Shown: positions 1 through 39,005 of the stretch, piece by piece
How the letters are laid out: every line of letters begins with the position of its first letter
How positions within the stretch are numbered: position 1 is the first letter of the stretch
NCBI GenBank assembly: GCA_012517195.1
Contig: JAAYVK010000074.1
Location: forward strand, 1 to 39,005
Direction: 5' to 3'
DNA: 39,005 bases
Source: Synergistaceae bacterium
GTDB lineage: Bacteria; Synergistota; Synergistia; Synergistales; 79-D21
The notes under the pieces: generated by a model
The model's database searches: none
What the model was told of the DNA's origin: nothing
What the model saw: only the letters and a program-made list of their open reading frames with translations
Made by a program: the position numbers and the translations under genes

Positions 1-39
1 CCCTCCGCTTAGAGAGGGGCCATAGTCCAAAGGGAGGAG

Positions 40-330
40 GTGATCCAGGTGCGACCTTACGATTTGATGCTTCTGCTTAGAACCGATGTTGAAGACCACA
101 AGGCCTTTCTTGATGATGTCCAGGCGCTGGTCAACACGTTGGGCGGCGAAGTGGCGAAGGTCGACGTCTGGGGAAAGAGGAGGCTGGCCTATCCTGTCGA
201 AAAAGAACAGGAGGGCTTCTACGCCATCTTCAACATGAAGCTTGATCCCGCCCAGGTCGTTGAACTCGACCGGGTGCTCAAGCTTCGTCCCCAGGTCTTG
301 CGTCATATGGTCATCCGTCTTGACGAGTAG
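40..330 (+). CDS. rpsF: 30S ribosomal protein S6
   Basis: Translation resembles S6 (YDLMLLLRTDVE...VWGKRRLAYPVEKEQEGFYAIFN); followed by ssb and rpsR in the classic order. Confidence 0.97.
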   Translation: MIQVRPYDLMLLLRTDVEDHKAFLDDVQALVNTLGGEVAKVDVWGKRRLAYPVEKEQEGFYAIFNMKLDPAQVVELDRVLKLRPQVLRHMVIRLDE

Positions 331-338
331 GAAGGACG

Positions 339-821
339 GTGGTCGGGTTGTCAAGAGGTTTTAACAAGGTGGTTCTTATGGGCAATCTTGCCCGTGACCC
401 CGAGATCCGGTATACCGCTGCGAAACAGGCTGTCGCCAAGCTAACCGTGGCCGTCGGCCACCAGTACAAGGGGAAGACCGGCGAGATGGTCGACCAGACG
501 GACTTCATCCCGGTGGTTGTTTGGGGGAGCCAGGCGGAAAACTGCGAGCGGTACCTTCGAAAGGGCAGGCCTGTTCTCATCGAGGGGCGGCTTCAGGTTC
601 GGAGTTACGAGACAAAAGAGGGGGAAAAAAGGACCGTCACGGAAGTCGTTTCCCAGAATGTCGTTTTCCTGGGAGGCCGCCGGGATGAAGAAACAGCTCC
701 GCCCCCTGTCCCGAGGGCTAATGGGCAACTGTCCAGCCTGAGAGAGGAAAAGGCCTTCGAAGATTTCCCGATGGATATAACGGAGATGGAATCCGAAGAC
801 GAGGCCGATATTCCTTTTTAA
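339..821 (+). CDS. ssb: single-stranded DNA-binding protein
   Basis: FNKVVLMGNLARDPEIRYT OB-fold signature and acidic C-terminal tail ending DIPF; start GTG 339 or TTG 348. Confidence 0.96.
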   Translation: MVGLSRGFNKVVLMGNLARDPEIRYTAAKQAVAKLTVAVGHQYKGKTGEMVDQTDFIPVVVWGSQAENCERYLRKGRPVLIEGRLQVRSYETKEGEKRTVTEVVSQNVVFLGGRRDEETAPPPVPRANGQLSSLREEKAFEDFPMDITEMESEDEADIPF

Positions 822-864
822 GCCGCCTCTTGCAAGATGTTGAGGAAAAGGAGGCATCAGACGG

Positions 865-1098
865 ATGGCTTTTACAAAAAAGAGGACCCGGCGTCGTCCG
901 AAAGTCTGCCAGTTCTGTGCAGATAAAATGGAGCACGTCGATCCGAAGGATATCGAAAAGCTGCGCCGCTTCATCACCGAACGGGGGAAGATCGTCCCCC
1001 GCCGGGTTACGGGAAATTGTGCAAAGCACCAGAGGCAGTTGACTCGGGCGATCAAGTGCGCTCGAATCATGGCCCTTCTCCCCTTCTCGGCCGACTGA
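865..1098 (+). CDS. rpsR: 30S ribosomal protein S18
   Basis: KVCQFCADK...[46 protein letters not shown]. Confidence 0.97.
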
Positions 1099-1127
1099 TC
1101 GGTTCGGGGAGGCTGGCGGAAAGGTGC

Positions 1128-1159
1128 GGGGAGGGGCGCTAGGCTCCTCCCCCTTTTTT
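1128..1159 (+). terminator. rho-independent terminator after rpsR
   Basis: GGGGAGG...CCTCCCCC stem followed by TTTTTT. Confidence 0.7.
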
Positions 1160-1176
1160 GAATACGGAGGCCCTGA

Positions 1177-2133
1177 ATGACCCGAACAAAGGCACTGGTC
1201 GAGTCTTCACTGCTTGTTTCGCTTGCCGTTGTCCTTTTTTTGGCAAGCAACACGATCCCGATTGTCGGAATCGCCTTCACCTTTCTATGCCCGGCCCCCC
1301 TCGTTGTCCTGGGGCTGCGGCATAGCCTCGGGAGGGCCGCGCTCGGTGCCGCCGTGGCGACGGTGATCGTGTCGATCGTCCTCGGATTCGTCGGGGGGCT
1401 GTTTTTCCTCTTCGGTTTCGCGGTTCTCGGCGTTGCGCTTGGTGTTCTCGGGAAAAAGAGGGAAAATGCGGTGGAGATCGCTCTCTACGGCATTCTCGTT
1501 TCTTTGGCCAGCAAATTGCTCCTCATGGTGCTGGTGACCCGACTGACGGGAGTGAATCCTTTCTCCCTCGATACGGCCGAATTTGACGCGATCCTTGATC
1601 GGGTCTTGTCCCTTTATTCCAAAACGGGCCTGATTCCCAGGGAATCCCTGTCGGTCATGCGCCGGCAGTTCGAAGCGACTTTCCGCTTCATCCCGCAGGT
1701 TTTTCCTGCTCTCCTCACGATCGCGGCAGCCTTCGACAGCATCCTTAGCTACGTGGTCAGCCGGGTGGTTCTCATGCGGCTCGGCCGCGGCGTTCTCCCG
1801 CCGCTTCCCCCTTTCGGCGAGTGGCGCTTCCCCAGGAACCTCTTCTGGGCCCTTCTCGCTTCCGCAATTCTGCCTTTTTTCGGGGGGAATGGTCCATGGG
1901 GAGAGATCCTGCAGAGAGCGGGGATTAACCTCCGGCTGCTCGTTTCACTGATCTTCATGGTTCAGGGAGTTTCCGTGGCCTGGGCCTTGCTGGGCAGAAC
2001 GAAACTCTCCAGCCGAACGGCAAGAGGCCTTATAATTTTCGTGGCGATCCTGGTCCCGGTTCTATCTTACCTTCTCATGATCGTTGGACTGGTTGATATC
2101 TGGTGGGATCTTCGAGCCCGCCTCTGGAGGTGA
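1177..2133 (+). CDS. DUF2232/YybS-like multi-spanning membrane protein
   Basis: Hydrophobic polytopic protein located between rpsR and rplI, the usual YybS position. Confidence 0.75.
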
Positions 2134-2138
2134 CAACA

Positions 2139-2585
2139 ATGAAAGTGATCCTGAAAGAAGATGTGAGCAAGATCGGGAAAAAGGGAGAATTGCTCGAGGT
2201 TTCTGACGGATACGCCCGGAACTACCTTTTCCCCAGAGGCCTTGCCGAAGAGGCGACGGAAGGTCGCCGAAAGGAGTGGGAAGCGAAGAAAAAGGAGCTT
2301 GCCCAGAAAGCGACCCGCGCAGAAAGAGCCGCCCAGGAAGCCAGAAGGAACCTGCAGGGGAAACAGGTGACGGTCAAGGCCAGCGCAGGAGAATCCGGAA
2401 AGCTGTTCGGTAGCGTGACGAGCGCGACGATCGCGCGCGCGATCGAGGAGCAGCTCCACGTCGTGGTTGACAAGAAGGACATCCGGCTGGAAGAGGCCAT
2501 CCGGCAGGTTGGCCGGCACCCTCTGACCGTCAGGCTTTACCCGAACATCGAGGCGGAATTGAGCGTCCTGGTGGAGGCGGAGTAA
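2139..2585 (+). CDS. rplI: 50S ribosomal protein L9
   Basis: [36 protein letters not shown]; start placed at ATG 2139 behind a GGAGGTGA ribosome-binding site. Confidence 0.97.
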
Positions 2586-2586
2586 A

Positions 2587-3933
2587 TTGTTGAAGAACGC
2601 CTTCGAGAGGATCCCGCCGCATAGCCTGGAGGCGGAAAGAGCGGTTCTGGGGGCCTGCCTGCTGGATCGGGATGCCCTTCTTCTCGTGACGGAAACTCTC
2701 TCCGGAGAAGATTTCTACGAAACCCGGCATCGCCTGGCCTTCGAAGTGATCCTCGATATGGCGAGGAAAGACAAGCCCGTTGACCCGCTGACGGTCTGGG
2801 AGGAAATTTCCAGGAGAGAACTGGCGGACCGTCTTGGGGGGCAGGGCTTCATCGCGGGCCTGGTCGACACCGTTCCGACCATTGCCAACGTGGAATACCA
2901 CAGCCGCATCGTCCGGGACAAATCGGTTCACCGCAGACTCGTCCAGGTCGGAAGCGATATCGTCAAGCTCGGCTACGCTGAGGATCGGGAAATGGAAGAC
3001 ATCCTCGACGAAGCCGAGAGGGCCGTTTTCGAGATCACCCGACGGGGCGGGGAGAAGAACTTCCGCCACATCGGGGACATCCTGGGGGCCGCCTTTCAGC
3101 AGATTGAAACCCATTACCAGCAACAGGAGCCGGTCACGGGCGTTTCTTCGGGCTTTGTTGATTTCGACCGCCTGACTGCTGGCTTCCAGCCGGGAAGTCT
3201 CAATATCATCGCGGCGAGGCCTTCCATGGGAAAGACAGCCCTGGCCTTGAACATCGCCCAGCACGCTGCGCTGGAAAGGAAAAAGCCGGTTCTCGTGTTC
3301 AGCCTGGAAATGGGCGGAGAGCAGCTGGCCCAGCGAATGCTCGCCTCTGAAGCCCGCGTAAACGTCCACGACCTGAGGACCGGAACGTTTCATGAAAGCG
3401 CCTGGGAGGCCCTGGCAGATGCGGCAGGGCGTCTTTCCCAGGCTCCGATCTACATCGACGACAGTTCCGTGCTGTCCACCCTTGAACTGCGTGCGAGGTG
3501 CCGCCGCTTCAAGGCCAAAACAAACGAGGTGGGCATGATCGTTGTCGACTACCTTCAGCTGATGCACCTGCCCCGGCCGACGGACAGCAAACAGCAGGAA
3601 GTCGCGGAAATCTCCAGAGCCCTCAAGGGAATCGCGAGGGAACTGGATGTTCCCATCATTGCTCTATCCCAGCTTTCCCGGGCGGTTGAGCAGAGGCAGG
3701 ACAAACGGCCCCAGCTCTCTGACCTCCGGGATAGCGGTGCGATTGAACAGGATGCCGATCTCGTGATCCTGCTTTTCAGACCAGGCTATTACTCGACAAA
3801 CCCGGAGGAAGAAGACAACATCGCAGAGGCGATCATCGCCAAGCACAGGAACGGTCCAACGGGGACCGTCCCCCTGATTTTCATCCGGGAATACACCCGT
3901 TTTGTGAACGCCGAAAGATTCCGCCCTTCCTAG
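2587..3933 (+). CDS. dnaB: replicative DNA helicase DnaB
   Basis: PPHSLEAERAVLGACL, Walker A ARPSMGKTAL, VVDYLQLM. Confidence 0.97.
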   Translation: MLKNAFERIPPHSLEAERAVLGACLLDRDALLLVTETLSGEDFYETRHRLAFEVILDMARKDKPVDPLTVWEEISRRELADRLGGQGFIAGLVDTVPTIANVEYHSRIVRDKSVHRRLVQVGSDIVKLGYAEDREMEDILDEAERAVFEITRRGGEKNFRHIGDILGAAFQQIETHYQQQEPVTGVSSGFVDFDRLTAGFQPGSLNIIAARPSMGKTALALNIAQHAALERKKPVLVFSLEMGGEQLAQRMLASEARVNVHDLRTGTFHESAWEALADAAGRLSQAPIYIDDSSVLSTLELRARCRRFKAKTNEVGMIVVDYLQLMHLPRPTDSKQQEVAEISRALKGIARELDVPIIALSQLSRAVEQRQDKRPQLSDLRDSGAIEQDADLVILLFRPGYYSTNPEEEDNIAEAIIAKHRNGPTGTVPLIFIREYTRFVNAERFRPS

Positions 3934-3958
3934 GGCAGAGCGGGGGCCGGAGAAAACC

Positions 3959-5830
3959 ATGAAGAGAACCCCGAAAGCACCCCGGGAATTCGTTCCCGCA
4001 AATCCCGTCGGAGGCGGAGAAAAAAAGCATCCGGAAGGATTCATCCCGGAGTGGTTCTTCTACCCGTTGATCACCGTTTCACTCGTGGTCCCGAATCTTG
4101 TTTTTGCACCCGGTGGCTTTTTTTTCCAGTCCCTCCACATCCTGAAATGGGTCACCGCCTTTACGCCGATCGCCATCCTTGCCGTTGCAGCCGGGGTGTC
4201 AATCGTGATGGCACCGAACGATCGGCCGGTTTTCCGGGTGGATCCGCTCGGGTGGCTGTGGCTCTTTCTCCTTCTCTACATTACCGCGCAGCCGCTCTGG
4301 GTCAGGGTGACTTCCGTCCCCACCTTTATGCGTGAATGGCTGTTCTTCGCCACCCTTTTCATCACCATGCTTCTTTGCTCAAACCTGTTCCGGCGGCGGG
4401 ACATGATGATGCTGGTGCTTTTTGGAGCGGGCCTGAACGCTGCGCTGAACATTCTTTTTGCCGAGCTGCAGGTCCGGGCGGTCCGGCTTCCATTCTTCAT
4501 CCTGCCTGTTCCGGGCAACTACGTTGGCAACACCGGCCAGCAGAACATGCTCGGAATCTGGGTTGCCATGGCGGTCCTTTCCGGACTTGCACTGCACATG
4601 ATGCTGCTGGAGGAAAAGGCGCAACGCCGCAACGACCGCTTTCCCCTGGTCCTCGTCGGGTTGAACCTTTCGATCCTGGCGGTCAACGCCTGGGGGGTGT
4701 TTTCCACGACGAGCCGGCAAAGCCTTCTTGCCCTTTTTGCAGGAACCGCGGTTTTCCTGCTCGCAGGAGCAAGAGTTAGGGGAAAGGCCTTCATACGATT
4801 GCTGCTTCCCGTTTTGCTGGTGATCCTTCTGGCCATGGGGGCGGCATTCCAGTTCAACAGCGGCCGGACACAGGCTCTGGTGGAGAAGGCCGAGAGCCTG
4901 GCGAAAGGGGCGGTCGGAGAAAAGAGTGAACTGTCCGAGGCCGACTCGGGCCGCCTGAGCATCTATGCCACGGCCCTGACAATGCTGAAAGCGCACCCGC
5001 TGGGCGGAGTCGGGCTGGGGCACTTCAAGTGGAACTACCTTGAAGCCCAGCGCGAACTTTTCCGGCAGCATCCCGGTTCGAAACTCAAATGGCAATACAC
5101 GATGTGGGCCCATAGCGAAGTGCTGCACTGGTTCTGTGAAACCGGGCTCATCGGCGGGATCTTCCTGCTTTCCGTCCTGTTCTGGTGCGGCTTCCAGGTC
5201 CTGAAGGGGCTCAGGGCAAGAAAAGACGTCTCACTGGAAGGGCTTTGGGCTGTTGGCATGCTCGCGTTGATCTGGACCGTCGCCCTTTGGGGGGAAAGGC
5301 CGTTTCACCGGATCGAGGATGCCCTTTGGGTAAGCCTGGCCTTTTCTTTCCTGGGACGGGAATTTCTTCCGAAGGAGCTGGCCTGGGCCGAAATCCGCCG
5401 TCCCTGGATCTGGAAGGGGTTTGGCCTCACGATCGCAGTGATTGCCCTCGCAGCTCTCGTCCTCCTGGGGAAAGGCGTTGTTGCGGATCATGCGCTGGCT
5501 GCTGCACTCCAGACTCAGGATGCCTCGACCCAGAAATCATGGATCGATCGGGCGTCCAGGAGCCTGCTGTTCAGAGATCTTGCTGACCGTGCCTACGCGG
5601 AACATTACCTGGCCCTGGCGGTGGCTCGTCAGGACGGCCAGGCACTCGCGGAAGGACTGACAAGGCTTGAGAATTACTTTTTCCGACAGCCGCAGACCCG
5701 GGAACTGAACGTGCTGATCGGTTGGTACGGCCGGCTTGGAAACCGGGAAAAGCTGGAGCTGTTCACTTCCTACCTGAAGCCGGGATCCTATTCAATTCGA
5801 CCGGCACCGAGTCTCTCTTCAGCGCCGTAA
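3959..5830 (+). CDS. O-antigen ligase/polymerase-like membrane protein (Wzy/WaaL superfamily)
   Basis: Multi-TM; STTSRQSLLALFAGT and HPLGGVGLGHFKWNY...HSEVLHWFCETGLIG Wzy_C-like motif. Confidence 0.8.
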   Translation: MKRTPKAPREFVPANPVGGGEKKHPEGFIPEWFFYPLITVSLVVPNLVFAPGGFFFQSLHILKWVTAFTPIAILAVAAGVSIVMAPNDRPVFRVDPLGWLWLFLLLYITAQPLWVRVTSVPTFMREWLFFATLFITMLLCSNLFRRRDMMMLVLFGAGLNAALNILFAELQVRAVRLPFFILPVPGNYVGNTGQQNMLGIWVAMAVLSGLALHMMLLEEKAQRRNDRFPLVLVGLNLSILAVNAWGVFSTTSRQSLLALFAGTAVFLLAGARVRGKAFIRLLLPVLLVILLAMGAAFQFNSGRTQALVEKAESLAKGAVGEKSELSEADSGRLSIYATALTMLKAHPLGGVGLGHFKWNYLEAQRELFRQHPGSKLKWQYTMWAHSEVLHWFCETGLIGGIFLLSVLFWCGFQVLKGLRARKDVSLEGLWAVGMLALIWTVALWGERPFHRIEDALWVSLAFSFLGREFLPKELAWAEIRRPWIWKGFGLTIAVIALAALVLLGKGVVADHALAAALQTQDASTQKSWIDRASRSLLFRDLADRAYAEHYLALAVARQDGQALAEGLTRLENYFFRQPQTRELNVLIGWYGRLGNREKLELFTSYLKPGSYSIRPAPSLSSAP

Positions 5831-5852
5831 CCCCGGGACTCCCCGGGGTTAC
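5827..5852. terminator. stem-loop between convergent genes, possibly a bidirectional terminator
   Basis: GTAACCCCGGG-ACTC-CCCGGGGTTAC perfect 11-bp stem; U-tract is weak (CGGGCTTTCGTTT). Confidence 0.5.
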
Positions 5853-5875
5853 GGGCTTTCGTTTCGGTTAGAACC

Positions 5876-7990
5876 CTAGAAGATCAGAAGAAGTTCACGG
5901 TACCTGGGGTAAGGCCAGAAGTCATTCCCCACGTGGCTTTCGGCCGAATCGCAAAGGCTTCGCATTTCACCCATCAGGGCCAGTCCTTCGGAGGTTACGG
6001 CTTCCGCACCTTCCTCGAGACTCATGGATGTTAAACGCGCGCGCAGCGACTGTGCCCGATCACAGGCTGAAACGAGTTTTTCACGAATTCTGGCCAGGGT
6101 GGCAATTTTCTCCCTGAAATGAGGCATTTCCTCTGAAAGCGTTTCGGTAAGTCCCCTGTAGGTCTTGATGTCCAGCTCGAGCTGGCGGGTGACTGCAGGG
6201 AGGATCCCTTCCCTGACCATGGATTCCAGAACCCCGAGTTCGATTTCGCGCGATTTGAGATACCGCTCGACCTGGATCTCGTAAAAGGCGGTAATTTCCC
6301 GGTCGGACATGATTTTCAGGCCGGAAAGCAGTTCCCGGTTTTCCGGGACGAGATAGTACGAAAGAGCTTCGGGAGTGGAATACGCTACGGGCAGTCCGCG
6401 CCTGACCGCTTCCCGGGCCCATTCATCGGAATAGCAATTGCCGTCGAAACGAACATTCCGACTCTCTATCGCCGCAAAACGGATCGCCTCAAGAGCTGCT
6501 TCCGAAACCTCGACCCCGTCGCCCAGGCGGTTTTCGATCAGGCCCGTCATTTGCTCCAGTCCCCAGGCCCACGCTGCCATCAGCATGGTCACGGGGCCCC
6601 CGAGAGATTGAGATGCGCCGGTTCCCCTGAACTCGAACTTGTTTCCCGTAAAAGCGATCGGAGCGGTCCTGTTCCGGTCCGTGTTATCCGCCTTGATTTC
6701 CGGCAACCTGTTGAGACCGAGGTCAATGGATCCTTTGGCCGGGATCGATTCGGGAAGCCCCTCCTCGATCCGGTCGAGGATCCTGTTCAGGACCTCCCCG
6801 AGGTAGACGCTCATGATTGCGGGAGGTGCCTCGTTGCCGCCCAGGCGGTACATGTTTCCCGGGGACGCGATGGAGGCGCGGAGGAGACTTCCGTAACGGG
6901 ACAGACCAAGGAGAAAAGCGCCCAGGAAAGTCAGAAACTGGATGCTCCGTTTCTGGGGACCAGATGGGGAGAGAAGGTTTCTTCCCTCGCTGTCCATCAG
7001 GGAGAAGTTCGTGTGTTTCCCGCTGCCGTTCAAGCCCGAGAAGGGCTTTTCATGAAGGAGCAGCCTCAGGTCATGACGGCGGGCAAAACGCTTCATGACC
7101 GCCATCATCAGCTGGTTCTGGTCGTTCGCGAGGTTCGCTTCGGAAAATTCCGGGGCAAATTCGAACTGGCAGGGGGCGACTTCGTTGTGGCGGGTCTTGA
7201 TGGCGATTCCCAGGCGCGCCAGTTCCCTCTGTACATCTTCCATGTAGGCGAGAACCTTGGGATGGATGGTCCCGAAGTAATGATCCTCCATCTGCTGCCC
7301 CTTCGGAGGCTGGGCACCGCATAGGGTGTGGCCGCAGAAGATAATATCTGGGCGAAGCCGTGCCTTGGATTCATTGACAAGGAAGAATTCCTGCTCCGCA
7401 CCGATGGTCGCTTTCACCCAGCGGACCCCACGGTTTCCGAAAAGACGCAAAAGGCGAAGGGCACGGCTTTCAATGGCGTTGAGGGACTTCAGGAGGGGGG
7501 TCTTCAGGTCCAGCGGGGTTCCGTCGTAGGAAATGAAAATGGAGGGAATGCAGAGCGTCCCGCCCTTTTCCGTCTGAACGACGAAGGCCGGGCTGGAAGG
7601 ATCCCAGGCGGTGTACCCACGGGCCTCAAACGTGGACCGCATCCCGCCGGAAGGCAGGGAAGAAGCATCCGGTTCGCTCTGGATGAGTTCACTGCCGGTG
7701 AAGGATTCCAGGGGAGTGCCCTCCATGTCGAGCGAGAGAAAGGCCATATGCTTCTCCGCTGTTTTCTCGGTACGCGGATGGAACCAATGGGTGTAATGCG
7801 TGGCTCCCTTGGAAAGAGCCCATTCTTTCATCGCCGAGGCCACAATGTCGGCAACTCCTGCATCGATCTTCTCCCCCGTATCGACCGCAGCCATCAGCTG
7901 GGCGAACACGTCCTTGGGCAGCCGTTCCCGCATGGCCTTACGGTTAAAGACAAGCTCTCCGAATGTTGACGATGGCCGTAGATCCGTCAT
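5876..7990 (-). CDS. glnN: type III glutamine synthetase
   Basis: Long GS with GAEQEFFLV, RHNEVAPCQFEFAPEF, LNGSGKHTNFSL; likely start MTDLRPSSTFGELVFN behind GAGGAGGGGGACAGG. Confidence 0.93.
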   Translation of the reverse strand: MTDLRPSSTFGELVFNRKAMRERLPKDVFAQLMAAVDTGEKIDAGVADIVASAMKEWALSKGATHYTHWFHPRTEKTAEKHMAFLSLDMEGTPLESFTGSELIQSEPDASSLPSGGMRSTFEARGYTAWDPSSPAFVVQTEKGGTLCIPSIFISYDGTPLDLKTPLLKSLNAIESRALRLLRLFGNRGVRWVKATIGAEQEFFLVNESKARLRPDIIFCGHTLCGAQPPKGQQMEDHYFGTIHPKVLAYMEDVQRELARLGIAIKTRHNEVAPCQFEFAPEFSEANLANDQNQLMMAVMKRFARRHDLRLLLHEKPFSGLNGSGKHTNFSLMDSEGRNLLSPSGPQKRSIQFLTFLGAFLLGLSRYGSLLRASIASPGNMYRLGGNEAPPAIMSVYLGEVLNRILDRIEEGLPESIPAKGSIDLGLNRLPEIKADNTDRNRTAPIAFTGNKFEFRGTGASQSLGGPVTMLMAAWAWGLEQMTGLIENRLGDGVEVSEAALEAIRFAAIESRNVRFDGNCYSDEWAREAVRRGLPVAYSTPEALSYYLVPENRELLSGLKIMSDREITAFYEIQVERYLKSREIELGVLESMVREGILPAVTRQLELDIKTYRGLTETLSEEMPHFREKIATLARIREKLVSACDRAQSLRARLTSMSLEEGAEAVTSEGLALMGEMRSLCDSAESHVGNDFWPYPRYRELLLIF

Positions 7991-8129
7991 CCTGTCCCCC
8001 TCCTCGGATCGATTTGGATAGGACATAGATAGCAGATAAAGACCCTTTTTGCAAGAGCTGACTTTTAGCTATGTTATTAAAAAAGGGAATTTAATGTCAT
8101 AACAGGAGGCCTTGGGGCCTTAATGAAAA

Positions 8130-8155
8130 GGGGCCGCCCTTTGCGGGGCGGCCCC
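8130..8155 (-). terminator. terminator of the minus-strand FMN reductase gene
   Basis: GGGGCCGCCC/GGGCGGCCCC 10-bp stem, TTTT on the minus strand. Confidence 0.65.
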
Positions 8156-8174
8156 CCGGGAAAGGAGGAGCCTC

Positions 8175-8729
8175 TCAGAGGTTTTTGCCGTATTGTTCAG
8201 CGCGTTCCAGCCATTCGGTTCCTTCGATATCCCCGCGGAGATAGATACCAGGGGCCAAAAGTTCATGAAGGCTGTCCAGCCCAAGCAGCCTGCAGGAGGC
8301 CCGGTAGGCGAACCGGAGACCGTCGAAACAGTTTGGGTCAGTGTCTCCGGCGGTGGAGAAAAGAGCGGATTTTTTCCCTTTCAGGCTGAAGTCCGCGTTC
8401 TCTGCAACGAAAGGAAGGAATCGATCCATCACCGGTTTGATCTGCGCGCTCCAGGTATACCAGTAGAGGGGCGAAACGAAAAGAATGAGTTCAGACTGTT
8501 TGAGCGCAGCATAGATTTCCTGCATCGAATCGTTCAGCACGCAAGGTTTCCCGCCTGTCCAGCACTGCCGGCAATCCAGGCAGCCCGACAGTTTCAGTTC
8601 CGCCAGGTGGAACCGGTGGATTTCTCCCGCTTTTTTCCCAGCGCCCCGGAGGAAGGCCTCCGCGAGACTTTCGCTGTTCCCAGACTTTCTTGGACTGCCG
8701 AAAAGCACCGTTGTTCCTTTCATCTCCAA
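8175..8729 (-). CDS. NADPH-dependent FMN reductase / flavodoxin-family protein
   Basis: TTVLFGSPRKSGNSESLAEAF...CLDCRQCW...SPLYWYTWSAQIKPVMDRF. Confidence 0.9.
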   Translation of the reverse strand: MEMKGTTVLFGSPRKSGNSESLAEAFLRGAGKKAGEIHRFHLAELKLSGCLDCRQCWTGGKPCVLNDSMQEIYAALKQSELILFVSPLYWYTWSAQIKPVMDRFLPFVAENADFSLKGKKSALFSTAGDTDPNCFDGLRFAYRASCRLLGLDSLHELLAPGIYLRGDIEGTEWLERAEQYGKNL

Positions 8730-9622
8730 ACCTCCTTTTCGAGCAAGTTTGTTTCCTCAAGCAGCTGAATGACCTCCTGCCGGTTCTTTGGGCCGAGTTC
8801 CGGAAGGGGCAAACGACAGGGACCTCCATAAAGGCCGATTGCGTCCAGTGCGGCCTTCAGCCCCGGAATGCCGTATCCTTTGGTAACAGCATGGTTCAGG
8901 CGAAGGACCCGATGCTGGATCTTTCGGGCTTCGTCGATCCTGCCCTCGAGGAAAAGGCTCATCAGGCGGCTGCAGGCTTCAGGCAGAAGGTTGGCCAAAG
9001 CCAGGGTCCCGCCCGTACACCCGACGGCCAGCCCGGGAAGGAAAAACCCACCTGAGCCGACAAATACCGAAAAGCCTTCCCGTGCTTCAAAACAGAGTCT
9101 CGAGATCTGGACGATATCACCGGACGTGTCCTTGATGCCGATGATCGCGGGGTGCGTGGAAATTTCCCGCACGTGCTCAGCGGTCAGGTTGAAACCCGTG
9201 TTTGCCGGCATATTGTAAAGGACAACCGGTACCGGGGAACCGTCGGCAAGTTTCCAGAAATACGTCCGCAAGGTTTCGACCGTGTTTTGTCCCTTGTAAT
9301 AATGAGGAGGGAGGGCCAGGACCGCATCCGCTCCCGCGTCCGAAGCAGCGCGGCAAAGTTCCAGCGTTTCTGAAAGGCTGGGACAGTGAACTCCCATGAC
9401 AACCGGAAGCTTTCCTTTTGTCCGGGATGTAACCCTTGCGGTCAGCTCAGCCCGTTCCGCAAAGGAAAGAGAGGGGAATTCCCCGTTGGATCCTCCGACC
9501 ACGAGCCCCTGCAGGGGGGAGGAAAGCCATTTTTCCAGGTTCCTGTCCAGGGCTTCCCAGGCGATGGCCCCATCGGGATAAAACGGCGTGGGAATCGGGG
9601 CGTAGATTCCTTTGAGTTCCAT
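8720..9622 (-). CDS. dihydrodipicolinate synthase family (DapA/NanA-like aldolase)
   Basis: MELKGIYAPIPTPFYPDG...GGSNGEFPSLSFAER...VVLYNMPANTGFNL...IIGIKDTSGD; true start trimmed from the longer ORF. Confidence 0.9.
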   Translation of the reverse strand: MELKGIYAPIPTPFYPDGAIAWEALDRNLEKWLSSPLQGLVVGGSNGEFPSLSFAERAELTARVTSRTKGKLPVVMGVHCPSLSETLELCRAASDAGADAVLALPPHYYKGQNTVETLRTYFWKLADGSPVPVVLYNMPANTGFNLTAEHVREISTHPAIIGIKDTSGDIVQISRLCFEAREGFSVFVGSGGFFLPGLAVGCTGGTLALANLLPEACSRLMSLFLEGRIDEARKIQHRVLRLNHAVTKGYGIPGLKAALDAIGLYGGPCRLPLPELGPKNRQEVIQLLEETNLLEKEVWR

Positions 9623-9730
9623 TTCTGTCGTCACTCCTTTCGTCCAAAAGGAGTCTATCACAAGAGGAAAGCACCGGTGAGGGCGGATTCCGTATAATAG
9701 GGATGGGGCTTCGCCCCGCCGGGAGGGAGA

Positions 9731-10708
9731 ATGGAGACCCTGAGAGTCGGTTTGTGTTCCTGGGCAGATTCCGGTCTGGTGAAGAGCGGATGGTATCCCG
9801 CCGAGGCGCGAAGCGCCGAAAGACGCCTTCGCTTCTACGCATCGAGATTCGATACCGTGGAAGTGGACAGCACCTACTATGCCATTCCCGAGGAAACCGC
9901 CGCCTGGAGATGGGCAGCGAGAACGCCGAGGGGCTTCCTCTTCAATGTCAAGGTCTTCGGCCTGTTTACCCTCCATGCCGTGGACCGGAAGCAAGTCCCT
10001 TCCTGGGCCCTGTCGGCGACCAAAAGCCATGACGGCCCGGACCGTCTTACCCTCCGCGACTTTCCGAAGAGTGTCCTCCTGGAAATCTGGGAAAGCTTCA
10101 GGCGAAGCATTGCTCCTCTTGATGCCACCGGGAAGATGGGATACCTTCTCTTTCAGTTTCCGCCGGGGATCGAGTTCTCGCGAGTCCTGGAAAAATACCT
10201 GCATCGGATCCGGGAGGTATCAGGGCCCCTGCGGATCGCAGTGGAGGCCCGAAACGGGAAGTGGATGGAGGGAAGCGCCGAGGACCGGTTCCTGGGGACA
10301 CTTCGGGAGCTGAACATGGCCTATGTCGCCGTGGATGAACCGTGCCTGGAATGGACCGTTCCCCCGAAATGGCCGATTACGGCCAGCTGGGGCAGCGTGG
10401 TCCGCTTCCACGGACGAAATGCCGCGGCGTGGGAGAAACGGGGGGCCGGCGTTTCCGAAAAATTCCGGTACCTCTACACGCCGGAGGAACTGCATCCCTG
10501 GAAGAACAGGATTCTTGAGACATCGGCCAGGGTGGATCGGCTTTTTGTGATGTTTAACAACTGCCATGGAGATTACGCGGTAAGGAATGCTTCCTGGATG
10601 AAAAAGGCGCTGGGGTTGTCGGTCCAGGATGCGGAGGGTGCCCAGGGGATGCTGGATTATGGGCCGGATGAAGAACAGAAGATCCCGGAAAAGGAGGAAC
10701 ATACATGA
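9731..10708 (+). CDS. DUF72 domain protein (TIM-barrel)
   Basis: ETLRVGLCSWADSGLVKSGWYP...LRFYASRFDTVEVDSTYYAIP; MFNNCHGDYAVRNA. Confidence 0.9.
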   Translation: METLRVGLCSWADSGLVKSGWYPAEARSAERRLRFYASRFDTVEVDSTYYAIPEETAAWRWAARTPRGFLFNVKVFGLFTLHAVDRKQVPSWALSATKSHDGPDRLTLRDFPKSVLLEIWESFRRSIAPLDATGKMGYLLFQFPPGIEFSRVLEKYLHRIREVSGPLRIAVEARNGKWMEGSAEDRFLGTLRELNMAYVAVDEPCLEWTVPPKWPITASWGSVVRFHGRNAAAWEKRGAGVSEKFRYLYTPEELHPWKNRILETSARVDRLFVMFNNCHGDYAVRNASWMKKALGLSVQDAEGAQGMLDYGPDEEQKIPEKEEHT

Positions 10709-11070
10709 AGATCAGGAGAACCTTTTCCTTTGACGCGGCCCACAGGCTGGATTCCTATCACGGCAAATGCGAAAGGCTTCACGGACACACTTACGCCTTT
10801 TCCCTGACGGTGGAGGGAAAGCCAGACGGAGAGGGAATGGTCATGGATTTCGTGGTACTGAAACGCCTGACGGAGGAGCAGGTCCTATCCAGGCTGGACC
10901 ATGCCTTCCTGAACGACCTGATTCCGCAGCCCACGGCAGAGAACATCGCGGTCTGGATCTGGAGAGCGGTGGAAGAAGGGATCCGGCAAAAGGGAGGCAG
11001 GCTTTGCGAGGTTGAAGTCTGGGAAACGAAGGATTCATCGGCGATCGTGACTTGGGAGGATCTAAGATGA
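10705..11070 (+). CDS. queD: 6-carboxytetrahydropterin synthase QueD
   Basis: FSFDAAHRLDSYHGKCERLHGHTYAF...MVMDFVVLK...LDHAFLNDL...TAENIAVWIW. Confidence 0.95.
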   Translation: MKIRRTFSFDAAHRLDSYHGKCERLHGHTYAFSLTVEGKPDGEGMVMDFVVLKRLTEEQVLSRLDHAFLNDLIPQPTAENIAVWIWRAVEEGIRQKGGRLCEVEVWETKDSSAIVTWEDLR

Positions 11071-11849
11071 GGGACGTCCAGGGCGAGCGGGACACCCGGA
11101 ACATTCCGATCGATCGGGTTGGCGTCAGCGGAGTTTCCTATCCGCTGGCCGTGATGGATCCAAGCGAGAACGTTCAGCATGTCACCGGGACCGTCAGGAT
11201 GTCGGTTTCCCTTCCGAAGGATTTTCGCGGGACCCACATGAGCCGGTTTATCGAAGTGCTTGAAAAATGCAGGGGAAAGATGACCCTTGGAAACCTCGAG
11301 GAAATCGTGGATGCCTTGAAAGAGCAACTTGCTGCCCCGGAAGCCGAGGTCGCGATTGCCTTTCCGTATTTCGTAAGGCGGGCGGCGCCGGTCAGCGGGG
11401 CGGAAAGTTATACCCGGATCGACGTTGAATTCTGGGCGATGAAGGCAAGCCGGTTCGATTTCGTCCTTAAAGTCGCGGTTCCGGTCCAGACCCTTTGCCC
11501 CTGCTCCAAAGAGATCTCGGAATTCGGAGCGCACAACCAGAGGGCGCGGGTCGAAATCGAAACCCGGATGAGACGGCTCGTCTGGATCGAGGACCTGGTA
11601 TCTGTGGCCGAGCAGTCGGCTTCCGCTCCCGTTTTGACGCTTCTGAAGCGGGAGGATGAGAAGGCCCTGACGGAAATGGCCTTTTTAAACCCCCGGTTCG
11701 TGGAAGACGTCGTCAGGGAAGTTTCCCTGAGACTCGACCGGGACGAACGGATCAAGTGGTACCGGGTTTCCGTGGTCAGCGATGAAAGCATTCACAACCA
11801 CCAGGCCTTCGCGAGCCTGGAACGTTTCGTGTCCTTTCCGGCACGGTGA
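11067..11849 (+). CDS. folE2: GTP cyclohydrolase FolE2 (type IB)
   Basis: NIPIDRVGVSGVSYPLAVMD...HMSRFIEVL...TLCPCSKEISEFGAHNQRA; ATGA overlap with queD. Confidence 0.95.
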   Translation: MRDVQGERDTRNIPIDRVGVSGVSYPLAVMDPSENVQHVTGTVRMSVSLPKDFRGTHMSRFIEVLEKCRGKMTLGNLEEIVDALKEQLAAPEAEVAIAFPYFVRRAAPVSGAESYTRIDVEFWAMKASRFDFVLKVAVPVQTLCPCSKEISEFGAHNQRARVEIETRMRRLVWIEDLVSVAEQSASAPVLTLLKREDEKALTEMAFLNPRFVEDVVREVSLRLDRDERIKWYRVSVVSDESIHNHQAFASLERFVSFPAR

Positions 11850-11864
11850 GAGGAGGACGGGGAC

Positions 11865-12842
11865 ATGAAAGTCCTTTTCGCGGGAAGCTCTTTCGATCGG
11901 ATCAAGGAGAGTTTTATCTCACTCTTCAGCGGCCTTGATATCCGGATCGCCAGGGACGAGGAAATCAACGAGGCGCTTCCCTGGGCGGAGGTCCTGGTTA
12001 CACCCCCCAGAGCGATAGACGAAAGCTTTCTGAAGCGGGCGGTTTCCCTCAGGCTGATCCAGCAATGGGGGACGGGAATCGAAGGGGTCGATCTAGGTGC
12101 CTGTTCGGCGCTCGGGATCACGGTCTGCAACGTTCCTTCGCGAGGAACGGGAAATGCGGAAAGCGTCGCGGAGATAGCCCTGATGCTGATGCTTTTGCTG
12201 GCAAGGAGGTTTTCGAGAGCCCAGGAAAACCTTTTGAAGATCGGACGGGTCCATGCCCCGAAAGGAATCACGCTATGGAAGCGAAGGGCTTGCCTGGTCG
12301 GACTCGGGGACCTGGGGCACTGCATCGCGGAAAGGCTTCTCTGTCTCGGGATGGAGGTCGTCGGCGTGAACCGGACCGTTCGTCCCGAATTTCAGGACTG
12401 GGGGCTCCGTTCTGTCCATCCTCTCGATGAACTCGAGAAGGCGGTGGTTGGCTGTGACTTTCTCCTTCTTGCTCTTCCCCTCAACAAGGATACAGCTGGG
12501 ATCGTGGACCGGAAGATCCTCCGGGCCCTCGGACCGAAGGGCTACCTCGTGAACGTCGCCCGCGGCGGACTCGTTGTGAGAGAAGACCTGGAAGCCGCCC
12601 TGGATGCCGGGGAAATCGCCGGGGCAGGGCTCGACGTTTTCTGGGTGGAACCTCCGGATCCAAACGATCCTCTCCTCAGGCGCGCCAATGTGGTGGCAAC
12701 ACCGCACATCGGGGGCGTAACCGACGAAGCCCTGAACGGCGTTGCAAGCTTTATCCGGAACAATCTTGAACGCTTTGCCCGGGGAGAGGCACCCCTTTCG
12801 CAGGTCTTTCTTCCCGCGGGGCGGGCAGAAACGAGGCCGTGA
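11865..12842 (+). CDS. D-isomer-specific 2-hydroxyacid dehydrogenase (SerA-like)
   Basis: CLVGLGDLGHCIAERL; NVARGGLVVREDLEAAL; GLDVFWVEP; TPHIGGVT. Confidence 0.92.
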   Translation: MKVLFAGSSFDRIKESFISLFSGLDIRIARDEEINEALPWAEVLVTPPRAIDESFLKRAVSLRLIQQWGTGIEGVDLGACSALGITVCNVPSRGTGNAESVAEIALMLMLLLARRFSRAQENLLKIGRVHAPKGITLWKRRACLVGLGDLGHCIAERLLCLGMEVVGVNRTVRPEFQDWGLRSVHPLDELEKAVVGCDFLLLALPLNKDTAGIVDRKILRALGPKGYLVNVARGGLVVREDLEAALDAGEIAGAGLDVFWVEPPDPNDPLLRRANVVATPHIGGVTDEALNGVASFIRNNLERFARGEAPLSQVFLPAGRAETRP

Positions 12843-14041
12843 TGGTCCGCAGGCCGGCGATCCTGAGCGGTAAAGGCCTCGAAAAGATTCCCGGCCGTCA
12901 TCCCTGGCTGTTCCGGGGAGATTTCGCCAGGCTTCCGATGGAGGAAGAGAACGGGGCCCTGATTCCGATCGCAGGGGAAAGGGGCGCGGTGGTCGGCTGG
13001 GGGCTGTTCAGCCCAGGTTCTTCGTTGTGCGTCAGGCTCCTTTCCTGGAAAGCCGAAAAACCGGACCTGGAACAACTGTTCGAAAAGCGGATCCGCGAAG
13101 CGGAAAACCGACGGAGGCCCTTCCTGGAAGGAAACGAGGATGCCTACCGGCTGGTTCACGGGGAAGCGGACGGGCTGCCTGGACTGGTTGTCGACCGGTA
13201 TGGTCCGGTTCTTGTTCTGCAAACCCTGTGTGCGGGGATGTACCGCTCCCTGGAAATCCTTGTGAAAATCCTGGCCGCCTTTCCGGGAGTCGAAGCGCTG
13301 GTCCTGCGTAACGAGGCCAAATACCTCGCCAGCGAGGGGATCCCCAGGGAAAAGAAGCTGATATACGGAAAGCTGCCAAAACAAATCCCCTTCGCGGTTC
13401 AAACGGGGGAAATCAGGAGCCTGGTTGATCCCTTCAAAGGCCAGAAAACAGGGCTATACCTGGATGTCCGCCAGGCCCCAAGGCTGATCAGGTCCCTATG
13501 TCCCGGGGCGCGGGTCCTGGATGCATTTTCCTATACCTGCAACTTTACCCTTCACGCTCTTCGCTGGGGTGCAGCCGAAGTCCTGGCCCTGGACCAGTCC
13601 GGGGAAGCTCTGGCGATTGCAAAGGAAAACCTTGCTTTGAACGGTCTTTTAACCGGCGGGAAGTTTGCCCTGGAGGAGTGTAATGTCTTTGACCGCCTGA
13701 AAGAGCTGGATGAGCAAAAACGAATCTTTGACCTCCTCATCATGGATCCGCCTCCGTTTGCTCCATCGAGAAAACAGTTGGAAGGAGCCAGGAGAGGGTA
13801 CAAGGAACTGGCGGTTCGCTCGTTGAAAATGACTGCGCCGGGCGGTTCGCTGCTGTTTTTTTCCTGCAGCCAGGCGTTCGGAAGGGATGTTCTTCTGGAA
13901 ACTCTTTCAGCGGCAGCCAGGGACGTGAAAAGGGAATGCCGAATCACGGCGGAATTCCATCAGCCTGCGGACCATCCCGTCAGCCTGAATTTCCCGGAAA
14001 GTGATTACCTGAAGGGCTTTCTTCTGGAGGTGCAGCCATGA
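12842..14041 (+). CDS. class I SAM-dependent rRNA methyltransferase (RlmI/RlmK-type, PUA domain)
   Basis: GRHPWLFRGD; GLPGLVVDRYG; VLDAFSYTCNFTLHAL; LLIMDPPPFAPSR. Confidence 0.9.
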   Translation: MVRRPAILSGKGLEKIPGRHPWLFRGDFARLPMEEENGALIPIAGERGAVVGWGLFSPGSSLCVRLLSWKAEKPDLEQLFEKRIREAENRRRPFLEGNEDAYRLVHGEADGLPGLVVDRYGPVLVLQTLCAGMYRSLEILVKILAAFPGVEALVLRNEAKYLASEGIPREKKLIYGKLPKQIPFAVQTGEIRSLVDPFKGQKTGLYLDVRQAPRLIRSLCPGARVLDAFSYTCNFTLHALRWGAAEVLALDQSGEALAIAKENLALNGLLTGGKFALEECNVFDRLKELDEQKRIFDLLIMDPPPFAPSRKQLEGARRGYKELAVRSLKMTAPGGSLLFFSCSQAFGRDVLLETLSAAARDVKRECRITAEFHQPADHPVSLNFPESDYLKGFLLEVQP

Positions 14042-14676
14042 GGCTGGGAATCAAGGCGGTGCTTTTCGATTTTGACATGACGCTGATCGACAGCAGCCAT
14101 GCGATTACCCGCTGTATGAACGGGATGGCGGAAGAACTGGACCTCCCGAGGGTGACGCGAAAGCAGGTTCTCTCCACGATCGGGCTTCCGATCGAGGCAG
14201 CCTGGCGGTCGCTTTGGGGCGATTTCCGGCCGGAATGGCTGGAGCATTACCGAAATCACTACAGCGCCATGGAGAGGAGTGAATTGAAAGCGCTCCCTGG
14301 CGCGGTTCCTCTGCTTGAGAAGCTGGGGCACCTGGGAATCAGGAGAGGAGTCGTGACGAACCGCCGGTTTGCCCGTGTTTCGGTCGAAGCGGTTGGACTG
14401 GCTTCCTATTTCGAAGCGATCGTCGGGCTCGAATCGGTGGAAAGGCCCAAACCGTTTCCCGATTCGCTGGAACTCGGGCTGAAACTTCTGAACGTTGATC
14501 GGGAAGATGCGGTCTTTGTCGGAGATACGGATATCGATGTCAGGACTGGGCTCGCAGCGGGCGTGAGGGTCGTGGGGATTGCTTCGGGCAACCATGCCCT
14601 GCGGGAACTCTCCGACGCAGGAGCCTGGAAAACGGTTCCTGACCTTGAGGCTCTCGGCAGGCTGTTGGGAGTCTGA
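14038..14676 (+). CDS. HAD-superfamily hydrolase (phosphoglycolate phosphatase-like)
   Basis: VLFDFDMTLIDSS; GVVTNRRF; ERPKPFPDSL; FVGDTDIDVRTGLAAGV. Confidence 0.9.
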   Translation: MRLGIKAVLFDFDMTLIDSSHAITRCMNGMAEELDLPRVTRKQVLSTIGLPIEAAWRSLWGDFRPEWLEHYRNHYSAMERSELKALPGAVPLLEKLGHLGIRRGVVTNRRFARVSVEAVGLASYFEAIVGLESVERPKPFPDSLELGLKLLNVDREDAVFVGDTDIDVRTGLAAGVRVVGIASGNHALRELSDAGAWKTVPDLEALGRLLGV

Positions 14677-14719
14677 GACCTGCCTGTGACGATAGGAATG
14701 GGGCCTTCATGTCAGACAA

Positions 14720-14735
14720 ACACCATATATTGTGT
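14720..14735. promoter_or_regulatory. NrdR-box upstream of the B12-dependent RNR gene
   Basis: ACACCATATATTGTGT closely matches the NrdR-box consensus (acaCwAtATaTwGtgt), 72 bp upstream of nrdJ. Confidence 0.8.
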
Positions 14736-14806
14736 TTCTGGTCTTGTAGAAGGGGGCATTCCGGGAGATAATGAGGTGGATGATGATTCCATGAGGAGGC
14801 CTCGCC

Positions 14807-16990
14807 ATGAAAAAGAAAACGACCAAGCCGGTTTTCTCCCCAAACGCGGTCAAAGTCCTGGAAAAACGGTACCTGCGCAAGGATGATGCAGGAAATATCC
14901 TAGAAAGCCCGGAGGAAATGCTGTGGCGGGTTGCGTCGTCGGTCGCGGCGGCCGAAAAAAACTGGAACCAGGATCCGGAAATGCGTGCCGTTGAATTTTA
15001 CGAGATCATGGCCTGCCTGCGGTTTCTCCCGAACTCGCCGACGCTGATGAATGCAGGCTCCCAGCTGGGGCAGCTTTCAGCCTGTTTCGTCCTGCCGGTA
15101 GGAGACAGCATGGAGGAAATCTTTGACGCGCTGAAGGCGACAGCACTGGTTCACAAGAGCGGGGGCGGTACCGGATTCAACTTCTCGCGCATCCGACCGG
15201 CGGGAGATCGCGTCCGTTCGACCTCCGGAATTGCATCGGGACCGATTTCCTTCATGGAACTGTTCAATGAGGCAACGGAAGTCGTAAAACAGGGCGGGAT
15301 GCGGAGGGGGGCGAATATGGGAATCCTGGAAGTCTCCCATCCGGACATCTTCGATTTCATTCGGGCGAAGACCACCCGTGGAAGGCTTTCAAACTTCAAC
15401 CTTTCGGTCGGGGTGACCGATTCCTTCATGCAGGCTGTCAAGGAGGAGGCCGATTGGGAACTCCGAAACCCCCGAACTGGAGAAGTGGTTTCCAGGGTCA
15501 AGGCCACCGAGCTTTTCGATCTGCTCGTCCAATCTGCCTGGGCGACAGGTGATCCCGGGCTGGTTTTCCTGGACCGGATCAACGAAAACAATCCGACCCC
15601 GCAGATCGGCCGGATCGATTCGACAAACCCCTGCGGAGAACAGCCGCTGCTTCCCTACGAAAGCTGCAACCTGGGATCGCTCAACCTGGTCCGGTTTTTA
15701 GACGGGCGGGGAGAGTTCGACTGGGAGGCCCTCGGGAAGGGCGTCGAGACAGCGGTTCGTTTCCTGGACGATGTCATCGAGATGAATCATTATCCGCTAC
15801 CGGCGATCGGAGAGATGACGCGGAAGAATCGGAAAATCGGCCTGGGGATCATGGGATGGGCGGAAGTCCTCTTTGAAAAGGGAATCGCTTACGGAAGCAG
15901 GGAATCCCTGGAACTTGCCGAGCAGGTCATGTCATTCATCCAGTCGAGGGGGCATTCCGCGAGCGAGGATCTTGCCGAAGAAAGAGGCTGTTTTGCCAAT
16001 TGGGAGGGCAGCCTCTGGGAGAAAAAGGGAAGAAAAATGAGAAACGCCACGGTGACGACCATCGCTCCGACGGGGACTCTTTCCATCCTGGCTGACTGTT
16101 CCAGCGGCATCGAACCCGTTTTTGCCCTTGCCTACCAGCGGAAGACATTCGAAACCGAAACCCTGAACGTTGTTAACGGCATTCTTCTCAGGAAACTTGA
16201 GGAGGCAGGACTGATGCGCCGGGGGCTGGTCGAAGCGATCGGCGAGTCCGGATCGCTAGAAAAACTGGACCTTCCGGAAGACTTCAAGAGGGTCTTTCGG
16301 ACCGCTCACGAGATCCCGTTTGAAGATCATGTCCGAATGCAGGCCGCTTTCCAGAAGTACACTGACAACGCGGTCAGCAAAACGATCAATTTTCCGAACA
16401 AGGCAGGGCTGGAGGAAATCCGGAAGGCGTTCTGGCTCGCTTATGAATCCGCCTGCAAGGGGATTACCGTCTATCGGGACCGGTGCAAGGAAACCCAGGT
16501 TCTCTATGCCGGTCTTCAGGACAAAGAGGAACCTGTCGGAAGCCAGGGTAAAAGCGTTCCGAGACGCAGGCCCGCCATGCTCAGGGGAACGACGGTCAAG
16601 ATTCCGACCGCATTCGGGAATCTCTATTTGACGGTAAACGAGATGGATTCCAAGCCTTTTGAGGTGTTCGCGACGCTGGGAAAATCCGGGAAAGATACGC
16701 AGGCCCATACGGAGGCCCTGGGACGCCTGATCTCGCTTGCCCTTCGAAGCGGGGTCCCGGTAGAAGAAGTCGTCAGCCAGCTGAAAGGAATCGGCGGCAG
16801 CCAGCCGGTCTGGGAGGAGGATGGGATCATCTTGAGCCTGCCGGATGCGATCGCACGCGGCCTGGAAAAGGCTGGGGGGTTCAAAGTTGAGGAAGCAACC
16901 GCCGAAATGTGCCCTTCCTGCGGTTCTGCCTTAATCCATAGCGAAGGCTGTACGCGATGCAGGAGTTGCGATTTTTCTAAATGCGATTAA
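14807..16990 (+). CDS. nrdJ: adenosylcobalamin-dependent (class II) ribonucleotide reductase
   Basis: LPNSPTLMNAGSQLGQLSACFVLPVGDSMEEIF; NPCGEQPLLPYESCNLGSLNL; C-terminal CPSCGS...CRSC zinc motif. Confidence 0.96.
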   Translation: MKKKTTKPVFSPNAVKVLEKRYLRKDDAGNILESPEEMLWRVASSVAAAEKNWNQDPEMRAVEFYEIMACLRFLPNSPTLMNAGSQLGQLSACFVLPVGDSMEEIFDALKATALVHKSGGGTGFNFSRIRPAGDRVRSTSGIASGPISFMELFNEATEVVKQGGMRRGANMGILEVSHPDIFDFIRAKTTRGRLSNFNLSVGVTDSFMQAVKEEADWELRNPRTGEVVSRVKATELFDLLVQSAWATGDPGLVFLDRINENNPTPQIGRIDSTNPCGEQPLLPYESCNLGSLNLVRFLDGRGEFDWEALGKGVETAVRFLDDVIEMNHYPLPAIGEMTRKNRKIGLGIMGWAEVLFEKGIAYGSRESLELAEQVMSFIQSRGHSASEDLAEERGCFANWEGSLWEKKGRKMRNATVTTIAPTGTLSILADCSSGIEPVFALAYQRKTFETETLNVVNGILLRKLEEAGLMRRGLVEAIGESGSLEKLDLPEDFKRVFRTAHEIPFEDHVRMQAAFQKYTDNAVSKTINFPNKAGLEEIRKAFWLAYESACKGITVYRDRCKETQVLYAGLQDKEEPVGSQGKSVPRRRPAMLRGTTVKIPTAFGNLYLTVNEMDSKPFEVFATLGKSGKDTQAHTEALGRLISLALRSGVPVEEVVSQLKGIGGSQPVWEEDGIILSLPDAIARGLEKAGGFKVEEATAEMCPSCGSALIHSEGCTRCRSCDFSKCD

Positions 16991-17964
16991 AGTTAACGTT
17001 GGAGGATGACCGCTTGGATAAGAACCCCGCTGTCAACGGGAAAGAGGGCCGAAAACGGAACCTGAGGTGGGGCTATTGGGCGCTGTTCGTCGCGATCCTG
17101 GCCGGGAGCGCAGCGGCGTACTTCGCGTGGTGGTCCAATTTCAGGTCTCTGCGCCCGGAGTTTGCTGTCGCAGAACCCCTCTCGATCCGAGAAAAGGCAC
17201 GGACACGGGGGGTCCTCCTTTGGAGCGAGTCGGTCCTCAGGGCTCCCCAGGAAGGAGTGGTTCATTACCCGCAGGGAACCGAGGCTGTCCGCGTTTCGAA
17301 AAACGAAGTCGTGGCGGAAGTGGTTTCCGGGAACAGCAGATCGGTTATCCGCGCCCCGTATTCGGGGTATTTCGTGCCCGGCCTGGACGGGCTCGAGGGA
17401 AAGTGGAACTTCTCTGACCTGTGGCCGGGAGACGGTCAGCTGCCGGGCGCAGCCACTTTCAGGAGGATTGCGGAGGGAAGCCGCATCAGGAAGGGAGATC
17501 CCCTGGGAAAAATCCTCCCGCAGCCGCAGGAATTGAGGGCAATTGCCTATGTTGAGGCGGACCGGGCAGTAAGAAAACAGATTGAGAACGGGATGCTTCT
17601 GTTCGCGCTTTCCCTGGAGAGACCGCAGCGGGCCTCGGTCAGGGCGGTTCAGGATTTCGGTCCGAAAGTGAAGGTCTACCTGAGTCTTCCTTCCTTCCCG
17701 CTCGGGATCTCCTTGACAAGGGAGCTGGAAATCGAGTTTTTCCAGGGGGAAGAAAAGGGCGTTGTCCTGCCGGAGAGCGCGATTCTCCAGAAGGAAGGGA
17801 AAATGGGTGTTTTCGCGTTTGTTTCGGGCAAGCTTGAATATCGTCCCGTCCTTGGCCTGCCGCTGCCCGGAGCCCGCTTCCTGGTTACCGAGGGGCTCCG
17901 GCCCGGTGATCTGGTTCTGACCCGAGCCGAGGCAGGAGCAGAAAGGAAGGTTTTGCTCTGGTGA
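16981..17964 (+). CDS. membrane-anchored HlyD-like/periplasmic adaptor-like protein
   Basis: One N-terminal TM (YWALFVAILAGSAAAYFAWW) followed by a lipoyl/HlyD-like beta-rich region; weak family assignment. Confidence 0.6.
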   Translation: MRLKLTLEDDRLDKNPAVNGKEGRKRNLRWGYWALFVAILAGSAAAYFAWWSNFRSLRPEFAVAEPLSIREKARTRGVLLWSESVLRAPQEGVVHYPQGTEAVRVSKNEVVAEVVSGNSRSVIRAPYSGYFVPGLDGLEGKWNFSDLWPGDGQLPGAATFRRIAEGSRIRKGDPLGKILPQPQELRAIAYVEADRAVRKQIENGMLLFALSLERPQRASVRAVQDFGPKVKVYLSLPSFPLGISLTRELEIEFFQGEEKGVVLPESAILQKEGKMGVFAFVSGKLEYRPVLGLPLPGARFLVTEGLRPGDLVLTRAEAGAERKVLLW

Positions 17965-18653
17965 TCGACCTGGAAAAGCGATGCGCGGAAATCCGCTCAC
18001 GAATCGACAAAGCCGCCCGGAAAGCCGGAAGGAACCCGGAAGGAATCGAGCTGATGGCGGTGACAAAGACGCGGGAACTTCCGGAGCTGATCGAGGCATG
18101 GGAGGTCGGGCTACGTCTTTTCGGCGAAAACAGGGTCCAGGAGGCGGCGCGGAAAATTGCTTCCTGGCCAGCGGAGCGCCGGGCGCAATGGAGACTGATC
18201 GGAAACCTGCAGAGAAACAAGGCCAGGAAAGCCCTTGAACTCTTCTCGAGGATCGATTCCCTGGACCGCCTGGAGCTGGCCTTTGACCTGCAGCGGGTTC
18301 TTTCTGAAACCAACCGGAAGATCGATGTCCTGATTGAAGTGAATACCTCGGGGGAACCCTCAAAGCACGGAATAGCTCCGAATGGCCTTGAGGAATTGCT
18401 GGAAGGGGTGCTGCAACGCTGCCCGAACCTCACCGTGAGGGGGCTGATGACCCTGGGCCCGCTGAATGCCGACCCCGGGGAAGTGGCCGCTTCCTTTTCC
18501 TTGCTGAGAGAGTTGCGGGACAGGGTGTCGAAGGAGTTTGGACTGGAAATGCCCGAGTTGTCGATGGGCATGTCGGATGATTTCGAGATTGCAATCGAGC
18601 AGGGCAGCACCTGTGTGCGCCTCGGACGCGCCCTTTTTGGGCCTAGGGAGTAG
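17961..18653 (+). CDS. YggS family pyridoxal phosphate-dependent protein (YlmE)
   Basis: ELMAVTKTRELPELIEAWEVGLRLFGENRVQEA; MGMSDDFEIAIEQGSTCVRLGRALFG. Confidence 0.95.
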   Translation: MIDLEKRCAEIRSRIDKAARKAGRNPEGIELMAVTKTRELPELIEAWEVGLRLFGENRVQEAARKIASWPAERRAQWRLIGNLQRNKARKALELFSRIDSLDRLELAFDLQRVLSETNRKIDVLIEVNTSGEPSKHGIAPNGLEELLEGVLQRCPNLTVRGLMTLGPLNADPGEVAASFSLLRELRDRVSKEFGLEMPELSMGMSDDFEIAIEQGSTCVRLGRALFGPRE

Positions 18654-18669
18654 AGGAGGTGGACGGATT

Positions 18670-19098
18670 TTGTGGGAAAAGTTCCTGGCATTTCTTGGCC
18701 TTATTGAAGAAGATGACGAATACGAAGACGAAGAAGATCTGCGGGGCAGCGATTGGGAGGAGCGGAAACGGAGGGTTTTTCAGCCTGCGATCGGGAAAGC
18801 GGCTGTGATCCTTGTGAGAGGTCAGACTGCCGTTGAAAGGAAAGACGAACTTCTTGAAGCCCTTCGGATGGGGCAGATGGTGATCCTGGACCTCCGGGCG
18901 GTCGACCTGGAACCGGGGCAGGGACTTCTTGATTTCGTCTGTGGAGCCGTCTACTCGACGCAGGGAAAAGTAATCCGGGTTGCCCCGGGGGTTTTCCTTG
19001 CCACGCCGCACAGCCGCCTGCTGGAAACGTGGGAGGAACGGATGACGGAAACGGAGCCTGCCCCCGGCGGGGAGGAAGAGGGGGCGTGTGAAGCATGA
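18670..19098 (+). CDS. sepF: cell division protein SepF
   Basis: LWEKFLAFLGLIEEDDEYEDEED ... VILDLRAVDLEPGQGLLDFVCGAVYSTQGKVIRVAPGVFLATP; TTG start behind GAGGAGGTGG. Confidence 0.88.
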   Translation: MWEKFLAFLGLIEEDDEYEDEEDLRGSDWEERKRRVFQPAIGKAAVILVRGQTAVERKDELLEALRMGQMVILDLRAVDLEPGQGLLDFVCGAVYSTQGKVIRVAPGVFLATPHSRLLETWEERMTETEPAPGGEEEGACEA

Positions 19099-19571
19099 AC
19101 GGTCTTTTCACCCCGATCGACATCCAGCAGCAATCCTTCCGGCGGGCCCTGCGAGGCTATGACCCGGAAGAGGTTGACGAGTTCCTTGACAGGGTTGCGG
19201 AAAGCGTCCAGGGTTACGTTGAAAAAATCCGAGAACTAGAAAGAAAACTGGAAGTTGCGGAGGAGCAGATCCAGGAATGCCGCGAACTGAAACATTCATT
19301 GAATGAAGCGATCCTTTTCGCCCAGCAGAGCGCGGAGGAAAAGATCAAATCGGCCGCCCAGCAGGCTGAGCTGACGCTGAAGGAAGCTCGGGCCAAAGCG
19401 GATTCAATCCTCGAAGAAGCCCGGATGCGCATCGAGGAGCAAAAGAGGGAGATCGGCCGGCTAAGCCAGGTTCGTCAGCAGTTTGTCGCTGAGATGAAAG
19501 GAACGCTGTCGAAGTTCGAGACCCTCGTGGGCCTTGTTTCGGAAAGCCCGAAAGCGGAAGAGAAAAGGTGA
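19095..19571 (+). CDS. DivIVA domain-containing protein
   Basis: FTPIDIQQQSFRRALRGYDPEEVDEFLDRVAE then coiled-coil. Confidence 0.93.
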   Translation: MNGLFTPIDIQQQSFRRALRGYDPEEVDEFLDRVAESVQGYVEKIRELERKLEVAEEQIQECRELKHSLNEAILFAQQSAEEKIKSAAQQAELTLKEARAKADSILEEARMRIEEQKREIGRLSQVRQQFVAEMKGTLSKFETLVGLVSESPKAEEKR

Positions 19572-21643
19572 AGGAAAAAACACTTGGGCTCGAATCTTCG
19601 GTCCTGACGATCAAAGGTGTTGGAAAGGCCCGTGAACAGATCTTGAGGTCGCTTGGGGTTTACACCCTGAGGGACCTTTTTCTCTATTTCCCGCAAAGAT
19701 ACGAGGACCGGAGAAGGGTTTCACGGATTTTAGAGCTTCAGGAGAGAAAGCCGGCACTTCTGGCCGGAACGCTGACTTGCGTGAGTCTTTCGAAATGGGG
19801 GAACGCTTCAGGAGGAAAGATTCGGTCTGTTCTTTCGGCGGTCATCGAAGACCAGGGTGAAACTCTCTCCGTCAAGGTGTTCAATGGAGGCGCCATGGCT
19901 TCGCGGCTGTCGGAAGGGATGAGAGTTTCTCTCTTCGGAAGGGCCGAAAGGGGAAAGAACGGCTGGGAAATGATCAACCCGGAGATCAGGATTCTCGATG
20001 GAAACGAGTTGCCGGAAACCGGGATCTTTCCGGTCTACCCGCTCGCGTCCGGGTTGAAGCAGCAGACCCTGAGAAAAATGATGAAGGGGCTTTTCGAGGG
20101 AGAGACTGCCAAGCTGCTGAAGGAAACCCTGCCCGAAGACCTGAGGAAACGCCAGGAACTCGTTGGGCTGCGGGAGGCGATCGAAAACCTCCATTTCCCG
20201 ATGGATGAAAAAGCCTGGAAGGCAGGACGAAAACGGATCGTCTTTGAAGAGCTATTCCAGCTGCAGCTAAAGCACAGAAAAGCCCGGCTTCAGCATGCCG
20301 CCCTCCGAAGGGCACCAATCATCCGGGCCGGTGAGCGGACGAGAGCGTTCCTGGAGCGAGGACTGCCTTTTCGCCTTACGGACGGGCAAAGGCGGGCCCT
20401 GGAAGAGATTCTGGAAGACCTGGGAAATCCTGTCCCAATGAGGAGACTGCTCCACGGTGAAGTGGGAAGCGGCAAGACGGCCGTTGCTCTCGGAGCGGCG
20501 ATGGCCGCTGTCGAATCGGGACTGCAGGTGGCTTTTATGGTTCCGACTGAAGTGCTTGCCCGGCAGCACTACCAGAGAACGAAGGGGCTTTTTTCCGCGG
20601 TCGGGGCGAAGTGCTGGCTACTGGCAGGAAGGGAAGCCTCCAGGGAACGGCAACGGCGCCTTGCTCAGGTTGAGGAGGGGACTTGCGGAATGCTTTTTGG
20701 AACACAGGCCCTTTTCCAGGAAAAGACCGCCGTGAAGAACCTCGGACTTGTGATCATCGATGAGCAGCACCGTTTCGGTGTTTCCCAGAAAGCCGCCCTC
20801 CTGGGAAAAGGGAACTCGCCCCACCTCCTGGTGATGTCCGCAACACCGATTCCGCGGTCCCTTGCCCTGACCGCGTACGGTGAACTGGACCTGACCCGCC
20901 TGAATGGGACGCTTCCGGGAAGAAAGCCCGTACGGACCTATCTCATTGAAAAGCGGCAACTAAAGGCCCTGTTCAAGCGGATTCGGGAGGAAGTGATTTC
21001 GGGAGGCCAGGTCCTGTGGGTCTGTCCTCTGCTGGAAGAAACGGCCCAACGGAAAGCGGTGCCGGTTACGGAGAGGTTGAAGGAAATCCGGAATGTTCTG
21101 CCCGATCTGCCATCCGGCTGGATTCACGGGAAAATGGATCCCCGGGAAAAAGAGGAAGCCGTGAGGGACTTCGAGGACGGAAACCTGAAGATCCTGGTCT
21201 CAACCACGGTGGTCGAGGTCGGGATCGATCTTCCGGGGGCCACACTGATCGTCGTGGAAAATGCAGAGTGCTTCGGCCTTTCTCAGCTTCATCAGCTTCG
21301 AGGACGGGTTGGCCGGGGGAACCGCGAGGGAGTCTGCGTTCTCCTCGTTCCTTCAAAAAACGAAAGTGCGGTGGAACGGCTGTCGATTTTCCTGGAAACG
21401 AACGACGGGTTCGCCCTCGCGGAGGAGGATTTGCGATTGAGGGGACCAGGGGCTCTTTGCGGGATTCGGCAGCACGGGCTGACGGAATTCAGGCTTGCCG
21501 ATCCGCTCCATGACCGTGTCCTGCTGGAAAAGGCCAGAGAGGAAGCCCAACGGTTGCAGCCGGAAGAGGAGTTGCTGGATCTCTCCTCCTGGGTTTGCCG
21601 TGGATCCGGGGAAGGAGATTCAGAATGCCCGTTTCTGGGGTGA
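19568..21643 (+). CDS. recG: ATP-dependent DNA helicase RecG
   Basis: IKGVGKAREQILRSLGVYTLRDLFLYFPQRYEDRR; HGEVGSGKTAVAL; IIDEQHRFGV; VEVGIDLPGA. Confidence 0.96.
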   Translation: MKEKTLGLESSVLTIKGVGKAREQILRSLGVYTLRDLFLYFPQRYEDRRRVSRILELQERKPALLAGTLTCVSLSKWGNASGGKIRSVLSAVIEDQGETLSVKVFNGGAMASRLSEGMRVSLFGRAERGKNGWEMINPEIRILDGNELPETGIFPVYPLASGLKQQTLRKMMKGLFEGETAKLLKETLPEDLRKRQELVGLREAIENLHFPMDEKAWKAGRKRIVFEELFQLQLKHRKARLQHAALRRAPIIRAGERTRAFLERGLPFRLTDGQRRALEEILEDLGNPVPMRRLLHGEVGSGKTAVALGAAMAAVESGLQVAFMVPTEVLARQHYQRTKGLFSAVGAKCWLLAGREASRERQRRLAQVEEGTCGMLFGTQALFQEKTAVKNLGLVIIDEQHRFGVSQKAALLGKGNSPHLLVMSATPIPRSLALTAYGELDLTRLNGTLPGRKPVRTYLIEKRQLKALFKRIREEVISGGQVLWVCPLLEETAQRKAVPVTERLKEIRNVLPDLPSGWIHGKMDPREKEEAVRDFEDGNLKILVSTTVVEVGIDLPGATLIVVENAECFGLSQLHQLRGRVGRGNREGVCVLLVPSKNESAVERLSIFLETNDGFALAEEDLRLRGPGALCGIRQHGLTEFRLADPLHDRVLLEKAREEAQRLQPEEELLDLSSWVCRGSGEGDSECPFLG

Positions 21644-22080
21644 GGAAATTAGGCGGGAAACAGCGACTTCAAGAGGCGTTGGCCGGTCATCTGCTCAGGT
21701 GGCCGAAAACCGTCGAGCAGGCGAGGAAATGGCTGGAAAAGCACAAAGCTGGAAAACAGGAGGCCGAGGAAATCCTTTCCGACCTGATCCTCGCTGGGTT
21801 TCTGAATGATTCCCTTTATGCACGCCTCTTCGTCGAGGGACATTCCTCCTGGGGGGCCGATCGCCTCAGGCATGAACTGAGACGGAGGGGAATCGACGCA
21901 GCCCTAGCAGCTGCGGCCATTGAGGAGGCCGCGGATCCCGGGGCTGCGGAAGAGCTGGTCCGGGAATGGAGAAAAGACGGGGTCGATGACAGGAAGATCG
22001 CAGGGAGGCTGGCGAGAAGGGGATTCCCTTCCAGGGAAGTCTGGAAGGCCATGAATTCTTCTTGTCCAGGAGCGGAATAG
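21625..22080 (+). CDS. recX: regulatory protein RecX
   Basis: FLNDSLYARLFVEGHSSWGADRLRHELRRRGID; located directly after recG. Confidence 0.82.
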   Translation: MPVSGVRKLGGKQRLQEALAGHLLRWPKTVEQARKWLEKHKAGKQEAEEILSDLILAGFLNDSLYARLFVEGHSSWGADRLRHELRRRGIDAALAAAAIEEAADPGAAEELVREWRKDGVDDRKIAGRLARRGFPSREVWKAMNSSCPGAE

Positions 22081-22177
22081 AAGCTAGAATACCCTTGGAA
22101 ACACGGTGTCCTGTCAACGACAAACGACAATCAGGCAGCATGCCGAACTTTGACAAATGAACAGGGGTGAAAGATGC

Positions 22178-23707
22178 ATGTCGTTTATTGCACTTGCGGC
22201 AGCGGTCGCTTTCGGCCTTGCCATTGGATATTTGGTGCGCAGGTACCAGGACGAAAGGGCATTGCAGGGGGCTGGAACTCAGGCCCAGAAGCTGATCAAG
22301 GACGCGATCTCCGAGGGAGAAGCCAGGAAAAAGGAACTTCTCGCGGAGGGCAAGGAGGAAGTCCAGCGCCTGAAGCAGGAAGCGGATCGGGAAATTCGAG
22401 AAAGGAAGGCCGAGCTTCAGAGGCAGGAGCGCCGGCTGGAACAGAAAGACGAAAACCTTGATCGGAAGCTGGAATCCCTCTCGAAGAAGGAAGAGGAGCT
22501 CAGGGCAAAGCAGGAAGAAGCGCAGCGCCGGCTCGATGAAATCGAAACACTCAAACAGCAGCAGATCGAACGCCTGGAAGAGGTCGCAGCCCTGACCCGG
22601 GAGGAGGCGCGGGCGATCCTCCTAAAGGAAGTGGAGGAGGAAGCCGGGCATTTCATCGGACTTCGGCTCAAGGAGCTGGAGGAAAAGGCGAAGAGAGAAT
22701 CCGAAAGAAAGGCACGGGAATACATCGCCACCGCGATTCAGAGATGCGCTGTTGAACAGACTTCCGAGATCGCCGTCAGCGTTGTCAGCCTCCCCTCGGA
22801 TGAGATGAAGGGGAGGATCATCGGACGGGAAGGGCGGAATATCCGGACATTTGAAACGATTACCGGAGTCGACCTGATTGTTGACGACACGCCGGAAGCG
22901 GTTGCGCTGAGCAGTTTTGACCCGGTCCGCCGGGAGGTGGCCCGCCTTTCCCTGGAGAGGCTCGTTGTCGATGGGCGGATTCACCCGGCGAGGATCGAAG
23001 AGGTCGTGGACAAGGCAAGGAAGGACGTCGAGGAAATGATCCTCGAAGCGGGAGAAAACGCACTCCTGGAGGCCGGCGTCAAGAACCTGCACCCGGAACT
23101 GCTCAATATTCTAGGGCAGCTTCGCTTCCGCAACAGCTACGGTCAGAATGCCCTGGCCCATAGCCTTGAAGTTGCCCACATTGCCGGGATCATGGCGGCC
23201 GAGCTGGGGCTTGACGAGGCTCTCGCAAGACGGGCGGGGCTTCTGCATGACATCGGGAAGGCGGTCGATCACGCGGTCGAAGGACCGCACGCGAGCATCG
23301 GGGCAGATCTCGCGAGGCGTCACGGCGAAAGCCTCGAGGTGGTCAATGCGATTGCCTCTCACCACGAGGACGAAGAACCCCAGACCCTCTATGCGGTCCT
23401 GGTGGCTGCTGCGGATGCAGTCAGTGCGGCCCGGCCGGGAGCCCGGCGGGAAAGCCTTGATGCGTATGTCAAGAGGCTGGAGAAGCTGGAACAGATTGCA
23501 AAGACGTTTAATGGAGTGACGAAGGCTTTTGCGATGCAGGCCGGAAGGGAAGTCCGGATCATGGTGAACCCCGGAATTGCCGATGACGGTGAGATCCAGA
23601 AACTGGCCTACGACATCGCGAGAAAAATCGAGAACGAAATGAAGTACCCGGGACAGATCAAGGTGACCGTCATCCGGGAATCCAGGGCCTTCGAATACGC
23701 AAAGTAG
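22178..23707 (+). CDS. rny: ribonuclease Y
   Basis: N-terminal TM, coiled-coil, KH ([15 protein letters not shown]) and HD (LLHDIGKA) domains. Confidence 0.96.
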
Positions 23708-23714
23708 GAACGGC

Positions 23715-24494
23715 ATGAAGATCCTTTTTATCGGTGACATCGTCGGAAGCCCGGGCAGAAAGGCCGTTGCGGCCCTTCTGCCCCGTCTTCGAAAGGAAGC
23801 CGGCCCCTTCGATTTTGTGCTTGCAAACGGGGAGAACGCGGCAGCGGGGTTCGGCCTGACCGAAAGGGTCTTTCAGGAAATCCTGGATCTGGGGGTCGAT
23901 TGCCTGACTTCAGGCAACCATATCTGGGACAAACGGGAGTTTCTGGAAATCCTTGCGGCTGAAGACCGTATCCTTCGGCCAGCGAATTACCCCCCTGGCT
24001 GCCCCGGACTGGGAGTAGCCCTGCTGGAACGGGGGAAAAGGCGGCTTGCAGTGGTCAATCTCCAGGGAAGAGTCTTCATGCCGGTGATCGACTGTCCTTT
24101 CCGGGCAGCCGATGCGATTTTGCAGGATGAACGAATGCCCCGGTGCGTCCTTGTCGATTTTCATGCCGAGGCCACCTCTGAAAAGAGAGCCCTGGCCCTT
24201 TACCTTGACGGGAGGGTTTCTGCCGTGATTGGGACGCATACGCATGTCCAGACCGCGGACGAGTCCATCCTTCATGGCGGCACAGCCTACCAGACGGATT
24301 GCGGGATGACCGGCGGGCATGGCGGAGTCATCGGCATGAAAAGAGAAGGGGTCCTGCCCCGTTTTCTAACCGGGATGCCCACCAGGTTTGAGGTGTGCGA
24401 AGAAGGAATCCGACTGAACGGGGTACTGCTTGAAATTGATGATGAAACCGGGAGGGCACTTGACATCCGAAGGATCGACATTCCCCTCGACTGA
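23715..24494 (+). CDS. YmdB-family metallophosphoesterase (TIGR00282)
   Basis: MKILFIGDIVGSPGRKAV; LTSGNHIWDKREF; VIGTHTHVQTAD. Confidence 0.95.
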   Translation: MKILFIGDIVGSPGRKAVAALLPRLRKEAGPFDFVLANGENAAAGFGLTERVFQEILDLGVDCLTSGNHIWDKREFLEILAAEDRILRPANYPPGCPGLGVALLERGKRRLAVVNLQGRVFMPVIDCPFRAADAILQDERMPRCVLVDFHAEATSEKRALALYLDGRVSAVIGTHTHVQTADESILHGGTAYQTDCGMTGGHGGVIGMKREGVLPRFLTGMPTRFEVCEEGIRLNGVLLEIDDETGRALDIRRIDIPLD

Positions 24495-24534
24495 ACCCGA
24501 ATGGGAAGATTCGACGTTGAAGGGTGTGAGAGGC

Positions 24535-24801
24535 GTGGCAGTCGAAACGCTGAAGGTGGGCGCAACGAGCAATCCCAATACGGTGGCGGGGGCGATCGCT
24601 GCGGTCATCCGTTCCGGGAGGGAAGCCGAAATACACGCGATCGGCGCGGGCGCCGTGAACCAGGGGGTCAAGGCTATCGTGGTGGCCAGGGGCTATCTTG
24701 CTCAGAACGGAATCGATCTCTGCTTCATTCCAGCCTTTTCCGAAATCGAGATCGACGGGACTCCCCGGACGGCAGTCAAACTCCTGATCCGGGCAAGGTA
24801 G
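24535..24801 (+). CDS. spoVS: stage V sporulation protein S-like (SpoVS)
   Basis: VETLKVGATSNPNTVAGAIAAVIRSGREAEIHAIGAGAVNQGVKAIVVARGYL; start uncertain (GTG 24535 or TTG 24517). Confidence 0.9.
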   Translation: MAVETLKVGATSNPNTVAGAIAAVIRSGREAEIHAIGAGAVNQGVKAIVVARGYLAQNGIDLCFIPAFSEIEIDGTPRTAVKLLIRAR

Positions 24802-24807
24802 AAAAAA

Positions 24808-24834
24808 GCGGGGCAAGTCTGCCCCGCTTTTTTT
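24808..24834 (+). terminator. rho-independent terminator after spoVS
   Basis: GCGGGGCA-AGTC-TGCCCCGC + TTTTTTT. Confidence 0.88.
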
Positions 24835-24860
24835 GCACGCTGATTCAGGGCTGGAGGGCT

Positions 24861-25847
24861 TTAGCAGATCCTTGGCAGAATTTCGCCGGCGGGCATGTCG
24901 AGAATCCTGGTTCCGCCGAAGCGCGTGTTCAGCGTAACCCACCCGGGGTGATTCCCGGTCACGGTACCGATCTTTTCAGCGTCTTTCCCGTAGCGGGACC
25001 TGCGAAGCGCCTCCAAAACAGGCTTGGTCTCTTCAGGTGAAACCGCGATCAGCATGCAGCCTTCGCAAGCCAGGTGGAACGGATCGAAACCGAGAAGATC
25101 ACAAACGGAAATCACAGGCGGGGGGACCAAGACGGAACTCTCGTCGATTTCCATCCCGAGGCCGGAGGCTTCCGCCCATTCGCAAAGAACGGTCGCAAGC
25201 CCTCCGCGGGTGCAGTCCCGCATGGCTCTCAAACCATCGAAAGCCAGAAGGGGTTCAATCGTTTCCCAAAGGGGAGCGCAATCGGAGACCAGGCCTTCGC
25301 TTTCAAGACCGTAACGCAAGGCGGCAATCGTGGCCCCGTGAAGACCGATTGGCCCGGTTAGGAGAAGCGAGTCCCCTTCCTGGATTGATGGAATGCCCAA
25401 CGGTGCAGCCCGCGTTGATTTCCCGATCCCGCAGGTTGTCAGAACGAGACCGTCGAGTTGTCCCCTGGGGACCACCTTGGTATCCCCCGTGACGATCCGA
25501 AGCCCGATTCCCGAGCAAATGCCCGCAGCATCCCCGAGATATCCCAGCAGTTCGTTTTCGTCGAAACCCTCTTCTGCAATTACTCCCAAGGCGAGAAAAA
25601 GCGGCCTTGCCCCCCTGCAGGCAAGGTCGTTGACCGTGCCGCATACGGCCAGCTTGCCGATATGCCCGCCTGGAAACGAGAGGGGGGTAACGGTATATCC
25701 ATCGATCGTCATGGCAAGACCCTCTCCCAGGAGGGCGCAATCTTCGAGAGGAAGGTCAGAAGCTGCCCCCGTGGCCTCCAGGATGGCGCTGACAAGGCGT
25801 TGGCTTTGTCTGCCTCCGCTTCCCTGGGAAAGTGAAATCGGCTTCAC
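24861..25847 (-). CDS. hypE: hydrogenase expression/formation protein HypE
   Basis: AIR-synthase-like; DLACRGARPLFLALG, MRDCTRGGLATVLCEWA; C-terminal ...LPRIC typical of HypE. Confidence 0.94.
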   Translation of the reverse strand: MKPISLSQGSGGRQSQRLVSAILEATGAASDLPLEDCALLGEGLAMTIDGYTVTPLSFPGGHIGKLAVCGTVNDLACRGARPLFLALGVIAEEGFDENELLGYLGDAAGICSGIGLRIVTGDTKVVPRGQLDGLVLTTCGIGKSTRAAPLGIPSIQEGDSLLLTGPIGLHGATIAALRYGLESEGLVSDCAPLWETIEPLLAFDGLRAMRDCTRGGLATVLCEWAEASGLGMEIDESSVLVPPPVISVCDLLGFDPFHLACEGCMLIAVSPEETKPVLEALRRSRYGKDAEKIGTVTGNHPGWVTLNTRFGGTRILDMPAGEILPRIC

Positions 25848-26926
25848 AAACGGTCACCTCTTCCGTATCGGTATGCGGCAGAACAGCTCCCCTCAGAGGA
25901 AACCATGCACGGTCCCACCGGGTTCTCGGGTGTGCAGCTTTTCGCGAAAAGGGGGCAGCCGAAAGGAGAAATTCTTCCCGCAAGGACATCCCCGCAGCGG
26001 CAGCCCGCAGGCTCCCGGGCGGGAAGATCAGAAATTCCGAGGCGAACCCTCGCGTCGTAATCCGAAAAGGCTGCCTTGAATCTCAGGCCGGAACGGGGGA
26101 TCAATCCGAGTCCCCTCCAGGTTGAATCCGTTTCTTCAAAGACGGCTTCGAGCAGTCGCTTCGCCTGGAGGTTCCCGGCCGTGCGGACGGCTTCAGGGTA
26201 GGCGGACTGGACGGCGGGAATTCCCCTTTTTTTCTGGAGGACCAGCAGGGTGATGCCGGCCATAATCTGGTCGGGCTCAAATCCCGCGACAACGCAGGCC
26301 AGGCCGTACTTTTCGGGAAGGCGAAGATACGGATTGAGCCCAAGGATCGTACTCACGTGACCCGGCAGAAGGAATCCGTCCAGCGACAGTTCCGGGTCCG
26401 CCCCGAGTGTCTCCAGGACCGCCGGGACAGTCTTGTGGAGGTTTAGAACGGCAAAATTCCTTACGTTTTCGCGGGAGGCCTGCAAAATGACCGCCGCAGT
26501 GGCTGGAGCCGTCGTTTCAAATCCGACGCCCGCAAAAACGACCGTGCGGTTCGGCGTTTCCCTGGCCAGGCGCAGGGCGTCTGCGGCCGAGAGCACGACG
26601 CGGACGGAAGCCCCGTGTGCCCTTGCTTCGGACAGCGAGGTCGAACTCCCGGGGACACGGAGCATGTCCCCGTAGGTCGCGATGATGATGTCTTTCATCT
26701 CGGAGAGCCTGAGAAGAGAATCGATTTCCTCCTGGGCGGTTACGCAGACCGGACATCCCGGACCCGAAATGAGGGAGAGGCCTTCGGGAAAAAGCGCTCT
26801 AAGCCCCGAGCGGTAAATTGAAACCGTGTGGGTTCCACAGACCTCCATGAATTTCAGCGGCTGGTCGACAAGACTTCTGAGGGCTGCCGCGGCGGCCAGG
26901 ACCCTTTCGCGGGGGAGATTATTCAT
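25844..26926 (-). CDS. hypD: hydrogenase formation protein HypD
   Basis: MEVCGTHTVSIYRSGLRALFPEGLSLISGPGCPVCVT; GFETTAPATA; CRCGDVLAG; start trimmed to MNNLPRERV. Confidence 0.95.
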   Translation of the reverse strand: MNNLPRERVLAAAAALRSLVDQPLKFMEVCGTHTVSIYRSGLRALFPEGLSLISGPGCPVCVTAQEEIDSLLRLSEMKDIIIATYGDMLRVPGSSTSLSEARAHGASVRVVLSAADALRLARETPNRTVVFAGVGFETTAPATAAVILQASRENVRNFAVLNLHKTVPAVLETLGADPELSLDGFLLPGHVSTILGLNPYLRLPEKYGLACVVAGFEPDQIMAGITLLVLQKKRGIPAVQSAYPEAVRTAGNLQAKRLLEAVFEETDSTWRGLGLIPRSGLRFKAAFSDYDARVRLGISDLPAREPAGCRCGDVLAGRISPFGCPLFAKSCTPENPVGPCMVSSEGSCSAAYRYGRGDRL

Positions 26927-27158
26927 GCTGCGGCGTCCCTGAAATAGCCCGGATTTCTTCCCAGAGGGCATCGATCTCGGAGGCTTCCTCAGGCTGAAGG
27001 CGCTCGATCGCGAAGCCTGCATGGACAAGAACGCAATCTCCGGGAGAGGGGTTTTCGATGAGGTCGGTGCGGATTTCCACTTCGATCGTCCCAGCCCTGC
27101 CGATCGCTGTGCTGGGGCCGGTGATCTCGACAAGGGTATGCGGAACGGCTAAACACAT
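26919..27158 (-). CDS. hypC: hydrogenase assembly chaperone HypC
   Basis: MCLAVPHTLVEI...GDCVLVHAGFAIERLQPEEA. Confidence 0.94.
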   Translation of the reverse strand: MCLAVPHTLVEITGPSTAIGRAGTIEVEIRTDLIENPSPGDCVLVHAGFAIERLQPEEASEIDALWEEIRAISGTPQHE

Positions 27159-27239
27159 TCTTGTTCCCTCCTCGGGAGTGTTGGGGAAAACTATCATCCT
27201 TCGGCGGCGATTTTCTGTCAATGCCCCGCGGGTTCACGA

Positions 27240-27245
27240 TATAAT
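27240..27245 (+). promoter_or_regulatory. putative -10 box (TATAAT) for the nitrilase-family gene
   Basis: TATAAT about 40 bp upstream of the CDS; -35 weak (TGTCAA). Confidence 0.4.
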
Positions 27246-27284
27246 CCGCTGAAAAGCTCCGGGAGCCGGGAAAGGAGAGCGAAA

Positions 27285-28079
27285 ATGGATGTTTTGCCCG
27301 TAGCCCTAGTCCAGACGGCAGTTTTTCGAAAAAGCCCGACGAGCAACCTTGAAGTCCTCCTTGAAGAGACCGCGCGAGCCGCGAAAAACGGCGCGAGGGT
27401 GGTCGTTTTGCCCGAATTGTGGAATCAGGCCTTTCTCACGGTGGAACGGGAAGACACAGAAGGAGAAGAACGCCGAGTTCTCCTGGAGTTTTCCCGTTTG
27501 GCCAGGCGGCATGAGATGGCGGTCATTGCCGGTAGTGTGGCGATGCGCTGCCGGGAGGGCCTGGTGAACCGCTGCTACGTTTTCGGCCCGAAAGGGAACG
27601 TCATCCTGACCTATGACAAGATCCATGTTTATTCGTCGTTCTTTCAGAAGGACGCGTTCAAAGCGGGGACGACACTTGGCATCTGCGATCTTTTCGGTTG
27701 GAAAACGGGAATCCTCGTCTGCTTCGATATCGAATTTCCAGAACTCTGCCGTTCACTGGCAGAGAACGGGGTTCGGCTTCTCATGGTTGTCGGGGCCTGG
27801 CCGGCGGAACACATCCGGATCTGGAAAACGATGATTGCGGCGAGATCCATGGAGAACCAGATTTTCACCGTCGGGGTCAATCGGTGCGACCGGGGGCCGC
27901 TCGTCCAGTTCGGTGGCCGCAGCCTGGCGGTGGATCCTTATGGAGAGACGATTCTTGAACTCGATGACCGCCCTGCAACAGAAATCGTCCGGCTTCGGAA
28001 AGAACTGGTGGAGAAGGCCAGGAAATGCAATGCCGTTTGGTTTTCAAGGCGGGCGGAGGTTTACCGGAAATGGAGATAA
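27285..28079 (+). CDS. carbon-nitrogen hydrolase (nitrilase superfamily)
   Basis: VVVLPELWNQAF (Glu), YDKIHVYS (Lys), GILVCFDIEFPEL (Cys). Confidence 0.93.
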   Translation: MDVLPVALVQTAVFRKSPTSNLEVLLEETARAAKNGARVVVLPELWNQAFLTVEREDTEGEERRVLLEFSRLARRHEMAVIAGSVAMRCREGLVNRCYVFGPKGNVILTYDKIHVYSSFFQKDAFKAGTTLGICDLFGWKTGILVCFDIEFPELCRSLAENGVRLLMVVGAWPAEHIRIWKTMIAARSMENQIFTVGVNRCDRGPLVQFGGRSLAVDPYGETILELDDRPATEIVRLRKELVEKARKCNAVWFSRRAEVYRKWR

Positions 28080-28134
28080 CATTTGGGGAAAAATGGGGGA
28101 TTGATGAATTCCTTCCGTCCGTTTATCCTTAGTG

Positions 28135-28197
28135 CGGGTTTCAGAAGGCGGAACCGCTGGTTCTACCACGAATCCGCAGCGAAATCCCGTTGTTTTT
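28135..28197 (+). terminator. branched stem-loop with U-tract downstream of the nitrilase-family gene
   Basis: CGGGTTTC/GAAATCCCG outer stem with nested GCGGA/TCCGC, then TTGTTTTTT. Confidence 0.5.
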
Positions 28198-28214
28198 TGC
28201 TCAGGAGTACCCCC

Positions 28215-28220
28215 TATAAT
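28215..28220 (+). promoter_or_regulatory. putative -10 (TATAAT) for the NSS transporter gene
   Basis: CCCCCTATAATTG about 120 bp upstream of the CDS; possible -35 TTGTTT with 19-bp spacer. Confidence 0.45.
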
Positions 28221-28342
28221 TGCGGGCAACCTGAATTCCCAGACAAAGACTGAGAGGAGGTGAAGCGCAAGAACGCACTGCAGGTTTTTCAGGTAGCTGG
28301 AAGAAAGATCCATGAAGCCAATCAGCCTAGAGGAGGGATATC

Positions 28343-29686
28343 ATGGGCAACGGAACAGAAAATCGTGAACAGTGGGGTAGCCGGCTGGGCTTTATCATGG
28401 CGGCTGCCGGTTCCGCGGTCGGCCTGGGCAACATCTGGCGTTTCCCCTACGTCACCGGAATGAACGGCGGCGGCGCTTTCGTTCTCTGTTATGTCGCCAT
28501 CGTGTTTACGATCGGCGTGTCGGTAATGCTGGCAGAGTTTGTCATCGGCCGCAGCGCAGGACTCAACGCTGTGGGTTCCTTCAGGAAGCTGAAGGGCGGA
28601 GCCTGGCCCGTCGTGGGCTGGATGGGCGTCATTGCCGGGTTTATTATCCTTTCTTTCTACGGAGTCATCGCAGGATGGACGATCGCCTACATGATCAAGT
28701 CCTTTACGGGGCTGATGACGCTGGCTGCTGAAGGTAAAGCCGGGGACGCCTTTGGGGCGTTTGTTTCCAACCCGACGCAGGTTGTCCTCTATCAGGTTCT
28801 TTTCATGGTCATGACGATCTGGATCGTCTTCAAGGGCGTCGGAGAAGGAATCGAGCGGTATTGCAAGGTCATGATGCCTGCATTGTTTGTCATTCTCCTC
28901 ATTCTCATTGTCCGGTCAGTCACGCTTCCCGGTGCCGGCAAGGGACTGGAATTCTACCTGACTCCCGACTTCTCCAAGCTGACCGGCGCATCTGTCTTTG
29001 CAGCGCTTGGGCAGGGGTTCTTCTCCCTTTCACTGGGAATGGGCTGCATGATTACCTATGGTTCCTACCTGAGCAAGAAGGAGATCCTGCCCTCCGCAGC
29101 AATTACGGTCACGTTCCTGGATACCATGGTGGCGTTTTTGGCCGGATTCGCAATTTTCCCGGCCGTCTTCGCATTCGGCCTTGAGCCGGCTGCAGGTCCC
29201 GGCCTGACCTTCATCACCCTGCCGAACGTCTTCGCAAAGATGCCGGGAGGCATGATCTTCTCTTTCCTCTTCTTCCTCCTGCTTTTCTTTGCGGCCCTGA
29301 CCTCCTCCGTGTCTCTGCTTGAGGTCTGTGTGGCCTACTTCAAGGATGAAATGGGCTGGACCCGTGAGAAGGCTTCGTGGCTTCTCGGCGGAATTATCAC
29401 GGCCCTCGGGATTCCCTCCGCCCTTTCCCTCGGCGGACATTTCCCGAAAATCGCCGGCAAGGATTTCCTCGACGTGATGGATTTCATCTCCTCGAATGTC
29501 CTGCTGCCGCTCGGGGGGATTTTCATTGCCCTTTTCGTCGGCTGGGTCTGGCTTGAGGGAGCGAAAAAAGAAGCGACCAACGAAGGAAAAGCTCCTTTTG
29601 CCTGGGAGACGGCCTGGGTCTGGATCGTCCGGGTTGTGGCCCCGGTTGCCATCGCCTGGATTTTTGTTAAGGGGTTGAAGTGGTAA
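28343..29686 (+). CDS. sodium-dependent transporter, NSS/SLC6 family
   Basis: WGSRLGFIMAAAGSAVGLGNIWRFPYVTGMNGGGAFVLCY. Confidence 0.95.
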   Translation: MGNGTENREQWGSRLGFIMAAAGSAVGLGNIWRFPYVTGMNGGGAFVLCYVAIVFTIGVSVMLAEFVIGRSAGLNAVGSFRKLKGGAWPVVGWMGVIAGFIILSFYGVIAGWTIAYMIKSFTGLMTLAAEGKAGDAFGAFVSNPTQVVLYQVLFMVMTIWIVFKGVGEGIERYCKVMMPALFVILLILIVRSVTLPGAGKGLEFYLTPDFSKLTGASVFAALGQGFFSLSLGMGCMITYGSYLSKKEILPSAAITVTFLDTMVAFLAGFAIFPAVFAFGLEPAAGPGLTFITLPNVFAKMPGGMIFSFLFFLLLFFAALTSSVSLLEVCVAYFKDEMGWTREKASWLLGGIITALGIPSALSLGGHFPKIAGKDFLDVMDFISSNVLLPLGGIFIALFVGWVWLEGAKKEATNEGKAPFAWETAWVWIVRVVAPVAIAWIFVKGLKW

Positions 29687-29721
29687 ACCGTACTAGCTAA
29701 AAGTATCAGGAATAGAAAAAA

Positions 29722-29754
29722 GGGCAGACGCGGAAAGTGCGTCTGCCCTTTTTT
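29722..29754 (+). terminator. rho-independent terminator after the NSS transporter
   Basis: GGGCAGACGC-GGAAAGT-GCGTCTGCCC + TTTTTT. Confidence 0.92.
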
Positions 29755-29787
29755 CTCTGGTGCTGCCCTCCACAGGCAATCTTCCTC

Positions 29788-29815
29788 TTGACCCGACTCG
29801 CCTTTCATGTAAAAT
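29788..29815 (+). promoter_or_regulatory. sigma70-type promoter of the grd operon
   Basis: TTGACC - 16 bp - TAAAAT. Confidence 0.6.
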
Positions 29816-29839
29816 GAAGCTTGGAATCCGGATGAAGGC

Positions 29840-29960
29840 CGCAAGAGAGACCCCGAGATCCTGGGGCGCCGAAGGGGCAAAAGCGAGAGACGCTGCGCTT
29901 GAAACTCTCAGGCTTAAGGATTGCGGCTGGACGGGACTCTGGAGTGGGCGCGAGCCTGCC
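29840..29960 (+). ncRNA. glycine riboswitch, singlet aptamer with downstream ghost-like hairpin
   Basis: AGAGACC...GCGCCGAAGGGGCAA...GAAACTCTCAGGCTTAAGGATTGCGGCTGGACGGGACTCTGGAG matches the conserved core of the gcvT/glycine element; followed by GGGC-GCGA-GCCT GNRA hairpin. Confidence 0.9.
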
Positions 29961-30000
29961 GACAGGGAAGAGGTCATGCATGGCTGATCCCGTTGTCGAA

Positions 30001-30020
30001 CCTTCTTTCCGAAAGGGAGG
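30001..30020 (+). promoter_or_regulatory. SD-sequestering hairpin (riboswitch expression platform)
   Basis: CCTTCTTT-CCGA-AAGGGAGG; 8 bp including G-U; 3' arm contains the grdX Shine-Dalgarno. Confidence 0.6.
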
Positions 30021-30027
30021 AGCAGGC

Positions 30028-30438
30028 GTGCCTTATCTGGTCATTACGAACAACCCTATCCTTTCTTCCAATTTAAAAGAACTCTGAGTCCCGGTTTCCA
30101 GCGCCTGGGAGGTGCTGATTGTCGCCCGCGATCGTATCCACCAGGGCTACCGACTGCTCACTCATCCACTTTACGGGAACTTTCTTCCGAACCAGCAGCC
30201 TTTCAGAACAATTCTCCTTTCCGCTCCCGGGGGAACCCCGGAAATAGACCCCGATTCTCTTTACCTGATCGAGGAAGCTCTCGGTGTCTTTCGAAAATAT
30301 GAAGGCCGATGGGCGATTCCCGGGCAACTCCCTCATGCTGTGGAAGAGGACTACGCGGTGATCGATTTTGACCTGATGCGGGAAAGTCTCCGGCAATATG
30401 GTTTTTGCTTCTCGATCGACGCGTATTGCGGTTTTTGA
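30028..30438 (+). CDS. grdX: GrdX family protein with in-frame UGA at codon 20 (candidate selenoprotein or disrupted gene)
   Basis: VPYLVITNNPILSSNLKEL-[UGA]-VPVSSAWEVLIVARDRIHQGYRLLTHPL...; both sides of the UGA look like GrdX in one continuous frame. Confidence 0.75.
30085..30117 (+). promoter_or_regulatory. candidate Sec UGA and bacterial SECIS in grdX
   Basis: TGA + 11 nt + CAGCGCC-TGGGA-GGTGCTG (7-bp stem with one G-U, G in second loop position). Confidence 0.5.
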
Positions 30439-30479
30439 GATCCTTTTTTTACTTTCGTGTAGAGGGGAGGTGAACACGG

Positions 30480-30800
30480 ATGGTGGAACTGGATAAGGAC
30501 AATTTTGAGGTTCAGGTCCTTCAAAGCGAACTGCCGGTTGTGGTAGACCTGTGGGGTCCAAAATGCGGCCCCTGCCTGGCTCTGTTGCCCCAGGTCGAAG
30601 AACTGGCCAGGGAGTTCGAGGGGAAGGTGCGGTTCTGCAAGCTGAACGTTGCGGAAAACAGAAGGCTGGTCATCTCCTTGAAGGTCATGGGAGTCCCGAC
30701 GTTCCTCTTTTACAAGGGCGGCGAGCTGAAAGACCGTCTAAGCGGAGGGGACGTGACGATTGACGGGATCCGCCAGAAAACCGAGGCGCTTCTCGCCTAG
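30480..30800 (+). CDS. trxA: thioredoxin (glycine reductase-associated)
   Basis: VVVDLWGPKCGPCLALLPQVEELA; VMGVPTFLFYKGG. Confidence 0.93.
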   Translation: MVELDKDNFEVQVLQSELPVVVDLWGPKCGPCLALLPQVEELAREFEGKVRFCKLNVAENRRLVISLKVMGVPTFLFYKGGELKDRLSGGDVTIDGIRQKTEALLA

Positions 30801-30830
30801 AACTCCATTTTGAGGAAAGGGGGGTAAGCC

Positions 30831-32117
30831 GTGAAGCTTGAACTTCACAAGATGCAAATCAAGAGTATGGCCTGGGGAGCAAAGACCGGGGTGAAGGACG
30901 GTGTCCTGTCCGTCTGCAAAGAAGATGTCCTCTCACTGGTCAAGACGGATCCGAATTTCCTGAAGGTTGAAGTCGATCTAGCCCTGCCGGGGGATAAGAC
31001 GAGGATAATCCCGGTAAAGGATGTTGTTGAACCCCGCTGCAAGCTCGAGGGAAAAAACGGGATTTTCCCCGGAATGATTTCTGACGTGGAAACGGTGGGC
31101 TACGGAAAAACCCTGGTGCTGGAAGGGGCAGCAGTCGTGACTTGCGGGAAGGTCGTCGGGTTCCAGGAAGGGATCATCGATATGTCGGGACCGGCGGCGG
31201 ACTATACCCCGTTTGCACACACCTGCAACCTGGTCCTGGTCGTGGATCCGGTTGAAGGGCTGGAGCGGCACGATTATGAGGCTTCCCTCCGGATCGCCGG
31301 GCTGAAGGTTGCCGAATTTCTGGCGAAATCGGCGGCCGGGATGCCCGCGGACTCGGTCGAAGCCTATGAGGCGAAGCCTTTGAAAGAGGCGATGACCGAT
31401 TATCCTGGGCTGCCGAAGGTGGCATATCTCTACATGCTGCAATCCCAAGGGCTTCTCCACGACACCTATGTTTACGGGGTCGACGCGAAAAAAATCCTGC
31501 CTACCCTGATCAATTTCACGGAAGTGTTTGACGGGGCGATCGTTTCCGGGAACTGCGTTTCCGCCTGCGATAAAAACAGCACCTACTACCATCTCAACAA
31601 CCCGATCATCAAGGCAATGGCTGCTCGCCACGGCAAGGACTACAATTTCGTTGGAGTCATTATCACGAACGAAAACGTCACCCTGGCGGACAAGAAACGG
31701 AGTTCCTCCTATGCAGTGAAATTGGCCCAGACTCTAGGCGTGGATGGGCTACTCATCTCGGAAGAGGGCTTTGGGAACCCGGATGCCGACCTCATCATGA
31801 ATTGCAGGAAGGCTGAAAATGCGGGAATCCGTACAGTCCTGGTCACAGACGAATACGCAGGACGCGACGGCGCAAGCCAGTCCCTCGCAGATGCCGCGAA
31901 AGAGGCAGATGCCGTCGTCACGGCAGGGAATGCAAACGAGATCATCATCCTTCCGGCCATGGAGAAAGTCATCGGCTACCCGACCTACGCGGATGTGATC
32001 GCAGGAGGGTTCCAGGGATCCCTCCGTCAGGACGGCTCAATCGAAGTCGAACTCCAGGCGATTACAGGGGCTACGAGCGAACTTGGTTTTACGCGTATCA
32101 GCGCGATCACGATCTAG
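30831..32117 (+). CDS. grdE: glycine reductase complex component B, subunits alpha/beta (GrdE proprotein)
   Basis: MKLELHKMQIKSMAWG start; GNCVSACDKNSTYYHLNNPIIK around the pyruvoyl-forming Cys. Confidence 0.94.
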   Translation: MKLELHKMQIKSMAWGAKTGVKDGVLSVCKEDVLSLVKTDPNFLKVEVDLALPGDKTRIIPVKDVVEPRCKLEGKNGIFPGMISDVETVGYGKTLVLEGAAVVTCGKVVGFQEGIIDMSGPAADYTPFAHTCNLVLVVDPVEGLERHDYEASLRIAGLKVAEFLAKSAAGMPADSVEAYEAKPLKEAMTDYPGLPKVAYLYMLQSQGLLHDTYVYGVDAKKILPTLINFTEVFDGAIVSGNCVSACDKNSTYYHLNNPIIKAMAARHGKDYNFVGVIITNENVTLADKKRSSSYAVKLAQTLGVDGLLISEEGFGNPDADLIMNCRKAENAGIRTVLVTDEYAGRDGASQSLADAAKEADAVVTAGNANEIIILPAMEKVIGYPTYADVIAGGFQGSLRQDGSIEVELQAITGATSELGFTRISAITI

Positions 32118-32160
32118 GGAAACGAACCTAATTTTACATTATTAATAGGAGGTGAATTTC

Positions 32161-32637
32161 ATGGGAAAGCTGGCTGGGAAGAAAGTCGTCCTGCTTGGCG
32201 AACGAGATGGTGTTCCAGGACCGGCAATGGAGGCCTGCCTGAAGAATTCCGGGGCCGACATCGTTTTTTCGGTGACAGAATGCTTCGTCTGAACCGCCGC
32301 CGGTGCCATGGACCTGCAGAATCAGCAGCGCGTCAAGGATGCTGCTGAGAAGTACGGATCGGAGAACGTGGTCGTTATCCTTGGATCCTCCGACGCAGAA
32401 GGCGCGGAGATCTATGCCGAAACGGTTACGAACGGCGATCCGACCTTTGCAGGCCCCCTGGCAGGAGTCCCGTTGGGACTCGCGGTTTATCATGTTTTCG
32501 AAGATGCAATTCGGCAGGAGGCTGATCCGGCACTCTGGGAAGAGCAGATCGGCATGATGGAGATGGTCCTGGATACCGAAGCACTCGCGAAAGCGGTTGC
32601 GGGCATGCGTGAACAATACAGTAAATATGCGATCTAG
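32161..32637 (+). CDS. grdA: glycine/sarcosine/betaine reductase selenoprotein A (Sec at UGA 32290-32292)
   Basis: [62 protein letters not shown]; track shows only the part after the UGA. Confidence 0.95.
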
Positions 32638-32665
32638 AGCTTCCGGAAAAGGGAGGTGAATAAGG

Positions 32666-33973
32666 TTGTCCTACCGAATTGTACACTATATCAACCAGTT
32701 TTTTGCCGGGATCGGCGGCGAGGAGAAAGCGGATTACAAGCCGGAGGCCAGGGAAGGGGTCGTAGGACCCGGGCAGGCGCTCAACGCAGCTTTTAAAGGG
32801 CGAGCCGAGATTGTCGGCACGGTCATCTGCGGAGACAGCTACTTCGCGGAACACATGGCGGAAGCTTCTGCTGAAATTCTGGAAATGATCCGGAAATTCT
32901 CCCCGGACGCCGTGATTGCGGGACCCGCTTTCAACGCGGGGCGATACGGCACCGCCAGCGGTGCGGTCCTGGAGCTGGTCTCCAGGGAGCTCAAGATCCC
33001 TGTTGTCGGAGGGATGTACCCCGAAAACCCGGGAGTCGAGCTCTACCGCAAGAGCGCTTACATCGTCAGGACTTCGGACAGCGCCCGCGGGATGGGGCCT
33101 GCGGTTCAGGGAATGGCGGCGCTCGCACTAAAACTGCTTGACGGAGAGAAAATCGGGACTCCCGAAGAGGAAGGCTACATCGAGCGGGGCCTCAGGAAAA
33201 ACATCTTCCTGGACAAGGTCGGAGGCGAGCGGGCTGCTGAGATGCTCGCCAGGAAGCTTCGGGGAGAGCCTTTCAAGACAGAATACCCGATGCCGGTTTT
33301 TGACCGTGTGGCACCGAACCCCCCGATTCTGGACATGAAGAAGGCGGTGGTCGCCCTGGTGACCTCCGGGGGAATCGTGCCGAAGGGCAATCCAGACCAC
33401 ATTGAGGCCTCCAGCGCGACCCATTACGGGGAATATTCCCTGGAAGGCGTGCTGACGGCGGACGCGGACCACTATGAAACCGCCCACGGCGGATACGATC
33501 CGACCTACGCGAACAAGGACCCGAACCGCGTCCTTCCGGTTGATGTCTTGCGACAACTGGAGAAAGAGGGAGTCATCGGGAAGCTCCACGAGAAATACTA
33601 CTCGACGGTGGGCAACGGGACTTCTGTCGCGAACGCGAAGCGTTTTGGTGAAGAGATCGTCGGGAAACTCAAGAAGGATGGTGTCGATGCGGTCATCGTC
33701 ACATCCACCTGAGGAACCTGCACGCGTTGCGGTGCAACGCTCGTGAAGGAAATCGAAAGGGGCGGGATTCCGGTCGTACACGTCTGCACGATCGTACCGA
33801 TTTCCCAGACCGTCGGGGCGAACAGGATCGTGCCTGCCGTAGCGATCCCGCATCCGCTGGGGGATCCGACGCGAACTCACGAAGAGGAAGTCCAGATTCG
33901 CCGGAACCTTGTCCTGAAGGCCCTGAAAGCTCTGGGGACCGAGGTGCACGAACAGACGGTCTTTACCGATTGA
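32666..33973 (+). CDS. grdB: glycine reductase complex selenoprotein B (Sec at UGA 33710-33712)
   Basis: YRIVHYINQFFAGIGGEEKADY...DAVIVTST-U-GTCTRCGATLVKEIERGGIPVVHVCTIVPIS; split into two ORFs in the track. Confidence 0.95.
33710..33745 (+). promoter_or_regulatory. SECIS-like hairpin following the grdB Sec codon
   Basis: TGA + 8 nt + CACG-CGTTGC-GGT-GCAACG-CT-CGTG. Confidence 0.8.
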
Positions 33974-33983
33974 AGGTGATTCG

Positions 33984-34017
33984 GAGGCCCAGCAGCGTTT
34001 GCCTGCTGGGCCTCTTT
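33984..34017 (+). terminator. intercistronic stem-loop (terminator-like/attenuator) between grdB and grdC
   Basis: GAGGCCCAGCAG-CGTTTGC-CTGCTGGGCCTC, 12-bp perfect stem followed by TTTC. Confidence 0.65.
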
Positions 34018-34036
34018 CAAGGGGGACTCTGTATTC

Positions 34037-35569
34037 ATGAAAGTTGCGGTTAAAGGTACATCCTACTGTCTCAACCATGTTCCAGAAATGGCCTTTCACT
34101 ACGGGAACACACCCTACGTGGAGCGGAAAACCAGGGGAGAATCAGAATTCCTTAAAGAACTTACCTCCCACCTGCAGTCCTATGCCAAGGCAGCCGCTTA
34201 TGCACCGAACCTGGCCTACATCGGTGCGATGACTCTTGGTGAGCTCGAACGGCATCCCCAGCCCTGGCTTGAGAATCTTGCGGCTGAGCCGGTCCGGTTC
34301 GGACGTTTCGGAGAAATCATGCCGGAAGATGAATTCCTTGGGTTGATGGACATCAGCGATGTGTTCGACATCATCTGGCTCGAGGAAAGGTTCAGCGCTG
34401 CCGTTTCAGAAAAGCTGCGGAAGAACCCCGTGATCCCGGAAACGCTGCTGGGGCGCCTGGAAAAGGGTCACACCCTCCAGGAAATTGAGAGAGAAGTGTC
34501 GGAGAAAGACGCACTGCCGCTGTATTTTGAGGGAAAGGTCGTGGGTTGTTCGAGGAAAGGGCACGAAATCGATGAGTGCCTTGAAGCCTATGTCCTGCTT
34601 GAAAACGTTGCCTGCAAGGCGGGAGGTGTTCTTGCCCTCCTGCACCTTTTCCGGAATACAGGACTGAGGCCCGAGGAAGTTGATTTCGTGATCGAATGTT
34701 CCGAAGAAGCCGCCGGGGACATGAACCAGCGTGGAGGGGGCAACTTCGCAAAGGCGGTCGCCGAAATCGCCGGGTGCGTGAATGCGAGTGGATGCGATGT
34801 CCGCGGTTTCTGCGCCGGTCCCGTGAACGCGGTGATTGCTGCGGGGAGCCAGGTGGCTGCAGGTGCGAGGAAAAATTGCGTAGTCCTGGCTGGAGGGGCT
34901 GTCCCCAAGCTTTTCATGAATAGCCGGGACCATGTTAAAAAAGGACTGCCTGCCCTGGAGGATTGCCTTGGGAATTTTGCGATCCTGCTGGGAGAAGAGG
35001 ACGGAGTTTCCCCGGTGATCCGCCTTGATGCGCTCGGTAAGCACTCGGTCGGGGCCGGGGCGGCGCCGCAGGCGATCACCAGCGCGCTTGTCTGGGAACC
35101 GCTGCAGAAGCTCGGACTGGGGTTCAACGATGTGGACAAGTACGCGGCTGAGCTGCAGAATCCAGAGATTACCCTGCCGGCCGGGGCCGGGGATGTTCCG
35201 AACGCCAACTTCAAGATGATCGGGGCTCTCGCGGTTATGAAGGGGCAGCTTGAAAAGAGCCAGATCCCCGAATTTGTCCGCGAAAAGGGAATCCCGGGCT
35301 TTGTGCATACGCAGGGGCATATCCCGTCGGGAGTCCCCTTCGTTGGCCATGCCTGTGAGTGGATCAAGGCGGGAACGATTCGCAGGGCCCTTATCATCGG
35401 GAAAGGAAGCCTCTTCCTGGCTAGAATGACCAACCTGTCCGACGGTGCTTCCTTTTTCATCGAACCCCCAGAGGCGGTCAAGCCGGCGCAATCGGTTACC
35501 AAGGAAGACATCCAGCGGCTATTGCTGGAAGCTCTGTCAGAAGTCGCATCATCCCTGAAGGCGGAGTAG
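34037..35569 (+). CDS. grdC: glycine/sarcosine/betaine reductase component C subunit beta
   Basis: FabH/thiolase-like; follows grdB; VKGTSYCLNHVPEMAFHYGNTP...GNFAKAVAEIAGCVNASGCDVRGFCAGPVNAV. Confidence 0.93.
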   Translation: MKVAVKGTSYCLNHVPEMAFHYGNTPYVERKTRGESEFLKELTSHLQSYAKAAAYAPNLAYIGAMTLGELERHPQPWLENLAAEPVRFGRFGEIMPEDEFLGLMDISDVFDIIWLEERFSAAVSEKLRKNPVIPETLLGRLEKGHTLQEIEREVSEKDALPLYFEGKVVGCSRKGHEIDECLEAYVLLENVACKAGGVLALLHLFRNTGLRPEEVDFVIECSEEAAGDMNQRGGGNFAKAVAEIAGCVNASGCDVRGFCAGPVNAVIAAGSQVAAGARKNCVVLAGGAVPKLFMNSRDHVKKGLPALEDCLGNFAILLGEEDGVSPVIRLDALGKHSVGAGAAPQAITSALVWEPLQKLGLGFNDVDKYAAELQNPEITLPAGAGDVPNANFKMIGALAVMKGQLEKSQIPEFVREKGIPGFVHTQGHIPSGVPFVGHACEWIKAGTIRRALIIGKGSLFLARMTNLSDGASFFIEPPEAVKPAQSVTKEDIQRLLLEALSEVASSLKAE

Positions 35570-35580
35570 GGGGGATCCCC

Positions 35581-36738
35581 TTGTCGGAAATGAAGCGGAT
35601 GGTTGGTGAGATCCTCACCGAGATCGTCGAGCTGGCGAAGTCGGGAGCGCCGCGCAGGCGGATCGGTCTTATGGCCAGGGGGAGTGAGCTTGGGCCTGAA
35701 GAGATGGCAATGGGGGCCCGGCTTGCCCAGCGGGAAACCCCAGGTCTTGCGGTTGTCATGATTGGACCGAGAACACCCGGATATGACGACCTGGAATGGA
35801 TCGAAACGGAGGAAACGGACTGCGAGGCCCGTATTGCCGAGGCCATGGAGAAAGCCCTGAAGGAGAAGCGCATTGACGGCGCGGTTGCCCTGCACTATCC
35901 ATTCCCTCTCGGGGTTACCACCATTGGCCGTGTTGTGACCCCGGGCAAGGGCAGAGACATGCTCGTGGCTTCAACCACTGGCTCGAGTTCGTCCCATAGA
36001 ACCGAAGCGATGGTGTTGAATGCCGTTCTTGGTGTCGCGGTCGCAAAAGCCCTCGGCAAAGAGGACCCTACGGTCGGGATACTGAATGTCGAAGGAGCCC
36101 AGACTGTATTCAGGGCTCTGTCGCAGCTTCGGGAAAACGGTTATAAAGTGACCTACGGGGAAAGTGTCCGAAAGGACGGAGGGGCGATCCTAAGGGGGAA
36201 CGATCTTCTGGCCGGTGCCGTTGATGTCTGCGTGACGGACACCCTGACCGGGAACGTCCTGATGAAGCTTTTCTCTTCCTTCACGACGGGCGGAGCGTAT
36301 GAGTCGGCAGGGTGGGGATACGGTCCCTCCGTTGGCGAAGGATGGCCTCACGTGATTTCAATCATTTCCAGGGCCTCAGGAGCCCCGGTAATCGCCAGGG
36401 CCCTTGCCTTCACCGCGGCAGTGGCCGCTTCGAATCTTCCTTCCCTTGTTCAGAAGGAACTGAAATCCGCCAGGGAAGCCGGCCTGGAAACCGTGCTGCT
36501 TGGGATGAGAAAAAAGCCTCTTGCTGACGGGGAAAAAATCGAGCGCCCTGCCGCTGAACCGACGGATGAAGAGATTCACGGCATCGATGTTCTCAACATC
36601 GAGGAAGCGGTCCAGGAACTCTGGAAAGCGGGGATTTACGCGGAATCGGCCATGGGGTGCACCGGGCCGGTAATCAAAATTTCCGGGAAAAATCTGGAAA
36701 TGGCAGAAAACTGTCTAAAGCAGGCAGGATACCTTTAG
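35581..36738 (+). CDS. grdD: glycine/sarcosine/betaine reductase component C subunit alpha
   Basis: PlsX-like; DPTVGILNVEGAQTVFRALSQLRENGY; AMGCTGPVIKIS. Confidence 0.93.
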   Translation: MSEMKRMVGEILTEIVELAKSGAPRRRIGLMARGSELGPEEMAMGARLAQRETPGLAVVMIGPRTPGYDDLEWIETEETDCEARIAEAMEKALKEKRIDGAVALHYPFPLGVTTIGRVVTPGKGRDMLVASTTGSSSSHRTEAMVLNAVLGVAVAKALGKEDPTVGILNVEGAQTVFRALSQLRENGYKVTYGESVRKDGGAILRGNDLLAGAVDVCVTDTLTGNVLMKLFSSFTTGGAYESAGWGYGPSVGEGWPHVISIISRASGAPVIARALAFTAAVAASNLPSLVQKELKSAREAGLETVLLGMRKKPLADGEKIERPAAEPTDEEIHGIDVLNIEEAVQELWKAGIYAESAMGCTGPVIKISGKNLEMAENCLKQAGYL

Positions 36739-36743
36739 AGCGC

Positions 36744-36785
36744 TGGCCGGATGCCCGCCGAAATCTTTTCGGCGGGTGCCGGCCA
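36744..36785 (+). promoter_or_regulatory. large imperfect inverted repeat after grdD overlapping the next promoter
   Basis: GGCCGG..CCCGCCGAA/TTCGGCGGG..CCGGCC with no U-tract, directly followed by TTATAAT. Confidence 0.5.
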
Positions 36786-36788
36786 TGT

Positions 36789-36794
36789 TATAAT
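36789..36794 (+). promoter_or_regulatory. putative -10 (TATAAT) for the AGCS symporter gene
   Basis: CCATGTTATAATCATG; -35 region not canonical and embedded in the inverted repeat. Confidence 0.45.
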
Positions 36795-36939
36795 CATGAA
36801 AATATTAAATATACCGTATTCGAGCCGTTTGAAAGGGGGGATCCGGAGCAGGCCTGAAATGAGGGCAAAGATGTGCATAGTCCTTGTTCCGAGGCATTTT
36901 TGAAGGGGGAAATCATAAGAAGGAGGGGGATTTGAGGTT

Positions 36940-38331
36940 ATGGAAGCGATTATGAAGATCAACGGCGTTATCAATGGAATCGTATGGGGACCCTGGATGC
37001 TGACCCTGCTTGTCGGAACGGGCGTTTACCTGACGCTGATACTGGGGCTCCCGCAGTTGCGGTATTTCTTCCTGATGTTCAAGGAAGTGTTCGGCAACCT
37101 GGGAAAGAAAAAGGAAGGCGAGGGAACCATTTCCTCCTTCGCGGCTCTTTCTACCGCCCTGGCATCGACGGTGGGTACAGGTAACATCGCCGGAGTGGCG
37201 ACGGCTCTTCACCTGGGCGGCCCCGGAGCGCTCTTCTGGATGCTGGTGTCAGCCGTTTTCGGCATGACCACGAAGATGTGCGAGGTTGCCCTGGCCGTCC
37301 ACTTCCGCGAGAAGGATCCCACCGGAAACTGGCGCGGAGGCACCATGTACATCCTCGAGAAAGGCGTGGGCCAGAAATGGCTTGCCTGGCTCTTCGCCCT
37401 GTTCGCTTTCTTTGCCTCTTTCGGGATCGGCTGCGCGGTCCAGGCGAACTCCACGGCGGAGGGCTTCAATCTCGGATTCGGCATTCCGAACATGTACACC
37501 GGGATCGCCATTGCGGTTCTGACCGGACTGGTCATCATCGGAGGGTTGAAGCGCATCTCTGACGTCACCACCTATCTTGTTCCCTTCATGGCCATCTTCT
37601 ACATCGTCGGCGGCGGCATCGTTGTTTTCACCCACGCCAGCGCGATTCCGATGGCGATCGGCAATGCTGTCAAGTATGCCTTCTCCGACCCGATGGCCCT
37701 GCCCGGCGCCCTGGCCGGGTGGTCGGTCAAGATTGCCCTGACGAAAGGGATTGCGCGAGGCGTCTTCTCCAACGAGGCGGGTCTCGGCTCCGCCCCCATG
37801 GTGCACGCAACGGCCGTGGTGGACCACCCGATGCGGCAGGGGATGTACGGACTTTTCGAAGTTTTCACTGACACGATTGTGATCTGCTCCCTGACCGCCC
37901 TGGCCATCCTGACCAGCGGCGTGCTCACCGGGCAGCCGGAGCTGACGGGTGCGAAGCTGTCCCTCTCCGCCTTCCAGACAGTTCTCGGTGGAACGGGCAC
38001 CATGATCCTTTCTGTCGGACTCGCCCTTTTCGCCTTCTCGACAATCCTGGGCTGGTACTGGTACGGCGAGACGGCTGCCGTCTACGTGTTCGGAGTGAAA
38101 TTCATCCCTGTCATGAAGGTCCTGTGGATTCTCTTTGTGATTCTGGGTGCTTCCGGGGAGGCCCTTGGCGGCGGTGCCGGGTTCCTGACGAACCTCTGGG
38201 ACCTTGCCGACACCCTGAACGGCCTGATGGCGATCCCCAACCTGATCGCCCTGCTGCTTCTCTCCGGAACATTGAGGAAGCTGGTGAAGGATTTCGACGA
38301 AAAGCGCCGTTCCGGAGCGCTGAAAGTCTAG
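36940..38331 (+). CDS. alanine/glycine:cation symporter (AGCS family)
   Basis: ALSTALASTVGTGNIAGVATALHLGGPGALFWMLVSA; GVFSNEAGLGSAPM. Confidence 0.95.
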   Translation: MEAIMKINGVINGIVWGPWMLTLLVGTGVYLTLILGLPQLRYFFLMFKEVFGNLGKKKEGEGTISSFAALSTALASTVGTGNIAGVATALHLGGPGALFWMLVSAVFGMTTKMCEVALAVHFREKDPTGNWRGGTMYILEKGVGQKWLAWLFALFAFFASFGIGCAVQANSTAEGFNLGFGIPNMYTGIAIAVLTGLVIIGGLKRISDVTTYLVPFMAIFYIVGGGIVVFTHASAIPMAIGNAVKYAFSDPMALPGALAGWSVKIALTKGIARGVFSNEAGLGSAPMVHATAVVDHPMRQGMYGLFEVFTDTIVICSLTALAILTSGVLTGQPELTGAKLSLSAFQTVLGGTGTMILSVGLALFAFSTILGWYWYGETAAVYVFGVKFIPVMKVLWILFVILGASGEALGGGAGFLTNLWDLADTLNGLMAIPNLIALLLLSGTLRKLVKDFDEKRRSGALKV

Positions 38332-38367
38332 GCAGCGATCCTCCGGGGCCGGAACCGGCCCAGTCCC

Positions 38368-38394
38368 GGCGGGGCAGGTTCAACCTGCCCCGCC
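38368..38394 (+). terminator. stem-loop between AGCS symporter and alr
   Basis: GGCGGGGCAGGT-TCA-ACCTGCCCCGCC followed by TTCCTC (weak U-tract). Confidence 0.6.
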
Positions 38395-38418
38395 TTCCTC
38401 ATGAGGAGGCGAAAGCCA

Positions 38419-39005
38419 GTGCAGTTCCGACCGACACGAATGGAAGTTTCGCTCGAAAATCTGAAATCAAACTTTGCAGCCGTGCGTGAATGGATCGGCC
38501 CGAAGGTGCAGCCGATCGCGGTTGTGAAGGCAAATGGATACGGAACGGGAATGATTCAGGCCGCTACCGCTTTTCGCGAAGCCGGGGCTCAGCGGTTCGC
38601 CGTGGCGATCCCTGAAGAGGCCCTGGAGCTTCGAGAAAATGGCTTTGGTGAACCAATTCTTGTCCTGGGAGCCTCGACGCCCTGTTCCGCCCTTGAGCTG
38701 GTCCGGCAGGATATCGCTGCTGCCTGCACGGACCTCGACTTCGCCCGGGCCATGAGTGAAGCTGCCGTTCGGCAGGGCAGGCCGGCCCGGATTCATTTGA
38801 AGATCGACACCGGGATGGGACGAATCGGTTTTCTGCCGGACCAGGTCCCTTCGGCCCTTAACGAAATCCTGGCCCTTCCCGGCCTGGAGATCGAAGGCGT
38901 CTTTACCCATTTCGCGACAGCGGATGAAATCAACCTTGACTATACGCGGTGGCAATTCCGCCGCTTCGGAGATGTTCTTGAACTTCTGCGGTCCCGAAAT
39001 GTCGG
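38419..39005 (+). CDS. alr: alanine racemase (truncated by window end)
   Basis: VQFRPTRMEVSLENLKSNFAAVREWIG...PIAVVKANGYGTG...IHLKIDTGMGRIGF...VFTHFATAD; no downstream stop in window; GTG start after GAGGAGGCG. Confidence 0.93.
   Translation, partial: MQFRPTRMEVSLENLKSNFAAVREWIGPKVQPIAVVKANGYGTGMIQAATAFREAGAQRFAVAIPEEALELRENGFGEPILVLGASTPCSALELVRQDIAAACTDLDFARAMSEAAVRQGRPARIHLKIDTGMGRIGFLPDQVPSALNEILALPGLEIEGVFTHFATADEINLDYTRWQFRRFGDVLELLRSRNV

Follow-up and report, generated by a model that had tools for sequence, protein, structure and literature searches.

The closest described relatives of the locus analyzed here are the selenoproteins GrdA and GrdB of glycine reductase, in which selenocysteine (Sec) is catalytic and occupies one conserved column, and for grdB a family of SECIS elements exists in Rfam. 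The first gene of the grd operon encodes GrdX (family NF038093), whose other members are ordinary sense-codon genes. In E. coli, the selAB leader reportedly carries a SECIS-like element, a SelB-binding hairpin that controls expression, and this element is said to lack a Sec UGA and to respond to the level of the SelB complex. In leader-peptide attenuation and nonsense polarity, for example at the trp leader, the supply of charged tRNA sets the passage of ribosomes at an early point of an operon.

The grdX gene described below shares its operon and the Sec machinery with grdA and grdB, and its product matches NF038093 over the full length of the profile. Unlike the ordinary members of the family, it contains an in-frame UGA, which is followed by a hairpin built like the SECIS of grdB (7-bp stem, GGY triloop, loop at +18). 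It differs from GrdA and GrdB in that the predicted Sec column shifts by clade and that most GrdX homologues have neither Sec nor Cys. The likeness to the selAB leader would lie in a SelB-binding hairpin for expression control, whereas the UGA of grdX is predicted to be decoded within the gene; in contrast to trp-type attenuation, the codon tested would be a UGA/Sec codon that belongs to a functional gene, and any influence on transcription is conjectural in grdX. From sequence comparison, we predict that GrdX is very probably an unrecognized, lineage-restricted selenoprotein. According to the sequence-only reading, an earlier interpretation of this DNA, GrdX is not known to be listed among the selenoprotein families, and selenoproteome papers of 2016, 2022, and 2026 do not mention it. 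The retrieved literature passages naming GrdX, which came mostly from outside the subscription literature, contain no description of it as a selenoprotein, and it may have been mentioned as one elsewhere.

The grdX gene and its operon

The window, a stretch of 39,005 nucleotides, comes from a MAG-like genome of a Synergistaceae bacterium (1.23 Mb in 98 contigs, rated 94% complete), in which it is contig C94. Its grd operon runs in the order glycine riboswitch, grdX, thioredoxin, grdE, grdA, grdB, two component C genes, and symporter (Table 1). The GTG start, Shine-Dalgarno sequence, in-frame TGA, and terminal TGA of grdX are where the sequence-only reading had placed them, and grdA and grdB carry the Sec codons that it had expected. 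Its further claim, that both sides of the UGA are GrdX-like without a gap, is borne out by the NF038093 profile, which aligns at positions 2-118 of 119 and is unbroken at the UGA; the score of the read-through protein (108.3 bits against a curated NCBIfam cut-off of 40) places it in the GrdX family. Thus, grdX has the in-frame UGA with gap-free homology on both sides by which bacterial selenoproteins are recognized. The read-through orthologues of the window GrdX are 82-64% identical to it, and an in-frame GTG 3' of the UGA opens an ORF of 108 aa.

At its C-terminus (30406-30438), the window GrdX has an 11-residue extension with two Cys residues; its closest relative (G001, locus L071) has a TGA stop where the window has TGC.

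Table 1. Features of the grd operon in the window
Feature	Positions	Strand	Basis or detail
Glycine riboswitch aptamer (RF00504), 5' of grdX	29832-29933	+	Rfam gathering match, 69.5 bits
Shine-Dalgarno of grdX, GGGAGGAG	30015-30022	+	Sequence
grdX, 136 codons, GTG start, in-frame UGA as codon 20, TGA stop	30028-30438	+	NF038093, 108.3 bits
Candidate Sec codon UGA of grdX	30085-30087	+	Kept in 4/4 same-genus orthologues
Candidate SECIS hairpin of grdX	30099-30117	+	Stem 30099-30106/30110-30117, loop GGG 30107-30109; bSECIS model, codon shuffle, synonymous freeze, strict scan
Thioredoxin gene	30480-30800	+	PF00085, 77.7 bits
grdE/grdG-type component B subunit	30831-32117	+	PF09338, 679 bits
grdA	32161-32637	+	Sec UGA at 32290 (CFVUTAAGAMD)
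grdB	32666-33973	+	Sec UGA at 33710 (TSTUGTCTRC)
grdB SECIS, GCGUUGC-GGU-GCAACGC, loop 18 nt past UGA	33713-33750	+	RF01990 SECIS_4
Component C beta subunit gene (grdC)	34037-35569	+	NF040746, 736.8 bits
Component C alpha subunit gene (grdD)	35581-36738	+	NF040747, 550.6 bits

Recurrence of the UGA in Synergistota

Searches for GrdX in Synergistota at the levels of order and phylum, covering 183 and 188 genomes, gave a match in about 125 genomes, 13 of which have a UGA within the N-terminal segment of the operon GrdX. These are all four genomes with an orthologue in the window's genus (f1; G000-G003), three of genus g12 in family f5 (G017, G039, and G181), and six of family f10 (G029, G041, G046, G054, G182, and G036), and two of the 13 are single-contig. 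The UGA falls at alignment column 27 in f1, 28 in g12, and 10 in f10, at approximately codons 15-22 of about 135 in all three groups. An alignment of relatives had been proposed as a check by the sequence-only reading, and the close relatives of the window retain both the UGA and the hairpin. The Synergistota searches found no TAA or TAG interrupting the body of a confident GrdX, flags for these codons lying mainly at match ends, and no internal UGA was present among about 145 GrdX genes of Bacillota (391 and 399 genomes sampled). A search of genome contigs with the window protein returned only close relatives and Merdimonas.

The glycine riboswitch directly precedes grdX in 12 of the 13 UGA-bearing genomes, the locus of G182 lying at a contig edge. 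SelB scored over the cut-off in all 13 (366.7 bits in G000) and tRNA-Sec was detected in 12 (74 bits in G000), the exception being again G182, an 80% complete bin with none above the cut-off; a Rho gene is present in 10. The TNN motif 5' of the UGA is kept in 13/13 members, and dN/dS 3' of the UGA is about 0.14-0.35 for the pairs with defined dS (e.g., dN 0.074 vs dS 0.52, and 0.09 vs 0.635).

The codon preceding the UGA is a Leu codon (CTC/CTT) in 13/13 members (30082-30087 with the UGA in the window) despite the different UGA columns. Several genomes, including G002, G036, and G046, also contain GrdX-like paralogues, one or two each, that lack a UGA. In-frame TGAs in GrdC homologues of G005 and G014 proved to be normal stops at the match edge.

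Hairpins 3' of the grdX UGAs

In the bSECIS model, a bacterial SECIS has a loop of 3-9 nt with a G in its first two positions, a stem of 4-16 bp, a spacing of 16-37 nt, and an energy of -7.5 or lower, and a loop core G[GU]N inside the closing pair is the majority pattern (PMC13188914). The hairpin that the sequence-only reading had drawn at 30099-30117 is real, while its pairing had to be redrawn as an 8-bp stem, CAGCGCCU / GGG / AGGUGCUG, with the loop at +19 nt from the UGA; with -11.0 kcal/mol it fits the bacterial SECIS pattern, as had been claimed. Twelve of the 13 members are similar, and the hairpin of G182 is weakened by one broken stem pair. The three groups have hairpins of 8-9 bp with a G[GU]N triloop, whose sequences are unrelated to one another: CAGYGCCU-GGG-AGGUGCUG in f1 (loop at +19), GCGGGGAG-GUN-CUCCUCGC in g12 (+21), and RCCACCUUC-GUU-GAGGGUGGY in f10 (+24).

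When synonymous codons were shuffled, a SECIS-like hairpin as good as the best one present was rarely obtained for the window (p=0.002), f1 (p=0.002-0.004), g12 (p=0.023-0.031), and five f10 members (p=0.003-0.010), compared with p=0.006 for the grdB SECIS used as a control and p=0.16 for G182. None of the 61 sense-codon GrdX genes has a hairpin of -11 kcal/mol or lower at the positions found in the UGA clades. At codons with a constant amino acid, synonymous variation was seen at 4/19 within the hairpins vs 142/181 elsewhere (Fisher p=0.0009, 0.016, and 0.003; combined 8e-6), and the four variable hairpin codons comprise a C-G to U-G change in f1, a change in the loop in g12, a G-U/G-C exchange in f10, and the broken pair of G182. 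A strict scan with the published loop pattern covered 5279 TGAs from the two strands of ten loci, and the 20 that passed include 8/8 of the grdX UGAs present and two known grdB Sec codons; the background was about 0.2% of the other TGAs, and about 1-2% under looser rules. The Rfam SECIS families, including SECIS_4, gave no match to the grdX hairpin (E<=5, 30000-30300), while grdB matched RF01990. Folding energy of the 48 nt 3' of the UGA was a poor discriminator (p=0.44 for the window and only 0.07 for the true grdB element), and the simple hairpin score failed on grdA (p=0.32), whose SECIS differs in shape.

The GrdX tree requires three changes of the TGA label, likewise across bootstrap trees, and the UGA-bearing members again fall in three separate clades of the GrdC tree. 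In AU tests, the UGA-bearing genes as one clade were not formally rejected (p-AU 0.32 for GrdX and 0.09 for GrdC). Because the UGAs occupy different columns and the hairpins are unrelated, repeated gain accounts for the grdX UGA better than a single origin.

Decoding and role of the grdX UGA

Taken as a whole, a Sec-recoded UGA with a selenium checkpoint role in grdX is the best explanation, and we hold it with good confidence. SelB, held by the hairpin, would bring Sec-tRNA to UGA codon 20 and thereby allow full-length GrdX to be made, and without selenium the ribosome would halt after 19 residues. This recoding step is very likely, with Sec as the presumed residue. Decoding by a near-cognate tRNA, or with UGA reassigned to Trp, would give a product of identical length, and homologues tolerate many residues at the site; however, TGA is the usual stop here, including that of grdX itself, the codon is never replaced by TAA or TAG, and SECIS-type hairpins under synonymous selection follow the UGAs in genomes with Sec machinery, so that we consider such read-through very improbable. 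A decaying pseudogene or a sequencing error with a hairpin arising by chance might be suspected from the MAG-like source with its 98 contigs and from the 108-aa ORF past the UGA. Nevertheless, the UGA is found in 13 independent genomes, two of them single-contig, in ORFs that are otherwise intact, with TNN kept and dN well under dS, which excludes error and decay to the point that their probability is negligible; moreover, a truly decayed GrdX copy (G150) looks different, with six mixed stops. If instead the UGA closed a short leader peptide and GrdX restarted 3' of it by coupled reinitiation, the GTG located nine codons past the UGA in f1 and preceded by GGGAG could serve as the start. This SD-like GGGAG, however, touches the GTG with zero spacing inside the hairpin, most f10 members lack an early in-frame start (the first at codon +51, +31, and +101), and the TNN strand, a conserved element of GrdX, lies in the part before the UGA, all of which make reinitiation highly improbable.

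A conventional selenoprotein, in which Sec took the place of Cys within a redox-active loop and has a chemical function, would have the recoding step in common with the checkpoint explanation. We judge it unlikely, and it retains the weight it has because Cys is about twofold commoner in the UGA-bearing segment than elsewhere (29/909 vs 92/6701, p=2e-4), being present somewhere in this segment in 23 of the 61 sense GrdX genes. In addition, among the neighbours of the f10 clade, seven genes carry a Cys at precisely the column of the f10 UGA, and thioredoxin and selenoenzymes are encoded together with GrdX. On the other hand, Cys at the UGA column was found in none of the 61 homologues for f1, the group of the window, and in one for g12, against these seven for f10, and in most GrdX genes the UGA columns hold a residue other than Cys or Sec; the alignment of Sec to a conserved Cys, by which a catalytic Sec is usually recognized and which is not needed for Sec decoding, is thus not seen in grdX. 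No CxxU/UxxC motif or conserved partner Cys was found in the 13 UGA members. The grdX UGA of the window lies in a hypervariable segment that separates the TNN motif from the first long helix. In an AlphaFold model (pLDDT 73) the window site is the start of strand 2 while the f10 site, by alignment, is in helix 1; judging from this model, the Sec sites of f1 and f10 are not one active site. A fold search with this moderate model gave no PDB relative (E >= 0.2), and a search for a PDB sequence relative of GrdX found none.

Since the UGA recurs at different columns and most homologues have residues other than Cys there, a checkpoint is favoured over catalysis, and Sec in GrdX would probably have no catalytic duty. 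The sequence-only reading had offered a Sec protein or a selenium checkpoint; the UGA and hairpin kept in relatives support this, and the shifting columns and non-Cys homologues tip it towards the checkpoint. Because the UGAs are early and grdX is first after the riboswitch, the first gene of the selenoenzyme operon would be left unfinished without Sec-tRNA. With the glycine riboswitch and the UGA acting on the same first cistron, both glycine and selenium would be required for GrdX, and we give about an even chance that the UGA gates expression as such a checkpoint rather than serving as a catalytic residue. Nonsense polarity over about 350 untranslated nt could in addition make full expression of grdA and grdB depend on glycine plus selenium; this effect on the downstream selenoenzyme genes, which the early UGA, its place in the first cistron, and the presence of Rho in 10 of the 13 genomes would allow, is rather unlikely, and the rut-like C-over-G content 3' of the UGA did not differ from that of other grdX genes. 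A broader proposal is that a Sec codon without catalytic function, accompanied by a SECIS of its own, arose several times among bacteria at the head of selenoenzyme operons, where it senses selenium; decoding of the grdX UGA would report the supply of Sec-tRNA and form an AND gate with the glycine riboswitch for glycine reductase expression. This proposal is tentative, and its probability in our estimate falls somewhat short of even.

Selenoprotein searches commonly seek catalytic Sec/Cys pairs, and a Sec at a non-catalytic, non-conserved position would therefore be missed. The Synergistota selenoproteome would gain a protein family with GrdX. If the checkpoint explanation is true, selenocysteine would serve as a regulatory nutrient test in bacteria, and the long-unexplained grdX would become testable.

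In the f10 clade (loci L065 and L081-L085), a terminator-like hairpin, CCACCTATTC-NNN-GAATAGGGGG-TTTTT, overlaps the Shine-Dalgarno sequence of grdX just 3' of the glycine riboswitch, and is possibly the expression platform of this riboswitch.
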